From positions 2,976,001-3,040,000 of the forward strand of contig NC_006396.1 of the NCBI RefSeq assembly GCF_000011085.1: a DNA stretch of 64,000 nt, read 5' to 3'. Position 1 is the first letter of the stretch. The number at the start of each line of letters is the position of its first letter. The DNA comes from Haloarcula marismortui ATCC 43049 (GTDB taxonomy: Archaea > Halobacteriota > Halobacteria > Halobacteriales > Haloarculaceae). The notes under the pieces were generated by a model, which worked only from the letters and a program-made list of their open reading frames with translations, was not told where the DNA came from and did not search any database. Both the position numbers and the translations under genes were made by a program. Below are positions 1-64,000 of this stretch, in pieces.

Positions 1-2
1 TT

Positions 3-536
3 GCCAGAGACACCGGCAACGACGAGCAGTTCGACCGCTGTTACCGTGCAATCGACCGCATGAAGGAACTCATCGAGGATCTGCTGACTCTCGCCCGTGA
101 GGGGGACACGGTATCCGAAACGGAGCCGCTCAACCTCGAACCGACGGCGCTGTCCTGCTGGCATGCTGTCGAGACGTCTGATGCCACACTCGAAGTCACT
201 GCTGAGAGCACAATCTACGCCGACGAGAGCCGCGTTCGCCAACTCCTCGAAAACCTCATCAACAACGCTGTGACGCACGGCGGCCCGGCCGTCACTGTTG
301 AGGTCGGCGATCTCGACGACCCGGGGTTTTACGTCGCCGATGATGGTGGTGGTATCCCGCCGGAAAAGCACGACACAGTGTTTGAGAGCGGCTACACCAC
401 CACTGACGGTGGAACCGGCTTTGGGCTCGCTATCGTCAAGGAGATAGCGGCGGCACACGACTGGTCGGTGTCCGTTACTGAGAGCGACGCCGGCGGCGCA
501 CGATTCGAGTTCAGGGGCGTCAGACAGGAGTCATAG
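3..536 (+). CDS. Sensor histidine kinase, C-terminal part (5' end outside window)
   Basis: The reading frame is open from base 3, so this is the last ~178 residues of a longer protein. It begins in the helix after the phospho-acceptor His (IDRMKELIEDLLTLAREG) and continues through a complete HATPase domain: N box ENLINNAVTHGG, G1 box DDGGGIP and G2 box GTGFGLAIV. The tail closely resembles the C-terminus of the larger kinase at 13529-15493 (FYVADDG, GYTT, GTGFGLAIV), so the two are paralogues. The kinase would autophosphorylate and pass phosphate to a response regulator. Its sensor input and phospho-His lie outside the window. No response regulator follows it. Confidence 0.93.
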   Translation, partial: ARDTGNDEQFDRCYRAIDRMKELIEDLLTLAREGDTVSETEPLNLEPTALSCWHAVETSDATLEVTAESTIYADESRVRQLLENLINNAVTHGGPAVTVEVGDLDDPGFYVADDGGGIPPEKHDTVFESGYTTTDGGTGFGLAIVKEIAAAHDWSVSVTESDAGGARFEFRGVRQES

Positions 537-664
537 AGCGGTCGGGCTGTAACGACTGTTATCCATGCACCGATTTCTCAACCATTACATGTCCGAACCG
601 TTGAACCGATATAGTGGTCATAGCTAGTACTCGATTAGCTACTGATGACTATCTGTCCTGTTCT

Positions 665-680
665 GTGCCAATAATGGCAC
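665..680. promoter_or_regulatory. Perfect 6-bp inverted repeat upstream of the 761 gene
   Basis: GTGCCA-ATAA-TGGCAC is a perfect palindrome in the 224-bp gap between the kinase end and the ATG at 761. It lies about 80 bp before that start. It could be an operator or a short hairpin ending the upstream transcript. The lack of a following T-run makes a terminator less likely. Nothing else in the gap was recognised. Confidence 0.3.
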
Positions 681-760
681 GTTCGTAACACTCATTTCTG
701 GGGCTGTGACACTAGCAGTATGGACCGTGTTGCAATCGCTGTCGCCGCTCCGGGAATCCG

Positions 761-1387
761 ATGATAGAGGACATCACTAAGCGGGCGGAGACAGTCGCTG
801 AGATGGCTCCCAGTGACTCGGTAACGGTAGGTGTCCTCGCTGGATACAAGAGTCGTTTCTCTGAGTCACCACCGCTGAACAACCCACCGCTGACGTACCT
901 CGACGGCGCGGAAGCCCCGGCGTATCTCCTGACCAACGGGAAGCGCGGCATCGGTCGCGGAACGAAACGCAAGACCGACTCACCGGTCGGCGACCGACGG
1001 ACCGTCATTCTGGTTACCGGCCGCCGGACGCTCTGTCTCATCGGGAAAGACGAGGACGACGACATCATCGAGATCCCACACGAAGCAGTTGCCGACGTTA
1101 CCACCAAGACCGGGTTCCGTGCGCACCGCCTCGCGCTCCGGACCCCACGGAAAATGTACCACTGCTGGGTGCACCGCAAGACCGACAAAACAACGCTCAA
1201 AGCGGCCGCCGAGTTCATCGAGAACCACCAGCAGGACAGTCCGGACGCAATCGACGGCGACGACGACGCCAACCGAGTCATGTACCGCGGTCGCCCCGTC
1301 GCACCGCAGAACAACACGGCCAAAAGCGAAGACAGCGACCAGACGAAATACTACCGCGGGCAACCAATCGACGACGACAGCGACTGA
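761..1387 (+). CDS. Conserved haloarchaeal protein with possible PH-like domain and two YRGxP motifs
   Basis: A 208-residue soluble protein with no signal peptide or membrane segment. Residues ~60-145 read as alternating strands (TVILVTGRRTLCLIG, EIPHEAVADV, HRLALRTP, KMYHCWV) ending in a helix, a pattern resembling small PH-like domains; this is a guess from pattern only. The acidic C-terminus carries two copies of one motif, MYRGRPV and YYRGQPI, about 30 residues apart, which suggests a repeated short binding peptide. The gene stands alone and converges with carA across a hairpin-rich repeat. I do not recognise a specific function. Confidence 0.75.
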   Translation: MIEDITKRAETVAEMAPSDSVTVGVLAGYKSRFSESPPLNNPPLTYLDGAEAPAYLLTNGKRGIGRGTKRKTDSPVGDRRTVILVTGRRTLCLIGKDEDDDIIEIPHEAVADVTTKTGFRAHRLALRTPRKMYHCWVHRKTDKTTLKAAAEFIENHQQDSPDAIDGDDDANRVMYRGRPVAPQNNTAKSEDSDQTKYYRGQPIDDDSD

Positions 1388-1673
1388 AAGACGTGGCTCA
1401 TGCGCGTCCAAACCGCGCCGCCCGCGGTTCGTTGCTGTTCACGGTTCGCGGTTCTCATCTGCTCCGCTCGCTTCGAACCGCGCTACTGCTCGCGGGTCAC
1501 TCTGTTCCCCGTCGTCGGGCGGCGATACCGCCCGACTGCTTGCGGGACCGAAGGTCCCGCTCCGCTCGCAATGCGAGGGCGGCTCCCTGTCGTCGCGCCC
1601 CTCGCTCTCCTCACGGTTCGTTACCACTCGCCGCTCGGAAGTCCGGGGACCCCTCCCTACGGCTAGGCTCCCC
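1388..1673. repeat. Hairpin-rich intergenic repeat (copy A) between convergent genes
   Basis: This 286-bp gene-free stretch contains three successive perfect stem-loops: 1514-1536 (9-bp stem, 5-base loop), 1542-1560 (8-bp stem, loop GAA) and 1565-1577 (5-bp stem). Bases ~1433-1497 also match, in inverted orientation, the stretch at ~3252-3320 downstream of the Lrp gene (shared blocks include CGCGGTTCTCA and CGCGCTACT). Short open frames here translate to RFAVL-type peptides, typical of spurious haloarchaeal repeat ORFs. The hairpins could end both converging transcripts. Confidence 0.7.
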
Positions 1674-2720
1674 CTACTCCCCCGCCATCCCTAGCACATC
1701 ATCAAAGAAGCCGAGCGAATCATGCGGGCCGGGGTTGGCCTCGGGGTGGTACTGGCGCGTGATGATATTCAGGTCGTCGTTTTCCAGCCCTTCCGGCGTG
1801 TCGTCGTTGACGTTAATTTGGGTCACGTCGAGCTTGTCGCCGGGGTCGGCGACGGTGTAGCCGTGGTTCTGGGTCGTCATCACGACCCGATTGGAGCGCA
1901 GGTCACGGACCGGCTGGTTCACGCCGCGGTGGCCGAACTCCATCTTCTCAGTTTCGCCGCCGAGCGCGTTGGCAACGACCTGCTGGCCGAGGCAGATGCC
2001 CGCGAGCGGCACGTCGCCGACGTAGGTTTCGACGAGTTCACCGGCCTGTTCGAAGTTCTCGGGGTCGCCGGGGCCGTTCGAGATGAACAGCAGGTCCGGG
2101 TCGACAGCGGCCACGTCGTCCTCGGTGGCGTCGTACGGGAACACGTGGACCTCGGCGTCGCGTTCGACGAGCGACTCGGCGATAGAGCCCTTCGCACCGC
2201 AGTCGACCAGCGCGACCGTCGCACCGTCGCCGCCCTCGTTGTGGACCTCGACCTCGTCGACGGAGACCTGCGCGCCGATGTCGGTGTGGTCAGACATATG
2301 CTTACACTCGTGGAGTTCGTCGAGCGCGTCCTGCTCGGTCACGTCCGGCCCGGCGGCGATCCCGCATTTCATCGCCCCCTCGTCGCGGATTTCGGTGACG
2401 ATGTCGCGCGTGTCGAGGTGGTCGACGGCCGGGATACCCTCGGATTCGAGCCACTCGGCCACGTCGTCGGTCATCTCGCGGGCCACTGCCGCGCGCGGGT
2501 GGACGCGGTCCGACTCGAAGCGTTCCTCTCGGACGCCGTAGTTCCCGATGAGCGGATAGGAGAACGTCAGGACCTGTTCCTCGTAGGAGGGGTCGGTAAG
2601 ACTCTCCTCATACCCGGTGTACGCCGTTGTAAAGACCAGTTCGCCGCGGGCCGTCCCCGGAGCGCGAGCGCGCGCCTCGATGACGCGGTCGCCTTCGATT
2701 GCCACGTATGCGTCAGCCAT
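1674..2720 (-). CDS. carA: Carbamoyl-phosphate synthase small (glutaminase) subunit
   Basis: This 348-residue subunit hydrolyses glutamine and channels ammonia to CarB, making carbamoyl phosphate for pyrimidines and arginine in the cytoplasm. The N-terminal half is the CPSase small-chain domain (FTTAYTGYEESLTDPSY, FSYPLIGNYG). Residues ~165-345 are a class I glutamine amidotransferase with nucleophile Cys243 in GICLGQQ and His325/Glu327 in HPEA. Length is normal for the family. carB does not follow; the 3' side is the convergent hairpin repeat. It is divergent from the Lrp gene across ~100 bp, so that regulator could act on it, but this is inference. A TATA-like CTTATGG lies about 30 bp upstream of the start. 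Confidence 0.97.
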   Translation of the reverse strand: MADAYVAIEGDRVIEARARAPGTARGELVFTTAYTGYEESLTDPSYEEQVLTFSYPLIGNYGVREERFESDRVHPRAAVAREMTDDVAEWLESEGIPAVDHLDTRDIVTEIRDEGAMKCGIAAGPDVTEQDALDELHECKHMSDHTDIGAQVSVDEVEVHNEGGDGATVALVDCGAKGSIAESLVERDAEVHVFPYDATEDDVAAVDPDLLFISNGPGDPENFEQAGELVETYVGDVPLAGICLGQQVVANALGGETEKMEFGHRGVNQPVRDLRSNRVVMTTQNHGYTVADPGDKLDVTQINVNDDTPEGLENDDLNIITRQYHPEANPGPHDSLGFFDDVLGMAGE

Positions 2721-2822
2721 TACGAGATGCGTATACTATAGTCGGCCATAAGGGTTGCTTTCGAAGACGAGTTTCGAATTTCGTAATCCTCAAGTCACGA
2801 CCGGTGATACTGTCATATCTCG

Positions 2823-3236
2823 ATGGACGACCTCGACAGGGAGATACTCTCGATACTCCGCCGGGACGCCCGAACCCCGTATACGGAAATCGCGGACCGG
2901 GTCGGCACGTCGGAAGGGACTGTGCGAAACCGCGTCGAACGACTGGTCGACGACGGCGTTATCGAACGATTCACTGTCGCGACGCGGACCGGCAACGTGA
3001 AAGCGATGATCGAGGTCAGCGTTGATGTGAACGTCGACACGGCCGAGGTTTCGGACCGCATCGCTGATTGGCAGGAGGTTGATTTCGTGTGGCAGGTCTC
3101 CGGCGAGGAGGATATCGTCGTGGTCGTTGATGCCGCTGACACCGACGCAGTCAACGGGCTCATCACGCAAGCGCGTGAGTTGGAGGAGGTTGTGGGCACG
3201 AAGACGAGGTTGATTTTAAACGAGCGCGTCGGGTGA
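2823..3236 (+). CDS. Lrp/AsnC family transcriptional regulator
   Basis: A 137-residue one-component regulator. Residues 1-60 form the AsnC-type HTH (DDLDREILSILRRDARTPY, then IADRVGTSEGTVRNRVERL). Residues ~65-137 form the RAM/effector ferredoxin-like domain that usually binds amino acids or similar small molecules and drives oligomerisation. The gene is divergent from carA with a short shared promoter region, so autoregulation or carA control is plausible but unproven. A repeat fragment follows the stop. The family call is firm; the ligand cannot be read from sequence. Confidence 0.93.
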   Translation: MDDLDREILSILRRDARTPYTEIADRVGTSEGTVRNRVERLVDDGVIERFTVATRTGNVKAMIEVSVDVNVDTAEVSDRIADWQEVDFVWQVSGEEDIVVVVDAADTDAVNGLITQARELEEVVGTKTRLILNERVG

Positions 3237-3251
3237 TGCGCACGGCAGAGC

Positions 3252-3320
3252 CGCCAGAAGTAGCGCGATTCGAAGTGAGCGACGTGGGTGAGAACCGCGA
3301 AACGCGAACAGGCAGGCGGG
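3252..3320. repeat. Diverged copy B of the intergenic repeat (inverted relative to copy A)
   Basis: Reverse-complemented, this stretch aligns by eye with ~1433-1497: both contain a CTGTTC start, TTCGCGGTTCTCA, CGCTC, CTTCGAA, CGCGCTACT and GGCGG/CGCGG. It lies directly downstream of the Lrp gene. Copy B lacks the three perfect hairpins of copy A. The two copies flank the carA-lrp pair as inverted repeats about 1.8 kb apart. Confidence 0.6.
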
Positions 3321-3379
3321 CGGCCCACCAGTCCGACGTGACACCCTGATTTCATATCTATTGGGCTACAAGAGACGGT

Positions 3380-4255
3380 ATGCAGTTCCCGGTGGGCCTG
3401 GATATCGACATCGTCTCGACGTACGGACAACTCGCGACTGACGGGGCGCAGTTCCTCGCCGCCGCGGCGCTGCTCTACGCTGTCGGCCGGCTCATCGTCG
3501 TACCAGCGGTCCGGTTGGCGCTGTCACGGACGGCGACGAATAAAACGGTCGCCAGTGCGCTGACTAGTGCGGTCCACCTGCTGTCGGTCGTCTTTGCGGT
3601 GGTCATCGGAGCGAGCGTTGCAGGCTTTCGGGGGGCGCTCGCGGGGTCGACGCTGCTGGCCGCGGGCATCACACTGGCGGTGGGGCTGGCAGCACAGGAC
3701 GTGCTCGGGAACTTCGTCGCTGGCGCGTTCATCGTGACTGACCCGGATCTGAACGTCGGTGACATCATCGCCTGGAACGGGATGCAGGGCACGGTGGTTG
3801 ATATCGACCTGCGAGTGACGCGGATTCGAACGCCAGATAACGAGCGCATCATCGTCCCGAACACGGAGCTGGCGACGAGCGCGGTGACGAACCAGACATC
3901 AACAGGCCCGGTGGGTATCTCCTACCGGTTCGGCGTGAGCTATGACGCCGATATCGAGACGGTACAGGCCATCATCACGAACGCCGCCCGCGACCTCGAT
4001 CACGTCTCGGAGAAGCCGGCACCGACAGCCAGAGTCAGCGACCTCGCGTCGACAGCGGTCATCCTGACAGGCCGGATCTGGATTCCCAACGAACGGCGGA
4101 ATCGGCTCGCGTCGGTCAGGGCTGCGTTTATCGAGCAGGTGCAGGCCGACTGCCGCGCCGAGGGCATCGACCTCAGTGACACGAGCCAGCACGAACTCTC
4201 CGGCGACATCGGGGTCCACGACGGCGTCAGGCCGGCGCACGAGCGAACCGAATAG
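3380..4255 (+). CDS. MscS-family small-conductance mechanosensitive channel
   Basis: A 291-residue membrane channel that opens under bilayer tension and releases solutes during osmotic downshock. It has about three transmembrane segments (~24-46, 60-84, 86-118). The third is the Gly/Ala-rich pore helix (GSTLLAAGITLAVGLAAQ, NFVAGAF). Residues ~125-175 are the MscS beta domain (VGDIIAWNGMQGTVVDIDLR, then IIVPNTELATSAVTNQT), followed by the cytoplasmic vestibule domain and an acidic tail. It is a minimal MscS architecture without extra N-terminal helices and stands as a single gene. Confidence 0.93.
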   Translation: MQFPVGLDIDIVSTYGQLATDGAQFLAAAALLYAVGRLIVVPAVRLALSRTATNKTVASALTSAVHLLSVVFAVVIGASVAGFRGALAGSTLLAAGITLAVGLAAQDVLGNFVAGAFIVTDPDLNVGDIIAWNGMQGTVVDIDLRVTRIRTPDNERIIVPNTELATSAVTNQTSTGPVGISYRFGVSYDADIETVQAIITNAARDLDHVSEKPAPTARVSDLASTAVILTGRIWIPNERRNRLASVRAAFIEQVQADCRAEGIDLSDTSQHELSGDIGVHDGVRPAHERTE

Positions 4256-4342
4256 CTACCGGCCGGTACAGCATCGACCCCGTGCTGTCTGCGAGATTCG
4301 CAGCGCCCGTACGTTTATACCTGTTCATAAGATGGTATGTAT

Positions 4343-5443
4343 ATGGACGAGAAGCGCTTCGTCGTCGCCCTCTTTGGTCTCGCTGTCGCGGTGGTGGTCG
4401 GCGTCCTCGCATATCAGTTTATCGCGGCGTTGACCGTCTCCGTGTTCCTTTACTACTCGACGCGACGGTACTACACCTCCTTGCGCAGGCTCCGCCTTCC
4501 GGCGCGGGTGCGTGCGGTCGTCGTCATGGCTTCGCTGGCGATTCCGCTCCTGTTGCTCGTCAGCTATGCGGCCGTCCTCCTCATCATCGAAGCCCGGCAG
4601 TTTGTCACCCAGTACGCGCTCGTCGACGTGGCCGCAACACACGTCAGCTGGCTGGACGGCGCGGAGTCTGTGCCAGACCTCACCGTAGAGGGGTTGTACA
4701 GCGCCTACCAGTCGGGACAGCTCAAGCCGTTCGTTGACTTCCTCAGCGAGAACGCCATGGTACTCACGTCGGTCGCCTCCCAGTTCTTCCTCAATCTGTT
4801 CATCACGACCATCGTCACGTACTACCTTCTGGTAGACGGACGACGCATCCGCGGGTGGCTGCTCCGGTTCGATGACGGGGCCATTATCCGCGAGTATCTC
4901 GAAGCTGTCGACGAGGAGCTGGAAGCGGTGCTGTTCGGCAATCTCCTGAACGTGCTGGCGATATCGCTCATCGCCATCGCTGCATTCACCGGCTATAACG
5001 TCGTAGCGCCGGCGGCTGTCGAGGTCCCGTATCCAACGCTTGCCGGCGCGCTGACCGGTATCGCGAGCTTGATCCCTGTCGTTGGGATGAAAATAATCTA
5101 TCTCCCACTGACCGGCATCACCGCGCTCCCGGTGGTGCTTGACGGCCAATCGTCGCTGCTTGCGTACGTGCTTGGATTCCTCCTCATCGCCGTGGTCGTC
5201 GTCGACACGATTCCGGACCTGCTGCTCCGGCCACTTCTCAGCGGTGAGAGCACACACGTCGGGCTCCTGATGCTCGCGTACACCCTCGGACCGGTCGTGC
5301 TGGGGTTCTACGGGCTCTTCTTTGCCCCAATACTGCTCGTCGTTGGCATGACGTTCGCGAACACGGCACTTCCTCGGCTGCTCGGCGCGAGCGAACCGGA
5401 CGGTATCCACCCCGACCAGTTACGACTGGAAGACTTCAGCTAA
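4343..5443 (+). CDS. AI-2E family (PF01594-type) membrane transporter
   Basis: About 366 residues with roughly eight hydrophobic helices: a pair near the N-terminus (VALFGLAVAVVVGVLAYQFI), one at ~65-90, then several from ~140 onward. Its length and the C-terminal segments (LTGIASLIPVVGMKIIYLPL, GPVVLGFYGLFFAPILLVVG) fit the AI-2E/PerM family of exporters or antiporters, whose substrate varies and cannot be told here. The ATG at 4343 is preferred over 4337 because a TTTATA element at 4314-4319 is centred 26 bp upstream. It stands alone between MscS and a kinase gene. Confidence 0.88.
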   Translation: MDEKRFVVALFGLAVAVVVGVLAYQFIAALTVSVFLYYSTRRYYTSLRRLRLPARVRAVVVMASLAIPLLLLVSYAAVLLIIEARQFVTQYALVDVAATHVSWLDGAESVPDLTVEGLYSAYQSGQLKPFVDFLSENAMVLTSVASQFFLNLFITTIVTYYLLVDGRRIRGWLLRFDDGAIIREYLEAVDEELEAVLFGNLLNVLAISLIAIAAFTGYNVVAPAAVEVPYPTLAGALTGIASLIPVVGMKIIYLPLTGITALPVVLDGQSSLLAYVLGFLLIAVVVVDTIPDLLLRPLLSGESTHVGLLMLAYTLGPVVLGFYGLFFAPILLVVGMTFANTALPRLLGASEPDGIHPDQLRLEDFS

Positions 5444-5544
5444 TCGTCGTAGCGGTGAACGAAACCCGAATGTGGATAGAGTTCGCGAGCGAGCAGTGAT
5501 TGACAGCCACGTCGGGTGTGTGATTTTGACATACAAAAAGAACA

Positions 5545-5550
5545 TTTATA
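5545..5550 (+). promoter_or_regulatory. TATA element for the 5576 kinase
   Basis: TTTATA sits in an unusually AT-rich stretch and is centred 28 bp before the ATG at 5576. This predicts a leaderless mRNA and rules against the upstream in-frame ATG at 5516, which precedes the promoter. Confidence 0.6.
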
Positions 5551-5575
5551 TTCAGGTCGAAATAAGGAACTAAAA

Positions 5576-6763
5576 ATGGGGTCAAACTCCGACTCCCTCC
5601 CCTATCAGGCGTCCTCAGCTGACCAGATCGGGGAGTTGCATGTGGCGATGCGGCGACTGATGGCCGCCGAAGACCAGTCTGAGGTCGCGGCAGTCGCAGT
5701 TGAGACTGCAACAGCAATTCTCGATTTTCCCTTCAGTGTCTTCTGGGAGGCCACCGACAGCGAACTCAAAGCCGTAACCATCTCCGAGCCACTCCGGGAG
5801 CACGTCGAGGCCCCTGCTGACCCGGGGAAGGTAATGCGACATGAGCATGGGAGCTGGCTGTGGAAACAGTACGAATCCGACGAGACACAGCGAGTTCTGG
5901 TTTCGGAAGAAAAAGCCGCGTCTGATGCACCGCTGCATGGCGGTATCACCGTCCCGCTCGCAGAATATGGGCTTTTGACTGCTGGGACGGATGAGCGAGC
6001 CGAACCGACTGAGCGTGAGACGCAGTTGGCCGACATCCTCGGGAAGAACGTACTCTCGACCCTCGAACGGATCGAGCGCGAGCGGGAGCTGAAGCGGCAA
6101 CGCGACAACCTCGACCTGTTGAACCAGATCGTCCGTCACGACCTCACGAATCACCTACAGACCATCACCGGCCGGGCGGAGTTGCTCCGGGACCAGTGCA
6201 GTGGCGACGCCCTAGAACACGTCGACGGGATTCAGGAGAGTAGCCAGTCGGCCGCAGAACTGCTTGAGACGGCTGGAAACCTTGCGACGGTAATGCGACA
6301 GACGGACTGGGAGACTGAGCCGGTCGCCCTCGGCCCAGTCCTGTCCTCGGTGACCGAAGACATCACAGCGACGTACACTGACGCACAGGTTACCGTCCCG
6401 GACGAGTTCCCGTCGGTGCGGGTGCAAGCCGACGAACTCCTGTCCTCCGTGTTCCGGAACGTCCTGACTAACGCCATCCAGCACAACGACTCGGCAACGC
6501 CGTCAGTCGTCGTTGACGCAACTGATGATGGAGACGTAGTCAACGTCATTGTCGCCGACAACGGCCCGGGAATCCCGGACGAGCAGAAACGGACGGTGTT
6601 CGAGCGCGGGGAGAAGCGACCGGACAGTGAAGGGACCGGCGTCGGCCTCTACCTCGTCCGAACGCTGGTCGACGCGTACGGCGGCGACGTGTGGGTCGAA
6701 GATAACGAGCCGCGGGGGGCCGTTGTCGGACTCACGCTGCCGAAAGCGGCGGATGACGCCTGA
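5576..6763 (+). CDS. Soluble sensor histidine kinase with GAF-like input domain
   Basis: A 395-residue cytosolic kinase without membrane segments. Residues ~20-165 look like a GAF-type sensor (AMRRLMAAEDQSEVAAVAVETATAIL, then GITVPLAEYGLLTAG). A short coiled coil (RIERERELKRQRDNLDLL) leads to the HisKA box with the phospho-acceptor in NQIVRHDLTNHL. The HATPase domain follows: N box NVLTNAIQHND, G1 DNGPGIPDEQ, G2 GTGVGLYLVRTLVDAYGG. This GAF-HisKA-HATPase layout is common in haloarchaea. There is no cognate regulator next to it; the convergent helicase follows. The start at 5576 is fixed by the TATA spacing. Confidence 0.93.
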   Translation: MGSNSDSLPYQASSADQIGELHVAMRRLMAAEDQSEVAAVAVETATAILDFPFSVFWEATDSELKAVTISEPLREHVEAPADPGKVMRHEHGSWLWKQYESDETQRVLVSEEKAASDAPLHGGITVPLAEYGLLTAGTDERAEPTERETQLADILGKNVLSTLERIERERELKRQRDNLDLLNQIVRHDLTNHLQTITGRAELLRDQCSGDALEHVDGIQESSQSAAELLETAGNLATVMRQTDWETEPVALGPVLSSVTEDITATYTDAQVTVPDEFPSVRVQADELLSSVFRNVLTNAIQHNDSATPSVVVDATDDGDVVNVIVADNGPGIPDEQKRTVFERGEKRPDSEGTGVGLYLVRTLVDAYGGDVWVEDNEPRGAVVGLTLPKAADDA

Positions 6764-6788
6764 ACCACCGCCGGAATGAGAGGGCTTG

Positions 6789-9149
6789 TTATCGATTCAA
6801 CAACCCGTCCAGTAAATGTATCGCGCCGTGTTTGTCCAGCGGGTCGTTCGCGTTCCCGCAGTGGGGCGACTGCACGCAGGCCGGACAGCCGTCGGCGCAG
6901 TCACACGCGGTCAGCATCGACAGCGTGGTGTCCATCAGCGGCCCAATATCGTGGTAGCCCGCTCGCGTTAGCCCGATGCCGCCGGGATAGCCGTCGTAGA
7001 TGAAGATGGTCGGTTCGCCGGTGTGGGGATGGCGCGGCGTCGACAGGCCGCCGATGTCGCCGCGGTCACAGAGGTATTCAAAGGGGAACATCGAAATCAT
7101 GGCATGCTCGGCGGCGTGGATGGCCCCTGGGAAGTCGCCGTCGTCGCCGGCGTCGCCGCCGTCGGTCACCGCATCGCCGGACTGAACGCCGTCACCGCTT
7201 TCGCTCCCGCTCTCAGCCCCGTACGCACCCTGCCGTATCTCGCGTTCTAGGTCCGACGGCACGGTGTGGTACAGCGCCTTCGTCTCCAGCGTCGTCTCTG
7301 GTAGGTCGAGCGAGCGCTGTCCGAGGACCTCCCCTGAGGAGCCGTCGCGGCGCTCGTAGCCGGTGATCTGCTTGCGCATCGTCACGGACGCGAAGCGGAC
7401 CGGCACGTCTTCGCGGGTCGGCAGTCGCCGCTCCGCCAGGTCCGCCTCGACGGTGATGGTCTTGTCGTGCAGGACGCGGGTGAAGTAGTCGGCCCACGTC
7501 CGGTCGAGTTCTGCCACACCCGCGTTGAGGTCGAGGTCTGTCACCTCGTAGCGCCGGCCCTGATGATGGTAAATCGCGCCGGGGTGGGCGTCCCGCAATG
7601 CGTCCTCGACGGAGAGTTTCGCTATCACGTCGCCTTTCGCCACCAGTTTCACCTCGCCGTCGTCGACGGTCCGCAGGTTCATCTCGTGGTGCGGGCTGCC
7701 GTTACCGAGCCAGCGCATCCCTTGGTCGGTCTGGCGGCGGTCGAGCTTCCCGGCCGATTCGAGGCCGGAAACCACGTCGGGGAACGTCTCGCCGAAATGA
7801 CGGTCGTCGTCCGGCGAGAGCCAGTTTTCGCAGGCGGCTGCGTGGACGTGGCCCGGAAGCAGTTGCTCGTTTTCGGGGTTGGTCACGGCCTGCTCGGCCC
7901 CTGTCTCGAACAGCGCGTCGGGGTTGCGCAAGACGTACTGGTCTAGCTGGTCCTCCCCGCCGACCAGCGCCACCAGGGCGGGGTCGGTGCCGCGGCCGGC
8001 CCGTCCGGCCTGTTGGAAGGCCCGCATCCGCGTGCCGGGGTAGCCGTCCAGCAGCACGGCATCGAGGCCGCCGACATCGACGCCCAGTTCGAGCGCGCTG
8101 GTCGACCAGACGCCGCGCAGGTCCCCCGACTGCAGGCCCTGCTCCAGTTCGCGCCGCCGGTCGTCGGTCAGTGCGGCCTGATACGCGCCGACGCCATCGG
8201 CGAGGTCGTGCTCGCCACGCTTCCGGAGTTCGTCGGCGCTGTCGCTGGCGTACCGCTCGGCCGTCTGGCGCGACCCGGCGAAGACAACTGTCTGAAGGCC
8301 CCGCTCTACGAGGTCAACGAACAGCTGTTTCGTCTCGACGTGGTTCGACTTCCGGCGACCGCTCCCCCAGCCGTCGCCATCGTACTCGGGCGGGTTCCAC
8401 AGCAGCCAGTGCCGCGGCCCGCTGGCGCTCGCGTCCTCGTCGACCAGCACGAACGACGGTTCGGGCTGGCCGGTGACCGCTGCCGCGTGCTCCACTGGAT
8501 TGCCGATGGTCGCCGAGCAACAGACCCACTCAGGGCCGCCCGCTGTTGCGTTGTCGCCCCTTCTGCCGTTGCTTTCGCTGCTATCTCCGCCGGCGTCGAA
8601 CCGCTCGGCGATACGCTGGAGGCGGCGCATCACCAGCGAGACGTGGCTGCCGAACACGCCGCGGTAGCCGTGGACCTCGTCGACGACGACGGTTTCGAGC
8701 CGCTGGAAGAACCAGTCCCACAGCCGGTGGGCGTGGGGGAGGATGCCGTAGTGGAGCATATCTGGCGTGGTCAGCAACACGGTCGGCTGGCGCTCCCGGA
8801 TGGCCTCCTTCTCGGATTTGGACTGCCGACCGGTGTACTGGGCGACGGAGACCCCGGAGGCGAAGCCCAGCCCCTGCGCGAGTTCCGACAGCGTCTCGGT
8901 CTGGTCGTTGATGAGCGCGACCTGTGGCGCGATGTACAACGTCGTCGCCCGGCGGTCCAGCGCCCGCTCGAAGGCCGGCACGGTGTAGGCGAGGCTCTTA
9001 CCGCTGGCCGTCTCGGTCGCGAGGACGACGTTCTCGCCGCCGCGGACCGCCTCGATAGCGTCTCGCAGTCCGCGGTCCGTGCGTCCCGACCGGGTACCGT
9101 CCGCTGGTCGACGATCTGTCCCTCGTAGTACGGACGGTTCCGGAGCCAC
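6789..9149 (-). CDS. DEAD/DEAH helicase with C-terminal DUF1998/MZB zinc-binding domain (Hrq1/MrfA-like); N-terminus apparently damaged
   Basis: A superfamily 2 helicase likely acting in DNA repair, like Hrq1 and MrfA. Visible motifs are Walker A ATETASGKS, DEVH box VVVDEVHGYRG, motif III CSATIGNP, and QQAGRAGRG in the second RecA domain. The C-terminus has a Cys cluster (CDCADGCPACVQSPHCGN) typical of the DUF1998 family. The open frame can start at a GTG at 9149, but its first ~28 residues look like noise. The expected N-terminal sequence (DDTISWLRNRPYYEGQ, RTVPGR) is in another frame starting at a GTG at 9166. The usual Q-motif region (xLYxHQ) is absent between them, which points to a frame-changing deletion near 9070-9090 or a sequence error. 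Confidence 0.88.
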   Translation of the reverse strand: MAPEPSVLRGTDRRPADGTRSGRTDRGLRDAIEAVRGGENVVLATETASGKSLAYTVPAFERALDRRATTLYIAPQVALINDQTETLSELAQGLGFASGVSVAQYTGRQSKSEKEAIRERQPTVLLTTPDMLHYGILPHAHRLWDWFFQRLETVVVDEVHGYRGVFGSHVSLVMRRLQRIAERFDAGGDSSESNGRRGDNATAGGPEWVCCSATIGNPVEHAAAVTGQPEPSFVLVDEDASASGPRHWLLWNPPEYDGDGWGSGRRKSNHVETKQLFVDLVERGLQTVVFAGSRQTAERYASDSADELRKRGEHDLADGVGAYQAALTDDRRRELEQGLQSGDLRGVWSTSALELGVDVGGLDAVLLDGYPGTRMRAFQQAGRAGRGTDPALVALVGGEDQLDQYVLRNPDALFETGAEQAVTNPENEQLLPGHVHAAACENWLSPDDDRHFGETFPDVVSGLESAGKLDRRQTDQGMRWLGNGSPHHEMNLRTVDDGEVKLVAKGDVIAKLSVEDALRDAHPGAIYHHQGRRYEVTDLDLNAGVAELDRTWADYFTRVLHDKTITVEADLAERRLPTREDVPVRFASVTMRKQITGYERRDGSSGEVLGQRSLDLPETTLETKALYHTVPSDLEREIRQGAYGAESGSESGDGVQSGDAVTDGGDAGDDGDFPGAIHAAEHAMISMFPFEYLCDRGDIGGLSTPRHPHTGEPTIFIYDGYPGGIGLTRAGYHDIGPLMDTTLSMLTACDCADGCPACVQSPHCGNANDPLDKHGAIHLLDGLLNR

Positions 9150-9222
9150 GAAATCGTGTCGTCCACGGGCGGGGTACGCGGACGAGAAGTATCGGTGTTG
9201 CTGTTCTCAGTCGGCGGTGCTC

Positions 9223-10494
9223 TCAGTCAGTGGTCGACTGGCTGAGTGGCGGTGTCGCGTCGCGCTCCGTTGCGGGCGGCAGGGACGCGACTGCCGCAGG
9301 GAGCGCAGTCAGCGGCACGGTGTCGTGACCGTTGCTGGTGTAGGCGCTCTCGTCTGTCTCGACGGCGAAGCAGGCACCGCCAGCCTCGATAACCGGGCTG
9401 TTGCCGTCACCGGTTTCGCCCGCTATCACGACGGCATCGGCCGTAGCGGCGAGGTCGGCGGCGCGCTGGCGTGCCGCGTCGTCGATGCCGGCGAAGGCCG
9501 GGACCGTGACCGCCTCGCAGTCGAGATCGGCGGCCCGCTCGGCAGCTGTGTCACCGGCGGGGACGACGCCGATGCTGACCCGACAGCCGGCCCCGACGAG
9601 CTTCGAGACGGCGGCAGCCGCTGGCGTGCCGGTCCCGACGACGTGGACGCGACGGGCGACCGACTCCTGCTCGGGCAGCGGTGTCACGAGCGGCGCGTCG
9701 GTGCCGGGCTGGGTCGTCACCAGCGTCTCCGCGTCGAAGGCGTCACGGAGCGTGTCGCTCGTGAGAACGTCAGCAGGACGGCCCGCGGCGCGGACCCCGC
9801 CGCCGGCGAGCAACACCAGTTCGTCGCAGTACCGCGCGGCCAGATTGAGGTCGTGTATCGCTGCGACGGCCGTTTTCCCGTCTTCGACCAGCGTCTGGAC
9901 CAGTTCAAGCGTGCGGACGGCGTGGTTGATGTCGAGGCTCGCCGTCGGTTCGTCAAGCAGGAGCACCGGTGTCTCCTGTGCCAGTGCCCGAGCGAGGAGG
10001 ACCCGCTGGCGCTCGCCGCCAGACAGCGAGGTGAACGGCCGGTCGGCGAACTGCGTGACGCTCGCGCGTTCCATCGCCCGCTCGACGGCGCGCCGGTCGG
10101 CCTCGTCCATCCGGTCGAACCGGCCGAGATGTGGCGTCCGGCCCATCTCCACGGTCTGCCTGACGCTGAAGTCGAACGACAGTGCGGTGCCCTGTGGCGT
10201 GCTCGCGACGAGGCGGCTCACCGCTTTCGCCGAGCGGTTCGAAATCGGCTCGCCGTCGACACGAACTGTTCCGGTGTCCGGGTTGAGCGTTCCCTTCACC
10301 GCTCGCAGGACGGTCGTCTTACCCGCGCCGTTGGGACCGACGAGGCCGACGAGCGACCCGCGGTCGACGCTGAAATCGACGCCCGAGACGACCGACTGGT
10401 CGCCGAAGGAGACCGCGAGGTCAGACACGTCAAGCATCGGCCCGGAGCGGTCCCGTTCTGGGTCCGAACCTTCGGGCGCGGTCTGCTCGCTCAT
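9223..10494 (-). CDS. btuD: Cobalamin ABC transporter ATP-binding protein with C-terminal extension
   Basis: A 423-residue ATPase that powers vitamin B12/corrinoid import. Residues ~20-260 are a FecE/BtuD-type ABC domain: Walker A GPNGAGKTT, signature LSGGERQRVLLARALAQ, Walker B VLLLDEPTASLD and switch His in AAIHDLN. About 150 further residues form a Rossmann-like extension (VHVVGTGTPAAAAVSKLVGAGC and several VVIAG-type strands) of the kind carried by haloarchaeal BtuD, with unclear role. The start overlaps the btuC stop by 4 bp (ATGA), which indicates translational coupling. The B12 substrate is inferred from the BtuF-like neighbour; a siderophore is the main alternative. Confidence 0.92.
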   Translation of the reverse strand: MSEQTAPEGSDPERDRSGPMLDVSDLAVSFGDQSVVSGVDFSVDRGSLVGLVGPNGAGKTTVLRAVKGTLNPDTGTVRVDGEPISNRSAKAVSRLVASTPQGTALSFDFSVRQTVEMGRTPHLGRFDRMDEADRRAVERAMERASVTQFADRPFTSLSGGERQRVLLARALAQETPVLLLDEPTASLDINHAVRTLELVQTLVEDGKTAVAAIHDLNLAARYCDELVLLAGGGVRAAGRPADVLTSDTLRDAFDAETLVTTQPGTDAPLVTPLPEQESVARRVHVVGTGTPAAAAVSKLVGAGCRVSIGVVPAGDTAAERAADLDCEAVTVPAFAGIDDAARQRAADLAATADAVVIAGETGDGNSPVIEAGGACFAVETDESAYTSNGHDTVPLTALPAAVASLPPATERDATPPLSQSTTD

Positions 10495-11561
10495 AGCTCG
10501 TGCACCTCCCGCTTCCGGAGCAAGTACAGGAAAAACGGCGCGCCGAGGACGGCGGTGACGATGCCGACCGGGACCTCGGCGCTACCCGAGCGTGCTAGCG
10601 TGTCCGTCGCCACGAGAAACGACGCGCCGGCGAGCGCTGCCGTCGGGAGCAGTATCCGGTGGTCCGGCCCGACGAGTAGCCGCATCACATGAGGGACGAT
10701 GAGGCCGACGAAGCCGACGATGCCGGCGACGGCGACGCCCGCTGCCGTGATGACTGCCGACAGCGCGAGCAGGACCCGCTTGGTCCGTTCGACCTCGATA
10801 CCGAGGCTCTGGGCGTCCTCCTCGCCCAGCAGCATCACGTTCAGGTCGCGTGCGTACGCGAGCAACACCACGAACGGGATGGCCACGAGCACGACGCTGG
10901 TGGTCACTTCGGGCCACGACGCGCCCTTGAGATGGCCCATCAGCCAGTACAGCGCCCGCCGGATGCTCTCGCCGCTGTGGAGCAACAGGAACGAGACCAC
11001 CGCGCCCAGAAACGTCTGTATCGCCACGCCGGCCAGCAACAGCGTCGCGACCGGTGTGCGGCCGTTCCGCGTCGCGATGAGATAGACGCCGAAGGCCGCG
11101 ACCAGCGCTCCTGCGAAGGCCGCGCCGCGGAGTCCGAGCCCGAACGGGATGACGACTGGCGCGACAATGAAGGCGACCGCGCCGACCGCCGCGCCGGAGG
11201 AGACGCCGATGATAGACGGGTCGGCCATCGGGTTCCGGAAGATACCCTGCATGATTGTCCCCGCGGCGGCAAGCGAGAAGCCGACGACCGCACCGAGCAG
11301 TATCCGGGGGAGTCGGACCTGCAGCACTATCTGTGTCTGGAGGTCGCTTACGGCGTAGGAAAACACGTGAGCCGTGGTCACGTCGACGGCAGGGCCGGAG
11401 ATCGAGATGCCAGTCGGAACGACGACAGCGTTGAGCAGCACTTTCCCGACATCGGCAGGCGGAATCCACACCGGGCCGATGCCGGCGCTCGTCGTCACCA
11501 CGGCACAGAGGACGGCGACGAGCCCTGCCGACCACCCGAGAGTCCGACCCGCGAAACGCAT
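10491..11561 (-). CDS. btuC: Cobalamin ABC transporter permease
   Basis: A 356-residue FecCD/BtuC-family permease with about ten transmembrane helices. Family hallmarks are QIVLQVRLPRILLGAVVGFSL, GIFRNPMADPSIIGVSSGAA, GAVVSFLLLHSG, and the C-terminal region GIVGFVGLIVPHVMRLLVGPDHR. It forms the membrane dimer that receives substrate from BtuF and couples to BtuD, whose start overlaps its stop by 4 bp. It is divergently transcribed from btuF, whose ATG is only ~58 bp away, so the promoter region is shared. Confidence 0.95.
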   Translation of the reverse strand: MRFAGRTLGWSAGLVAVLCAVVTTSAGIGPVWIPPADVGKVLLNAVVVPTGISISGPAVDVTTAHVFSYAVSDLQTQIVLQVRLPRILLGAVVGFSLAAAGTIMQGIFRNPMADPSIIGVSSGAAVGAVAFIVAPVVIPFGLGLRGAAFAGALVAAFGVYLIATRNGRTPVATLLLAGVAIQTFLGAVVSFLLLHSGESIRRALYWLMGHLKGASWPEVTTSVVLVAIPFVVLLAYARDLNVMLLGEEDAQSLGIEVERTKRVLLALSAVITAAGVAVAGIVGFVGLIVPHVMRLLVGPDHRILLPTAALAGASFLVATDTLARSGSAEVPVGIVTAVLGAPFFLYLLRKREVHEL

Positions 11562-11619
11562 GTATGAAAGCCCACTTGCAGTAGATAAGTATTTATTGCT
11601 CCTGACACCCGCCTATGGT

Positions 11620-12708
11620 ATGCGACGACGGTCTCTCGTCTGTGTCTTTGTCCTGCTCGTCGGCTCGTTCGCGGGTATCACTCCAGCTTCAGCAACAGCA
11701 GCCACACAGGCGGAGGGCTGCTCGTTTCCGGTCACGATGACCGACGCGACCGGGACCGAGGTCACTATCGAGGAGCGCCCGGCGCGGGTGACGACGACCA
11801 ACCCCTCGGCCGCCCAGACGATGTGGGAGATCGGCGGTCGTTCTCAGGTTGTCGGGCTCACACAGTATGCAAGCTATCTGGACGGCGCTGAGAGTCGGAC
11901 GAACGTCTCCGCGAGCTTCGGCGTCAACGTCGAGCGCGTCGTCAGCACGAGCCCGGACCTGGTGATTGCACCGAACGCCAGCGCCGGTGACGTAACCCCG
12001 CTCCGGCAGGCCGGGGTCACCGTGTATCACCTCCCCGCCGCGACAACTATCGAGGACATTCGAGCAAAGACAACGACCATCGGCCGCCTGACCGGCAACT
12101 GCGAGGGTGCGAGCGAAGCGAACGCCTGGATGGACGCAAACGTCGACGCTGTCCGGCAGGTTACCGCCGATGTCGAGGACCGACCGACCGCGCTGTACCC
12201 GCTGGGCGGGGGGTACGTGGCGGCGGGCAACACCTTCGTCACGTCGCTCATCGAACTCGCGGGCGCGGAGAACGTTGCGGCCCGTAACCACACACAGTAC
12301 CCACAGCTCAGCGACGAGGTCATCCTTCAGCTCGACCCGGACGTGCTCTTTGTTACCGAGAACACAGCGACCGTCGCGGAGACAGAACCCTACGCCAGCA
12401 CGACCGCGGGCGAGACCAATTCGACGGTCACCGTACAGGTGCGGAACATCAACCAGCCCGCCCCGCGAAGCGTGGTCTCGTTCGCCCACAACGCCACTGC
12501 ACAGCTCTATCCGGACCGCTACGACGCCGACAGCTACGTTCCCCGGTCGGCGGTGACCAAAACGAGCGAGCCCACGCCCGCGGACCACACGCCAAGCACT
12601 GACCAGTCCACGACCGACGCCAGTGGTCCCGGATTCACGGCTGTTGGGGCGCTTGCCGCACTGCTGACGCTGGTCTGCATACAGCAGGTCCGCCGCCGGA
12701 GGCCATAG
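11620..12708 (+). CDS. btuF: Cobalamin/corrinoid ABC transporter substrate-binding protein with PGF-CTERM anchor
   Basis: 362 residues starting at the ATG at 11620, which is followed by a signal peptide (MRRRSLVCVFVLLVGSFAG). The TroA/PeriBP core begins with FPVTMTDATGTEVTIEERPARVTTTNPSAA in two blocks and has repeated domain strands (VVSTSPDLVIAP, ILQLDPDVLFVTEN). A Ser/Thr/Pro-rich linker leads to a C-terminal GPGF-hydrophobic-RRRR tail. This is the PGF-CTERM signal processed by archaeosortase A, which would anchor the protein outside the membrane. It captures the corrinoid for divergent BtuCD. The longer upstream open frame runs back into btuC and is not used. Confidence 0.92.
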   Translation: MRRRSLVCVFVLLVGSFAGITPASATAATQAEGCSFPVTMTDATGTEVTIEERPARVTTTNPSAAQTMWEIGGRSQVVGLTQYASYLDGAESRTNVSASFGVNVERVVSTSPDLVIAPNASAGDVTPLRQAGVTVYHLPAATTIEDIRAKTTTIGRLTGNCEGASEANAWMDANVDAVRQVTADVEDRPTALYPLGGGYVAAGNTFVTSLIELAGAENVAARNHTQYPQLSDEVILQLDPDVLFVTENTATVAETEPYASTTAGETNSTVTVQVRNINQPAPRSVVSFAHNATAQLYPDRYDADSYVPRSAVTKTSEPTPADHTPSTDQSTTDASGPGFTAVGALAALLTLVCIQQVRRRRP

Positions 12709-12712
12709 CGCC

Positions 12713-13441
12713 ATGGATAAACAAACTATCCGCGAGACGGTCTGGGACGCGCTGGAAGAAGGCGGTATCGCTCGATTCCCGTTCCCGCCCCACGACCGGA
12801 TTCCGAACTTCGAGGGCGCAAGTGAGGCCGCACAGCGCCTGACCGAGACGGCGGTCTGGGACGCCGCGGAGACGGTGAAGGCGAATCCGGATTCGCCACA
12901 GCTCCCGGTCCGCCGGGCGGCGCTGCGGGCCGGCAAAACGGTGTATATGGCCGTGCCACGGCTCCGGGACGAGCAGTGTTTCTACGAACTCGACCCCGCC
13001 GAACTCGACGATATCGAGGCCGCGCCGGCGGTGTCGAACGTCGCGGACCACGCCCGGCAAGTGGGCCCCGAGGCGGTCGGGAGCGTCGACCTCGTGGTGT
13101 CGGGCTCGGTCGCAGTCACCGAGGACGGCGCGCGCATCGGGAAAGGCGAGGGGTACAGCGACCTCGAATACGCTGTTCTCCGTGAACTGGGACTGGTCGA
13201 CGAGACGACACCGGTCGTGACGACGGTCCACGAACTTCAGATTGTTGGCGGCCTCGAAGGCGTCGTCGACACCACTGTCCCCGTCGACGACCACGACGTG
13301 CCGATGGACTGGGTTGTGACGCCGGAGCGCACTGTCGAGACGGCGACCACGCATACGACGCCAGCGGGCGTCGACTGGGGCGCGCTTTCGACAGAGCGCA
13401 TCGACGAGATTCCGGTCCTGTCAGCTCGCCGGCCCGACTGA
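12713..13441 (+). CDS. 5-formyltetrahydrofolate cyclo-ligase family protein
   Basis: A 242-residue protein of the MTHFS/FAU1 family (COG0212), which converts 5-formyl-THF to 5,10-methenyl-THF using ATP. Features are the N-terminal KQTIRETVWDALEE helix, FPFPPHDRIPNF, PVRRAALRAGKTVYMAVPRL, the nucleotide-binding RIGKGEGYSDLEYA, and TTVHELQIV. It begins 4 bp after the btuF stop, so the two are probably cotranscribed. This archaeal branch also resembles eukaryotic MTHFSD, so true cyclo-ligase activity is likely but not certain. Confidence 0.9.
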   Translation: MDKQTIRETVWDALEEGGIARFPFPPHDRIPNFEGASEAAQRLTETAVWDAAETVKANPDSPQLPVRRAALRAGKTVYMAVPRLRDEQCFYELDPAELDDIEAAPAVSNVADHARQVGPEAVGSVDLVVSGSVAVTEDGARIGKGEGYSDLEYAVLRELGLVDETTPVVTTVHELQIVGGLEGVVDTTVPVDDHDVPMDWVVTPERTVETATTHTTPAGVDWGALSTERIDEIPVLSARRPD

Positions 13442-13528
13442 CCCCTCAGTCGCTATACACGGGGTAAAACCCTGGTAATGAAAGCCTACCGGCGGTACAA
13501 TTTTATCCCCACATACCCTGAAACGGGT

Positions 13529-15493
13529 ATGGATACACCCGTGGCCACGCCGAACCGTCACGGGGCCGACGGAACTGCCGGGCGGGTACGCGTTCTGTAT
13601 GTTGACGCGGACTGCGACGACATCACGGTAGTCACGGAGACACTGAGCGGGAGCCCCGACGAATTCACTGTGACGGTGTGTGAGACGGCGGACGACGCAC
13701 TCACATCACTCGAAAACGCGTCCTACGACTGTGTCGTCAGTGAGTATCGACTGCCGGACCGAGACGGAATCGAACTGTTACGGGCCGTCCGGGACCAGTC
13801 CTTTGACCTCCCGTTTCTGCTCTTCACTGACGACGGGGACGAGAGCGTGGCCAGCAACGCTATCTCTGCCGGCGTCACGGACTACATGACGAAGACACCG
13901 CTCTCAGAACAGACGGAGCTGCTCCGACAGCGGATTACCGCTGCTGTCGCCCGCTATCTGGAGGAGGCAGACATCCTTGACCGGATGACAGACGGATTCT
14001 TCGCGGTGGACGAGGACTGGGAGTTTACCTACCTCAACGAACGTGGCCGGCGCGTCATCGGCCGTGCGATGGCATTGGACGGGGATACTGCTGACTTGCT
14101 GGGGCAGAATATCTGGGAGGCGGTCCCGTCGATAGAAGGAACGGAGTTCAGCAAGCAGTACCGACGGGCGATGACCAAGCAGGAGCCAACATCCTTCGAA
14201 GGGTACTTCGAGCCGCTACAGACGTGGTTCGACGTGTCCGTGTACCCATCGCCAACCGGAATTTCGGTGTACTTCCGTGATATCACTGAGCGGCACAGGC
14301 ACGAAGAAGAGATCAGGAGTAGAGAGCGGACGCTGCGAGAGATTTACGGGGTCATCTCGCGCAAAGACCTGGATTTCGAGGAGAAGGTCGAGCGACTCCT
14401 CGAAATCGGGCAGAACGCCCTCAAAGCCGAAACGGCCGCGCTCTCACACATCGATGGCGATATGTACGTCTTCGAAATCGTCCGCGACCGGACGGGAGCT
14501 ATCGAGGCGGGCGATGCAGTCCCGCTGGACGCCACGAACTGCGAACGGGCCGTCGTTGAGGAGCAAACGCTGGTGCTCGCTGATATCGCCGCAGACCGCC
14601 CTGAGCTGACCGCCAAGGCCGGCTACACGGAGATGGGAATCTCCTGTTACCTTGGAACGCCCGTCATCGTCGACGGGTCGGTGTACGGGACGTTCTGCTT
14701 CTACGGCACGGAACGCCGTGATTCCTTTTCGGAGTGGGAAGTCACGCTCGTCGAGCTGATGGGGAACTGGATCAGCTACGAACAGGAGCGTGAACGCCGT
14801 GAGCAGGAACTCACTCGCCAGCGTAACCGTCTGGAGGACTTTGCCAGCGTCGTCAGCCACGACCTCCGGAACCCGCTCAACGTCGCGGTCGGCCGGCTCA
14901 CGCTTGTCGACGAGGAGTACGACGGAGACCCGGAGCACGTCGAATCGCTCCGGCGGTCACTCGAACGGATGGATGAACTCATCGACGACGTGCTCGCGCT
15001 CGCTCGCGGCGGCCACAAGGTCATTGACGCGACCGAAACGTCGTTAGACGACATCATCACGGCCGCCTGGGACACCGTCGAGAGCTCGGACGCGACGCTT
15101 GAACGGGTCGATACGGACGCACGAATCACGGGCGACCAGACGCGGCTTCAGCAGCTCTTCGAAAACCTCTTCCGAAACAGTGTGGAGCATGGCTCCACAA
15201 GCAGTCGGCTGGGGGCCGACGACAGTGTGGAGCACAGCAACGACCCCGTGACCGTCCGCGTCGGGACCCTCGCTGACGGCCGGGGGTTCTACGTCGCGGA
15301 CGACGGTCCCGGGATTCCCGAAGACGAGCGTGACGAGGTGTTCGAGCGCGGCTACACCACGAGCGACGACGGGACCGGCTTCGGGCTGGCTATCGTCTCC
15401 GAAATCGTCGACGCACACGGCGGCCGGATAACTGTCGCAGAAAGCGAGGACGGCGGGGTTCGCTTCGACGTGACCGGTGTCCAGGTCGACTGA
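13529..15493 (+). CDS. Receiver-PAS-GAF sensor histidine kinase
   Basis: 654 residues from the ATG at 13529; TTTTAT at 13501-13506 is centred 26 bp upstream, so the earlier in-frame ATG at 13478 is rejected. Domains in order: a receiver-like domain (~15-135; VLYVDADCDD, VVSEYRLPDRDG with Glu at the usual Asp position, so phosphorylation is doubtful); a PAS domain (~150-265; ILDRMTDGFFAVDEDW); GAF (~290-430); HisKA (~445-510, phospho-His in SVVSHDLRNPLNV); HATPase (ENLFRNSVEHG, DDGPGIPEDE, GTGFGLAIV). No membrane segment is present. The C-terminus is paralogous to the gene at the window start. It is probably a phosphorelay hub for redox or light-type signals, but the ligand is unknown. Confidence 0.94.
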   Translation: MDTPVATPNRHGADGTAGRVRVLYVDADCDDITVVTETLSGSPDEFTVTVCETADDALTSLENASYDCVVSEYRLPDRDGIELLRAVRDQSFDLPFLLFTDDGDESVASNAISAGVTDYMTKTPLSEQTELLRQRITAAVARYLEEADILDRMTDGFFAVDEDWEFTYLNERGRRVIGRAMALDGDTADLLGQNIWEAVPSIEGTEFSKQYRRAMTKQEPTSFEGYFEPLQTWFDVSVYPSPTGISVYFRDITERHRHEEEIRSRERTLREIYGVISRKDLDFEEKVERLLEIGQNALKAETAALSHIDGDMYVFEIVRDRTGAIEAGDAVPLDATNCERAVVEEQTLVLADIAADRPELTAKAGYTEMGISCYLGTPVIVDGSVYGTFCFYGTERRDSFSEWEVTLVELMGNWISYEQERERREQELTRQRNRLEDFASVVSHDLRNPLNVAVGRLTLVDEEYDGDPEHVESLRRSLERMDELIDDVLALARGGHKVIDATETSLDDIITAAWDTVESSDATLERVDTDARITGDQTRLQQLFENLFRNSVEHGSTSSRLGADDSVEHSNDPVTVRVGTLADGRGFYVADDGPGIPEDERDEVFERGYTTSDDGTGFGLAIVSEIVDAHGGRITVAESEDGGVRFDVTGVQVD

Positions 15494-16894
15494 TTATAAC
15501 TGGTCGACGCAGTCCCGAATGAGGCCATCGACGTTCTCCGGGAGCGTCGGGTGATAGGCCCGGTCCGGCAGGTCACGCACGTCAAGGCCGAGCTCGACGA
15601 TGGTCTGGAACGTCTTGGCGAAGCTGTCCGCGTGGTAGTGCATGCCTTGCCAGCCGAGCACTGTCCCGTCGTCGGCGTCGACGACGAGCTTTGCAAGCCC
15701 CTCGGGCACGTCTTTCGATTTGAACACGCCGTCGTCGCTGGCCTGTCGCGTCGCCGTGACAATATCGTAGCCAGCCTCTTTTGCAGTCTCCTCGTTGTGG
15801 CCGACGCGAGCGAACGGATACACACCCAGCCCGGAGAAGATGACGTGGTGGTGGACGTTTCGGTACGCTTCGAGCGAGCCACCGGCTTCCTGTCGGACGA
15901 TGTTCTCGGCCGCGGTGAAGCCCTGCTCCTTGGCGACGTGGAGAATCGGCTCTTTCCCGTTGACGTCGCCAACGGCGTAGATGTGGTCGGCGTCGCGGGT
16001 CTGCATCGTGTCTCTCGCCCAGTCGCCGTCAACTGAGACCGGTGTGTTCTCCAGCCCGAGCCCTTCGACGGTCGGCCGACGGCCGGTAAAGAGGAACAGC
16101 TGGTCGGCCTCGAACGTCTCCTCGCTGCCGTCGTCGTACTCGACGGTGAGGCGAACGCCGCCGTCCTCGGTCTCTTCCAGTTCCTTCTCGTAGCAGTTTG
16201 TCGGAATGGTCACGTCCCAGTTGTTTTCGTAGATGTCGAGCGCCTCGTCGCCGAACTCCGGGTCGCCTTCGTCGATTGGCCGGTCGTCGTGCTCGATAAC
16301 GGTAAGCTCCATCCCGCCGGCCTCCGCCAGATACGGCACCATTTCCATCCCGATGTAGCCAAAGCCCATCACGATGCCGGAGTCGGGGAATTCGGTGGCG
16401 TCGAGCACCTGGTCGCTCGTCATGAAGTCGACCTCGTCGATGCCGGGCGTCTCCGGGACGTTCACGCTGGAACCGGTCGCAATGACGACGTAGTCGGCCT
16501 CGTGTTCCTCGCCGCCAGCCCGGACCGTGTGCTCGTCGACGAACGTGGCGGTGTCGTGAATGAATGTCACGTCGTCGCGTTCGGCCATCTCGTGGACGGA
16601 GTCTCGGCGGTGGCCCGCCCAGTCGAGCACGTGGTCGTCCTTGCGTTCGACGACGGCTTCCAGATCAACCTCGGGCACGTCGCCGACGAGGCGTTCGTCG
16701 TGGCGCGCCTGAAAGCGGTGGGCGCCTGCGGAGAGCACTTCCTTGGACGGCATACAGCCACGAAGAATACAGAGGCCGCCGCCGGGCTCGCCGTTGTCGA
16801 TGAGCGTGAGTTCGATGTCTTCCGCCTCGACGAGGTCGCCGGCGACTGCGGCCCCGGCACTGCCATACGCGCCGATGATAACGACGTGAGTCAT
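15494..16894 (-). CDS. FAD/NAD-dependent disulfide oxidoreductase (dihydrolipoamide dehydrogenase-like)
   Basis: A 466-residue class I pyridine nucleotide-disulfide oxidoreductase. Features are an FAD-binding N-terminus (VVIIGAYGSAGAAVAGDL), a redox pair Cys42/Cys47 in LCILRGCMPSK, an NAD-binding segment GIVMGFGYIGMEMVPYLAEAG, a second FAD motif IYAVGDVNG, and the C-terminal His448-Glu dyad in HPTLPE. The CxxxxC spacing matches lipoamide and mercuric reductases, but CILRGC replaces the usual CLNVGC. There is no pyruvate dehydrogenase gene nearby, so it may reduce another thiol, disulfide or metal. A TATA-like TTAAATAA stretch lies just upstream of its start. Confidence 0.9.
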   Translation of the reverse strand: MTHVVIIGAYGSAGAAVAGDLVEAEDIELTLIDNGEPGGGLCILRGCMPSKEVLSAGAHRFQARHDERLVGDVPEVDLEAVVERKDDHVLDWAGHRRDSVHEMAERDDVTFIHDTATFVDEHTVRAGGEEHEADYVVIATGSSVNVPETPGIDEVDFMTSDQVLDATEFPDSGIVMGFGYIGMEMVPYLAEAGGMELTVIEHDDRPIDEGDPEFGDEALDIYENNWDVTIPTNCYEKELEETEDGGVRLTVEYDDGSEETFEADQLFLFTGRRPTVEGLGLENTPVSVDGDWARDTMQTRDADHIYAVGDVNGKEPILHVAKEQGFTAAENIVRQEAGGSLEAYRNVHHHVIFSGLGVYPFARVGHNEETAKEAGYDIVTATRQASDDGVFKSKDVPEGLAKLVVDADDGTVLGWQGMHYHADSFAKTFQTIVELGLDVRDLPDRAYHPTLPENVDGLIRDCVDQL

Positions 16895-16991
16895 ACCAGT
16901 GCTAGAGCGACGGCATTAAATAAAGGCTTCAGTGGCGTGTTTCGCCCGGACACGACCGACGTGTGGTAGTCTGGCCCACCGAACCGACTGG

Positions 16992-19508
16992 TCAGTCGTC
17001 GCCGTCGACGGGCGCGGGTGGACGCGACCGCCCGAACCCGAGTATGCCACGAACCGACCAGTCAGCGTTGAACACTCGGTCCCAGACGACAAGTGCGGAG
17101 GGGATCACCAGCAGGGACGCGAGGAACGCGTACCCGATCGACAACGCCGTCAGGATACCGAACTGGCCGATTGCGGGGAACACAGCCAGCCCGAGCACGC
17201 CGATGCCGAACGTCGTGGTGAGCATACTCCCGAACAGCGCGCCACCGGTCCCGCGAACGGTCCGGTCCAGTGCCGTTTCGAGGTCGTTTTCGTCGAACTC
17301 GTCGGCAAACCGGTGGGTGACGTGGACTGAGTAGTCGACCCCCAGTCCGATAGTTATCGCCAACATCGTCGCTGTCAACGCGTTGAACGGGATGCTGAGC
17401 ACCCGCATCGTCCCGCCGAGCCACGCCACCGTGACGACGACAGGAATGATGTTCACGAGGCCGAGCGACGGCCGTCCCTCCAGCATATTGTAGATGAGGA
17501 TGAGGAACACCGACGCGCCGATAAGTGCGATCGCCAGCGACTGGATCGCAGACTCCAGGATGAGGTCCGAGACGGCCTGGAACACGACAACCGAGCCGGT
17601 TGCCGTCGCGTCATACCGGAAGTCGTCGGCAACGTTTCGCGTATCGGTGGTCACCTCTGCGTCGGTCGCGTCCGCCTCGACGGTATAGACAACGCGTGCG
17701 CTCCGGTAGTCCTCGGTGATGTACTCGAGGGCCTGGCCACGGGCCGACGAGTCGAGCAGGTACTCGTATATCTGTTCGAGGTTATCGTCCGGGATCCCGT
17801 TGTCGTTCCGGTCGTTGCGCTCGACCATTCGGCGGAACTCGGGGTCCTCGTCCGCCCGGTCCCGGATGACGGTCACGATAGACGTCGAATCAGCACGCCC
17901 GTCTTCTCGAACAAACGAGTCCGGCGGGTTGTTCCCCGCCCGATACATCTGCTCAAGCGCCGCGTCGTTCCGCATCGGCCCCTCTACGTACACCGTCGCC
18001 TGACTGGACTGGGTCGTGTCGAACCGTTCATCGAGGAAGTTCGTCACCTCCGTTACGGTGTATTCGCTCGGAGCGAACGGCTCCGGCAGGGCCTCGACGA
18101 AGTCCGGGTTCTCCTCGGGCGGCAGGAAGTCCTCCTGACTGAACGACGTCGAGACGCCGGTGGCGTAGTAGCTGGCACCGACCGTAGATACGAGGATGAG
18201 CACGAGGAAGATGATCGGGGCGCGGTTCGCGATGACGACACCGCCGCGCAACACGTCACTGAGTGCCGAATCCTCCGCGCCCAGCGGCGTCTCGCTGAAC
18301 GTCGGAATTGGGTAGCGCTGGCGGAGCCGGTCCAGTTCTACCTTCGCCGCGGGCAGGAACACCCCGAAGATGAGGAAGGTGAAGGTGATACCGACAGAGG
18401 CCACGTAGCCGAAGTCCTGAATCGGCGGCAGTGCGCTGGTGAGGTTCGCGGCAAACCCGATGACTGTCGTGCCGGTCACGATGAAGAACGCGACAAGCAG
18501 TTGGTCGGTCGTGATCCGCATCGATTTCTGGATGGACGCCCCGGTTTCACGCTCCTCCCGATATCGGTTGACGGCGTGAATCCCGAAGTCGATACCCACC
18601 GCCAGTAACAGCGGTGGCACGGCGATGAGCATCTGCGAGAAGGGGATGCCGGCAAGCCCCATGAAGCCGAACGTCCAGACGACGGCCATAAACAGCGCGA
18701 GCAGGCCAAGCGCCATGTCCGCGAGGTCGCGGTAGGCAATCGTCAGGAAAAACAGAATGAACAGCACTGCCGCGGGCACGGTCAGGATGAGCGAGTCGCC
18801 GACGACGTTCGAGAACTCGTCTGCGACGATACCGCTGCCGAACAGGGTGATGCCACCGTGGTCAGCGCTGGAGACAGTGAACCCGGCCTGTTTCTGGATA
18901 CTCGTTAGCGGACTCGAACCGCCCTGGCCTGACCCGGAGGAGATTCCCGCCGGGACCTCGTGTGTGACGACTCCGATGGTCGCCGACGCCGAGGCGGCTT
19001 TGCGGTTGAAGTCCTTGCTCAGTAGTGATTTGAACCGGGGATTCTGCTCGGCCGCGCGCCTGACGGCAGCGTCGATTTCACTCGGCGTTGCGGCTTCGAC
19101 AGCATAGACCTGTTGTTCAGTTGTCGTCGCTTCCGGGTCTAGCTGCTTGGCGACAATGCTGGCGGCGCTTGAGGTCGATGTGACACGGAGCGTTCCGCGC
19201 TGTTCCAGCCGGTGCTGTGACCTGAGCATCCGGAGTAGCGCCGGCTTCGAGAGCACGTTCGTCTCCTGCTGGATCAGCTGTGTGCTCCCTGTATCCGGTG
19301 AGAAGGTCGGCGAGAACTTGTCGTTGACCTCCTGTAGTGCCTCCTCGGCCGGCAGTCCGGTCGTAAACTGCGATGTCCCGGAATTGGTCGAGACGCCCCC
19401 GAGGCCGGCGCTGAAGACCACCGTCACGACCAGGAAGAGGAGCACCACCTTCCGTGAATCGTGGACGATGCGGTCGTCTGCCCAATCGATGTAGCGCTGA
19501 TAGTCCAT
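16992..19508 (-). CDS. RND/MMPL superfamily exporter
   Basis: 838 residues with the duplicated RND architecture: an N-terminal helix, an ~170-residue extracellular domain (SQFTTGLPAEEALQ), five or six helices (~230-430), then a second helix near 445, a second extracellular domain (~470-650) and a final helix cluster. Typical motifs are GIDFGIHAVNRYREE in the first half and GLGVDYSVHVTHRFADE in the second; both carry the transmembrane Asp of proton-coupled MMPL transporters. Relatives export lipids, hopanoids or hydrophobic compounds. Its start lies 3 bp after the stop of the CARDB-type surface protein upstream, so the two form an operon, with a divergent TetR as likely regulator. Confidence 0.94.
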   Translation of the reverse strand: MDYQRYIDWADDRIVHDSRKVVLLFLVVTVVFSAGLGGVSTNSGTSQFTTGLPAEEALQEVNDKFSPTFSPDTGSTQLIQQETNVLSKPALLRMLRSQHRLEQRGTLRVTSTSSAASIVAKQLDPEATTTEQQVYAVEAATPSEIDAAVRRAAEQNPRFKSLLSKDFNRKAASASATIGVVTHEVPAGISSGSGQGGSSPLTSIQKQAGFTVSSADHGGITLFGSGIVADEFSNVVGDSLILTVPAAVLFILFFLTIAYRDLADMALGLLALFMAVVWTFGFMGLAGIPFSQMLIAVPPLLLAVGIDFGIHAVNRYREERETGASIQKSMRITTDQLLVAFFIVTGTTVIGFAANLTSALPPIQDFGYVASVGITFTFLIFGVFLPAAKVELDRLRQRYPIPTFSETPLGAEDSALSDVLRGGVVIANRAPIIFLVLILVSTVGASYYATGVSTSFSQEDFLPPEENPDFVEALPEPFAPSEYTVTEVTNFLDERFDTTQSSQATVYVEGPMRNDAALEQMYRAGNNPPDSFVREDGRADSTSIVTVIRDRADEDPEFRRMVERNDRNDNGIPDDNLEQIYEYLLDSSARGQALEYITEDYRSARVVYTVEADATDAEVTTDTRNVADDFRYDATATGSVVVFQAVSDLILESAIQSLAIALIGASVFLILIYNMLEGRPSLGLVNIIPVVVTVAWLGGTMRVLSIPFNALTATMLAITIGLGVDYSVHVTHRFADEFDENDLETALDRTVRGTGGALFGSMLTTTFGIGVLGLAVFPAIGQFGILTALSIGYAFLASLLVIPSALVVWDRVFNADWSVRGILGFGRSRPPAPVDGDD

Positions 19509-19511
19509 GCG

Positions 19512-21437
19512 TTAGCGGAACCTGAAGTAGCCGCCGATGGCCAGGGCGGCCACGAGTGCGACGCCGATAATCGCCGTCAGTGGTGAACTGCCACCGCCGG
19601 AGTTGGTCACGGAGACCGGAAGCCGGTAGGTATCAGACACCGGCGTATCTCCGTCCGGTTCCTCGTACTGGAAGTCCACCGAAACGGGGTAGCTCTTCGT
19701 CATCGCGGCACCGCTTGCGCTGATGCCGAACTCGATGGTTGTTGACTCACCCTGGTCAAGGCTGTCGACGTACGCCTGGTCGTCCGAGACGGAGATCGGT
19801 GACTCGGCGAACAGTTTTGCCTCGATATCGGTCAGTCGCTGCCCGGCGTCGTTGGTGATAGTCACTTCGAGCGTGCTGGACCCGCCAACGTTGACGGACG
19901 CGTTCGTCGTCTCGACAATGAACTCATCGGCGCTCCCGTCGACGCTCTGTCGGATTTCGAGCGTGTCGCTCTCGCGCCTGTCGTCCTCACTGTTGCGGTA
20001 GGTGGCGACGAAATCGAACTGTCGTGGGCCGGCGTTCGCGTTATCGGACACGTCGGCATCGAACGAGACGGTCGCCGACTCGCCCGGCTCGAGATCGCCG
20101 ACTGCGTACTGGGTTTCCTTCGGCGAGACGTTGTCGTGGGAACTCTCCCAGTTCAGGACAACGTTACGGACCGTTCGGTCGCCAGTGTTGGTGAGTGACG
20201 CTTCCAGCGTGCCGTCGTCACCTGCCTGCAGGGTCGATTCAACGTCGCCTAGCTCGAAGGACTGCTCTGGCTCGGGCCGGATTCCGAGCGAGATGTCGTC
20301 AGCGACGCCGGCATCGCCTTCGGGGTCGTCGTAGCTTACCGACGCCGACAGGGCGTAGCTCTGTGTCTTGGCGTCGTCGCTGGCGCTTGCGTCGACGCTC
20401 ACCGTTCGCGTTTCACCGGGCTCCCAGGAGCCGACGAACTGCGACGTGGACTCGGACTGTCCGAACGTAATTGCGGTGTTCTGCGTGGCAAGCGACACTG
20501 TCGCGCCCGAGACCGTGACAGGACCGTCGTTGCGCAGGGTCACGTTGTACGTCCCGGAATCGCCGACAGCGACGTCACTGTCGGTACTTTCGACGGTGAA
20601 CGTTTGCTCGGGGTTGGGCGTAATACCGAGGGAGGAGGCGGTCGTGCTCTTTCGCACCCCGTCCGTGTCGTCGAAGTCGACCTGGAGGTCGAACTGATAC
20701 GGTTCGGCTCTCGTATCACCGCTCGCACCGACGCGGTACCGGAGGGTACGCTGTTCACCGGCCTCCCAGGTGTCGATAAACCGGGAGCTGCTGGCGTCGC
20801 CACCGACTGTGAGTTCGGAGTTCGTCGATTTCAGCGTTACCGAGGATTCTCGGGCCGGCTCGTCACCGGTGTTCTCGACAGTGACTGCGACCGTGCCGGT
20901 CGAATCCACGCGTGCACCGGAGTCGACGTTCACCACGTCAAAAGCCGCGTCGTCGTCGATTTCGATTTCGAGTTCGATCCGTTCGCTCGTGGTCGTTTCA
21001 GCCCGTGCACCGTCGCTTTCTGAGGCATAGCTTGTGTACTTGTATTCGACGATGACTGGAACGGTATAGTCTCCTGGGCTTGCACTGTCATCGACGCTCA
21101 CTTCGAAGGGAATCGGCTCCGTTTTTCCTTCTGGGACGGACCCAACGGCCTGTTTGTTCGTCGTCACCGTAATCGGGGCGTCGCCGCTGTTGACCTTGAC
21201 CATCGTTCCGCGGGCGGTCGTCACTTCGCTGTTCTGGACACCCTGGGTCGAAGACCCGGAGTCGATCGTTCCGCTGTTGACGAGGACGACGTCGAGTGTC
21301 GTCTCCTCACCGGGTGTGACGGTATTATCGACGAACGTTGCGTCGAAGTCGGGACTTCCGGTCACGGCGCCGATCGCCGTTCCGGATGCCATGAGCAATG
21401 CGACAACAGCCAGCGTCAGTAATGTTCGTGGTTTCAT
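19512..21437 (-). CDS. Secreted, membrane-anchored CARDB/COG1361 surface protein (exporter partner)
   Basis: 641 residues from the ATG at 21437 (MKPRTLLTLAV), favoured by an AAATAAC element ~30 bp upstream; an ATG at 21458 would add seven residues. A signal peptide is followed by five or so repeated CARDB/NEW3-like beta domains of ~100 residues. Each has a pattern like VGDSGTYNVTLRNDGPVTVSGATVSL and WEPGETRTVSV. The protein ends in a single C-terminal helix (SPLTAIIGVALVAALAIGGYF) and a short FRFR tail. It is probably an outward-facing adaptor or cell-surface scaffold for the MMPL exporter encoded 3 bp downstream. That role is inferred from the tight gene pairing. Confidence 0.9.
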   Translation of the reverse strand: MKPRTLLTLAVVALLMASGTAIGAVTGSPDFDATFVDNTVTPGEETTLDVVLVNSGTIDSGSSTQGVQNSEVTTARGTMVKVNSGDAPITVTTNKQAVGSVPEGKTEPIPFEVSVDDSASPGDYTVPVIVEYKYTSYASESDGARAETTTSERIELEIEIDDDAAFDVVNVDSGARVDSTGTVAVTVENTGDEPARESSVTLKSTNSELTVGGDASSSRFIDTWEAGEQRTLRYRVGASGDTRAEPYQFDLQVDFDDTDGVRKSTTASSLGITPNPEQTFTVESTDSDVAVGDSGTYNVTLRNDGPVTVSGATVSLATQNTAITFGQSESTSQFVGSWEPGETRTVSVDASASDDAKTQSYALSASVSYDDPEGDAGVADDISLGIRPEPEQSFELGDVESTLQAGDDGTLEASLTNTGDRTVRNVVLNWESSHDNVSPKETQYAVGDLEPGESATVSFDADVSDNANAGPRQFDFVATYRNSEDDRRESDTLEIRQSVDGSADEFIVETTNASVNVGGSSTLEVTITNDAGQRLTDIEAKLFAESPISVSDDQAYVDSLDQGESTTIEFGISASGAAMTKSYPVSVDFQYEEPDGDTPVSDTYRLPVSVTNSGGGSSPLTAIIGVALVAALAIGGYFRFR

Positions 21438-21557
21438 GCGTAGGGACACTTCGGACATGCCGTGTCGTTATTTCTATCCGGAGCGGACGTCATGCGTGGG
21501 AGATCGGCATATATGCCCACATACGTCTGTACAGACTCCCGCCCGAACCGTGTACAT

Positions 21558-21575
21558 CGAACGAACGTTCGGTCG
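21558..21575. promoter_or_regulatory. Candidate TetR operator 1
   Basis: CGAACGAACGTTCGGTCG is an 18-bp palindrome identical to the site at 21622-21639 except for the two central bases. It lies in the divergent region between the exporter operon and the tetR gene, about 120 bp from the exporter operon start. It is a likely binding site for the adjacent TetR protein. Confidence 0.6.
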
Positions 21576-21621
21576 CCTATCAACGTTGTGGTTCAGTAAC
21601 AGTGGGAAGATATTTACTGCC

Positions 21622-21639
21622 CGAACGAATATTCGGTCG
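21622..21639. promoter_or_regulatory. Candidate TetR operator 2, overlapping the tetR transcription start
   Basis: CGAACGAATATTCGGTCG shares both 8-bp arms with operator 1, centre-to-centre 64 bp away. It sits between the tetR TATA element (AGATATTTA, ~21608-21616) and the ATG at 21642. Binding there would block initiation, so autorepression is expected. Confidence 0.65.
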
Positions 21640-21641
21640 GG

Positions 21642-22262
21642 ATGAGTGATGGAATTCCGTTCGCCGGGGAGCCAGCGGACTCGCACGAGGCGATAATGCG
21701 AGCCACGTTCCGTGCCCTCCGGGAATACGGGTATGCCGGACTTTCGATACAGCGAATCGCGGACGAGGCCGACCTCAGCAAATCGACGTTTTATCACCAC
21801 TTCGATGGCAAGGAGGACCTCCTGTTGTCGTTTCAGGAGTTCATCCTCACGGAATTTAACCGCATTTTTCAGATCGAGTCGACCGGCGACCCCGAACAGG
21901 ACATCAAGACGTTTGTCAGTCTCATTCTCGACGATTTCCCGGACTGCGTCGAAACGCCAACCAAGAACGCCGTACTCGGTTCGTACGTCGAGATGCGTGC
22001 TCAGGCAGTCCAGAACCCGGACTTCCGCGAGAAATTCACTGAGACGGACGAACTGTTCGCCCGACAACTCGTACAGATCATCGAGGACGGCATCGAACAG
22101 GGAGTCTTCGCCGATGTCGACCCCGACACGGTTTCGCGATTCATGATCACGATACTCGACGGTGTAATTCTTCAGAGCGCAACGCGCAACGACAATCCTG
22201 TCGCCGAGGTTCGGGATACCATCGACGAGTACATCGAAGAGACGCTGATTCTCAACACCTAG
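21642..22262 (+). CDS. TetR/AcrR family transcriptional regulator
   Basis: A 206-residue repressor. The N-terminal ~60 residues are a TetR HTH (IMRATFRALREYGYAGLS, IQRIADEADLSKSTFYHHF, DGKEDLL). The helical C-terminal domain would bind an inducer. It is divergent from the CARDB-MMPL exporter operon, and two near-identical 18-bp palindromes lie between them, the classic layout of a locally acting efflux repressor. Its last 4 bp overlap the end of the convergent HalX regulator gene. Ligand unknown, possibly the exported compound. Confidence 0.95.
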   Translation: MSDGIPFAGEPADSHEAIMRATFRALREYGYAGLSIQRIADEADLSKSTFYHHFDGKEDLLLSFQEFILTEFNRIFQIESTGDPEQDIKTFVSLILDDFPDCVETPTKNAVLGSYVEMRAQAVQNPDFREKFTETDELFARQLVQIIEDGIEQGVFADVDPDTVSRFMITILDGVILQSATRNDNPVAEVRDTIDEYIEETLILNT

Positions 22263-22831
22263 CTTCGGCTGATAGACTGGTACGTCTGTTTCAGCTCTTC
22301 GAAATCATCGTTCTCGGCGTGCAACATCCATTCCAGTTCCCTGGCACGTTCCTTTAGCTCCGTGTACTCGGCGCTCGATTCCAGTTGTGACGCGGACTTT
22401 TCGCGTTCCAGCACAGAGAGCTTCGAGGAAATCCGGAAGTACTCGTCGAGCCTATCGTCCTCGTCGGGTCTGTCGAGATGTTGATCGAGCGTCGACAGGA
22501 GCGTCGACTGGCCGACCGGCTTCTGGAGGTAGTCATCGAACGGCATCTCCAGAATATTCAGATCAGCGTCGACCGCGGTCAGCATGATGATGATGCCGTC
22601 GTACCCTCGCTCACGCAACCGCGAAAGCACGTCGTCACCGTGCACGTCAGGCATTCGTCGGTCGAGCAACACAGCGTCGAACTCCGGGCCGGCAGCGTCG
22701 AGCGCTGCTTGGCCACTGTACGCAACCGTCGTCTCGTAACGCTCACCCAGTTTCAGGGCCTGCGTGTCGGCGACGTCGTGTTCGTCGTCAACGACGAGCA
22801 CCCGCGGCGGGCCGCCTGTTGTTCTGGACAC
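22259..22831 (-). CDS. HalX-domain response regulator
   Basis: About 190 residues from a GTG at 22831; a TTG at 22858 would add nine residues. TATATG at 22862-22867 is placed about 33 bp upstream of the GTG. Residues 10-125 are a CheY-like receiver with VLVVDDEHD, the phospho-acceptor Asp57 in VLLDRRMPD and Lys in YLQKPVG. The C-terminal ~65 residues form the haloarchaeal HalX helical domain (DEYFRISSKLSVLEREKSA, then a coiled-coil-like tail). There is no DNA-binding domain, so output is probably protein-protein. It converges on tetR with a 4-bp overlap. An IS6 element now separates it from the divergent membrane PAS-like gene. Confidence 0.9.
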   Translation of the reverse strand: MSRTTGGPPRVLVVDDEHDVADTQALKLGERYETTVAYSGQAALDAAGPEFDAVLLDRRMPDVHGDDVLSRLRERGYDGIIIMLTAVDADLNILEMPFDDYLQKPVGQSTLLSTLDQHLDRPDEDDRLDEYFRISSKLSVLEREKSASQLESSAEYTELKERARELEWMLHAENDDFEELKQTYQSISRS

Positions 22832-22877
22832 AGTATTACGCAGGTCTAGGGCTGGCAACTGTATATGTCTTATCGGC

Positions 22878-22885
22878 AGCCGCCT
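22878..22885. repeat. Target-site duplication, left copy
   Basis: AGCCGCCT is repeated exactly at 23582-23589, immediately outside both inverted termini of the IS element. Eight base pairs is the usual duplication length for IS6-family insertions. It lies between the TATA elements of the divergent HalX and PAS-like genes. Confidence 0.9.
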
Positions 22886-23581
22886 GGTCGTGTTTAGTTA
22901 AGCGTGAAAAGTGAGGCGAGAGTGATTTCAGCTGTCCATGGCAGAAATCACGCGCCTCAGCGGATGTAGAGACTGGATTGATTTGGGTTTTGTGGAGCGC
23001 GAGCGGACACCCGAGCCAGCGATGGCGTTGGGTATTCAATCGCACGTTGCGGGCCTCTCGCTATCGAATACCGTTGAATTACTCGAAGATCTGGGTGTCC
23101 AACGCAGTCGCAAAGCCGTCCACGATTGGGTGCAGAAAGCCGATCTACAGCCCGACTCTGGAAAATCTCCGAATCAGATTGCGCTTGACGAAACAGTGAT
23201 TCGGATCAACGATCAGCAGTTCTGGCTGTACGCCGCGGCCGATCCGCAGTCGAACGAACTGCTTCACATCCGGCTATTTGCGACGACTACGACCACTCTC
23301 ACAGAAATTTTCTTGCGCGAACTTCGGCAAAAACACGACGTCGAAACTGCCGTCTTTCTCGTCGATGGCGCTCAACATCTTCAAACTGCACTGCAACGAG
23401 CTGGACTCCGATTTCAGATGTCTCGCCACGGAAATCGGAACGCTGTCGAACGGATTTTTCGAGAACTAAAGCGACGAACCTCGTCGTTTTCGAATTGCTT
23501 TAGCCATGTCGAACCGGAAACAGCCGAAAATTGGTTGCTGAGTTTCGCTCGCTGGCACAATGCTACTAACTAAACACTACC
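22886..23581 (+). mobile_element. Complete IS6-family insertion sequence, 696 bp
   Basis: The element is bounded by 15-bp terminal inverted repeats: left GGTCGTGTTTAGTTA and right (reverse-complemented) GGTAGTGTTTAGTTA, 14 of 15 identical. Exact 8-bp flanking duplications of AGCCGCCT confirm both ends. It carries one transposase gene occupying most of its length. An intact frame, near-perfect ends and an undecayed target duplication indicate a fairly recent insertion that may still be active. Confidence 0.93.
22938..23573 (+). CDS. IS6-family DDE transposase
   Basis: A 211-residue transposase, a normal length for short haloarchaeal IS6/IS240-like elements. The catalytic triad is visible: Asp84 in ALDETVIRI, Asp143 in FLVDGAQHL and Glu171 in NAVERIFRELKRR, followed by the family's basic residues. 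The N-terminal ~65 residues contain the HTH (LSLSNTVELLEDLGVQRSRKAVHDWV). It catalyses replicative cut-and-join transposition through cointegrates. The frame is intact from ATG to TAA. It is less GC-rich and less acidic than its neighbours, as expected for a mobile gene. Confidence 0.95.
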   Translation: MAEITRLSGCRDWIDLGFVERERTPEPAMALGIQSHVAGLSLSNTVELLEDLGVQRSRKAVHDWVQKADLQPDSGKSPNQIALDETVIRINDQQFWLYAAADPQSNELLHIRLFATTTTTLTEIFLRELRQKHDVETAVFLVDGAQHLQTALQRAGLRFQMSRHGNRNAVERIFRELKRRTSSFSNCFSHVEPETAENWLLSFARWHNATN

Positions 23582-23589
23582 AGCCGCCT
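23582..23589. repeat. Target-site duplication, right copy
   Basis: AGCCGCCT matches the left copy at 22878-22885. It lies about 9 bp upstream of a GCGTTAACC element that is positioned as the TATA box of the following gene. Confidence 0.9.
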
Positions 23590-23629
23590 CTTGAAAAGCG
23601 TTAACCGATGGCCCATTGAGTGTGTACCG

Positions 23630-24238
23630 ATGAGCAAGTCGTCGGCGGACACAGGCGGTCGACACCGTCTTGGCAGCCTCGCGGCCGTGATCGGGTGGAT
23701 AGGAGCAGGAGCGGTCGTGCTCGCCACCGTCGCGCTGGCGGTGCAGTCAGTGTTCTCACTCGGACTCTCGGAACAGGTCACCATCGGCCTCGGTCTGGCG
23801 CTTGGCGGCGGGCTGGGCGGCGTTTCCTACCTGCTGGTGACTGATTCGCCCGGCGAGACGACCGACGAGACGATGACTGTGTCGGCAGATGCCAAGCACA
23901 CACCGGAGCCACAGCCGGTCGACCTCTTCGACGGTCATCCTGACCCGGTGTTGTACTTCGCCGACGAGGGCCACGGCCCGGTCGTGCGTGCAGCAAACGA
24001 ATCGTTTGGGGCCACGTTCGACGTCCCGTCCGACCGCCTCAGCGGGACAGCCCTCTCAGAAGCCCTGCTCGTGGCCGGTATCGACGAAGTGGACGCCGAG
24101 ACAGTCAGCACGGCTGACCTTGATGTCGTCGCCCTCTCGACGGCACCCGACGAACCGCGGCAGTTTCGGCTGCGGACAGCCGGCGCCCCATCGACCGGCT
24201 ACCTCCTGCTCACACCGCTGGGGACAGCGGGCGAGTGA
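23630..24238 (+). CDS. Membrane protein with PAS-like cytoplasmic domain
   Basis: 202 residues starting at the ATG at 23630, with GTTAACC ~27 bp upstream; an upstream ATG at 23591 precedes the promoter. Two hydrophobic helices (~16-40, VIGWIGAGAVVLATVALAV; ~47-70, Gly-rich) are followed by a linker and a PAS-like domain (~95-160; LFDGHPDPVLYFADEGHGPVVRAAN, then FGATFDVPSDRLSG). There is no kinase or other output domain. It may sense a signal for a partner; the divergent HalX regulator was its direct neighbour before the IS inserted. The PAS assignment is by pattern and moderately confident. Confidence 0.8.
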   Translation: MSKSSADTGGRHRLGSLAAVIGWIGAGAVVLATVALAVQSVFSLGLSEQVTIGLGLALGGGLGGVSYLLVTDSPGETTDETMTVSADAKHTPEPQPVDLFDGHPDPVLYFADEGHGPVVRAANESFGATFDVPSDRLSGTALSEALLVAGIDEVDAETVSTADLDVVALSTAPDEPRQFRLRTAGAPSTGYLLLTPLGTAGE

Positions 24239-24314
24239 ACGGCCGAACGCCGCCCGCGGGTCGGCGGCGTAACGGAACTTTAAAGATTCCATCCCGGCGA
24301 GATTCTGGATAGGA

Positions 24315-24602
24315 ATGCTCGCGTCACCGCTGCAACTCATCGATAGTTTCCTGCTGAACTACACCATCGGTGATGTCCTGCTACTCGGCTTTGTCGGTGG
24401 GCTCGTCGCAATTCTCCCGCAACGATCGCTCCGGATGCTGGGACTGCACACAATTGCGCTGGGCGCACTGCTCGTGATTACGCCGGCATCGGCGATGGAA
24501 CCGAACAGTGCGAGCGTCCTCGCATCGTCGTTCCAGTACAAACTATTCGGTATCGTGCTGCTCGTCCTCGCCCCGGTGCTGTACGCCGTCGGTCGGCGTT
24601 AG
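24315..24602 (+). CDS. Small membrane protein, three helices
   Basis: 95 residues with three hydrophobic segments (~15-35 VLLLGFVGGLVAIL; ~42-62 LHTIALGALLVIT; ~72-92 LFGIVLLVLAPVLYAVG). A TTTAAAG element at about 24276 precedes the start. It is conserved in style with small haloarchaeal membrane proteins, but I recognise no family. Its end overlaps the stop of the convergent NAD kinase gene by 4 bp. Confidence 0.75.
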   Translation: MLASPLQLIDSFLLNYTIGDVLLLGFVGGLVAILPQRSLRMLGLHTIALGALLVITPASAMEPNSASVLASSFQYKLFGIVLLVLAPVLYAVGRR

Positions 24603-25450
24603 GCCAGCTTGTCAAGTGCGGTGAAAAAATCAAGCGGCGGACCGGCAAGCCGGACCGGCTCGCCCGCACGCGAGACCGTTATCCGCTCCGGTGGGACCAC
24701 GTCTTTTCGAACCCGCCCGTCACTGACGACGACACCGCTGTCGGCGTCTGTGAGTTCGACGACGATTTCGCTGTCAACGTCGACGACCAGCGGTGGCGTC
24801 CCCATCTCGTCTGCCATCCCCGTGATGATGAGGCCAGCCACGTCGGGGTGGACGAGCGGCCCGCGTTCGCTGAGGTTGTACGCCGTCGAGCCGGTGGGTG
24901 TCGCCACCAGTACGCCGTCGGCGTGGCCGGACGTGTACAGCGAGTCATCGACGTACACATCGACCGTCGCCCCGCCGCCGTGACCGCGGCGCTCGCCCTG
25001 CACGACGACCTCGTTTAGCGCCGGCGACAGCTCCCAGTTGTCGCCGCTGGCCTGGAGTCGCGGCTTGGCCCGCGTTCTGGCGCTCCCGGTTTTCTGGATG
25101 TGTTCGACCTCCGCGACGACCGTCTCGACGGCCTCTTCGGGTGCAATAGCGTTCAGAAAGCCGACTTCGCCGAGATTGACCCCCAGTATCGGCGTTGACC
25201 CCGCACCGCGGGCCGCGTACAGAAATGTCCCGTCGCCGCCGATACTCACGACGAGATTACAGGCGGACATCTCATCGACCGGAGCCGAATCGGGCACGGC
25301 TGCCTCCCATGCGTCGTGGTCACCCAGCGCTCCGGCGGTCGTTTCGTCGACAACGACGGCCGCCGACGTGGCGCGCAGTCGGTCACACAGTGTACTCGCA
25401 AGCGACATAGCCCGGTCGTTGTCCCGCTGCGCGACGATCCCGACAGTCAT
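24599..25450 (-). CDS. nadK: NAD(+) kinase
   Basis: A 283-residue enzyme that phosphorylates NAD to NADP with ATP. The nucleotide-binding motif GGDGT is at 71-75, followed by GVNLGEVGFLN and, near 180-205, the NAD-binding DGVLVATPTGSTAYNLSERGP; all are diagnostic. Its length is typical for archaeal NadK. TATATAAA at 25473-25480 is centred 26 bp before the ATG, so the mRNA is probably leaderless. It is divergent from the KaiC-like ATPase. Confidence 0.95.
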   Translation of the reverse strand: MTVGIVAQRDNDRAMSLASTLCDRLRATSAAVVVDETTAGALGDHDAWEAAVPDSAPVDEMSACNLVVSIGGDGTFLYAARGAGSTPILGVNLGEVGFLNAIAPEEAVETVVAEVEHIQKTGSARTRAKPRLQASGDNWELSPALNEVVVQGERRGHGGGATVDVYVDDSLYTSGHADGVLVATPTGSTAYNLSERGPLVHPDVAGLIITGMADEMGTPPLVVDVDSEIVVELTDADSGVVVSDGRVRKDVVPPERITVSRAGEPVRLAGPPLDFFTALDKLA

Positions 25451-25497
25451 TGTCGGACGTTCCCGCCGGCCGTATATAAACCCTCTACGACAGCAAT

Positions 25498-25503
25498 TAT
25501 ATC
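25498..25503 (+). promoter_or_regulatory. TATA element upstream of leader peptide and KaiC-like gene
   Basis: TTATAT is centred 26-27 bp before an ATG at 25527 and about 58 bp before the KaiC-like ATG at 25559. By the spacing seen elsewhere in the window, transcription should start at the short upstream ORF rather than at the ATPase start. Confidence 0.5.
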
Positions 25504-25526
25504 AGTCCCGACGCGTATCCACTTCT

Positions 25527-25562
25527 ATGGGCCGTTCGTGTGGCTGGTGGTCGTGCGTATGA
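25527..25562 (+). CDS. Candidate 11-residue leader peptide MGRSCGWWSCV
   Basis: A complete small ORF whose ATG sits at the predicted transcription start and whose TGA overlaps the ATG of the KaiC-like gene (sequence ATGA at 25559-25562). It contains tandem Trp and a CGWWSC motif, unusual for random haloarchaeal sequence. Translation would bring ribosomes directly to the downstream start, so coupling or attenuation by Trp or Cys supply is conceivable. Alternatively a GTG in the ATPase frame inside this stretch is the true start and the peptide is accidental. Confidence 0.4.
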   Translation: MGRSCGWWSCV

Positions 25563-26728
25563 GTGAGGATGACGAGTCCGACGACGACTGGTTTGAAAGT
25601 GCGCTGGACGACGAGGACGGCGACAGCGAACCGACTGAGGCAGACGACATTTCGGCGACGCCATCCGAGAGCGACACCGAGGAACCGGCGTCTACCGGCA
25701 CTGACTCGTTTGGGGCCGACAGTGACGACGGCAAGCGCAGTGGTGATAGCAGCCCGTTCGATGACGACGGCAGCGCCGACTTTACTGAAGGCAGTGATAG
25801 CAGCCCGTTTGGTGATGACGGCAGCGCCGCTTCTGGCGGGGACAGCAGCCCGTTCGACGACAGCGGCGGTGACCCCTTCAGCAGCGAGAGTGGGCCTGCT
25901 GATGCCGACGCTGGGTCCCCCGGCGATGGTGATGGCGGCGGGCTCTTTGACGACGACTTCGCCACGGCGTTCGAGTCTGCCGGCAGCGGTGGCGGTGACA
26001 GCGGGAGCGACTTCGAGGAGGAGTTCGAGTCCGACATCCCACGGGTCGACATCGGTATCGAGGGACTCGACCAGATGATTCAGGGCGGGATTCCACAGCG
26101 CCACCTCATCGTCACTATCGGTTCAGCCGGAACCGGGAAGACGACGTTCGGATTGCAGTTCCTCCACCACGGCCTTCGGAACGGCGAAAACGCAGTGTTT
26201 CTGACGCTCGAACAGTCCCACGACGCGATACTGGACACCGCCGGTGACCGCGGCTGGGGGTTTGAGGAGTACGAAGAGCAGGGCCAGCTAGCGATTGTCG
26301 ACCTCGACCCGGTCGAGATGGCAAACAGTCTGGACAACATTCGCGGCGAGCTGCCGGCGCTCATCGAGAAGTTCGACGCCGACCGGCTGGTGCTTGACTC
26401 CGTCTCACTGCTTGAGATGATGTACGACGACCAGTCGCGACGACGCACTGAAGTGTTCGATTTCACCCGGTCGCTGAAACAGGCCGGCGTGACGACGATG
26501 CTCGTCTCCGAAGCCAGCGAGACCAACCCCTTCGCGTCCAGACACGGTATCATCGAATACCTGACGGACGCCGTGTTCATCCTTCAGTACGTCCGGTCAG
26601 ACACCAGCGAGACGCGACTCGCCGTCGAGATCCAGAAGATACGGAACGCGAACCACTCCCGGGAGACGAAACCCTACGAGATAACGAACGACGGCATCTC
26701 AGTTTACCAGCAGGCTAACATCTTCTAA
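25559..26728 (+). CDS. KaiC-like RecA-superfamily ATPase with acidic repeat-containing N-terminus
   Basis: 389 residues. The first ~155 are an extremely Asp/Ser/Gly-rich region holding three SSPF repeats (64-67, 81-84, 96-99) in a GDSSPFDDDGSA context, probably disordered. The rest is one KaiC/RadA-like ATPase domain: PRVDIGIEGLDQMIQGGIP, Walker A GSAGTGKT at 188-195, FLTLEQ, Walker B RLVLDSVSLL, and a typical C-terminal KPYEITNDGISVYQ. Single-domain KaiC relatives act in archaeal signal transduction and motility control; the precise role is unknown. Alternative GTG starts lie up to eight codons upstream. Confidence 0.9.
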   Translation: MSEDDESDDDWFESALDDEDGDSEPTEADDISATPSESDTEEPASTGTDSFGADSDDGKRSGDSSPFDDDGSADFTEGSDSSPFGDDGSAASGGDSSPFDDSGGDPFSSESGPADADAGSPGDGDGGGLFDDDFATAFESAGSGGGDSGSDFEEEFESDIPRVDIGIEGLDQMIQGGIPQRHLIVTIGSAGTGKTTFGLQFLHHGLRNGENAVFLTLEQSHDAILDTAGDRGWGFEEYEEQGQLAIVDLDPVEMANSLDNIRGELPALIEKFDADRLVLDSVSLLEMMYDDQSRRRTEVFDFTRSLKQAGVTTMLVSEASETNPFASRHGIIEYLTDAVFILQYVRSDTSETRLAVEIQKIRNANHSRETKPYEITNDGISVYQQANIF

Positions 26729-27438
26729 ACCGTCGCCGTCCCGACCGACTCCGATTCATCCCGATCATCAAGTGCGGCGTTGTAGCCGCTGGCCCAGAGG
26801 TCCGTCGCGACGACGAGCACGTAGAAGGTGGCGAACGGACTGAGCAGCACGGCAATAAGCGAGCCGATGAATGGAACGACGTTGAGCAAGTTCACCACGA
26901 CGTTGACGGCGATGAACAGGGCAATCGAGACCAGCCACGGTGTCGCGTACTCCGGAGACATGACTAACGTCCGTAGCGTCCCGAAGTCGAACCCGGCACC
27001 GAACTCGCCGGTACAGGCGAAGTGGATAATAGCCGCTGTCGCAACGTAGCTGAACACCAGCGACAGGACGAACGAGATGGCCAGCCCACCGAAGAGGCCG
27101 GCCAGGCCGGCACCCGCTCCGGCACGAGTCCCGGTCGCAAGCGCGAACAGGCTGCCGCCGACAGTTACTCCGAACACGACGAGCGGAACGAGCATATACA
27201 CGATACCGATGAGCCAGGCTTTGACGCCGTCGACAAGCAGTTCCCCCCAGTCTTCGAACCCTGGCGGCTGTGTCGCCCCGTCTGCTCGCTTGCGGATTGC
27301 CTGAACGAGATAGCCGTACACGAGGATTGCAGGGACGATGAGGAACGAGAGGAGGCTGAGGCCCCCGCCGATGAGGACGGTCACGGTCCAGTCGTCGTCC
27401 TCCATGGGATACGTGAGTGCATCGTCTATCGATTCCAT
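26725..27438 (-). CDS. DUF4013 family integral membrane protein
   Basis: 237 residues with about five hydrophobic segments. It opens with DALTYPMEDDDWTVTVLIGGGLSLLSFLIVP, characteristic of DUF4013, and has the conserved RKRADGATQPPGFEDWGELLVDG cytoplasmic loop after the first helix. Later helices are Gly/Ala/Val-rich. The function of the family is unknown. It converges on the KaiC-like gene with a 4-bp overlap of the ends and is divergent from a UspA gene. Confidence 0.88.
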   Translation of the reverse strand: MESIDDALTYPMEDDDWTVTVLIGGGLSLLSFLIVPAILVYGYLVQAIRKRADGATQPPGFEDWGELLVDGVKAWLIGIVYMLVPLVVFGVTVGGSLFALATGTRAGAGAGLAGLFGGLAISFVLSLVFSYVATAAIIHFACTGEFGAGFDFGTLRTLVMSPEYATPWLVSIALFIAVNVVVNLLNVVPFIGSLIAVLLSPFATFYVLVVATDLWASGYNAALDDRDESESVGTATV

Positions 27439-27595
27439 GACTATTGGTCACACTCAACAGGGTTAGTTACAGACAGCTTGCCGGGTTATTCGCTCGGCTT
27501 ACCACAGGACCGGGATGTGTCGCCACTGTCACTTTCTCTCTGCGATTGCCCCGGTTAGCGGAACCAATAAATCACAACCGGGCAACAAGTGGGAT

Positions 27596-28039
27596 ATGGT
27601 ACTACTCGTTCCCTTTGACGGCTCGGCCCTGTCGAAAGCCGCGCTCACGCGGGCGATGGAGTTCGCGGACTACCGCGATGAGGATATCACTGCACTGTCT
27701 GTTATTCCGGACGATGCGGCGTACGCGCGGGAACACGGCTGGCTCGACGCGGATGAGGCGTTCACTGTTGAGGCGGTCGCCGACCGGATGCGAGAGCAAG
27801 CCGAGTCAGTCGCCCCGGCGGCGTCGTTCCGCTATGAGGTCCCGGAAGACGTGAGCTCGATGGCATCGACGACGACGAATATCACCCGGACAATCAGAGA
27901 AGTCGCTCACGAAGAGGAGGCCTCAATCGTGTTCATCGGCAGTGAAAACGCCGGGCGGGTGTCGACGCCGGTCTGTAGCGTCGGCTCGCCGGTCTCAGAA
28001 GACCCTGAATACGACGTTCATATCGTCCGGCACCCGTAG
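27596..28039 (+). CDS. UspA-domain stress protein
   Basis: 147 residues from the ATG at 27596, positioned 27 bp after an AATAAATC element; the longer upstream frame is rejected. It starts with VLLVPFDGSALSKAALTRAMEFA and ends with FIGSENAGRVSTPVCSVGSPV, the UspA alpha/beta fold. The usual ATP-binding GxxGxxxxxxxGS motif is degenerate, so nucleotide binding is uncertain. It ends 2 bp before the end of a convergent second UspA gene. Confidence 0.85.
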   Translation: MVLLVPFDGSALSKAALTRAMEFADYRDEDITALSVIPDDAAYAREHGWLDADEAFTVEAVADRMREQAESVAPAASFRYEVPEDVSSMASTTTNITRTIREVAHEEEASIVFIGSENAGRVSTPVCSVGSPVSEDPEYDVHIVRHP

Positions 28040-28041
28040 CG

Positions 28042-28473
28042 CTATCTGACGACAGTTACGGGGATGGACGCCCGTCTGACGACGATTTCGGCGACGCTAC
28101 CCAGAAGGATGCGAGACATTCCCGAGCGGCCGTGACTCCCCATGACGATCTGGCTGATGTCGTGGTCATCCGCGTACTCCACGATGACCTTTGTTGGTCG
28201 CCCGACCTCGATGACGCGTTCGACGGACTCGACACCGGCCTCGGTCACTTCCGACTCAAGGTCGTCGAGGAGGTCCTCCGCCGTTGCCTTCTGTGTCTCG
28301 TACCACTCCTCGGAGAACGAGGGAATCGATGCCTCCGCGCTGTAGCCGGCCTCTGCGGGGTTGATGACGTGCAGGAGAACGAGTGTCGCGTCCGGATACT
28401 CTTCGGCTGCGAACTCACAGGCTACCGATGCTTGGTCTGAGCTGTCGACCGGAACAAGGATTCGCTTTGCCAT
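28042..28473 (-). CDS. UspA-domain universal stress protein
   Basis: 143 residues from the ATG at 28473, with a TATA-like TTTGAATC (GATTCAAA on the coding strand) centred 26 bp upstream; an ATG at 28482 adds three residues. The fold is a complete UspA: KRILVPVDSSDQASVACEFA, TLVLLHVINP, and the ATP-binding loop VMGSHGRSGMSRILLGSVAE, so it probably binds ATP. It is convergent with the degenerate UspA gene next to it. Confidence 0.92.
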   Translation of the reverse strand: MAKRILVPVDSSDQASVACEFAAEEYPDATLVLLHVINPAEAGYSAEASIPSFSEEWYETQKATAEDLLDDLESEVTEAGVESVERVIEVGRPTKVIVEYADDHDISQIVMGSHGRSGMSRILLGSVAEIVVRRASIPVTVVR

Positions 28474-28542
28474 ACGCCCCATTCCGCTGGGGCCGATTTG
28501 AATCTTCGGCCCGCTGCAATCGGCGAGTGGGCCTGCAGTCTG

Positions 28543-30393
28543 TCAGTCTCGCCCGTGGCGAGTCACACACGTCGACAGGCCGATGAGTTCGACTGGCTCG
28601 GAGTTATCGGGCGAGTAGACGACCCGCTGGCCCTTCTCCATGTAGGGAACCTTCGATTCCAGATTGCTGGGGATGTTCACCGCCGAGATGGCGTCTTCGT
28701 CGCCGAGGTTGAGTACCATCGTCGTATTGATCTGCTTGAACACCGGGTCGGCGATGTCCTGTGGGTCCTGCGTGATGAGGTACAGGCCGAGACGCTCCTT
28801 GCGGCCCTGTTTGGCGGCCTCGGTGAACTTCCCGATGACCTTGCGGCCCTGCACGCTGTCGGCGTCGGTCAGGAAGTTATGGGCCTCGTCCATCCCGAGG
28901 ACGAGCGGCGTCTCCTTGATGCGGTCGTAGTCCGGGTCGTTCGAGAGCTTCTGGTCGATGAGCAGGCTGGAGACGGCCAGTACGATTGTCGATGCGGTCC
29001 GGGAGTCCGTGATGTGGTACGTCGGGATAACCGTCAGCCCGCCGTCGCGGACGAACTGCGAAATCTGGTCGGTGATTGGTCGGGCGTCCTGGTCGAAAAC
29101 CGCGCCAAAGCCCTGAACGCGGCGCTTGACGGCGTCGAACGTAGCCTCGTGCACGTCTCCCGCCTCGTCCAGTTCCTCCTTGAGCGCGGGGTCTCCGAGG
29201 AAGGTCCGGAAGTCGCTGTAGGTCCCGCCCTCCCCGTATTCGCGCTTGAACCGCGGGAGCAGTGTGTTCACCAGCGCGCCGTACTGGTTGTCGTTCAGGC
29301 TTGACCCGGCGATGAGCCAGGGATTGTCGTGGACGAGTGAGAACGGAATCGTGAACTCCACCTGCTCGGCGCGGTGGTGGCTGGCGTTGTAGTCGGCCCC
29401 GGCCACCTTCGGAACGAAGGCGATAGTGTCGTCGTGCCCGCCGTAAGCGATGCCTTCCCGTTCACAGCGCCGCTCGAACTCGTCGGTCATCTCGGGGTTG
29501 TCGTCGTGCATCTGGGCGTACTCGTCCTGGGGGTCGAACTGGACGACGGCGAGTTCGGGTGTGCGGCCGTCGCCCATCTCGTAGGTCCGACCGAGATACT
29601 GCCGCAGGACGTTCTTCGAACTGTGGGTTTTCCCGGACCCGGTCCCGCCAGCAACGAGGGTGTGCCGGAACACGAGCGGGTCACCGGCGACGTAGTCGTC
29701 TTTCAGCCGGTAGTCGATGGTCGGCGGCTCGGCGGCGGTGCGGACCTTCTCGCCGCCGACGGCAAGGTGGCCCAGAAAGACGCCGTCCTCGGGAATCTTC
29801 AGGCCGGTCTTGATCTCGGACTTGTCGGTGGCCTCCCGGACGACGGTTTCGGGTTTTGGCACCCGGTCAGTCATCCGACGTTTGAGTTCGCCACCGTCGC
29901 TGTACAGCACTGCAACCGGCTCAAGCTCGGCGATGAATTTGAAATCCCGCTCGTCGATGCCCCGCTCGCGCATCGCTCGCCGGGCGTGGATTTCGGTCGC
30001 GTCGTCGGCATGGAACTCTTGGGCGTACTCCAGAGCCTTGATGCGGCAGAACAGGCGCTCACCGCCTGGGTATGGGACGAGTAGATACGTGCCGATGCGC
30101 AGACGCGAGCGGTTCCGCGCGGTGACGTACGCCCGGAGGACCGTTTCCTCCGCTTCCTCGCTGATCCGGAGGCCGTTCGCGGCCGAGAGGACGCCGAGGC
30201 CGGTGTCTGTTCCGGCCGGTGTCACATCCATATCTTCGAAGTCATCGTCTGCAGACTGTGTTGTCGGGTCGGTTTCCTCCGACGCATCGACAGCCCCATC
30301 ACCGTCATCGGCCGTCTCGGCCGACTGTGCGGCCTCGTCGTCAGCCGCCGCGTCGTCGCCGTCGAAATCAGTGAAATCCCCGAGGTCGGACAT
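28543..30393 (-). CDS. herA: HerA-family hexameric DNA-translocating ATPase
   Basis: 616 residues. An acidic, probably disordered N-terminus (~1-60) is followed by a HAS-type barrel (~90-225) and the FtsK-HerA ATPase core: Walker A GGTGSGKT at 249-256, and an acidic Walker B in TPLVLGMDEAHNFL. HerA works with NurA nuclease in DNA end resection. The NurA-like gene lies on the same strand 2 kb upstream, with five opposite-strand genes between. A TTAATCC promoter-like element is centred about 25 bp before the start. No paired Mre11/Rad50 genes are present here. Confidence 0.9.
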   Translation of the reverse strand: MSDLGDFTDFDGDDAAADDEAAQSAETADDGDGAVDASEETDPTTQSADDDFEDMDVTPAGTDTGLGVLSAANGLRISEEAEETVLRAYVTARNRSRLRIGTYLLVPYPGGERLFCRIKALEYAQEFHADDATEIHARRAMRERGIDERDFKFIAELEPVAVLYSDGGELKRRMTDRVPKPETVVREATDKSEIKTGLKIPEDGVFLGHLAVGGEKVRTAAEPPTIDYRLKDDYVAGDPLVFRHTLVAGGTGSGKTHSSKNVLRQYLGRTYEMGDGRTPELAVVQFDPQDEYAQMHDDNPEMTDEFERRCEREGIAYGGHDDTIAFVPKVAGADYNASHHRAEQVEFTIPFSLVHDNPWLIAGSSLNDNQYGALVNTLLPRFKREYGEGGTYSDFRTFLGDPALKEELDEAGDVHEATFDAVKRRVQGFGAVFDQDARPITDQISQFVRDGGLTVIPTYHITDSRTASTIVLAVSSLLIDQKLSNDPDYDRIKETPLVLGMDEAHNFLTDADSVQGRKVIGKFTEAAKQGRKERLGLYLITQDPQDIADPVFKQINTTMVLNLGDEDAISAVNIPSNLESKVPYMEKGQRVVYSPDNSEPVELIGLSTCVTRHGRD

Positions 30394-30480
30394 ACCCCAG
30401 TTCAGGGTAGCCGGGGATTAACACCTTTCCCCAGCAGCATGAATGTGAAACCTTACCCGGATGGCTGTCAACGAACGCAT

Positions 30481-31272
30481 ATGAAGCCGACGCGGGTGAT
30501 GTCTTTCAATGTGCGGTACGATACTGCCGGGGATGGGGTAGACGGGTGGCCCCACAGGCGGCGGCTGGTGGCGGGGACCATCCAGTATCACAATCCCGAT
30601 ATTATCGGGGTGCAGGAGGCGATGGCACACCAGCTCCGGGAGCTAGAGGTGTTGCTGGACGGCTACGAGTGGGTCGGTGACCCACGGGAATCCGTCGATG
30701 CCGGCGGGGAGCACACGGCCATCGGCTACCGGGCCGAGCGCTTCGACTGTGCGGCCACGAACACGTTCTGGCTCTCCGAACAGCCCGCCGAGCCGAGCAG
30801 CGTCGGCTGGGACGCTGCCTATCCCCGCGTGGCGACCTGGGCCCGCCTTCGTGACCGCGACACCGACGATGACCTCCTGTGTCTGAACACGCATCTCGAC
30901 CATCAGGGGGCTGACGCGCGTGTCGAGGGTATCGAACTGGTGCTTGACCATCTCGATTCTGCCACCCGGGATGCGCCCGCAGTGGTGATGGGTGATTTCA
31001 ACTGTGTCGTCGGTGAACCGGCCTACGAGCGCGCCGAGGGGCACGAACTCCCGGACGGCCGCCGGCTCGTTGACACCCGCAACACAGCGACCGTCACCCA
31101 CGGCCCGACGACAAGCCGAACCGACTTCCACGACCTGCTCCCCGAGATGGGTATCGACCACGTGTTCGTCAGCGAGGACGTGGCCGTCGACACCAGAGCG
31201 GTCATCGCCGACCGCGACGACGACCACTACGGCTCCGACCACTTGCCCGTCGTGGTCGACTGCGAGCCCTGA
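30481..31272 (+). CDS. Endonuclease/exonuclease/phosphatase (EEP) family hydrolase
   Basis: 263 residues from the ATG at 30481. EEP catalytic motifs are in order: MSFNVRYDT, GVQEAMAHQ (metal-binding Glu), LNTHLDHQG, MGDFNC (Asp/Asn) and GSDHLPVVV (catalytic His). The architecture resembles metal-dependent phosphodiesterases acting on phosphosugars, lipids or nucleic acids; the substrate cannot be told. It lies between the HerA and NurA genes on the opposite strand, so a DNA-repair role is possible but unsupported. Confidence 0.9.
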   Translation: MKPTRVMSFNVRYDTAGDGVDGWPHRRRLVAGTIQYHNPDIIGVQEAMAHQLRELEVLLDGYEWVGDPRESVDAGGEHTAIGYRAERFDCAATNTFWLSEQPAEPSSVGWDAAYPRVATWARLRDRDTDDDLLCLNTHLDHQGADARVEGIELVLDHLDSATRDAPAVVMGDFNCVVGEPAYERAEGHELPDGRRLVDTRNTATVTHGPTTSRTDFHDLLPEMGIDHVFVSEDVAVDTRAVIADRDDDHYGSDHLPVVVDCEP

Positions 31273-31315
31273 GCCGGGGGAGAATCTTTTGCCGTTGGGG
31301 CCCCTATATAGGATT

Positions 31316-31651
31316 ATGTTGCTTATTCGGGGGACGGCAGGCGGGACGGCGGTGACCGGGACGCTGTACGAACCGGGTGAGGAGCCGCCCGAGTTCAAGG
31401 GCGCGCCGGACGAGGGGACGCCCTACGTCTGGGTCTGTGACGCTTTTTACGAGGTCGAGAGCGGCGGGCAGGTCCAGTCCATCGGCGACCGCGAGATACG
31501 AATCGCCTTCGAGTCCCCGATGCCCCGCGGCTTCGAGACGCGCGATGCGGCCATCGACGCGGCCAAGGAACACGTCCGAACGCAGTTCGCCCGGCTCGGC
31601 GTCGCCGGCGAGACGGTCGACGTGACGGTACAGCAGGCCGAGACGGCGTAG
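31316..31651 (+). CDS. Conserved haloarchaeal protein, unknown function
   Basis: 111 residues, soluble and acidic, with a beta-rich first half (MLLIRGTAGGTAVTGTLYEPGE, YVWVCDAFYEVESGGQ) and a helix at ~80-95 (RDAAIDAAKEHVRTQFARLG). A TCTTTT element ~27 bp before the ATG supports the start. It was probably kept as an independent small gene between the EEP and wHTH genes. I recognise no domain. Confidence 0.72.
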   Translation: MLLIRGTAGGTAVTGTLYEPGEEPPEFKGAPDEGTPYVWVCDAFYEVESGGQVQSIGDREIRIAFESPMPRGFETRDAAIDAAKEHVRTQFARLGVAGETVDVTVQQAETA

Positions 31652-31687
31652 TCGGAGTGGCCCGTTTTCTGAGTCAGCGAACGACCG

Positions 31688-32074
31688 GTGAGTTATACGA
31701 CGATGCCGGGTGAACTACTGCGCGTGGCCGAGGACCCGTCCCCGACTGAGGTGTTTGCCCTCCTCGACGACGAATACGCTCGCGCGCTCCTTGCAGCCAC
31801 GGGTCACAGACCGATGACAGCAACTGAACTCAGCAACGACTGCGAGATGTCACTCTCGACCGTGTATCGCCGTCTCGACGCGCTTGAGGACTGCGGCCTC
31901 GTCGCCGCTCGAACGCAAATCGCGGACGATGGGCACCATGTAGACGTGTACGAGGCACAGATGGACGAACTCACCGTGTGTCTCACCGACGGGACCTTCG
32001 ATGTCAGCCTTGCCGTCGAGTCAAAGACACACGAGTTCGCCGACGCGCTGGTAGACCTCTGGGAGGGCCTCTGA
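31688..32074 (+). CDS. Winged-helix (ArsR-like) transcriptional regulator
   Basis: 128 residues from a GTG at 31688; an ATG at 31703 removes five. Residues ~15-85 are a winged helix: PTEVFALLDDEYARALLAA, MTATELSNDCEMSLSTVYRRLDAL, and a wing DDGHHVDVYEAQ. A short C-terminal extension follows. The stop overlaps the start of the next small membrane gene (TGATG), so the two are translationally coupled, probably as a regulator plus membrane sensor pair. Confidence 0.88.
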   Translation: MSYTTMPGELLRVAEDPSPTEVFALLDDEYARALLAATGHRPMTATELSNDCEMSLSTVYRRLDALEDCGLVAARTQIADDGHHVDVYEAQMDELTVCLTDGTFDVSLAVESKTHEFADALVDLWEGL

Positions 32075-32376
32075 TGGAGTTTGCCGGCCTCTCCGCCGAA
32101 ACGTGGGTCACCGTAAACACTGCGTTCCACCTCGCACAGACGGGGGTCGGACTGCTCATTGCTGCATTGGCGCTCGTTGGCTACCGACGACGGCGGACCC
32201 GCTCCATGCTCGCACTGGCTATCGGAATCAGCCTCCTCACCTTCGTCTCGTACCTTGTTACCCTTAGCGCCGTGCAGGTTCTCCCGCGAATTGTGTTTCC
32301 CCTTCCGGGCACTATCACAGAACTCGTCGGTCTCCTCGTCCTCCTCTACGCTATCGTTCTGGCCCGTCGCGACTAG
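32074..32376 (+). CDS. Small three-helix membrane protein coupled to the winged-helix regulator
   Basis: 100 residues with three hydrophobic segments (~12-36, 46-67, 73-95) and a basic RRRRTR loop after the first. The start codon overlaps the regulator's stop by one base. wHTH plus small membrane protein pairs of this type recur in haloarchaea (this one resembles DUF7521 proteins, from memory). A membrane-sensing partner is inferred from gene coupling only. Confidence 0.8.
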   Translation: MEFAGLSAETWVTVNTAFHLAQTGVGLLIAALALVGYRRRRTRSMLALAIGISLLTFVSYLVTLSAVQVLPRIVFPLPGTITELVGLLVLLYAIVLARRD

Positions 32377-32381
32377 CCCCT

Positions 32382-33632
32382 TCAGAACGATTCTTCGACG
32401 GCGCCCCACCGGATGTCGTTGTACTCCCGCTCCCGGTCGGTCTCGAAGGTCCGCTCGATGCGGCGGGTGAGTTCCTCGCTGCCCTGCCGGTCGATTTTGG
32501 CGAGCTCGTCGGCCTTTCCGATTGCCAGCGGCGGCCCCTGTTCCCGGGCCACGTCGTGGAGTATCTGCCGTGTGAGTTTGGTCCGGCACTCTGGGTCTTT
32601 GGTGAACGCGTACGGGGCCTCGACGCGGAACACGAGGTCCGAACGCGGGTCGTAGAGGACGAAAAACGTCACCTCGTAGGCCTCGGGGTCGAGCGACCGC
32701 TCGATGCCCAGCGCGTCACCGTCGGCGGCCATGATGCCGTCAGTGCCGCCCCGCGAGCGGAACCAGTTCGTCGCAGTGAGACAGTCGGTCTGGCGCTCGC
32801 CCTCGTCGTCGCGGCGTTCCAGGATTCGGCGGAAAAAAGCAGTGTCGTTCACCCACGGGGCGTTGGTCTTGCGCCGGAGTGCCCGCGTGAGGGCCTTCGT
32901 CGAGGAGTTCTTGATGAACCCGACCATCGGGACGTCCCGCTCGACGAACCGCTCGACGAGGTCGACGTAGTTGTTCACGACCGTTTTGGGGCGGTCGTCC
33001 TCCGCGAGCAGGTCGGCCAGTTCGGTGTCGCGGTCGGCCCAGCGGAGCACGCCGGTCGGATAGATAGGGCCGTCGAGGATGAACAGGTCCTCGACCACGT
33101 CGGCGTTGGTCAGCGCGTGCCGGCTCTCCGCGAGGTACAGCGCCAGTGCGTGGACGACCCGCTGCTCGTAGCGGTCGACCTGTGGCACGTCGAGGACGCG
33201 CCGTTTGGCGTAGCCGCGGTCCCCGCCTTGCCACTCGCCGTCGAATCCCAGCGTCGCGTCGTTGGAGTGGACGGCCATGATGATGGTCCGGCCCCGGTGG
33301 AGTTCCACGTCTGATGGGACACTGCCCATCGCAGCCTGCGCCACGTCCAGCACCAGTCCATTCTTGAACGTCGTCGGATTGATCGTCCCCGAATCCAGGC
33401 CGTGCTGGGTCGGAAACGGCGGGTCTGCCAGCGCGATATCCTCGATAGGGACCTTCCGGCGGCGCTGCTCGTCCAGCGGCTCCAGAATCTTCGTTCCGTC
33501 CTGCCACAGCGGGTCGAGAAAGCTGTCCCACACCTCCTCGGCGGCCGCCTCCTGGTCACTCGTCTCGACGGTCTCGCGTACCTGCCCGGCGAGCTTGGCG
33601 ATTCCGTCGACGTGAACCGGGTCCAGCGTCAT
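32382..33632 (-). CDS. nurA: NurA-family DNA-end-processing nuclease
   Basis: 416 residues matching the NurA fold: an N-terminal catalytic strand HGLDSGTINPTTFKNG with the metal-binding Asp, a middle DLFILDGPIYP (second conserved Asp), GFIKNSSTKALTRALRRK, and a C-terminal VFRVEAPYA with a following helical region. NurA is a 5'-3' exonuclease that works with HerA in double-strand-break resection. HerA lies downstream on the same strand at 28543-30393. The interruption by oppositely oriented genes is unlike the tight nurA-herA operon of many archaea. Confidence 0.9.
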   Translation of the reverse strand: MTLDPVHVDGIAKLAGQVRETVETSDQEAAAEEVWDSFLDPLWQDGTKILEPLDEQRRRKVPIEDIALADPPFPTQHGLDSGTINPTTFKNGLVLDVAQAAMGSVPSDVELHRGRTIIMAVHSNDATLGFDGEWQGGDRGYAKRRVLDVPQVDRYEQRVVHALALYLAESRHALTNADVVEDLFILDGPIYPTGVLRWADRDTELADLLAEDDRPKTVVNNYVDLVERFVERDVPMVGFIKNSSTKALTRALRRKTNAPWVNDTAFFRRILERRDDEGERQTDCLTATNWFRSRGGTDGIMAADGDALGIERSLDPEAYEVTFFVLYDPRSDLVFRVEAPYAFTKDPECRTKLTRQILHDVAREQGPPLAIGKADELAKIDRQGSEELTRRIERTFETDREREYNDIRWGAVEESF

Positions 33633-33687
33633 GCCCGTGGGTTCGCCGGGACGGGCATAACCCTTTGGTCACCCGCCGATTCGGTGG

Positions 33688-34080
33688 TTACTCCTTGCCC
33701 GACTCCTCGCGGAGCAGGCGTTCGATGGCCTCGGCGATTTCCTCGTAGGACTGCATCGTCAGGCCGTCCGTGGTGATGAGCACGCCCTGGCGTTCGGTCG
33801 TCGCCCGCACGAGGTAGCCGTTGGAGAACGCGCGCACGGTGAAGCGATAGTCGCCCAGCTCGGACTCTTGGTATGCGTTTTTTGTCTGCTTGTACCCCTG
33901 CCATTCGTGGCCGACGAAGTCGTTGAGGTCGGCGTCCTGTTCGAGGTCGTCCCGCAGGTAGAGCTGCTCGAAGTTCGCACGTGTGAAATACGTCACCGAG
34001 CGCAGCGAGTCGCCCGTCGCCGTCCGGGCTGTCGTAACGATTGCGTCGGCCAGATCCTCCGAGAGAATATTTCGAGTCAT
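33688..34080 (-). CDS. Conserved haloarchaeal protein, unknown function
   Basis: 130 residues from the ATG at 34080 (MTRNILSEDLADAIV), with TTAATTTC centred about 27 bp upstream; a 36-residue upstream extension is rejected. It has two helical ends and a beta-rich middle (SVTYFTRANFEQLYL, YRFTVRAFSNGYLVRATTE, GVLITTDGLT). No recognised domain or membrane segment. It lies next to nurA on the same strand with a 56-bp gap, so cotranscription is possible. Confidence 0.78.
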   Translation of the reverse strand: MTRNILSEDLADAIVTTARTATGDSLRSVTYFTRANFEQLYLRDDLEQDADLNDFVGHEWQGYKQTKNAYQESELGDYRFTVRAFSNGYLVRATTERQGVLITTDGLTMQSYEEIAEAIERLLREESGKE

Positions 34081-34251
34081 GCCCGACCGAAGGCGGGCCA
34101 CCCTCTTAATTTCAGGGTTCCAGATACCGACAACGATAGCGGGGCGGAGGCGGGGGGATAGCCCCACCAGCACCGCCGAATTTCGCATTATCGACCGTCA
34201 CGTTCGGGACTGACCGACAGTGTATTAGGCCGGTCGCGTGACCCACTGGAT

Positions 34252-35811
34252 ATGGACGCCGGACTCATCATCTTGGACGGGTGGGGCCTGAATCCGGACG
34301 ACGATGTCCGGGATGCCGTCGCCGCCGCCGACACGCCGAACTTCGACCGCTACCGAGACGCGGGCGCAGCGTCGACGCTTACCACCCACGGCCGCCGGGT
34401 CGGTCTCCCGGAGGGCCAGATGGGCAACTCAGAGGTCGGCCACCTCAACATCGGGGCCGGCCGCGTCGTCAAGCAGGACTCTGCTCGCGTCAGCGACAGT
34501 ATCGCCCGCTCGCGGGGCGAAGCCCCGCCCGATGACGACGCACAGGACCCGCCGTTCTTCGAGAACGAAACGATTCTATCGGCCTTCGAGCACGCCGAGG
34601 CGCACGGCGGCCGGGTTCACTTCATGGGCCTCGTGTCGGACGGTGGCGTCCACTCGTATCAGGACCACCTGCACGCACTCATCGAACTCGCCGGCGAGCG
34701 CGGGACTGACGCTGTCTCACACGCCTTCACCGATGGCCGGGATACCTCGCCGACCGGCGGCGAGGACTACCTCGCCGACCTCGAAGCCCACGTCGAGGAA
34801 CACGGGACCGGCCACGTCGCCACCGTCTGCGGACGCTACTACGCGATGGACCGCGACCAGAACTGGGAACGGACCCGCCGGGCCTACGACGCCATCGTTC
34901 ACCGAGAGGGCGACCACCACGCCGATGAGGCCGTCACGGCCGCCACGGAGTCGTACGCCCGCGACACCACTGACGAGTTCATCGAACCCACGACTGTCGG
35001 TGACCACGCCGGCCTCGAAGCCGGCGACGCGGTCGTCTTCTTCAATTTCCGGTCGGACCGCGCCCGACAGCTCACCCGGATGCTCGGCGATATCCGACCC
35101 GAAGACTGGGGGTCCGACACCGAGCCACCGGACACCCGGCTGGTGACGATGACGCAATACGACGAGACGTTCGACCTGCCGGTCGCCTTCCCACCGAACC
35201 AGCCTGCGGACGTGCTCGGCGAGGTGCTTTCCGAAGCCGGGAAGACACAGATTCGACTGGCCGAGACGGAGAAGTACCCCCACGTCACCTACTTCCTCAA
35301 CGGCGGCCGTGAGGTCGCGTTCGACGGCGAGAGCCGCGAAATCGTCGATAGCCCTGACGTGGCGACCTACGACCTCCAGCCAGAGATGAGCGCGCCGGAA
35401 CTGGCCGACACCGCTATCGAGTTCATCGAGACTGAGGACCCCAGCGCGATGGTCCTGAACTTCGCCAACCCCGATATGGTCGGCCACACCGGCGACTTCG
35501 ACGCGGCGGTGACCGCCGTCGAAGCCGTTGACGAACAGCTCGGGCGACTGGTCGAGACAATTGGGGCTGCTGGCGGTCACGCACTCATCTGTGCCGACCA
35601 CGGGAACGCCGACGATATGGGCACGGAAGACGACCCACACACGGCCCACACGACCAACCCCGTCCCGTTCATCTACCTCTCTCCCGACGGAACTGCCGGC
35701 GGTCGGACTGCCCGTGACGGCGGGACGCTGGCCGACCTCGCGCCGACGATGCTCACGCTCATGGGTATCGACCGGCCGGACGCGATGACCGGCACGCCGC
35801 TGGTCGAGTAG
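34252..35811 (+). CDS. gpmI: 2,3-bisphosphoglycerate-independent phosphoglycerate mutase
   Basis: A 519-residue alkaline-phosphatase-superfamily enzyme converting 3- to 2-phosphoglycerate in glycolysis and gluconeogenesis with two Mn ions. Diagnostic segments are ILDGWG (N-terminal metal Asp), the Ser nucleophile in GQMGNSEVGHLNIGAGR, FTDGRDTSP, GRYYAMDRDQNWERT, FNFRSDRARQ, HADHGN-like CADHGNADDM and TTNPVPFI. Full length and intact. TATTAGG is centred ~27 bp before the ATG, suggesting a leaderless transcript. Confidence 0.97.
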   Translation: MDAGLIILDGWGLNPDDDVRDAVAAADTPNFDRYRDAGAASTLTTHGRRVGLPEGQMGNSEVGHLNIGAGRVVKQDSARVSDSIARSRGEAPPDDDAQDPPFFENETILSAFEHAEAHGGRVHFMGLVSDGGVHSYQDHLHALIELAGERGTDAVSHAFTDGRDTSPTGGEDYLADLEAHVEEHGTGHVATVCGRYYAMDRDQNWERTRRAYDAIVHREGDHHADEAVTAATESYARDTTDEFIEPTTVGDHAGLEAGDAVVFFNFRSDRARQLTRMLGDIRPEDWGSDTEPPDTRLVTMTQYDETFDLPVAFPPNQPADVLGEVLSEAGKTQIRLAETEKYPHVTYFLNGGREVAFDGESREIVDSPDVATYDLQPEMSAPELADTAIEFIETEDPSAMVLNFANPDMVGHTGDFDAAVTAVEAVDEQLGRLVETIGAAGGHALICADHGNADDMGTEDDPHTAHTTNPVPFIYLSPDGTAGGRTARDGGTLADLAPTMLTLMGIDRPDAMTGTPLVE

Positions 35812-35828
35812 CGGGCGACGCAACCACG

Positions 35829-36497
35829 CTATTTTTCGAGCAGCGAAAGGTACACCGGCGACACGCGGTCAGTTGTGTACGTCTCGGTTCCGCGCTTGAC
35901 GATTCGGCGGTCATCGGACTGCATTGCCGTGGCGTCGACGACGAACACGACGGGGTCGGCGGCGTGGCGACGCCCCACCTCCCGGGCCGCCGCGGCGGAT
36001 TCGGAAAGGTGGACCGTCTGGCGGCTCATCGGCTTCAGTCCCGCCTCACGTATCGAATCGACGTTCCGCGGGGCGGTCCCGTGGTACAGCGTCGCCGGAA
36101 CGGGGTCATCGGTCCCGTCGAGGGTCACGTCGACGGAGTGCCCGTATGCCGCGCGAACACGGCCGCCAGCGGTCGTAATTCCTGCTTCATTGCCGACGCC
36201 CGTCCGCTCGAATCGCCCTTTCGGGTCCGTGGCGATGACGCCGGCCAGTGCCGCAGCATCAGCCCAGTCGTACTGTCGCTCGACTGCGACACGGAGGGCA
36301 TCGAAGCCCGTCCACCCCGCTTTGTCTACCTCGATGCCTGCGTCTTCGGGAAAATGTCTGAGCGCGCCCGAGACGAACTTCGAGAGCTGTCGTCGCCGTG
36401 CGCCGTCGAGAATGTGGGTCCCAGCTCCGTCACAAACCGGGCACGTGTCGCCCTCGAAGAAGCCGTCTTCGGGACAGCGGCGGACCGCGTCTGGCAT
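35829..36497 (-). CDS. kptA: RNA 2'-phosphotransferase (Tpt1/KptA family) with N-terminal zinc finger
   Basis: 222 residues or so from the ATG at 36497 (TTTTGTAT centred 26 bp upstream). The N-terminus has CPEDG and CPVCDGAG, a probable zinc site. The Tpt1 core follows: LSKFVSGALRHFPEDAG (first catalytic Arg), FDALRVAVERQ, RVRAAYGHSVDV (His), TLYHGTAPRNVDSI and GLKPMSRQTVHLSES. KptA transfers an internal RNA 2'-phosphate to NAD+, giving ADP-ribose 1'',2''-cyclic phosphate. Archaea do not need it in the known yeast tRNA splicing route, so the real substrate is unsettled; capping or ADP-ribosylation are alternatives. Confidence 0.92.
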   Translation of the reverse strand: MPDAVRRCPEDGFFEGDTCPVCDGAGTHILDGARRRQLSKFVSGALRHFPEDAGIEVDKAGWTGFDALRVAVERQYDWADAAALAGVIATDPKGRFERTGVGNEAGITTAGGRVRAAYGHSVDVTLDGTDDPVPATLYHGTAPRNVDSIREAGLKPMSRQTVHLSESAAAAREVGRRHAADPVVFVVDATAMQSDDRRIVKRGTETYTTDRVSPVYLSLLEK

Positions 36498-36683
36498 AGT
36501 CGAGAATGAGCCACGACCATACAAAAGCGTCACGCGGACGTGCCAGTTTTCTGCGACACAGACACCTGTTCCAGCCGGTTTCACCGGCGGCCACGGCAGC
36601 GCTGCTGGCAAGGCGGCCTGCAATTGCAGGTGACGGTGCTGGGTAGCTTCAAGTAGATACAGTCATCAGTGGGCCATAGCGAG

Positions 36684-37418
36684 ATGCCGTCCCCAACAGA
36701 CCTCGAACTCGGCGGTGAGCGGTCCGACGTGTACCGGTTTGTGGAACGGAACGGCCCTGTCGCGCCCGCCGAGGTGGCCGAAGCTATCAGTGTCGACCCC
36801 GAGCGGTTCCAGCACCACGTCTCCATTCTCAAACGGGACGACCTCATCGAGGCCACCGAGGACGGGAAGCTCACCGTGGCACTTCATGGCGGTGAGACGG
36901 CCGAACACTACGAAGCCGGCGTTAGCTACGAGATACGCCCGTCCCGGCCGTCGGACCTCTCCGGCGTCGTCGGCACGATACGCGACGTGACCAGTGAAGC
37001 GCCGTATATTATCGCGGCCGGCGTCGCGGAGCAACTGGCCTACGAGGACACGCTCGTCCGGTGGGGTCCCAACCGCTGTCGCGTCGTGTTCGTCGCCACG
37101 GTGGACGACGATGTTGTCGGCTGGGTCCACGTCGCCATGTCCGAAGTGGACGAACTCGCGTCGACGGCCGAACTCACGCTCGGCGTGATGGAGACGTACC
37201 GACGCCATGGTATCGGCAGTCACCTGCTTCACCGCGGGGTCGAATGGGCCGCAAGCCGTGGCTGTCGGAAGGTGTACAACAGCCTGCCGGCGACGAACGA
37301 GCGAGCAATCGACTTTCTGAAGGCGGTCGGCTGGACGACTGAGGCTGTCCGCACTGACCACTACGAAATTCGGGGCGAACTGGTCGACGAGGTGATGCTG
37401 GCCCGCCAGTTGGACTGA
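36684..37418 (+). CDS. Winged-helix and GNAT N-acetyltransferase fusion protein
   Basis: 244 residues from the ATG at 36684; a GTG at 36669 is a possible alternative. Residues ~8-70 form a winged helix (RSDVYRFVERNGPVAPAEVAEAISV, HHVSILKRDDLIEA). Residues ~75-244 are a GNAT acetyltransferase with the acetyl-CoA loop RRHGIGSHLLHRG and the following NERAIDFLKAVGW. It would acetylate an unknown amine using acetyl-CoA. The fused HTH suggests DNA association or acetyl-CoA-linked regulation. Single gene with an independent promoter region. Confidence 0.9.
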   Translation: MPSPTDLELGGERSDVYRFVERNGPVAPAEVAEAISVDPERFQHHVSILKRDDLIEATEDGKLTVALHGGETAEHYEAGVSYEIRPSRPSDLSGVVGTIRDVTSEAPYIIAAGVAEQLAYEDTLVRWGPNRCRVVFVATVDDDVVGWVHVAMSEVDELASTAELTLGVMETYRRHGIGSHLLHRGVEWAASRGCRKVYNSLPATNERAIDFLKAVGWTTEAVRTDHYEIRGELVDEVMLARQLD

Positions 37419-37509
37419 GACGGACTGTATAGCGTCTCACCGTGTGGTGAATAGCGACCCCCGAGCCAGCGCCCTGTGGCTTTATGATTATCTACCGACA
37501 AGTGCTGGC

Positions 37510-38001
37510 ATGACATTTGAGCAACTAGAAGAGTACGGGATGCTCCAGATGGACAGCGGGGATATCGAAAAGACGCTCGAACGCAAGAGTATCGGCGTGC
37601 TCGGCGTCCCAACCGACTCCGCGCCGCTATTGCGCCCGCTCAGTTTCTGGTACGACGGCGAGTCTGCGCTCTATTTCGTCTACGTTCTCGGTAGCGACAG
37701 CCGGAAAGTGACGGTGAGCGACCAGGCGGACGTTGCCCGGTTCCTCATCTATGATATCGAGACGACGTTCAACTGGCGCAGCGTCCTGCTGACGGGGACC
37801 ATCGAGCGAGTCCCTGACGACGAACGTAGGGCAATCGAAGGCCAGATTGACACTTCATGGAAGCCTGACGTGTTCGAGCGGGCGGCCGAGACGGAGGCCA
37901 CAGCGCTGTACCGGTTCCAAATCGATGACCGGGCCGGTATCAAGCAACTCGAACTCCCGCCCGAACTCAGGTCTGAATCCTCGTCGAGTCGGCCGGAGTA
38001 A
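37510..38001 (+). CDS. Pyridoxamine 5'-phosphate oxidase-like FMN split-barrel protein
   Basis: 163 residues from the ATG at 37510; TTTATGAT at 37481-37488 is about 26 bp upstream and the earlier GTG frame is rejected. The core is GVLGVPTDSAPLLRPLSFWYDGESALYFVYV, then SRKVTVSDQADVARFLIYDI and NWRSVLLTGTIERVP, typical of FMN- or F420-binding split-barrel proteins of haloarchaea. The substrate is unknown; reduction of small molecules or heme-related chemistry are options. It converges with the nad operon. Confidence 0.87.
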   Translation: MTFEQLEEYGMLQMDSGDIEKTLERKSIGVLGVPTDSAPLLRPLSFWYDGESALYFVYVLGSDSRKVTVSDQADVARFLIYDIETTFNWRSVLLTGTIERVPDDERRAIEGQIDTSWKPDVFERAAETEATALYRFQIDDRAGIKQLELPPELRSESSSSRPE

Positions 38002-38008
38002 CCGGGAC

Positions 38009-38830
38009 TCAGCCCGTTCGGAAGGAGAAATCCAGCGTCGGCGCGGAGTGGGTCAGCGACCCCATCGAAATGATGTCCACACCTGTCTCGGCGTAGGCCG
38101 GCACGTCCGCGACGGTGATACCGCCACTGGCTTCGGTGAGCGCATCGGCATCGGACGCCGCTACGAGGTCGACAGCCCGCTCGGTCTCAGCAGGGGACAT
38201 GTTATCCAGCAAGACGATGTCTGCGCCGGCTTCCGCGGCCCGCGGCGCGTCCTCCGGGGCTTCGACTTCGACGTCGAGTTTTGTTGCGAAGGAGACTCGC
38301 TCGTGGAAGTGCTCAATAGCGTCAACGAGGCCCATTTCGGCAATGTGGTTGTCCTTGACCATCACCATGTGCGAGAGGTTGAGGCGGTGGGTGTCACCGC
38401 CGCCGGCTGCCACCGCCCGCTTCTCGACGCCGCGCAGGCCCGGGGTCGTCTTTCGGGTGCCGGCGATGCGGGACCCGGAATCCGTCGCAACCGATTCCGC
38501 GGCATCGACAGCAGCCCGGGTCTTCGTCGCCACACCCGAGGCATGGCCGGTGATGTTCACGGCGACGCGCTCGCCGCGGAGCACCGACTGCGCGGGGCCG
38601 TCGACGCGAAGCACTACGTCGCCAGCGTCGATGGCGGACCCGGAGTCGACCGATGTCTCCACCGCGCAGTCCAGATACTCGAACACCGCGGTGGCGGCGT
38701 CGAGGCCCGCCACCACGCCGGACGCTTTCGCTACCAGACGGCCCTCGGTCGTCCCGGGTACATCGTTGGTCACGTCGTGGTGGCCCACGTCCTCGCGGAG
38801 CCACCGCTCGATGTCACTGTCGGTAAGCAT
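38009..38830 (-). CDS. nadC: Nicotinate-nucleotide pyrophosphorylase (carboxylating)
   Basis: 273 residues from the ATG at 38830; the longer frame upstream overlaps nadB and is rejected. NadC converts quinolinate and PRPP to nicotinate mononucleotide. Visible family sequence: REDVGHHDVTND, an Arg-rich ATRTRAAVDAAESVATDSGSRIAGTRKTTPGLR active-site region, GGGDTHRLNLSHMVMVKDNH, and VEVEAPEDAPRAAEAGADIVLLDNM near the C-terminus. The start overlaps the nadB stop (TGATG), completing the nadA-nadB-nadC operon for de novo NAD synthesis. Confidence 0.96.
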   Translation of the reverse strand: MLTDSDIERWLREDVGHHDVTNDVPGTTEGRLVAKASGVVAGLDAATAVFEYLDCAVETSVDSGSAIDAGDVVLRVDGPAQSVLRGERVAVNITGHASGVATKTRAAVDAAESVATDSGSRIAGTRKTTPGLRGVEKRAVAAGGGDTHRLNLSHMVMVKDNHIAEMGLVDAIEHFHERVSFATKLDVEVEAPEDAPRAAEAGADIVLLDNMSPAETERAVDLVAASDADALTEASGGITVADVPAYAETGVDIISMGSLTHSAPTLDFSFRTG

Positions 38831-40389
38831 CAGTCGGCCGTGGACTCCGGCGGCTCCTCGCTCGCGTCCACGAGATTGTGCGTGCCGACGCTCTCCTCGT
38901 TTTCGGCGGCGTGGCGCGCGATCAACAGGGCGGTGACGCTCGCGTGGCGGAGTTCGTACAGCGAGCGACTGGTTCGCGTGCGGACGTAGGCGTCGACCTC
39001 GCCCTTGAGCCGGCGGAGGACGGCCATCGCGCGCTGGAGGTCCGCGGGGTCGCGCTCGACGCCGACGTTCTCGGCCATCACGCGGGTCAGCCGCTGGAAC
39101 TTGTCGCGGGCAAACCGCTCTGGCAGGTCCGGGTCGCGTTCGAGCAGTTCCGGCGCTTCGATTGGCTCCGGGTCGGCCCCGGCAGCGTCCCCGCCAGCCC
39201 GCAGGCCCCAGACCAGCCCTTCGAGCAGGGACGTGCTGGCGAGGCGGTTCGCGCCGTGGACGCCGGTCCGGGAGCATTCGCCGACGGCGTACAGTCGGTC
39301 CAGCGTCGTCCGGCCGCGGTCGTCGACGTTGATGCCGCCACAGAGGAAGTGCTCGGCGGGCGCGACCGGAATGCCGTCTGTCCAGTCGATGCCGTGCTCT
39401 TTACAGCGGTCTGCGAGGTTCGGGAACTCTTCGGCGAAGTCAAGCGGCGAGACATCCAGCGTCACCTCACCGGTCGCCTCTCGCTCCGCCTTGACTGCCC
39501 GGGCCACCACGTCGCGGGGCGCGAGTTCGGCGTCCGCGTGGTAGTCGGGCATGAACCGCTCGCCCTTGCCGTTGCGCAGCAGACCACCCTCGCCGCGGAC
39601 GGCTTCGCTGACGAGGAAGGCCACGTCGCCCGCTCCGGCGGTTCCACCGCCTCCGTCCGAGCCACGGGGTGGCTCGCTATCGAGCGTACAGGCCGTGGGG
39701 TGGAACTGCACGTACTCCATATCCTCGACCTCGGCTCCGGCGAGCGCGGCCATGCCGATGCCGTCACCGGTCGTGTTGTCGGGGTTCGTCGTCCGCGGGT
39801 AGAGGTCGCCGATGCCGCCGGTCGCCAGCACGACGCTGCCGGCGAAGTACGGGTCGACCTCGCCGTCGGATTCGAGCATCGCGCCGTGGACCCGCCCCTC
39901 GTGACGGATGAGTTCGAGCGCGGCGGTGTCGTCCAGAATCTCCACGCCGTCGTGGTCGTCGATGTAGTTCAGGAACGGGACGTGAATGTGCTTGCCCGTC
40001 GAGGCGTCCACGTGGAGGATGCGGTCTTCGCTGTGGGCGGCCTCGCGGGTGAAGTCGTGGCCCGAGCCGTTCTGGTCGAACTCGACGTCCAAGGTCTCAA
40101 GCAGCACGTCCTCGACGGCCTCGTTGGCGTTCTCGACCAGCACATCGACGGCGTCGGGGTCGGCGGTGCCGTCGGAGGCGGCCATGATGTCGTCTTTGAA
40201 TTCTTCGGGCGTATCTCGGGAGATGGCGATGCCGCCCTGTGCCCACCAAGAGGAGGAGCCTTCCGGGCGGGTCGCCTTCGTGGCAAGCGTCACGTCGTCG
40301 CCTTCGCGGGCCGCAGCGAGCGCTGCCGCCAGTCCGGCGATACCGGAACCGATGACCAGCACATCCGTCGTAATCGGGTCGTCCGTCAT
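38830..40389 (-). CDS. nadB: L-aspartate oxidase
   Basis: A 519-residue flavoprotein that oxidises aspartate to iminoaspartate for NadA. FAD dinucleotide motif GSGIAGLAAALAAAREG is at the N-terminus. Succinate-dehydrogenase/fumarate-reductase-family substrate motifs follow (SSWWAQGGIA, HSEDRILHVDASTGKHI, FHPTACTL, GGINVDDRGRTTLDRLYAVGECSRTGVHGANRLAS). A C-terminal helical domain ends the protein. It is 2 bp downstream of nadA and overlaps nadC. NadB is O2- or fumarate-dependent, consistent with an aerobic haloarchaeon. Confidence 0.96.
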   Translation of the reverse strand: MTDDPITTDVLVIGSGIAGLAAALAAAREGDDVTLATKATRPEGSSSWWAQGGIAISRDTPEEFKDDIMAASDGTADPDAVDVLVENANEAVEDVLLETLDVEFDQNGSGHDFTREAAHSEDRILHVDASTGKHIHVPFLNYIDDHDGVEILDDTAALELIRHEGRVHGAMLESDGEVDPYFAGSVVLATGGIGDLYPRTTNPDNTTGDGIGMAALAGAEVEDMEYVQFHPTACTLDSEPPRGSDGGGGTAGAGDVAFLVSEAVRGEGGLLRNGKGERFMPDYHADAELAPRDVVARAVKAEREATGEVTLDVSPLDFAEEFPNLADRCKEHGIDWTDGIPVAPAEHFLCGGINVDDRGRTTLDRLYAVGECSRTGVHGANRLASTSLLEGLVWGLRAGGDAAGADPEPIEAPELLERDPDLPERFARDKFQRLTRVMAENVGVERDPADLQRAMAVLRRLKGEVDAYVRTRTSRSLYELRHASVTALLIARHAAENEESVGTHNLVDASEEPPESTAD

Positions 40390-40391
40390 GG

Positions 40392-41525
40392 TCAGATCTC
40401 TAGCATTCGGTCCATCGCGACCTGTGCCAGTTCCTTCTCCTCGGGCGCGACTTCGATGACGTTGCGCTCGCGGCCCTCGACCAGTTCCTCAAGCACCCAT
40501 GCGAGGTAGTTCGGGTCGATCTGGCGCATAGCGTTGCAGTCCATGCAGGCGTCGCCACACAGCGGGACGACATTCACGTCGGGATGCCACCGCTGGAGGT
40601 GGTGCGTGAGGTGAATCTCCGTGCCGATGGCCCACGTCTCGCCGGGGTCGGCCTCGGCGACGGACTCACAGATAGTCGACGTGGAGCCGGCCACGTCGGC
40701 GGCCTCGACGACCTCGCGGCGACACTCGGGGTGGACGATGACGTTCGCGTCGGGGTAGTCCTCGCGGATCGATTCGATGTGGTGCTCGCGGAAGCGTTCG
40801 TGAACCTGACAGTACCCCTCCCAGAGAATGACGTCGTTTTCGACGGCGTCGGCGGCGTCGGTGCCCTCGGCGTCCCAGGGATCCCACTCGACGGTCTCGT
40901 CGGCCATGCCGAGCCGGTGGGCCGTGTTTTCACCGAGGTGCTTGTCGGGTAGGAACAGCACCTTGTCGCCCTTCTCGAAGGCGTATTCGAATGCCTTGTG
41001 CGCATTCGAGGAGGTACAGACCAGACCGCCCTGCTCGGCACAGAAGGCCTTGAGGTCGGCGTAGCTGTTCATGTACGTGATTGGGATGATTTCCTCGTCG
41101 TCGAGCGCCGCGGTCAGCTCCGCCCACGCGGCGTCGACCTGCAGCGCCTCGGCCATGCCGGCCATCGGGCAGGACGCCTCCATCGACGGGAGAATCACGG
41201 ACTGGTCGTCGTCCGTGATGATGTCTGCGGATTCGGCCATGAACGTCACGCCGCCGAAAATCACGTAGTCGGCGTCGGACTGGGCGGCTTCTTTCGAGAG
41301 CTGGTAGGAGTCGCCGATGAAGTCGGCGTGTTCGACAATCTCCTGTCGCTGGTAGTTGTGGCCGAGGATGACCACATCATCGCCAAGCTCGGCGAGCGCG
41401 CTCTCGATGCGTTCGGTCCGCTCGTCCGCATCGAGGTCCCGGTACGACGGCGGGAGCTGCTCGAGGTTGTCATACTTGAAGAGGCTAAGATCCGTCTCGA
41501 ACGCGGCGGTTTCCATTTCGGGCAC
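40392..41525 (-). CDS. nadA: Quinolinate synthase
   Basis: 377 residues from a GTG at 41525; an in-frame ATG three codons in is the alternative. NadA condenses iminoaspartate with dihydroxyacetone phosphate to quinolinate using a [4Fe-4S] cluster. The three cluster cysteines are visible in LVCTSSNAHKAF, VHPECRREV and CGDACMDCNAM. Other hallmarks are ILGHNYQRQEI, GDSYQLSKEAA and HKAF. First gene of the nadABC operon. A TTTTAT promoter element lies ~50 bp upstream, with an imperfect palindrome between it and the start. Confidence 0.96.
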   Translation of the reverse strand: MPEMETAAFETDLSLFKYDNLEQLPPSYRDLDADERTERIESALAELGDDVVILGHNYQRQEIVEHADFIGDSYQLSKEAAQSDADYVIFGGVTFMAESADIITDDDQSVILPSMEASCPMAGMAEALQVDAAWAELTAALDDEEIIPITYMNSYADLKAFCAEQGGLVCTSSNAHKAFEYAFEKGDKVLFLPDKHLGENTAHRLGMADETVEWDPWDAEGTDAADAVENDVILWEGYCQVHERFREHHIESIREDYPDANVIVHPECRREVVEAADVAGSTSTICESVAEADPGETWAIGTEIHLTHHLQRWHPDVNVVPLCGDACMDCNAMRQIDPNYLAWVLEELVEGRERNVIEVAPEEKELAQVAMDRMLEI

Positions 41526-41785
41526 GTTGTATCCACCTGTGGGTACTCACACTTCGTAACTACTTCGTGAAAAGATTTTATCTTCAAAGAAGCTAGTTGG
41601 TGGCGGAGGAAATTGTGTATCCAATATCGGTGGATAGTATACTTTTGTTTCCGGGATTGGTGACCGCTCTGGTTTTATATCCGGCTTTGGCGACTTATCC
41701 GGTTCTATACCCCGTATTGCTGAATCAAGTTGTTTGTTACCGAACAACAAGAACCGCGGCGCTTCGATACCGCCCTTTGTTTGAT
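41526..41785. other. 260-bp AT-rich gap between the amidohydrolase end and nadA
   Basis: Apart from the nadA promoter elements at 41539-41582 it contains no gene I can support. Bases ~41640-41710 are an imperfect run of about 18-bp units (two ccggAT-type blocks), which translate on the minus strand as a Pro-rich hexad (PDKSPK PDIKPE). A hydrophobic plus-strand ORF here overlaps the amidohydrolase antisense and is not credible. Confidence 0.5.
41539..41550. promoter_or_regulatory. Imperfect palindrome at the nadA transcription start
   Basis: GTGGGTACTCAC (palindromic except one base per arm) lies between the nadA TATA element (ATAAAA on the coding strand, ~41576-41581) and its GTG start. Next to it are two direct repeats of ACTTCGT 11 bp apart (41551-41557, 41562-41568). 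The position just after the predicted start site suits a repressor. The regulator is unknown. Confidence 0.35.
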
Positions 41786-43282
41786 TCAGTCCCCGGAGTC
41801 GAATACGATGTCCCCGGCGCTGACGGTCATTGTGACGTCTATGTCCGAAATCTTCCCGTTCGGTACTTCCCACGGCGAGGCCGATAGCACAGCGAAATCC
41901 GCGACCGACCCCGGTGTGACTGTCCCCATCCGGTCCTCGTCGAAGCCCGCATAGGCAGCACCGCTGGTGTACGCCCGGAGCGCCTTGCCGACTGTCAGTC
42001 GCTGGCTCGGCTCCGGCGCGGTAACGGCCTGCTGAGCACCATACAGCGGGGAAAGTGGCATACAGTCGCTCCCGAAGGCCAGTTGTGCGCCGGCATCCAC
42101 GAGGTCGCGGAACCGGTTCGTCAGCCCGCGACGTTCGCCGAGGCGCTCGTCGTACAGGTCGCCCGGCGCTGCCCAGCGGTGGAAGTTCGGCTGGGCCGAA
42201 ACGACCAGCGGCGACGCTGCCAGTCGCTCCACCAAGTCGCCGGTGAGGACTTCGGCGTGTTCGACGCGGTGGCGCTCGTCCGCGGCGTTGACCGACTCGA
42301 TAGCCGAGAGCAGCGCGTCGATGGCCGCGTCACCGATGGCGTGAGCGGCGAACTGGAGGCCCGCGTCGTCAACCGCCGACACGAGTTCCCGGAGTGCGTC
42401 CGGGTCTGTCCGCCACTCGCCGGCGCTATCGCTGTCGGCGTAGGGGGTCCGAAGCCGCGCGGTTCCAGCCCCGAGCGACCCGTCGATGTACGCCTTGATA
42501 GCGCCCGTTTGCACTCGGTCGCTCCCGTGGTTCGTCACTAAGCCGAGTTCCCGTATGGCGTCGAGGTGGTCTGCCCAGTAGTTGAGCCGGACTCGCAGTG
42601 AGAGAGTGTCTTCGTTATCTAGATCGCGGTATACCCGCGGCGCGTGCGACTGCCGCACCATGTCGTGAACGGCGGTGATTCCCTTTGAGAGGGCCACTTC
42701 CTGTGCGGCCAGCAGGTACTCCTGAGTCTGTGTGTAGTCGGGCGCGATGGCGTCGAAGACGGCCTCAGCGGCTTCCTCGACGAGCACACCGGTCGGCGCG
42801 CCGTCCTCGGTGCGGACGCCGTCGTCGGGCAGGTCCAGCGTGTCCAGCGCGGCGTGGTTCACAGATACCGTGTGAATGTCTTCGCGCGCGGCTGCGACCG
42901 GGCGGTCAGTGCTCACCCGGTCCAATGTCGCCGCCTGCAGCAGCTCGCCGTCCCAGTCGCTCTCGTCGTAGCCAAAGCCCAGAACCCAGCCCTCGCCGTC
43001 GTCGGCCGCCAGCAGCCGGTCGATGCAGTTGTCCGGGCCGTCTGCCCCGGCGAGGTCGGCTTCGACCGCACGCCGGCCGACGATGTCAAGATGCGTGTGG
43101 GCGTCGACGAAGCCGGGCAACAGCACGCCACCGCGACAATCGACGGTCTCAGCACCCGCTGTCAAGAGTTCGTCCGGGTCACCGACGGCGGTAACCGTGC
43201 CGTCCGTCACTGCAACCGCGGACGCCGGGTCGTCGCCGGATAGCGGCCGTACCTCACAGTTCGTGAATACGCGGTCGACCAT
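41786..43282 (-). CDS. Amidohydrolase family protein (YtcJ/exoenzyme-like)
   Basis: 498 residues from the ATG at 43282 (MVDRVFTNCEV), with a GCGTTTTGC promoter-like element about 27 bp upstream; the longer frame runs antisense to HMG-CoA reductase and is rejected. Metal ligands are HTH in LPGFVDAHTHLDIVG, His in HAIGDAAIDALL, then a HRVEHAEV site and Asp in FGSDCMPLSP, with SVADFAVLSASPW at the end. The family hydrolyses various N-aryl or N-formyl substrates; the true substrate is unknown. It is a single gene, divergent from HMG-CoA reductase. Confidence 0.92.
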   Translation of the reverse strand: MVDRVFTNCEVRPLSGDDPASAVAVTDGTVTAVGDPDELLTAGAETVDCRGGVLLPGFVDAHTHLDIVGRRAVEADLAGADGPDNCIDRLLAADDGEGWVLGFGYDESDWDGELLQAATLDRVSTDRPVAAAREDIHTVSVNHAALDTLDLPDDGVRTEDGAPTGVLVEEAAEAVFDAIAPDYTQTQEYLLAAQEVALSKGITAVHDMVRQSHAPRVYRDLDNEDTLSLRVRLNYWADHLDAIRELGLVTNHGSDRVQTGAIKAYIDGSLGAGTARLRTPYADSDSAGEWRTDPDALRELVSAVDDAGLQFAAHAIGDAAIDALLSAIESVNAADERHRVEHAEVLTGDLVERLAASPLVVSAQPNFHRWAAPGDLYDERLGERRGLTNRFRDLVDAGAQLAFGSDCMPLSPLYGAQQAVTAPEPSQRLTVGKALRAYTSGAAYAGFDEDRMGTVTPGSVADFAVLSASPWEVPNGKISDIDVTMTVSAGDIVFDSGD

Positions 43283-43363
43283 ACAGACTCCGGGCGCGGC
43301 GACTGCAAAACGCTTGGCCTGCCAAGAGCAACTGTTAGGAGTCCCGAAGCCACACCGGTCAGT

Positions 43364-44581
43364 ATGACCGACTCCGACGTCGTCGCGCTCGCAGAGCGCG
43401 TTCGTGACGGTGAGTTGCGGCTCTACGAACTGGAAGACCACGCCGAGCCCGACGTTGCGGCGGCGGCCCGCAGACACCTGCTGGCCGAGGAGACCGACAC
43501 GGACCTCTCTGCGGTCGGCGACTACACGTTCGACGCCGCCGACGCCGAGAGCAACATTGAAAACATGGTCGGCGCGGCACAGGTCCCGATGGGTGTTGTC
43601 GGCCCGCTGCCCGTCGACGGCGGGGCCGCCGAGGGTGACCACCACCTCCCGCTGGCGACCAGCGAGGGCGCGCTGCTGGCCTCGGTTAACCGCGGCGTCT
43701 CGACCATCCGCAACGCCGGCGGCGCGACCGCCCGCGTCCTCAAATCCGGAATGACCCGCGCGCCGGTGTTCCGCGTCGAGGACGTGGCTGAGGCGGGCGA
43801 GGTGTCGGCCTGGGTCCGCGAACACGTCGATGTCCTCGCCGACGCCGCCGAATCAACGACGAGCCACGGCGAGCTACAGGACGTGACACCCTACGTCGTC
43901 GGCGACAGCGTCTTCCTGCGCTTCTCTTACGACACCAAAGACGCGATGGGGATGAACATGGCGACCATCGCAACAGAGGCGGCCTGCGATGTCGTCGAGA
44001 CCGAGACGCCGGCCGACCTCGTGGCGCTCTCGGGCAACCTCTGTTCGGATAAGAAGCCCGCTGCCATCAACGCCGTCGAGGGGCGTGGCCGCACCGTCGC
44101 CGCGGACGTGTTGATTCCCCATGAGCAGGTCGAGGACCGACTCGATACGACCTCCGACGCCATCGTCGAGGCCAACACCCGAAAGAACCTCGTCGGCTCC
44201 GCAAAGGCCGGTGCGTTAGGATTCAACGCTCACGCCGCCAACGTCGTCGCCGCCGCCTTCCTCGCGCTCGGGCAGGATATGGCACAGGTCGTCGAAGGGA
44301 GCAACGCTATCACGACGGTCGACGCCCGCGAGGACGGCCTGTACGCCTCGGTCACCATCGCATCGCTGGAGGTCGGGACCGTCGGCGGCGGGACGGGCCT
44401 GCCAACCCAGTCCGAAGCGCTGGACGTGCTGGGGTACAGCGGTGGCGGCGACCCCGCCGGGAGCAACGCCGACGCGCTCGCCGAAGTTATTGCCGCCGGC
44501 GCGCTGGCCGGCGAACTCTCTTTGCTTGCGGCGCTGTCCTCGCGCCACCTCTCCTCGGCGCACGCTGACCTCGGGCGGTAG
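43364..44581 (+). CDS. hmgA: Hydroxymethylglutaryl-CoA reductase (class I, NADPH)
   Basis: 405 residues catalysing HMG-CoA to mevalonate, the committed step to archaeal isoprenoid lipids and the target of statins. Class I motifs: ENMVGAAQVPMGVVGPL, KSGMTRAPVFRVE, FSYDTKDAMGMNM, GNLCSDKKPAAINAVEGRGRTV, GFNAHAANVVAA, and the C-terminal catalytic-His region SSRHLSSAHADLGR. There is no membrane domain, as expected in archaea. It stands alone between the divergent amidohydrolase and a convergent two-gene cluster. Confidence 0.97.
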   Translation: MTDSDVVALAERVRDGELRLYELEDHAEPDVAAAARRHLLAEETDTDLSAVGDYTFDAADAESNIENMVGAAQVPMGVVGPLPVDGGAAEGDHHLPLATSEGALLASVNRGVSTIRNAGGATARVLKSGMTRAPVFRVEDVAEAGEVSAWVREHVDVLADAAESTTSHGELQDVTPYVVGDSVFLRFSYDTKDAMGMNMATIATEAACDVVETETPADLVALSGNLCSDKKPAAINAVEGRGRTVAADVLIPHEQVEDRLDTTSDAIVEANTRKNLVGSAKAGALGFNAHAANVVAAAFLALGQDMAQVVEGSNAITTVDAREDGLYASVTIASLEVGTVGGGTGLPTQSEALDVLGYSGGGDPAGSNADALAEVIAAGALAGELSLLAALSSRHLSSAHADLGR

Positions 44582-44602
44582 TCCCGGCTTCGGGGCGGTG
44601 CG

Positions 44603-44956
44603 CTATCGCTCCCGGCTCTGGCTCACCAGAAAGCCGGCCCCCGCAACGAGCACGACGACACCGGCGAGCAGGAGCGCCTCCTGCCCAAGTAGCGGGCCGA
44701 GCACGAGCAGCGCCCACGCGACGGCGAAGACACCGTGGGCAACGGCGAACAGCCGGCGGCCCCGGCGAGCGAACACGACCGTGCCCAGTGCGAACCCGAG
44801 CGTGAGAACGACCGCCGAGAGCGCAACCGTGCTCACCCGCAACGAGCCGACTGCGACGGGTTCGACGACTGGCGTGAGCAAGAACAGCAGTCCCGAGAGA
44901 CCGACGAGCGTCCCGACTGCGACCGGTCCGGGCTCGAAATCCAGTGTTGCGGTCAT
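44603..44956 (-). CDS. Small four-helix membrane protein
   Basis: 117 residues with about four hydrophobic segments (~12-34, 39-62, 67-87, 88-112) and RRGRR between helices 2 and 3. No recognised family. The ATG overlaps the preceding zinc-ribbon gene's stop by 4 bp (ATGA), so translation is coupled; the shared role is unknown. Confidence 0.75.
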   Translation of the reverse strand: MTATLDFEPGPVAVGTLVGLSGLLFLLTPVVEPVAVGSLRVSTVALSAVVLTLGFALGTVVFARRGRRLFAVAHGVFAVAWALLVLGPLLGQEALLLAGVVVLVAGAGFLVSQSRER

Positions 44957-45477
44957 AGCAGCCGGTAGTGCCCCCGACTCTCCGATGCCTCGCCGGCACG
45001 AACCAGCTTTTTCAACGCCTTCCGGGTGTACGACGCCGGGACGCCACGCTCCTCGGCGTAGCCCACGATATCGTCTTCGGTCGGCTCGTCCAGTGCCCGC
45101 AACGCGTTCGTGACCGTCTCCTTACGGCTCGACCCGCCCGTCGCTCCCTGTTCGGCGCGGTCGGCAGCCGCCGACACGGCGTCGGTGTCCACCCCCGAAT
45201 CTTCGAGATACGTCTCGTCGTCCACGCCCGCGTCGTCGACCTGCCGCTCCATCTCGGCGTAGGAGTCCAACTCCGCGAAGGCGTCGCCCTCCCCCTGGCG
45301 GTTCGCAAGCATCGACGCCCGAACCTCTCGGGCGTGGGCCTCGTCGTCCGTCTCGACGAACTTCCGACGCTTCTCGTGTTTGCGGCGCGTGCCACACCGC
45401 GGGCACTGGGTCGTCTCCGGTCGCCCCTCGGTGACCCACAGCGCGCTGCACTCACTACACCCGACGACCGCATACAT
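44953..45477 (-). CDS. Zinc-ribbon and winged-helix protein (DUF5817-type)
   Basis: 174 residues. The N-terminus is a zinc ribbon (CSEC at ~8-11, CPRC at ~25-28) followed by a basic RRKHEKRRKF. The middle is acidic and disordered; residues ~115-174 are a small winged helix (TVTNALRALDEPTEDDIVGYAEERGVPASYTRKALKKLV). This arrangement recurs in haloarchaea, where it may bind DNA. It is the first gene of a coupled pair and is divergent from the cupin gene, with TTAGG elements in the short shared gap. Confidence 0.85.
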   Translation of the reverse strand: MYAVVGCSECSALWVTEGRPETTQCPRCGTRRKHEKRRKFVETDDEAHAREVRASMLANRQGEGDAFAELDSYAEMERQVDDAGVDDETYLEDSGVDTDAVSAAADRAEQGATGGSSRKETVTNALRALDEPTEDDIVGYAEERGVPASYTRKALKKLVRAGEASESRGHYRLL

Positions 45478-45569
45478 ACCTCCCCGTCAGGGCCGGACGG
45501 TACTGAATCCACCGACGTCCGATGCCGGGGGACGAAGGCTTAGGTGCGGCGGACATGACATAGCTGAGC

Positions 45570-45908
45570 ATGGAAGAAGTACCACAGGCGGCCTGTGAGA
45601 CAGTCGAAGCAGTCGACGGCGTGCACCTGACACAGATGGCCGTCGGAGAGGAGATGAGCGTCCAGCAGTTTCATATCGAACCCGGCGCGGCCGTCCCGGA
45701 GCACAGCCACCGCCACGAGCAGGTCGGCTACGTTGTGAAGGGAACTTTTACCTTCCACGTTAACGGCGAGGAGTACGTCATTGGTCCCGGTGACTCCTAC
45801 GTGGTCCCGAGCGAGGAACCACACGAGGCGCGCAACGACGGCGAGGAGCCGGTCCGTGGTATCGACGTATTTAGTCCGCCGAGGCCGAATCCGGACTGGC
45901 AGGACTAA
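45570..45908 (+). CDS. Cupin-domain protein
   Basis: 112 residues forming a single cupin barrel. Metal-binding motifs are PEHSHRHEQVGYVVKG (cupin box 1, HxHxxxxE) and GDSYVVPSEEPHEA (box 2). It may be an isomerase, dioxygenase or sugar-binding protein; the substrate is unreadable. The GCTTAGG promoter element is centred ~27 bp upstream, shared divergently with the zinc-ribbon gene. Confidence 0.9.
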   Translation: MEEVPQAACETVEAVDGVHLTQMAVGEEMSVQQFHIEPGAAVPEHSHRHEQVGYVVKGTFTFHVNGEEYVIGPGDSYVVPSEEPHEARNDGEEPVRGIDVFSPPRPNPDWQD

Positions 45909-45945
45909 CCACAACTGTTTGAGTCCTCCAGCTGTATGGTAACCA

Positions 45946-46743
45946 ATGACGCGAGCAGTGGTTGCTATCGTGACGCTCGCGCTCGTACTCGCCGGCTGTT
46001 CTGGGTTCGTCCAGCAAGACAGTCCCGAGACGGTCACGCCGGCAGCGGTGCCGACCGACGGGGTCGGGTATCCGCCGGGCGTGAGCGACGACGCAGTGGT
46101 TCCGTCAACGCTGGCCAGCACCCACGAGCGGACGCTTGCGACGACGAATTACACGCTGGTCACTCGCCAGTGGGTCACTGACAGCAACGGGACAGTACTC
46201 CGGCGGTCCAACCACACCCGCTACGTCGCGGTGAACAAGACGACGTACGCAGGGCAGTTCCGCCAGAACGGCACGGAGTTGAACACGTTCACCACCCGCA
46301 TTGACTACTGGACTAACGGTTCCATCGTTGCGGCCCAGTACGACGAGCGAGTGAACCGCCGCAGCCAGGTCAAGTGGTCTGTCCGCGACGACGGCCCGGT
46401 CTCGGACCTCTCGGAGCGCCGGACGATACGTGCCGTCGGAGAAGCCGTCGCTCTCTCCGTTGCAGACCGAAGTGACAGCGGCGTCGTCCTCGTCGGCACC
46501 CGCTTTCGGAACCCTGACAGACTCAACACACCGCTGTTCGTGAGCGACCCCCGCAACGTCTCCGTCCGACTTCGCGTCAACCACGATGGCACCGTTTCCG
46601 CGTTTCGGCTGGCCTTCGATGCTAAACGGAGCGACCGACAGGTTCGTGTCACCCAAGAGATGCGGCTCCGACACATCGGGTCGACGACAGTGAGACAGCC
46701 AGAGTGGGTCGAAAATACAACTCAGCGGTCGCTTCAGGACTAA
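45946..46743 (+). CDS. Secreted lipoprotein, DUF7537-like
   Basis: 265 residues with a lipoprotein signal: TLALVLAGCSGF (lipobox LAGC, Cys18). The mature part is beta-rich and begins after a Thr/Pro-rich spacer. Sequences such as TNYTLVTRQWVTDSNGTVLRRSNHTRYVAVNK and YYWTNGS-like DYWTNGS resemble haloarchaeal lipoprotein families of unknown role. It probably sits on the outer face of the membrane. The start is supported by a TTTGAG element centred ~27 bp upstream. Confidence 0.87.
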   Translation: MTRAVVAIVTLALVLAGCSGFVQQDSPETVTPAAVPTDGVGYPPGVSDDAVVPSTLASTHERTLATTNYTLVTRQWVTDSNGTVLRRSNHTRYVAVNKTTYAGQFRQNGTELNTFTTRIDYWTNGSIVAAQYDERVNRRSQVKWSVRDDGPVSDLSERRTIRAVGEAVALSVADRSDSGVVLVGTRFRNPDRLNTPLFVSDPRNVSVRLRVNHDGTVSAFRLAFDAKRSDRQVRVTQEMRLRHIGSTTVRQPEWVENTTQRSLQD

Positions 46744-46764
46744 GAGTCTGCCTGCAGCGAACAC

Positions 46765-46989
46765 TCAGGCGCTGCCGAGCGCGGGAAACACTCGCCGCGA
46801 TGCGAGGGTATAGCCGGCGTACAGGAGGACCAGGCCCATGTACACCTCCCAGGTAGCGAACGCGGAGACGCCGCCGGACAGGTCGGCGAGAGCGGCCTGT
46901 TCGGTGAGTGCCCCGCCAACGGTTAGCCCGGCTGCGAGCAGCGTCGAGAGCAGGAGTTCAAGTAGCTCTGGAATCGATTCTGAGACCAT
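46765..46989 (-). CDS. Small membrane protein, two helices
   Basis: 74 residues with hydrophobic segments at ~7-28 (LELLLSTLLAAGLTVGGAL) and ~47-64 (VYMGLVLLYAGYTLA). Unrecognised. It is divergent from the 75-residue small membrane gene at 47071 and converges on the lipoprotein gene. Confidence 0.7.
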   Translation of the reverse strand: MVSESIPELLELLLSTLLAAGLTVGGALTEQAALADLSGGVSAFATWEVYMGLVLLYAGYTLASRRVFPALGSA

Positions 46990-47070
46990 GTGTGCCCAGA
47001 TATCATTCCGAACGCGTTTGTAGCTCTTTCGATCCGAGAGAGCTTAGTAGGTCCACGAGGACGGACCTGT

Positions 47071-47298
47071 ATGAGTCAAAACTGGAACGCGGACTACGCG
47101 ACACTCGCGAAGCGCGGGTTCATGCTCGGGGCAGGGCTGTTCCTCCTCGGCATCGCGGGCGAAGTCGCCGGAAGCGCCGTTCTCGGGACGCTCCCCGCCT
47201 GGGGCGACACCCTGCTAGTCGACATGGAAATGCTCGGTATTCTCGTCGGACTTCTCTCGCCGCTCGTGTTTGGCGTAGTTATGCCGCTGACCGAGTAA
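47071..47298 (+). CDS. Small membrane protein, two helices
   Basis: 75 residues from the ATG at 47071 (MSQNWNADYATLAKRGFM), with GCTTAGT centred about 27 bp upstream. Two hydrophobic segments (~20-37, ~52-72). The N-terminal NWNADYATLAKRG is typical of a small haloarchaeal family of unknown role. Confidence 0.75.
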   Translation: MSQNWNADYATLAKRGFMLGAGLFLLGIAGEVAGSAVLGTLPAWGDTLLVDMEMLGILVGLLSPLVFGVVMPLTE

Positions 47299-47438
47299 CG
47301 CTTCTCGGACGGCTGTGCTGCATAAGAAACGCAACTCCCGAGAGATAGCGCTGTTCTCCAAATGATACTCGCCTGTGTCGTCACTTTCGGGCTGTAACGC
47401 GCACTAAAAATGTAGAGTTCGGGTGGTCAGCGCGATTC

Positions 47439-47461
47439 GCTTATGCGAGCTTCTCGATGTT
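47439..47461. repeat. Duplicated copy of the icd 3' end (distal)
   Basis: On the minus strand these 23 bp would encode the same final residues (NIEKLA, stop) as the real icd end at 47494-47516, differing at two positions. The two copies are offset by 55 bp. It is downstream of the true stop and outside any gene. Confidence 0.8.
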
Positions 47462-47480
47462 CTGGCGGCTTTGCCGCCAG
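47462..47480. terminator. Perfect 8-bp stem-loop downstream of icd
   Basis: CTGGCGGC-TTT-GCCGCCAG forms a perfect hairpin about 15 bp downstream of the icd stop on the minus strand. It lies between the two copies of the icd tail. It may stabilise or end the icd mRNA. Confidence 0.45.
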
Positions 47481-47495
47481 AGCCCAGAAACTTGC

Positions 47496-48758
<1,263 letters not shown>

Positions 48759-48908
48759 ATTCCGCCAATTGACAGTCGCCCCTAAAGGCGTGCCGCTTTC
48801 CCTCAGACGTGGTAACACAGTGCGTAAAGAAAGGGCACGACCGCACGCCAGCACGTCACTATCGCAATGGTCGGAGGTGATATGCCTTTCGTGTGTCAAC
48901 GGGTCCGC

Positions 48909-49751
48909 ATGCACGTCATCGTCCACGGCGGCGCGGGCAGTCCACCAGAGTCACCGGCCACCCGACAGAAAACGCTTACCGATGCCGCTGAACAGGCAAC
49001 GGAGGCGGCGCGTCCGATGGGCGCGGTGCTGGCCGCGCTTCGGCCACTTGAATCAGACCCAGCATTCAATGCCGGCGTCGGTGGGGCAATCCAGAGCGAC
49101 GGCGAAGTCCGGACTGACGCTGGACTGATGACCGACGACGGCGGGGTCGGAGCGGCGTGTGCAATGTCTGGCGTTGTACACGCCGCGGATGTAGCCCATA
49201 CTGTGGCAACTGAGACGCCACACGTCCTCCTTGCCGGCGACGAGGCCGTTGAGTTCGCGGCTGGCACAGGTGTCGAAACCGGCCGGGACCTCACGACTGC
49301 AGAGACGCGGCAGCGATACGAGCGCGCGGACCCGCCCGACGGTGGCCCCGCTGACCACCTCGACTGGGTCCGTGAGCATTTCAGCGGCACTGACACCGTC
49401 GGCGCTGTCGCGACCGACGGGGACCGGCTTGCGGCGGCGACATCGACCGCCGGGCGCTGGTTCGCGCTGGCCGGTCGAGTCGGCGATGTGCCACAGGTCG
49501 GGGCCGGCTTCTACGCGGACGGCCGCGGTGGTGCGAGCGCGACCGGCGAGGGGGAGGCTATCGCCCGGTTCGGGGTGGCTCGCCGCGCTGTCGAACTACT
49601 GGACACGTACGGCCCGAAACAGGCCGCCGAAGAAGCCATCGCCGAGTTCGAGGACGCGACCGGTGGACGTGCCGGCGTCATCGTTCTCGACCATGCCGGC
49701 CATACCGGGGCCGAACGGAACACCGCCGCAATGCAGACCGCGACGAAATAG
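48909..49751 (+). CDS. Ntn-hydrolase asparaginase/isoaspartyl peptidase (type 2)
   Basis: 280 residues from the ATG at 48909 (MHVIVHGGAGSPP); an earlier in-frame ATG adds 14 implausible residues. Family hallmarks: HGGAG near the N-terminus, FNAGVGGAIQSDGEVRTDAGLM, and the autoproteolytic nucleophile Thr in the segment SGTDTVGAVATDGDRLAAATSTAG, which becomes the new N-terminus after cleavage. It hydrolyses asparagine or isoaspartyl peptides. It is followed 42 bp later by map; a shared protein-turnover role is possible but unproven. Confidence 0.93.
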   Translation: MHVIVHGGAGSPPESPATRQKTLTDAAEQATEAARPMGAVLAALRPLESDPAFNAGVGGAIQSDGEVRTDAGLMTDDGGVGAACAMSGVVHAADVAHTVATETPHVLLAGDEAVEFAAGTGVETGRDLTTAETRQRYERADPPDGGPADHLDWVREHFSGTDTVGAVATDGDRLAAATSTAGRWFALAGRVGDVPQVGAGFYADGRGGASATGEGEAIARFGVARRAVELLDTYGPKQAAEEAIAEFEDATGGRAGVIVLDHAGHTGAERNTAAMQTATK

Positions 49752-49793
49752 CAGAGGGAAACCCCTTTGCCCGCCACCGACTAACCGGCGTGC

Positions 49794-50690
49794 ATGACTG
49801 ACGTGGACTTCGATTCCGAGCAGTACGAGAAATGCCGCGAAGCGGGCGAAATTCTAGCACAGGTACGCGACGAGGCGGCCGAACGCGTTGAGGTGGGCGT
49901 CTCTCACCTCGAAGTCGCCCAGTGGGCCGAGGACAAGATCCGGGAACTGGGCGGCAAGCCGGCGTTCCCGGTGAACATCTCTATCGACGAGGAGGCCGCT
50001 CACGCTACTCCCGAGCGCGACGACGACGCGACGTTCGGCGAAGAGATGGTCAACCTCGACATCGGCGTCCACGTCGATGGGTGGCTCGCCGACACCGCCG
50101 TGACGGTCGACCTCTCCGGGCAGGACGAACTCGCCAAAGCCCCCGAAGAGGCCTTGGACGCCGCGCTGGACGTTGCCGGCCCGGGTGTTGATGTGGGCCA
50201 GATCGGCGCAGCCGTCGAGGAGGTCATCGAAGGGTACGGCTACAACCCCGTCGTGAATCTTACCGGCCACGGACTCGGTCACTGGGAACAGCACACGTCG
50301 CCGAACATCCCGAACCGCGAAGTGGCACAGGGTGCGACGCTCGACGTGGGTGACGTGGTCGCTATCGAGCCGTTCGCCACCGACGGCCGCGGCAAAGTGC
50401 AGGAAGGGGCTGACGAGGAGATTTTCGCCCTCGAACGGGAAGGGTCAGTCCGGAACCGGCAGGCCCGACAGGTCCTCGAACAGATCACCGATGAGTACCG
50501 AACACTGCCGTTCGCCGCCCGCTGGCTCGACTCGCCGCGAGCGGAGATGGCGCTTCGCCGCCTGAAACAGCAGGATATCGTCCACGGCTACCCCGTACTC
50601 AAAGAGCAGGACGGCGCGTACGTCAGCCAGAAGGAGCACACCGTCATCATCACCGAGGACGGCTGTGAAGTAACGACGCGCTCGCGGTAA
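49794..50690 (+). CDS. map: Methionine aminopeptidase, type II
   Basis: 298 residues removing N-terminal Met from nascent proteins. The pita-bread metal ligands are visible: the Asp in NLDIGVHVDGWLADTAVTV (two Asp), His in NLTGHGLGHWEQHTSPNIP, Glu in AIEPFATDG, and the C-terminal Glu in SQKEHTVIITEDG. The ~60-residue insert characteristic of type II enzymes is present (residues ~200-260). It ends 80 bp before a 55-bp tandem repeat. Confidence 0.96.
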   Translation: MTDVDFDSEQYEKCREAGEILAQVRDEAAERVEVGVSHLEVAQWAEDKIRELGGKPAFPVNISIDEEAAHATPERDDDATFGEEMVNLDIGVHVDGWLADTAVTVDLSGQDELAKAPEEALDAALDVAGPGVDVGQIGAAVEEVIEGYGYNPVVNLTGHGLGHWEQHTSPNIPNREVAQGATLDVGDVVAIEPFATDGRGKVQEGADEEIFALEREGSVRNRQARQVLEQITDEYRTLPFAARWLDSPRAEMALRRLKQQDIVHGYPVLKEQDGAYVSQKEHTVIITEDGCEVTTRSR

Positions 50691-50772
50691 CGCGACACCG
50701 ACTTCGAACCCGCCGGGTGATACCGGACTACTGTTTTCGAGCAGCAGTGCTATCGCTCTGGGATTCGCGTGA

Positions 50773-50902
50773 AAGGTGGGGTGGGGTGTGTGGCCACGCA
50801 GTCAGAGACCGCGTGGCGTACGGAAAGGGTGGGGTGGGGGGTGTGTGGCCACGCAGTCAGAGACCGCGTGGCGTACGGAAAGGGTGGGGTGGGGGGTGTG
50901 GG
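50773..50902. repeat. 55-bp tandem repeat, about 2.3 copies, G-rich
   Basis: A unit containing GTGTGGCCACGCAGTC and CGCGTGGCGTACGG occurs twice with a 55-bp offset (TGGCC at 50791 and 50846), plus a third partial G-rich block at 50880-50902. Within each unit CCACGC and GCGTGG can pair as a hairpin. The join is a run such as GGGTGGGGTGGGGGG with quadruplex potential. Located in the gene-free gap after map, before the convergent zinc-ribbon gene end at 50907. No coding role seen. Confidence 0.85.
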
Positions 50903-50906
50903 ATGG

Positions 50907-51077
50907 TTAAGCGTTGTTCATCCGTGTCGACGTGGTTGTCCCACAGATTTGACACTCGCTAACCCGATACGGCTCTCGGGAAAACGCCGCGTTTTCGCGT
51001 TTATCGGATTCTGTCTGTATCTGGACACGCACGGCGTGCGGTGTCTCACGGTCACACGTCGAACAGTGTTCGGCCAT
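50907..51077 (-). CDS. Tiny zinc-ribbon protein (56 residues)
   Basis: From the ATG at 51077: CSTC at ~5-8 and CQIC at ~44-47 frame a zinc ribbon, with SREPYRVSEC and a final TTTSTRMNNA. The motif arrangement is shared by a conserved haloarchaeal small-protein family (resembling DUF7835, from memory). A GATAAACG element (coding-strand) is about 20-27 bp upstream, fitting a leaderless start. It is often missed because the open frame extends further upstream. Confidence 0.82.
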   Translation of the reverse strand: MAEHCSTCDRETPHAVRVQIQTESDKRENAAFSREPYRVSECQICGTTTSTRMNNA

Positions 51078-51130
51078 GTCAACGCCGTCGTTTATCGCTG
51101 CCATCCCGTCTGATACAAGCCGGGTAGAGA

Positions 51131-51140
51131 GTATAAAAAC
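51131..51140 (+). promoter_or_regulatory. Candidate promoter preceding a structured stretch
   Basis: GTATAAAAAC is a strong TATA-like element. Its predicted start is near 51160, upstream of the stem-loop at 51175-51206. Two further plus-strand TATA-like elements follow before the HIT gene. Confidence 0.4.
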
Positions 51141-51159
51141 CACCATCAGTTCTGGTCCG

Positions 51160-51225
51160 TTTAGCACTGTTTATCGCCAGACGGCAGTCGATTTCTGCCG
51201 AAGGCGACCTTAGGTGCGCCGAGAA
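51160..51225 (+). ncRNA. Candidate small structured RNA or 5' leader
   Basis: A hairpin at 51175-51206: CGCC (51175-51178) pairs with GGCG (51203-51206), an internal loop AGA/AA follows, then CGGCAG pairs with CTGCCG around a 7-base TCGATTT loop. It lies between a TATAAAAA element and two further TATA elements, in a gene-free stretch. There is no coding potential. It could be a ncRNA or an alternative 5' leader of the HIT gene mRNA. Evidence is structure plus promoter placement only. Confidence 0.3.
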
Positions 51226-51284
51226 TGTTTAAAAGCCGTCCTGAGCCCACAAAACCCGGTCAGCTTGCGTGAACGGCCAACACT

Positions 51285-51292
51285 TTTATATA
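51285..51292 (+). promoter_or_regulatory. TATA element upstream of the HIT gene
   Basis: TTTATATA is centred about 25 bp before an ATG at 51313 and 60 bp before the HIT ATG at 51348. It predicts a 35-base leader for the HIT mRNA, within which a short out-of-frame ORF starts. A further TTTAAAA at 51228-51234 may give a longer transcript. Confidence 0.5.
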
Positions 51293-51347
51293 CTACATTC
51301 GCGGTATCGGTCATGTCGTTTTTGCTGGTGGGTCGACAACTGGCGGT

Positions 51348-51884
51348 ATGGACAAGGTGTTTGCGCCGTGGCGCATCGAGTGGGTCGAACGCGAAAAGAC
51401 GAACCCTGATGTCGACTGCGTGTTCTGTGCGTTTCAGGCACAGGACGACGACCGGGCGAACAATCTCGTGGCGCGAAGCGACCACGCTTTTGTCCTCCTG
51501 AACAACTACCCGTACAACCCCGGGCACGTGATGGTTATTCCCCATACCCACACCGGCGAGTACGGCGACCTCGACGACAAAACCCTGCTCGATCACGGCC
51601 GACTGAAACAACGGACCTTCGACGCTCTTGAAACTGCGTTATCCCCGGACGCGTTCAACGCAGGGCTGAATCTCGGCGGCTCGGCGGCCGGCGGCTCGAT
51701 TGACGACCACCTCCACACCCACGTCGTGCCGCGGTGGAACGGCGACACCAACTTTATGCCGGTCATCAGTGATACGAAAGTCATCGTCGAGGCTGTCGAA
51801 GAGACGTACGACCGGCTCTACGCTGCGTTCGCGTCACAGGACGGAACGACCGCTCCGGAGGACGGAGCTGTCCGAATCGAGTAG
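51348..51884 (+). CDS. HIT-family nucleotide hydrolase
   Basis: 178 residues with an N-terminal CVFC pair (CVFCAFQAQ) and the HIT catalytic segment DDHLHTHVVPRW (HxHxHxx type), preceded by NYPYNPGHVMVIPHTHTG. HIT proteins hydrolyse dinucleoside polyphosphates or AMP-linked compounds. The CxxC near the N-terminus and length fit the FHIT/Ap4A-type branch seen in archaea. The 270-bp upstream gap carries several TATA elements and a stem-loop. Confidence 0.92.
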   Translation: MDKVFAPWRIEWVEREKTNPDVDCVFCAFQAQDDDRANNLVARSDHAFVLLNNYPYNPGHVMVIPHTHTGEYGDLDDKTLLDHGRLKQRTFDALETALSPDAFNAGLNLGGSAAGGSIDDHLHTHVVPRWNGDTNFMPVISDTKVIVEAVEETYDRLYAAFASQDGTTAPEDGAVRIE

Positions 51885-52017
51885 CCCTGGCCGTCCCGGC
51901 CGTACCGACCGAGATGCCGTCTTCGTCTGTAGCGATGCGGTGAAACAGCCGATTTCCGGTAGCTGAAAAGCATCGGGTGGGCCTTTTTCAGTGGCTGCCA
52001 AACCGTTGCATGGTCCT

Positions 52018-52905
52018 ATGACGCAAGAAAGCTCTCCAAATCACGGCCAGCGTGACAAGTACCCAGCCCCGTCCGGTCGCCGCCGCTTCGTCAAAGGACT
52101 GGTCGGCGCCAGTGCGCTGTCAGGGGTGACGACTGTCGGCGGCCTCGCAGTCGACGCAACGACCGACCAAGGTGGCATCGGTGGCGGTACTGTGTCCTAT
52201 GTCGGCATCCGGAATATCGCTGGCCCAGCGAACCGGCCGATGCCGATTGTCCCCCTGGAGATATCCGATGGCGCACTCCGCGGGATGTGGCCGTCCGTAT
52301 CAGAAGTGACAGCGGGCGGTGATACCTTCCGTCTCGCCAGGGGTGAACTGGGCGGCGTGACGTACTCTCAGCAGTGGTTCCAGTACTGCGGGCTCGAAGT
52401 CGCCCCGGGACTCGAACCGGACCCCGAGCGCGACGGGTTTCTCAGGTCGAAGACGACGTATGACTGGCAATCTGAGCTGCCCGATGGAGAGAAACTCCGT
52501 GTCGAGCACTTCGAGAACTACGAGTCGTGGGGAAACAACATCGGTAGCGACGGTCTCGGCAAGCCAGCGGTCGCGACCTGGCGTTCACAGGGCGAGGACG
52601 TCAAGGAGATTCAGGTTCAGGTGCTCCGGACACCCGCTGTCTCGAAGATGGTCGCCGGTGAAGACGAGTATGCTGACCTCGCCGGTGAGATACGTGACTT
52701 TCTGGACGCGGCCACTGCCGAGGATTTCATCGCATGGGTGAACCGCTGTACGCACCTCTGCTGTAATCCCGGGTACAAAAAGACGCCTGGAAGCGCGAAA
52801 TTCGAGGCCGCCGACAAGGTGTACTGTAACTGCCACCAGTCGGTATACGACCCGTTTTCGCCAGCGATGGCAACCTTTGCGTCTCGGCCTCGGCCACAGG
52901 AGTAG
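52018..52905 (+). CDS. Tat-exported Rieske [2Fe-2S] protein
   Basis: 295 residues from the ATG at 52018. A twin-arginine signal SGRRRFVKGLVGASALSGV is followed by a membrane-like stretch. The cluster motifs are CTHLCCN (CxH) and CNCHQS (CxxH) near residues 245-280, with the usual region between. Such proteins are electron-transfer subunits of quinol oxidase or bc1-type complexes. No cytochrome b gene is adjacent, so the partner is unknown. After the second motif only about 20 residues remain. Confidence 0.9.
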   Translation: MTQESSPNHGQRDKYPAPSGRRRFVKGLVGASALSGVTTVGGLAVDATTDQGGIGGGTVSYVGIRNIAGPANRPMPIVPLEISDGALRGMWPSVSEVTAGGDTFRLARGELGGVTYSQQWFQYCGLEVAPGLEPDPERDGFLRSKTTYDWQSELPDGEKLRVEHFENYESWGNNIGSDGLGKPAVATWRSQGEDVKEIQVQVLRTPAVSKMVAGEDEYADLAGEIRDFLDAATAEDFIAWVNRCTHLCCNPGYKKTPGSAKFEAADKVYCNCHQSVYDPFSPAMATFASRPRPQE

Positions 52906-52951
52906 CTCAGTGTCGAAGCGGCTTTGACGGCGGCCCAACAACGGAGGGGCA

Positions 52952-53866
52952 ATGTCACGCCGCACGACGCTCAGGCGAGTCGGCCTGCTCGTTCTCGGCG
53001 TCAACCTTCTCCTCGTGCTGCTGAAAGCCGGCGTCTGGCTCACTACCGGAAGCTTCGCCGTCCAGTCCGAGGCGGTCAACAGCGCCGCTGACACCGCCTA
53101 CTCGCTGGTCATCGTTGCCGGGCTGTACCTGACGACGCGCCCGCCTGACTTCGAGCACCCCCACGGCCACGAACGCATCGAGCCGTTCGTCTCGCTGTTC
53201 GTTGCCGCGGGTATCTTCGCCGCTGGCGGGTTCGTCCTCTGGAACGCCGGGACTGCCCTGCTGACCGGGAACATCTCGGTAACACAGGGGCCAGCCGCCG
53301 TGCTCGTGCTCGCCTTCTCGGCCGTCGCGAAGTACGCCCTCTACCGCTACTGTCTCCGCGCGGGCACGGACCGTAACTCCCCGGCGCTCATTGCGACGGC
53401 GAAGGACAACCGCAACGACATCCTCACCGCGGGAGCGGCGCTGGTCGGCGTCGGTGGTGCGATGGCCGGTTACCCCATCGCTGACCCGCTGGCTGCGCTC
53501 GTCGTCGCCATCGGCATCATCTACACCGGCATCGAGGTCGTACAGGAAAACGTCACCTATCTCGTTGGCGGCGCACCGCCAGAGGACCTTCGGCGCGAAA
53601 TCCTCCGCCGCGCGCTGGACCACCCGAAGGTCAGCGGCGCACATGACGTTATCGCCCACTACGTCGGCCCTGAAATCGACGTGAGCCTCCACATCGAGGT
53701 GGAAGGTGACCTGACGCTGTTTGAGGCCCACGACATCGAGACGGCGGTCATCAAATCAATCGAGGAGCTTCCGGAGGTCGACGACGCGTTCATTCACGTC
53801 GACCCGAAGGAACTCGGCGAGTGGAAAGACGACGAAGAAGTGGAACGACTCGCTGACTTGGAGTGA
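52952..53866 (+). CDS. Cation diffusion facilitator (CDF) transporter
   Basis: 304 residues with six transmembrane segments and a cytoplasmic C-terminal metal-binding domain (~210-304). Metal sites visible: AVNSAADTAYSL in helix 2 (equivalent of the HxxxD/DxxxD site) and the cytoplasmic His at DFEHPHGHERIEP. It probably exports Zn, Mn, Fe or Co by proton exchange; the metal cannot be told. It begins 46 bp after the Rieske gene, so cotranscription is possible. Confidence 0.93.
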   Translation: MSRRTTLRRVGLLVLGVNLLLVLLKAGVWLTTGSFAVQSEAVNSAADTAYSLVIVAGLYLTTRPPDFEHPHGHERIEPFVSLFVAAGIFAAGGFVLWNAGTALLTGNISVTQGPAAVLVLAFSAVAKYALYRYCLRAGTDRNSPALIATAKDNRNDILTAGAALVGVGGAMAGYPIADPLAALVVAIGIIYTGIEVVQENVTYLVGGAPPEDLRREILRRALDHPKVSGAHDVIAHYVGPEIDVSLHIEVEGDLTLFEAHDIETAVIKSIEELPEVDDAFIHVDPKELGEWKDDEEVERLADLE

Positions 53867-53899
53867 CGTTTTAATAGCTGTCGTGCCATGCGATAGCAT

Positions 53900-54286
53900 A
53901 TGGGTGACGACTCATCACGTAGCTGGCTTGCACTTGGACGACTGTTGTTCGGCCTTGGCGTGGCCCTTCAGGCCGCTGAGGACTTCCGGGACATGGAAGA
54001 CGCTATTGAGTACGCTGAGTCGGCGGGTGTCCCCGCGCCAGACTTGCTGGCCCCGCTGGCCTCAGGGATGATGCTGGTCGGCGGGCTCGGGACGGCATTC
54101 TGGCGGCTTCCTCGTGTTTCGACCGGTGCCGTCGCCACGTTCCTTGCCGTCGTGACCCCGACGATGCACGACTTCTGGAACGCTGACCCGGACGATCAGA
54201 GCGGCGAGCGTCTGGCTTTCTTCGGGAACCTTGCGATGTTCGGCGGAGCGGTAACGTTCCTTCGCAAAGCCTACAGTGGCGACTGA
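53900..54286 (+). CDS. Small membrane protein, unknown function
   Basis: 128 residues with three or four hydrophobic segments (~11-28, 50-70, 76-95, 108-122). A GTTTTAATAG element ~27 bp before the ATG supports the start. The segment TPTMHDFWNADPDDQSGER resembles DoxX-like proteins, which have a similar helix count; this is only a resemblance. It follows the CDF gene by 33 bp. Confidence 0.75.
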   Translation: MGDDSSRSWLALGRLLFGLGVALQAAEDFRDMEDAIEYAESAGVPAPDLLAPLASGMMLVGGLGTAFWRLPRVSTGAVATFLAVVTPTMHDFWNADPDDQSGERLAFFGNLAMFGGAVTFLRKAYSGD

Positions 54287-54323
54287 GCGGCTGGTCAGTC
54301 CTGACTGAAAATGTGGGGACCCG

Positions 54324-55607
54324 TCAGTCCGCTATCTGGGCCCGCTCGATCGGCTCGCCGAAGGCGTACACGGTGTTGTGGCTCGTGATCTCCACGTCAA
54401 CCGTGTCGCCGATTTCCAGGCCCCGCTCCTGTGCGTCGGCAATGACGACCTGCCGGTAGGCCTCGTCGTAGCCCACCAGCGACTCGTCGGTGCCATCCTC
54501 GACGAGCAACACCGAAGACGTGTGGCCGACCATCTCCTCGTAGGCCTCGGCCATCAGTTCCATCTTCGCTTCGCTCATTTCCTTCGAGCGGTCCTTCTTG
54601 ATCTGGCCGCCGAGCCCTTTCATGTTGTCGGCGTCGGTGCCGGGCCGCTTCGAGAAGCGCGTGACGTTGATCTTCTCGGGGCGGGTCTCGCGCAGCAGCG
54701 CCATCGATTGCTCGTGGTCCGCCGGCTCCTCGGTCGGGAAGCCGACGATGAAGTCCGTCGACAGTGTCCAGTAGTCCAGCTGGTCGTCCAGCGTCTCGAC
54801 GACCTCCAGATACTCCGAAACGGCGTGTTGCCGGCGCATATCGGCCAGCACGTCGTCGCTGCCGGACTGGACCGGCGCGTGGATGAAGTTGTACAGTTCG
54901 TCGTGTTCGGCAAACACCGCTGCGAGTTCCTCACGGACGCCGTGGAGTCCCTTCGGGTTCGCCATGCCGACACGAACTCGGAAATCGCCGTCGATGTCGG
55001 AGCAGATGCGGTCGAGTAGCTCCGGTAGAAGGCTCGTGCCCTGATTCGTATCCCAGCCGTAAACGCCCGTATCTTGGCCGGTGATACGGATTTCCTTCGC
55101 GCCGGCGTGGACGAGCGCGCGGGCCTTCTCAACGTTCTCCTCGACAGAGGGCGATTCGATTCGCCCGGTCGCCTGCTTGGTGATGCAGTAGGAGCAGTCT
55201 GACATACAGCCCCGAGCGATGGGGAGGATGCCGACGACGCCGTTGAGCACCGTCTCGGTATCCGGCGTGATCGTCGGGCATTCTCCGTTGAGAACGTACT
55301 GTGGGACATCGTCCCAGTGGAGCACCTCGGCGTCGATGTCGGCGCTCTGGAACTCCTCACCCTGCGCGAGCGCCATACAGCCCGTGATGACGAGGTCGGC
55401 CGGCGTTTCGCTATCGAGTTCTTTGGCCCGCGCGAGCATGTTGCGTTCGGTTTTCTCAAGCACCGTACAGGTGTTGAGGATCGCCACGTCGGCGGACTCC
55501 GGCCCGTCGGCGGGGTGGTGCCCGCCCTCCCGGAGCGCCTGCTCGATCTGCTGGGTCTCACCTCTGTTCGAGGTACACCCGTACGTCTCGATGTGATACC
55601 GGGCCAT
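54324..55607 (-). CDS. tRNA (t6A37) methylthiotransferase, MtaB/CDKAL1-type radical SAM enzyme
   Basis: 427 residues that attach a methylthio group to t6A37 of tRNA. The N-terminal MTTase domain has GCTSNRGETQQIEQAL and TCTVLEKTERN (cluster cysteines). The radical-SAM motif is CMSDCSYC in ARGCMSDCSYCITKQATG; the C-terminal ~60 residues are a TRAM domain (GHTSSVLLVEDGTDESLVGYDEAYRQVVI). The architecture matches archaeal/eukaryotic e-MtaB. It is divergent from nothing and converges with the 53900 gene. Confidence 0.95.
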   Translation of the reverse strand: MARYHIETYGCTSNRGETQQIEQALREGGHHPADGPESADVAILNTCTVLEKTERNMLARAKELDSETPADLVITGCMALAQGEEFQSADIDAEVLHWDDVPQYVLNGECPTITPDTETVLNGVVGILPIARGCMSDCSYCITKQATGRIESPSVEENVEKARALVHAGAKEIRITGQDTGVYGWDTNQGTSLLPELLDRICSDIDGDFRVRVGMANPKGLHGVREELAAVFAEHDELYNFIHAPVQSGSDDVLADMRRQHAVSEYLEVVETLDDQLDYWTLSTDFIVGFPTEEPADHEQSMALLRETRPEKINVTRFSKRPGTDADNMKGLGGQIKKDRSKEMSEAKMELMAEAYEEMVGHTSSVLLVEDGTDESLVGYDEAYRQVVIADAQERGLEIGDTVDVEITSHNTVYAFGEPIERAQIAD

Positions 55608-55657
55608 TCATCCAAACACTATCGCCAGGGCGGCAAAAGGGCGACGGATTGGACCGG

Positions 55658-56353
55658 TCAGTAGCCGTCGGTCGTGTCCGCGCCGTCCCGGTCTGATTCC
55701 GGCTCGGTCACGGTTTCGCCCGCCGTTTCGGCCTGCCACTCTCGAACGATGGTATCGCCACTCGACGCGCCGATCCGCTCGGCCCCGGCCTCGAACATCG
55801 CCTTGGCGTCAGCCCACGACCCGACGCCGCCGCTGGCTTTCACCGGGAGGTACTTGCTGAGAATCTCCACGTCGTGGACCGTCGCGCCGCCCTCGCTGAA
55901 CCCCGTCGCAGTCTTGAGATATGCGGCGTCGGCATCAGCCACGAGTTGCCCGACCCGTTCGAGTTCGGCATCGGAAAGCAGCGGCGCTTCGACGATGACC
56001 TTCACGGGAACTGGGACGCTGGCGACGACTTCGGTGATGTGGTCCCGAACGGCGTCGTCCTCGCCAGCTTTTAACAACCCAACGTTACACACCATATCCA
56101 GTTCGTCGGCCCCAGCGTCCCAGGCCAGTTTGGCCGCCTGACAGACGCTGTCGGTCTGACCCTGACCGTGTGGGAAGTCGATGACGGCCGTGAGCGGGAC
56201 GTTTGCGTATTCAGTCGCCAGCGGGACCGCCCACGGGGGGATGCACGCCCGCATTCCGTACTGTAGCGCCTCGTCGAGGCAAGTTCGCACGTCGGCCGGT
56301 GTCGTCGTCGGTCCGAGGACCGTATGTTCGATGCGGTCTGGTATATCGTCCAT
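55658..56353 (-). CDS. deoC: Deoxyribose-phosphate aldolase
   Basis: 231 residues from the ATG at 56353, with a GTAAAGAC-type element about 27 bp upstream; five upstream residues are rejected. DeoC splits deoxyribose 5-phosphate to glyceraldehyde 3-phosphate and acetaldehyde. Motifs: ELDMVCNVGLLKAG, the Schiff-base Lys in AYLKTATGFSEGGATVHDVE and VKASGGVGSWADA. Together with the uridine phosphorylase at 58827 it supports nucleoside catabolism. The gene is divergent from the DUF63 gene. Confidence 0.95.
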   Translation of the reverse strand: MDDIPDRIEHTVLGPTTTPADVRTCLDEALQYGMRACIPPWAVPLATEYANVPLTAVIDFPHGQGQTDSVCQAAKLAWDAGADELDMVCNVGLLKAGEDDAVRDHITEVVASVPVPVKVIVEAPLLSDAELERVGQLVADADAAYLKTATGFSEGGATVHDVEILSKYLPVKASGGVGSWADAKAMFEAGAERIGASSGDTIVREWQAETAGETVTEPESDRDGADTTDGY

Positions 56354-56517
56354 ACCGCGGGGTGACACGTGGTGTCTACGTAAAGACGGCGGGCGGCAGA
56401 CGGTAGCCAGTTCACTATCTCTCTGTCCTCGGCGTCCAGCGGTCGCCGCTCAGGCTGTGAGTACCTCCGTCAGTCTCGTTCGGAAGGTTTTCCCTCATAG
56501 GAGTCGGCGTGGGGGAC

Positions 56518-57354
56518 ATGGTACTGCCTTCGGGGTTAGCGCTCCCGCCGCTTGAGTACACTGTGGCGCTGCTTGCGGGCACGCTCGTGGTGACAGCGCT
56601 GTTGTACGCCCTCGAACCACCGATCAACCAGCGGACCGTGGTCGCCCTGACGCCGTGGATGGCGCTCGGCGGCGCACTCCACGCGTTCCATCAGCCACCG
56701 ATTGAAGCGTACCGGCCGGTGGTCACACCGCTGTTTGGCGCGCCGGCGGTGTATCTTACGACGTTCGTCACGCTGGGCGTCGTCTGGGTTACGCTGACGC
56801 TGTTCAGCGTTCGACGCGGCCACAGCGAGACGATATCGCGGAATCTGGGGTATATCGGCATCGGACTCCTGACGGTACTTCTCGTCATCGCTGTCGTGAT
56901 GGCACTGGAGTCCGGCCTGCTGGGGCTTATCTGGCCAACTATCGCTGTCATCGTCGCGACTGTCGTCACCGCGGTGACGGTGCTTGCGGTTGCGCTGTGG
57001 CGGACACCGGTCGTGGTTCGGATGCGCTATGCGGCCCCGACGGTCGTGTTCGCGCACATGCTTGACGGCGTCTCGACGGCGGTTGGCGCTGACGTTATTG
57101 GGATCACGGAACGAACACCGATCCCGGCCCGAATCATGGAGTTCGCCGGCACGCTCCCGACGGCCCCATATCTCGGCAAAGGCTGGCTGTTCGTGTTCGT
57201 CAAGCTGCTTGTGGCGATTGGGGTCGTCTTCCTGCTGGATGACTATCTTGAAGAAGATCCCGTCGAAGCGAGCCTCTTGCTCGCGGTCGTGACGGCCGTC
57301 GGCATCGGCCCGGCCACGAACAATATCGTCCTGTTCCTGTTCAGTCCGGTCTGA
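56518..57354 (+). CDS. DUF63 family integral membrane protein
   Basis: 278 residues from the ATG at 56518; a GTG at 56509 adds three. About eight hydrophobic helices. The DUF63 pattern is visible: LALPPLEYTVALLAGTLV, LTPWMALGGALHAF, MLDGVSTAVGADVIGI, and ending GIGPATNNIVLFLFSP. The family is common and conserved in haloarchaea but has no known function. It converges with the wHTH gene 6 bp away. Confidence 0.92.
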   Translation: MVLPSGLALPPLEYTVALLAGTLVVTALLYALEPPINQRTVVALTPWMALGGALHAFHQPPIEAYRPVVTPLFGAPAVYLTTFVTLGVVWVTLTLFSVRRGHSETISRNLGYIGIGLLTVLLVIAVVMALESGLLGLIWPTIAVIVATVVTAVTVLAVALWRTPVVVRMRYAAPTVVFAHMLDGVSTAVGADVIGITERTPIPARIMEFAGTLPTAPYLGKGWLFVFVKLLVAIGVVFLLDDYLEEDPVEASLLLAVVTAVGIGPATNNIVLFLFSPV

Positions 57355-57360
57355 GGGCGG

Positions 57361-57774
57361 CTACTCTGTGACCGAATCGTCGAAGCGCTCCTGTCGTTCC
57401 CGTTCGAGCCGCTGACACCCGAACACGAGCGAGTCCGGAACGTCCGTCGCGTTGGACTGTAGCGAGTCGAACACGACGCCCACCTCATCGAACCGCGGGC
57501 CGCGACCGGCAACCAATGGCTCGCTTTCCCACGTAATGAACTCGTGGTCGGACAGCATCGGCAGATGACAGTGGTACAGCTCCTGCCGAAGACCCTCCAG
57601 GTCCTGTGGAACGTTTGGGTTAATCGCACTTTCGGGGAGGGGGACTGTCTCGTCGGGGTGGGCATCCAACAACGCGACGATGAGCTGTCGCCGCGGCTCA
57701 ACGGCAACAGCCTTGAAAACTTCGTCCCAGCGTCTGATCACCTGCTTCCCGTTCTGATAGCGCTGCTGTGTCAT
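57361..57774 (-). CDS. Small winged-helix-type regulator (DUF7344-like)
   Basis: 137 residues from the ATG at 57774; the upstream frame is rejected because a TATATA element at 57808-57813 is just before the start. It contains a helical DNA-binding-like first part (VFKAVAVEPRRQLIVALLDAHPDE), then QDLEGLRQELYHCHLPMLSDHEFITWE, the pattern of a haloarchaeal family whose members are annotated as small winged-helix proteins. The target is unknown. The gene is divergent from the membrane protein at 58008 across a 233-bp gap in which I see only promoter-like AT stretches. Confidence 0.8.
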   Translation of the reverse strand: MTQQRYQNGKQVIRRWDEVFKAVAVEPRRQLIVALLDAHPDETVPLPESAINPNVPQDLEGLRQELYHCHLPMLSDHEFITWESEPLVAGRGPRFDEVGVVFDSLQSNATDVPDSLVFGCQRLERERQERFDDSVTE

Positions 57775-58007
57775 GGTGTAACTTGAAACATGTTTCTGCA
57801 CGACGACATATATACTATCGTGGTGTACTATATTGAGTGAATTGAACTCTGACGATGGTCGCTCCGAGACGACACTGCCGCGGATGCTGCAACAGGCTTG
57901 CTGGCGCTCGGTGAGACACCCGGTGCAACTCTCCTGATAGCGGGCCGTTCTGGCCTCGGACCCGTTCTTGGAACTGTCCCGCTGTGCCTCCACGGTCGCA
58001 TGACACA

Positions 58008-58517
58008 ATGCTCATTGGCACCGCGAGCAAGGGGAGACACGTGCTTGATTACCCCCTCACGCAGTGGGCGTTCGTCTGTGTCGTCGCCGGCGCGGTCGTC
58101 GGCCTGTTGTTGAACATCCCGATGGTGACACAGGACGAGGGGTACCTGCCGGCGTACGTTGCCGCGGCCGGACTCACCCGCACTGACCCGAGTGCAGTGA
58201 GTCGTCCCCTCGCCGTCGTCGTCCATCACGGCACCGCCCTCGTCGCGGCGCCGCTGTACAGCGCGGTTGTCGCTGGCCTCTCGTTCGTGCTTCCGACGGC
58301 GATCTCACTCAACGGCGTCCCGCTGATTCCACATACCATCGGTGCTGTGGGCATCTCCGCGTTCATCTACTACTTTTTCGCTCGCATCGCCATGCCTCGA
58401 TTCGGTGGTAGTCTTCGAGACGACGCTGACGAGATCATCCAACAGTGGGCACTCACGGCGTTCATTTTCGGAGCGGCGCTTGCGCTGTTCATCCCAGTGC
58501 TCGTCACCTGGCTGTAA
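58008..58517 (+). CDS. Membrane protein, four helices
   Basis: 169 residues from the ATG at 58008. Four hydrophobic segments (~18-40, ~85-108, ~115-133, ~145-168) with an external/internal loop LPAYVAAAGLTRTDPS after the first. No family recognised. It ends 1 bp before the convergent 73-residue gene. Confidence 0.75.
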   Translation: MLIGTASKGRHVLDYPLTQWAFVCVVAGAVVGLLLNIPMVTQDEGYLPAYVAAAGLTRTDPSAVSRPLAVVVHHGTALVAAPLYSAVVAGLSFVLPTAISLNGVPLIPHTIGAVGISAFIYYFFARIAMPRFGGSLRDDADEIIQQWALTAFIFGAALALFIPVLVTWL

Positions 58518-58518
58518 G

Positions 58519-58740
58519 CTACGTGTCCCGGACCCGCTTCGAGAGGTTTCTGTAGGCCCCGAGATACAGGAAGACGCTAGCAAGCAGCGCGAACGGGACG
58601 ACGAGAGTCCACGAGGGGCCGTCCGGTGTTCCTGCGCCGACGGTATAGCCGGTCAGCAGTCCGAGGACGATTCCAGCGGCGATAGCGATACCCGCCGGCC
58701 CTCGCATCCGTCTGTCGAACAGCGAGATATCGTCTGCCAT
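58519..58740 (-). CDS. Small two-helix membrane protein
   Basis: 73 residues from the ATG at 58740 (MADDISLFDRRM). Hydrophobic segments at ~16-38 (GIAIAAGIVLGLLTGYTVG) and ~45-62. A basic end YRNLSKRVRDT. Its family is unknown; an ATP-synthase AtpZ/AtpI-like small protein would look similar, but nothing decides. It is convergent with the 58008 gene. Confidence 0.72.
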   Translation of the reverse strand: MADDISLFDRRMRGPAGIAIAAGIVLGLLTGYTVGAGTPDGPSWTLVVPFALLASVFLYLGAYRNLSKRVRDT

Positions 58741-58826
58741 ACGTCCGCTCTCGCGGCCGTCCCACCTCACTGTTGCGACCGACGGGAATCCACTGACTAC
58801 TAAATAGTTCCGTGCGACTGGCCTGT

Positions 58827-59552
58827 ATGGCGAAACAACCCCATCTACTCGTCGAACCGGGTGACCTGACAGACATCGCGCTCGTGCCGGGCGACCCCGG
58901 ACGCGTCGACCGCATTGCTGGCCTCTGTGACGACCACGAGGTCGTTGCGGAGAACCGCGAGTACAAACTCGTCAACGCAACCTACGACGGCCGCGAACTG
59001 ACGATCTGTTCGACCGGCATCGGTTCGCCGTCGACGGCCATCGCCGTCGAGGAACTCGAGGCGGTCGGCGTCGAGACGCTCATCCGCGTCGGGACGACCG
59101 GCGCGCTGCAGGAAGGCATCGAGATCGGCGACATGGTCGTCGCCAACGGCGCGGCCAAGGACGAGGGAACGTCCCAGCGCTACGAATCCAAGGCTGTCCC
59201 GGCCGTGCCGGACTACGACGTGCTCTCGTCGCTGGTCGACGCCGCCGAGGCGAACGACGAGGACGTTCACGTCGGCCCCATCGCCACGGACGACGCCTTC
59301 TACGCCGAGACGGATGAATACATCAACGACTGGGAGGCCGCCGGCCTGCTGGCCGTCGAGATGGAGGCCGCCGCGCTGTTCTCCCTGTGTCGCCGTAAGG
59401 GCCTGCGCTCAGGCGCTATCTGTACCGTCGACGGAAACCTCGTCGAGGGGACACAGAAGGGCGAAACCGAGGACGAGGAACTCCCAGAGAAAGCCAAGAA
59501 CAACGTTGAGCGTGCCATCGAAATCAGTCTGACGGCGGCCGCGTCGCTGTAG
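58827..59552 (+). CDS. udp: Uridine phosphorylase family enzyme
   Basis: 241 residues from the ATG at 58827, with CTAAATAG centred ~26 bp upstream. A nucleoside phosphorylase I fold: LVPGDPGRVDRIA, YDGRELTICSTGIGSPSTAIAVEEL, VGTTGALQEGIEIGDMVVANGAAKDEG, and the base-binding LLAVEMEAAALFSLCRRKGLRSGAICTVDG. It releases uracil and ribose 1-phosphate (or a related pair) from nucleosides. It is a single gene upstream of the HPP-UspA gene by 117 bp. Confidence 0.93.
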   Translation: MAKQPHLLVEPGDLTDIALVPGDPGRVDRIAGLCDDHEVVAENREYKLVNATYDGRELTICSTGIGSPSTAIAVEELEAVGVETLIRVGTTGALQEGIEIGDMVVANGAAKDEGTSQRYESKAVPAVPDYDVLSSLVDAAEANDEDVHVGPIATDDAFYAETDEYINDWEAAGLLAVEMEAAALFSLCRRKGLRSGAICTVDGNLVEGTQKGETEDEELPEKAKNNVERAIEISLTAAASL

Positions 59553-59669
59553 GCGTTGGAGTGACTGTCTCTTTGAGAGCCGCCGACGGTGCTATCGAAC
59601 CGGAATGCGCGGCCGCTCGCGCCGCGCTCCGGCGGAGGGCTTAACAGACGCTCTCCCGTGGGAAACTGT

Positions 59670-61184
59670 ATGCTCGACCAGTTCCGGAAGCGACTCCGTG
59701 CGGCGGCAAGGCGACTCCGGCGGGTCGAGCGCCGCGAACTACAGGACTTCAGACGCTGGGCCGAGGTGACTGAAAACCTTGTCCACCTTTCGATGCTGGT
59801 GTTCGTCCCGCTTGCTATCGTGCTGGTGACGACGCTGGCAAACGCCGTCCCACGACTGAGTTTCCTGCTGTTTCCGCCGCTCGCAGCGGGGTCGTACACG
59901 CTGTTCGTCGACCCGACGAGCAAGTACTCCGACCCGAAGCGGTTCGTCGCGGGGCTCACCATCGGCGCGGTCTGTGGACTGGGCGCACTTGCCGTTTCGA
60001 ACAGTTACCTCACAGCGCCGGGCGGCCAGTTCGGCGTCAACGCGCTCGGTGCCGGCCTGGCCGTCTTTGCGACTGGCGTTGTCACATGGCCGCTGGACAT
60101 CGAGGAGCCGTCGTCGTACTCCACCGCCCTGCTGGCGCTGCTGGTCGAACCGAACCAGCGGGCGACGTTCGTTACTAGCATCTTCCTCGCCAGTGTACTT
60201 GTGGCGGTCCTCTTTATCATCTGGCGCGAGCAGTTCTACGAGCAGCGAGCGACGTACCTGTACGAGTCGATGTCCGGTGACGACCACGTGCTGGTCCCGA
60301 TGCGTGGCGACTCGGCAGGACAGACAGCGATGCTGGGCGCACGGCTCGCGGCCGCCCACGAAGCCGGAAAAGTCGTCCTGCTCGACATGGTTGCAGACAG
60401 CGACGCCGCCACGACCAAGCAATCGCTCACGCGGGACACGATACAGCTCGATATCCGGTCAGAAAATGGCTCAGAGTCGCCGCCGGCCCGGACCCGCCTC
60501 ATCGGCGATGGCGGTGACCCGGCCACTGCGGGGGTGTCGCCCGACAAGACTGACCTCGACGCGGAGGTCGACTGGCTGGAGACCCACGCCGACCGAATCG
60601 AGACGCGAACGGGCGTGTCCTGTCAGGTCGTCGTTGCGAGCGACGATGGCTCGCCGGCCAAGACGACGCTGCAAACCGCGGCCGAAACCAACTGTGACCT
60701 TATCGTCGCGCCCTACGAGAGCCAACACGGAGCGCTGACGCCGTATCTGCAGCGGCTGTTTCGAAGCAAGAGCGATATTGTCGTCCATCGGTCCCGGAGC
60801 GACCGGACCCGCTGGAAACAGGTCATCGTCCCCGTCCGGTCCGTCAGCGATGTAGCCCACAACATGGTCGACTTCGCAACGCGACTGGCCGGTCGGAGCG
60901 GACGGGTCGCCGTCGCAACCTGTATCGGTTCTCGCGGGGACCGCCGCCGGGCCGAAGAGATGCTTGCGGACCTCATCGAACCGTACGAGGGCGCGTTCGA
61001 GACAAGGGTTCCGCGGACAAGCATCCAGACGTTTCTGTCCGATACTGCATCGCAATACGACCTCGTCATGATCGGAGCAAGCCGTGACCGGAGCAAGGCG
61101 TCGCGGTTCATTTCGCCACCGACGTTCGAACGACTGGAGGACGTGGAAACAGACATCGCTATCGTCGACCGCGGCCGGGCCTAG
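59670..61184 (+). CDS. HPP-domain membrane protein fused to UspA-like domains
   Basis: 504 residues from the ATG at 59670, with GCTTAACAG ~27 bp upstream. The N-terminal part has four or five helices (~35-180) with the HPP-family region LSFLLFPPLAAGSYTLFVDPTSKYSDP and ending VLFIIWREQFYEQ. The remaining ~290 residues are soluble, with UspA-like segments (DDHVLVPMRGDSAGQTAMLGARLAAAHEA; QVIVPVRSVSDVAHNMVDFATRLAGR; VMIGASRDRSKASRF). It could be a stress- or ion-linked transporter with its nucleotide sensor on board. It converges with the potassium channel, overlapping by 4 bp. Confidence 0.9.
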   Translation: MLDQFRKRLRAAARRLRRVERRELQDFRRWAEVTENLVHLSMLVFVPLAIVLVTTLANAVPRLSFLLFPPLAAGSYTLFVDPTSKYSDPKRFVAGLTIGAVCGLGALAVSNSYLTAPGGQFGVNALGAGLAVFATGVVTWPLDIEEPSSYSTALLALLVEPNQRATFVTSIFLASVLVAVLFIIWREQFYEQRATYLYESMSGDDHVLVPMRGDSAGQTAMLGARLAAAHEAGKVVLLDMVADSDAATTKQSLTRDTIQLDIRSENGSESPPARTRLIGDGGDPATAGVSPDKTDLDAEVDWLETHADRIETRTGVSCQVVVASDDGSPAKTTLQTAAETNCDLIVAPYESQHGALTPYLQRLFRSKSDIVVHRSRSDRTRWKQVIVPVRSVSDVAHNMVDFATRLAGRSGRVAVATCIGSRGDRRRAEEMLADLIEPYEGAFETRVPRTSIQTFLSDTASQYDLVMIGASRDRSKASRFISPPTFERLEDVETDIAIVDRGRA

Positions 61185-62395
61185 ATATCTGCGTCGTCCT
61201 CGTCGTTCACATCGAGCAGGTGGTCGGCGATATTTTCCATCCCCTCCCGGCCCAGCGCCGACTGGACGATGAGGTGGCCACCCAGCACTGCCGGGCTGAT
61301 GACCGTGTCCGCGCCCGCTCGTCGGAGTTTCTCGATGTTCTCGCGGTCGGTCGCCGCAGCGACGATGTTAACCTCGGGGTTGAGCGTCTGTGCCGTCAGT
61401 ATCGCTAGCGCGTCCTGTGCGTCGTCGTTCGTCGCTGCGACGACCGCCACAGCGTCCTCGATACCGGCCCGTTGCATGGGTTCCTCGTCACTCGGGTCCG
61501 CAGTCAGGACGGCGATATCCTGTTGCTGGAGCCGTGTCGCTGTCTCCGTGTCCGGCGTGATGACCACGAAATCGATTGCGCCGGTCAGTTCTTCGATAAT
61601 CGGTTCCGTCAGGTCGCCGTGGCCGAGCACCAGTACGTGGTTCTCGAGCAAGTCCAGTTGTGCGTCAGTCATGTTTCCGAGTGCCTCCGAAAGCCGCTTC
61701 TCGATTGCCGGGCCCAGCAGCGACCCAAGCGCGATGGCGAAACTGGCCGTCCCGAGGACGACCACGGACATCCCGAATAGTTTCGCCTGCTGGCTCTGTG
61801 GGGTCACGTCGCCGTACCCGACGGTACTGGCCGTGACCAGTGTGTAGTAGAACGCATCGGTCGCTGTCGAGAGATTGGTGAAATCGTCCCGGAGCGCGTA
61901 CGAGCCCGCCGTTCCGTACATAAGCGAACCGAGGAGTGCCGCGCCAGCGGCCAGTTGCGCTGTCGAGAGGTCAATTGGTCGGTCGAACCGCCGCCGGTTC
62001 AGCAACATTGCCGGGAGCGAAATCAGCGAGAGCACCACGAGCGGAATCGACACCGCCGAACTCGGCACGGGGCCGACGAACGGAAGCGTCACCGCCGAGT
62101 TCTGTACCAGCCCCTGAACCGCCGCCACGGGCAGTAAGACGATGGTCGCGTACCACGCGATTCGCAGGCGGCGTCGGAGTCCGACGACGCTAACGAGTAG
62201 CGTGAATCCGGTGAGCGCACCGGTAAATCCGGCGGTACGCTGGATGCTTCGCGGAATGAGGTCTCCGAGCGGTCCGCTGATCGATACGGCACTGATGTTG
62301 ACCACACCAGTGACGAACGACAGCACCGCCACAAGCACCGGCAAGAGGATTGTTGTGCGCGCTCCCAACCAGTTCCGCGGCCTGTCCATACCCAT
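61181..62395 (-). CDS. Potassium channel protein with TrkA-N regulatory domain
   Basis: 404 residues. About six hydrophobic helices (~12-190) end with the pore region YTLVTASTVGYGDVTPQSQ (selectivity filter TVGYG). The C-terminal half is a RCK/TrkA-N Rossmann domain (HVLVLGHGDLTEPIIEEL, VVITPDTETATRLQ, VAVVAATNDDAQDALAIL, NIVAAATDRENIEKLRRAGADTVISP). It is a ligand-gated K+ channel of the Kch type. An internal ATG two codons later is the alternative start. It overlaps the convergent HPP-UspA gene by 4 bp. Confidence 0.95.
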   Translation of the reverse strand: MGMDRPRNWLGARTTILLPVLVAVLSFVTGVVNISAVSISGPLGDLIPRSIQRTAGFTGALTGFTLLVSVVGLRRRLRIAWYATIVLLPVAAVQGLVQNSAVTLPFVGPVPSSAVSIPLVVLSLISLPAMLLNRRRFDRPIDLSTAQLAAGAALLGSLMYGTAGSYALRDDFTNLSTATDAFYYTLVTASTVGYGDVTPQSQQAKLFGMSVVVLGTASFAIALGSLLGPAIEKRLSEALGNMTDAQLDLLENHVLVLGHGDLTEPIIEELTGAIDFVVITPDTETATRLQQQDIAVLTADPSDEEPMQRAGIEDAVAVVAATNDDAQDALAILTAQTLNPEVNIVAAATDRENIEKLRRAGADTVISPAVLGGHLIVQSALGREGMENIADHLLDVNDEDDADI

Positions 62396-62472
62396 CCAGA
62401 TTACAGCGGTCGGTGTAAATGTACTGTCCGCGGGCCGGAAGCGATTTACTACCGGCCACGCAGGATGTGGAC

Positions 62473-63699
62473 ATGGCTTCGCTCCCGGTCGAGGTGTTGA
62501 TGGGGATCTATCTGGGGTTGTTGGTGGGAGTGATACCGGCGCTCGTGTCGTGGGCGCTTGGGTTCAGTTTCAAGTACTTTACCGGCATTACCGTGCCGGG
62601 GTTCGGTGTTGTCGTGCTGGCAATCGCACTTGCCGGCGTCAGCGGCGGCCTCATGGCACTGGCGGATAAGTCGATTACGCAGGCCCCTAACGCCGAGCGC
62701 ATCATCACCGCAATCATTCTCGTGGGGATGGTGTCGCTGTACGCTCACAGCAAGGGCGACCAGCTTGGGGCGAACTTCCCGAAGCGGCTCTCCTTGCAGG
62801 GGCTCCGCGAGAAGAAACTCTCGGCCGATGTGGTCGAATTTGTCGGCGGCCGCGACGAAGTCCGTATTCGCATCGTCGGCGACGTGGCCGACATGGAGGG
62901 GTATCCTGCGCTTGCGGAGCCGCTCCGGGCCGAAATCCGCAGCGAGGAGTGGCGGTTCCCGGCCGACCTCCGCATCGGCGAACTCGAACGCCGGATGGAG
63001 GAGCGGCTGAAATCGGAGTTCGACCTCGGCGACGCCGCCGTCTCCATCGACGAGCAGGGGCGAGCGACGGTTGTCGCCGCGCCGCCGTTTTCGGGCCTGT
63101 CGAAGCGTGTGGGCGACAACCGCCACGCCGTCTCGGTGGACGCGCTGTTGCCGACCGGGCTGGCCCGAAACGATGAGGTGACAGTGCTGACTGAGGACGC
63201 ACAAGTTCGGGGAACCGTCGTCAGTGCCCGGTCGACGCCGTCGGCTGACGAGACACCAGCCGAGACCCCGACGGAACCGGAAATCGCCGACTCCGAGGCG
63301 CCCCCAACGCCGGTTCAGGCACCGACGACTGACGGCGGCGAGGGCCGGCTCACGGTCGCCGTGACCCGGACGGACGTGCAACCGCTCTTGCGGTCGGCCC
63401 AGCCAAAGGTCGTTGTCGAACCCCGCGGGACCCACCGGGAGTACGAACTCGTCTCCCTGCTCCGGCGGGCCGGAAGCCGGTTCCGGCGGCTTACAGTTCG
63501 CGCCGACGGCCCGCTTGACGGGACGACGCTCCGGGACGCTCACGTTCGGGAGGCCTACGACGTTGCCATCGTCGCCAGCCGGACGCCGGACGGCTGGCAG
63601 GTCGCGCCACGCGGCGACGCAGTCGTCGAAGCCGGCGACGAACTGTACGCGATTGGCCGCCGCACCGACCTCGACGCCTTCGCGGAGGCGGTCGCATGA
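62473..63699 (+). CDS. Membrane protein with C-terminal TrkA-C-like domain
   Basis: 408 residues from the ATG at 62473 (ATTTACT element ~27 bp upstream). Three or so N-terminal helices (~7-32, 40-62, 72-92) are followed by a basic NFPKRLSLQGLREKKLSAD segment and a large soluble region. The C-terminal ~80 residues (LRRAGSRFRRLTVRADGPLDGTTLRD, then AYDVAIVASRTPDGWQVAPRGDAVVEAGDELYAIG) match the RCK/TrkA-C fold. A Pro/Thr/Glu-rich linker (~255-295) separates it from the middle. Its stop overlaps the next gene's start by 4 bp. It sits beside the TrkA-N channel, so a shared K+ role is inferred. Confidence 0.87.
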   Translation: MASLPVEVLMGIYLGLLVGVIPALVSWALGFSFKYFTGITVPGFGVVVLAIALAGVSGGLMALADKSITQAPNAERIITAIILVGMVSLYAHSKGDQLGANFPKRLSLQGLREKKLSADVVEFVGGRDEVRIRIVGDVADMEGYPALAEPLRAEIRSEEWRFPADLRIGELERRMEERLKSEFDLGDAAVSIDEQGRATVVAAPPFSGLSKRVGDNRHAVSVDALLPTGLARNDEVTVLTEDAQVRGTVVSARSTPSADETPAETPTEPEIADSEAPPTPVQAPTTDGGEGRLTVAVTRTDVQPLLRSAQPKVVVEPRGTHREYELVSLLRRAGSRFRRLTVRADGPLDGTTLRDAHVREAYDVAIVASRTPDGWQVAPRGDAVVEAGDELYAIGRRTDLDAFAEAVA

Positions 63700-64000
63700 C
63701 GCCGCTCGGCCCGACACTGCTCGCACAGATCGGTGCGAACCTGCAACTGGGGATAGTGTCACGAACGCTGGTCGAAGGCGTTGTCTGGCTCCTCGCCATT
63801 ACGGTCCTCGCCGCGACGCCGGCTGGTGCTATCGCCGTCTTCTACCGCTGGTACGTCCGTGAACGCATTCAGACCGGGCTGGCGCTCCTGTTCGGATTGA
63901 CTGCGGTCGTCCTCGTTATCGGAGCGACGACCGCGCTCAGTGAGGTTATTCTCGGTGATGAGGACGTGCTGGCGGCCGGTGCAGTCCTGCTGAATCTCGC
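63696..64000 (+). CDS. Membrane protein, partial (runs past the window end)
   Basis: At least 101 residues from the ATG at 63696 (MTPLGPTLLAQIGANLQLG), with no stop before base 64000. Two hydrophobic helices are visible (~27-46 LVEGVVWLLAITVLAATPAG; ~60-80 LALLFGLTAVVLVIG). The ATGA overlap with the TrkA-C gene makes a coupled pair. It is probably the second half of a two-component membrane system with it. The rest is outside the window. Confidence 0.8.
   Translation, partial: MTPLGPTLLAQIGANLQLGIVSRTLVEGVVWLLAITVLAATPAGAIAVFYRWYVRERIQTGLALLFGLTAVVLVIGATTALSEVILGDEDVLAAGAVLLNL

Follow-up and report, generated by a model that had tools for sequence, protein, structure and literature searches.

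A chain of Ig-like domains encoded directly before an RND-type exporter in Haloarcula marismortui raises the question of whether the chain contributes to the working of the pump, and of what use such an addition might be in this envelope. To our knowledge, haloarchaea have no outer membrane. In the window (the whole stretch of 64,000 nucleotides that was analysed) the two genes lie on the same strand, the CARDB gene upstream:

16992..19508, minus strand: MMPL/RND exporter of 838 aa with an RND fold and two extracytoplasmic porter loops (ORF, Pfam, model)
19512..21437, minus strand: CARDB/NEW3 partner of 641 aa, with a signal peptide, five Ig-like domains and a C-terminal TM helix

The CARDB ORF extends over 19512–21458 on the minus strand, its start being probably the ATG at 21437, and 3 bases separate its stop codon from the ATG of the MMPL gene. 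The pump scores 90.3 bits with Pfam MMPL (cut-off 20.5), and its partner 54.6 bits with CARDB (cut-off 22.7) and 47.4 bits with NPCBM_assoc/NEW3 (cut-off 24.4). The original prediction of a five-domain CARDB/NEW3 protein with a single C-terminal helix, ending 3 bp before an RND gene, is confirmed by ORFs, Pfam and AlphaFold2.

The AlphaFold2 model of the pump (52-row alignment; mean pLDDT 81.6, pTM 0.72) shows an RND fold. MmpL4 and MmpL5 were the first Foldseek matches, with NPC1, HpnN and MmpL3 listed too. By Z score the top match is CmeB (8gjj, Z 44.4, 554 aligned, rmsd 5.0), tied with NPC1 (5u74, Z 44.2, 755 aligned, rmsd 3.8) and MmpL4 (9u4t, Z 44.1, 697 aligned, rmsd 4.5). The pump falls below the cut-off of the HAE3 family TIGR00921 of NCBIfam, with 223.8 against 351.9 bits. 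Two acidic residues of its membrane domain stand out:

18588..18590, minus strand: MMPL Asp307 in TM4, a predicted energy-coupling acid that is D in all 52 rows
17334..17336, minus strand: MMPL Asp725, predicted energy-coupling acid in TM10, beside Tyr726; D or E in 51 of 52 rows

Tyr726 is invariant (52/52 rows), and the residue beside Asp307 is F in 43 rows and Y in 9. The energy-coupling role of both acids is assumed here from the MmpL family; the conservation of the TM4 and TM10 acids and of Tyr726 is as expected for an ion-driven pump of MmpL type.

The model of the CARDB protein (52-row alignment; mean pLDDT 89.6, pTM 0.59) shows a signal helix followed by five beta-sandwich domains and by one helix at residues 621–640. 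We set the domain borders at about 24–165, 166–279, 280–393, 394–505 and 506–614 (D1 to D5). The parts that matter for a possible contact with the pump are:

20943..21368, minus strand: D1, membrane-distal head, residues 24–165, 12 columns of at least 90% identity
19596..20258, minus strand: D4–D5, membrane-proximal base, residues 394–614, the most conserved part and a candidate pump contact
19518..19577, minus strand: C-terminal TM helix, residues 621–640 (AlphaFold2 model)

Among 52 CARDB proteins, the columns of at least 90% identity are distributed as 12 in D1, 6 in D2, 4 in D3, 11 in D4 and 19 in D5, and D2 and D3 are often absent (occupancy 0.64 and 0.76). A conserved base and a conserved head joined by a variable spacer would fit an adaptor that is mounted on the pump and adjustable in its reach. 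The structure matches of the protein are mostly generic Ig chains, with archaeal Fusexin1 listed first. D5 (window 19596–19922) also finds Fusexin1 as its best match (7p4l, Z 11.7, 101 aligned, rmsd 2.4), but the score is tied with those of sialidases and other Ig domains; the likeness is probably that of a common fold, and no function is drawn from it.

The unit is repeated within the genome. Five full-length pumps were found on the chromosome and smaller contigs, and all five have a CARDB gene directly upstream, at gaps of 3–27 bp. Two other MMPL-family matches were not counted as pumps, namely a frame of 111 aa (C5:42645-42860) and one of 522 aa (C8:2841739-2842182) that matches MMPL weakly, at 23.2 bits. 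The pump at C5:59.6-61.9 kb shares 24% identity with the window pump and is still paired. The closest named relatives of the window pump, with 94–96% identity, belong to Haloarcula species.

In relatives of class H, a locus was taken as paired when a CARDB gene lay directly upstream on the same strand within 200 bp. The original prediction had named separation of the two genes in most relatives as the result that would count against it, and class H presents the opposite: 71 of 80 loci are directly paired in a sample that takes the 80 top-ranking of 452 confirmed relatives in named genomes and is therefore biased towards close ones. Two more of the 80 (L025, L026) have the order CARDB-pump-pump, in which two different MMPL pumps stand in tandem behind one CARDB gene, and seven (L046, L049, L060, L064, L073, L082, L091) are partner-less. 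A second, HAE3-like class of pumps is spread across the phylum and is paired in 28 of 30 loci, the exceptions being L116 and L129; L100, the fifth pair of the window genome itself, is counted among the 30. Six of these pairs are CARDB-first, and 22 are pump-first, that is, in reversed order. The ORFs of the pump-first pairs overlap by 1–4 bases in 21 of 22 cases and leave a 20-base gap in one; each ORF was started at its first start codon, so these figures are upper limits of overlap.

A less biased sample was taken from 18 other genomes of the order, with pairing tallied by hand. Class-H pumps are paired in 17 of 20 testable cases (a twenty-first, G294:C87, is cut by a contig end and lies outside the 20), HAE3-like pumps in 4 of 5 (for two of the four pairs, G134:C28 and G297:C12, the call was made from extended partial matches instead of ORFs), and lower-scoring pumps in 0 of 25 under the thresholds applied, which gives 21 of 50 pumps overall. 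Pairing therefore depends on the class of pump. Since 7 of the 80 class-H pumps and all 25 lower-scoring ones are partner-less, the archaeal RND pumps covered here do not need a partner in general. Seen from the other gene, 27 CARDB-family places (a weak match, G151:C8, excluded) lie beside MMPL in 21 cases, beside ABC-2 genes in 4 and beside neither in 2. No ORF of L020–L129 matched both HMMs as a CARDB-MMPL fusion would. The two-gene unit is real and strongly conserved.

The pump classes also differ in a loop of the second extracytoplasmic domain:

17784..17816, minus strand: Ca2+-site-like loop NDRNDNGIPDD of the MMPL protein (motif; putative metal binding)

Raw counts of the pattern D-x-[ND]-x-[ND]-G-x-P are 75/75 for the class-H pumps of the pair set and 0/29 for HAE3-like pumps. 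The pattern is also present in 11/11 class-H pumps at the nine loci where no partner gene stands directly upstream, in 4/4 further class-H pumps (L172–L175) and in 4/9 lower-scoring pumps (L177–L185). The loop is thus typical of class H, yet it occurs outside class H too. By its motif it may bind a metal.

The nine lower-scoring loci L177–L185 have no CARDB-HMM neighbour in any case. Six of them, the haloarchaeal L177–L182, contain large MMPL ORFs of 1019–1605 aa, whose extracytoplasmic loop 1 is enlarged to about 380–610 residues as compared with about 235–250 in L183–L185. This enlargement recalls, in idea, the coiled-coil domain of MmpL4/5. Loop 1 was read by eye in three of them and is coiled-coil-like in L179 and L180, less so in L182; the idea that a coiled-coil insertion substitutes for the CARDB partner is only partly borne out. 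A TrmB-like gene, also recognized by eye, adjoins L177, L179, L181 and L182.

The two proteins vary together. Distances among CARDB proteins and among pumps are correlated with r 0.82 over 75 class-H pairs, which was matched by 0 of 1000 permutations (highest 0.13); for the five pairs of the window genome alone, r is 0.57 and was reached in 82 of 1000 permutations. At least one of the three nearest tree neighbours is common to the trees of both proteins in 99 of 104 pairs, a set in which one window-genome pair is entered twice (own5 and L100) and the CARDB ORF of L102 is a 120-aa piece. The correlation and the shared neighbours would fit contact and shared descent alike.

Pairing with an MMPL pump is not the only setting in which CARDB proteins occur. 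In L166, L168, L170 and L171, a CARDB-family gene is found together with an ABC ATPase; the ABC-2 permease is identified by Pfam in L166, L168 and L171 and by position and sequence only in L170, and the ABC genes of L166 lie on the strand opposite to the CARDB gene. When the L170 protein was used as a query, matches were obtained in 65 of 117 genomes, and 30 loci were fetched: 27 have an MMPL neighbour, two (those of the query itself and of its ortholog) an ABC ATPase, and one has neither, so that MMPL predominates as partner. CARDB proteins that are more distantly related, matched in 12 of 60 genomes, have an ABC ATPase alongside in 13 of 14 distinct places (drawn from 18 rows; two of the places lie in the window genome). 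As to a nearby permease, Pfam confirms one of MacB type in L016, L149 and L152, and a family search does so at C8:228338, the rest being unconfirmed. Profile comparison links the MMPL- and ABC-associated CARDB groups (probability 99.1, E 7.6e-19, 311 columns), although Ig repeats align easily.

Several neighbouring arrangements were seen in passing. On the chromosome of H. marismortui, an FtsX-type permease of 1021 aa (L136:4132-7197) lies beside an ABC ATPase-like ORF, and its chain contains a sub-cut-off CARDB match (17.7 vs 22.7 bits) and a sub-cut-off BatD-like Ig match. In L152–L159, from other Halobacteriota, a small membrane protein (identified by Pfam as Yip1 in L154), a CARDB-like protein and an ABC ATPase recur in this order; a MacB-type permease comes next in L152 by Pfam and is not visible in L158.

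We propose, with somewhat less than even confidence, that single-pass proteins made of CARDB/Ig chains are general exporter partners in archaea, homologues of which serve the unrelated RND-MMPL, ABC-2 and MacB/FtsX exporters. Our searches of open-access papers for CARDB proteins and archaeal exporters turned up none that describes CARDB proteins as shared by several exporter classes. The bacterial membrane fusion proteins AcrA, MacA and EmrA are likewise extracytoplasmic partners of RND and ABC exporters alike, and the CARDB group may resemble them in serving both. The resemblance would be across pump classes only, as the folds are not related and the archaeal partner has no outer membrane to connect to. 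Membrane fusion proteins have a helical hairpin, whereas the CARDB model has none, its longest ectodomain helix being of 8 residues; the Pfam scan gave no HlyD or lipoyl match, and membrane fusion proteins are absent from the listed structure matches.

The best working comparison for the pair is mycobacterial MmpS-MmpL. MmpS5-MmpL5 and MmpS4-MmpL4 each combine, in one operon, an MMPL pump with a bound single-pass beta-sandwich protein that contacts the TM and porter domains of MmpL (PMC12346298, PMC12803245). A single TM helix, a beta ectodomain and a gene beside that of an MmpL-type pump are common to MmpS and the CARDB protein. They differ in that MmpS has an N-terminal TM helix and one domain, the CARDB protein a C-terminal TM helix and five Ig domains; moreover, the window pump is modelled without a coiled-coil domain, unlike MmpL4/5, and the Pfam scan found no match of the CARDB protein to the MmpS family at E 0.01. 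AmeABCD is a more remote case. It includes an inducible HAE3 pump, AmeD, co-expressed with periplasmic AmeB and AmeC for monoterpene tolerance, but AmeB is LolA-like, AmeC is COG4447-like and the set includes the outer membrane protein AmeA, unlike the window pair (PMC6394551).

In haloarchaea the pairing is already known. In a 2024 study, RND permeases were reported to be paired with associated proteins in a selection of 21 haloarchaeal genomes, among them HVO_A0467 of Haloferax volcanii with HVO_A0466, an 'RND-T-associated protein' described as a glycosylated Ig fibre with a C-terminal TM (PMC11349517). Both loci have adjacent genes, with a probably secreted Ig-chain protein bearing a C-terminal TM upstream of an RND permease; the Haloferax genes, however, overlap by 1 base and their pump is iron-responsive, whereas the window genes are 3 bp apart, with a divergent tetR whose motif sites are unique in the genome. 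The likeness to HVO_A0466 rests on its description, while pairs of other Haloferax species were in our sample; fragments of the published HVO_A0467 peptides were not found in the pumps compared. The arrangement had been predicted to be distinctive, which is only partly right in view of this published association and of MmpS-MmpL (PMC11349517, PMC12346298, PMC12803245). What our analysis adds is the second class with reversed order, the tetR with unique sites, the Ca2+-site-like loop and the CARDB homologues beside ABC-2 and MacB-type exporters.

The tetR gene and two near-palindromes between it and the pair were absent from the original prediction:

21642..22262, plus strand: divergent TetR-family regulator, Pfam TetR_N with a BetI-type C-terminal domain
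21558..21575, no strand: near-palindrome CGAACGAACGTTCGGTCG, predicted TetR operator (motif search)
21622..21639, no strand: near-palindrome CGAACGAATATTCGGTCG, predicted TetR operator; its end lies 2 bases ahead of the tetR start

A slightly wider motif with one mismatch allowed, from an operator pattern that was derived from these two sites themselves, occurs at 2 places in the 4.27 Mb genome, exactly those of CGAACGAACGTTCGGTCG and CGAACGAATATTCGGTCG; the reversed control motif occurs nowhere in the 4.27 Mb. Among 22 divergent tetR-pair regions, the window included, 13 contain at least one palindrome site. Eight have the Haloarcula-type site, seven of these with both sites 64–65 bases apart, and five have a related TGA...TCA type; neither type was found in the other nine, one of which is only 94 bases long. 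A TetR gene adjoins four of the five pairs of the genome itself, one of these TetR frames being short (144 aa). Among relatives, 37 TetR-HMM matches fall in the 342 kb within 2.5 kb of 71 pairs and none in the 329 kb farther off; because local TetR genes served to build the HMM, the enrichment shows no more than the placement of such genes. A match lies near 31 of the 71 pairs, or 33 by a midpoint rule. The regulator was also considered as FadR, and this identity was rejected: the best NCBIfam match, a Bacillus-type FadR model, reaches 46 against 200 bits, far under the cut-off, and a literature search on the FadR operator consensus returned nothing relevant. A HalX response regulator gene (22259–22858) and an IS240-type transposase gene (Pfam DDE_Tnp_IS240, 22938–23573) lie close to tetR, and the transposase suggests a mobile neighbourhood.

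The reading that we prefer, with about an even chance of being right, is that of an exporter that can be induced and has a single-pass partner of its own, the two working as one unit in the manner of MmpS-MmpL. The CARDB and MMPL genes would encode one export unit, in which the MMPL protein is an RND pump predicted to be driven by an ion gradient through the TM4 and TM10 acids. The CARDB protein would be anchored beside the pump through its C-terminal helix, its membrane-proximal Ig domains docking on the porter domains to hold or assemble the pump, and the spacer of variable length would put the conserved distal domain out in the pseudoperiplasm. TetR would repress both transcription units via the two operators until a ligand relieves repression; the ligand may also be the substrate of the pump, most likely an amphiphilic or hydrophobic compound. 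As to the extracytoplasmic partner foreseen for the pump, adjacency in both orders, co-varying distances and conserved membrane-proximal domains support it from genomics, and contact with the pump is what we infer from them.

Export for the S-layer or of lipids was the function first suggested, and a tetR with genome-unique operators, together with five pairs on chromosome and smaller contigs, fits inducible efflux better than either. Transport of the cell's own membrane lipids or of envelope glycolipids by this unit, towards the outer leaflet or into the pseudoperiplasm and with the CARDB protein taking over the lipid, seems unlikely to us: the sequence and structure neighbours of the pump include the lipid or sterol handlers HpnN, MmpL3, NPC1 and Patched, but a dedicated tetR gene and several accessory copies are not in its favor, nor was any lipid gene seen among the five neighbouring proteins scanned. 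The CARDB protein might instead be cargo, a cell-surface or S-layer-linked fibre or adhesin whose placement needs the MMPL protein. Its Ig-chain architecture with an anchored C-terminus, the prevalence of generic Ig chains among its structure matches and the glycosylation reported for HVO_A0466 (PMC11349517) would agree with this. We regard it as distinctly improbable, however, because the protein has its own signal peptide, because conservation peaks in the part closest to the membrane (with the distal domain conserved as well) and because CARDB relatives accompany unrelated exporter classes.

Siderophore export, as proposed for the HVO_A0467 pump with HVO_A0466, draws on a 44-fold increase of HVO_A0467 under iron starvation and on the docking of schizokinen to its model (PMC11349517), and on the export of mycobactin by MmpS4/5-MmpL4/5 (PMC12803245). 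Against it, deletion of HVO_A0467 led to slight growth changes only, with neither advantage nor disadvantage under iron scarcity (PMC11349517). The IucA/IucC family, which covers one siderophore class, has no match in the H. marismortui genome (the control, Haloferax volcanii, has one), yet five pairs are kept; that absence weakens the case for siderophore export in this genome, and we give it a small probability. Mere co-regulation of two independent surface proteins would be compatible with a pump contact that is only inferred and with the pumps that lack a partner. It is hard to reconcile with both gene orders over a phylum, with ORFs that overlap in 21 of the 22 pump-first pairs and with distances and trees that co-vary, and we consider it very improbable. 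For the inducible exporter with its dedicated partner, an amphiphilic compound sensed by TetR is the most likely substrate.

Should the CARDB protein take part in the work of the pump, archaea with a single membrane would be using extracytoplasmic adaptors in an envelope that lacks an outer one. This would bear on what adaptors such as MmpS and the membrane fusion proteins may do besides bridging, that is, in assembly, gating or the hand-over of substrate across the pseudoperiplasm. The operator pair, unique in the genome, offers a direct route to the inducer and hence to the substrate.
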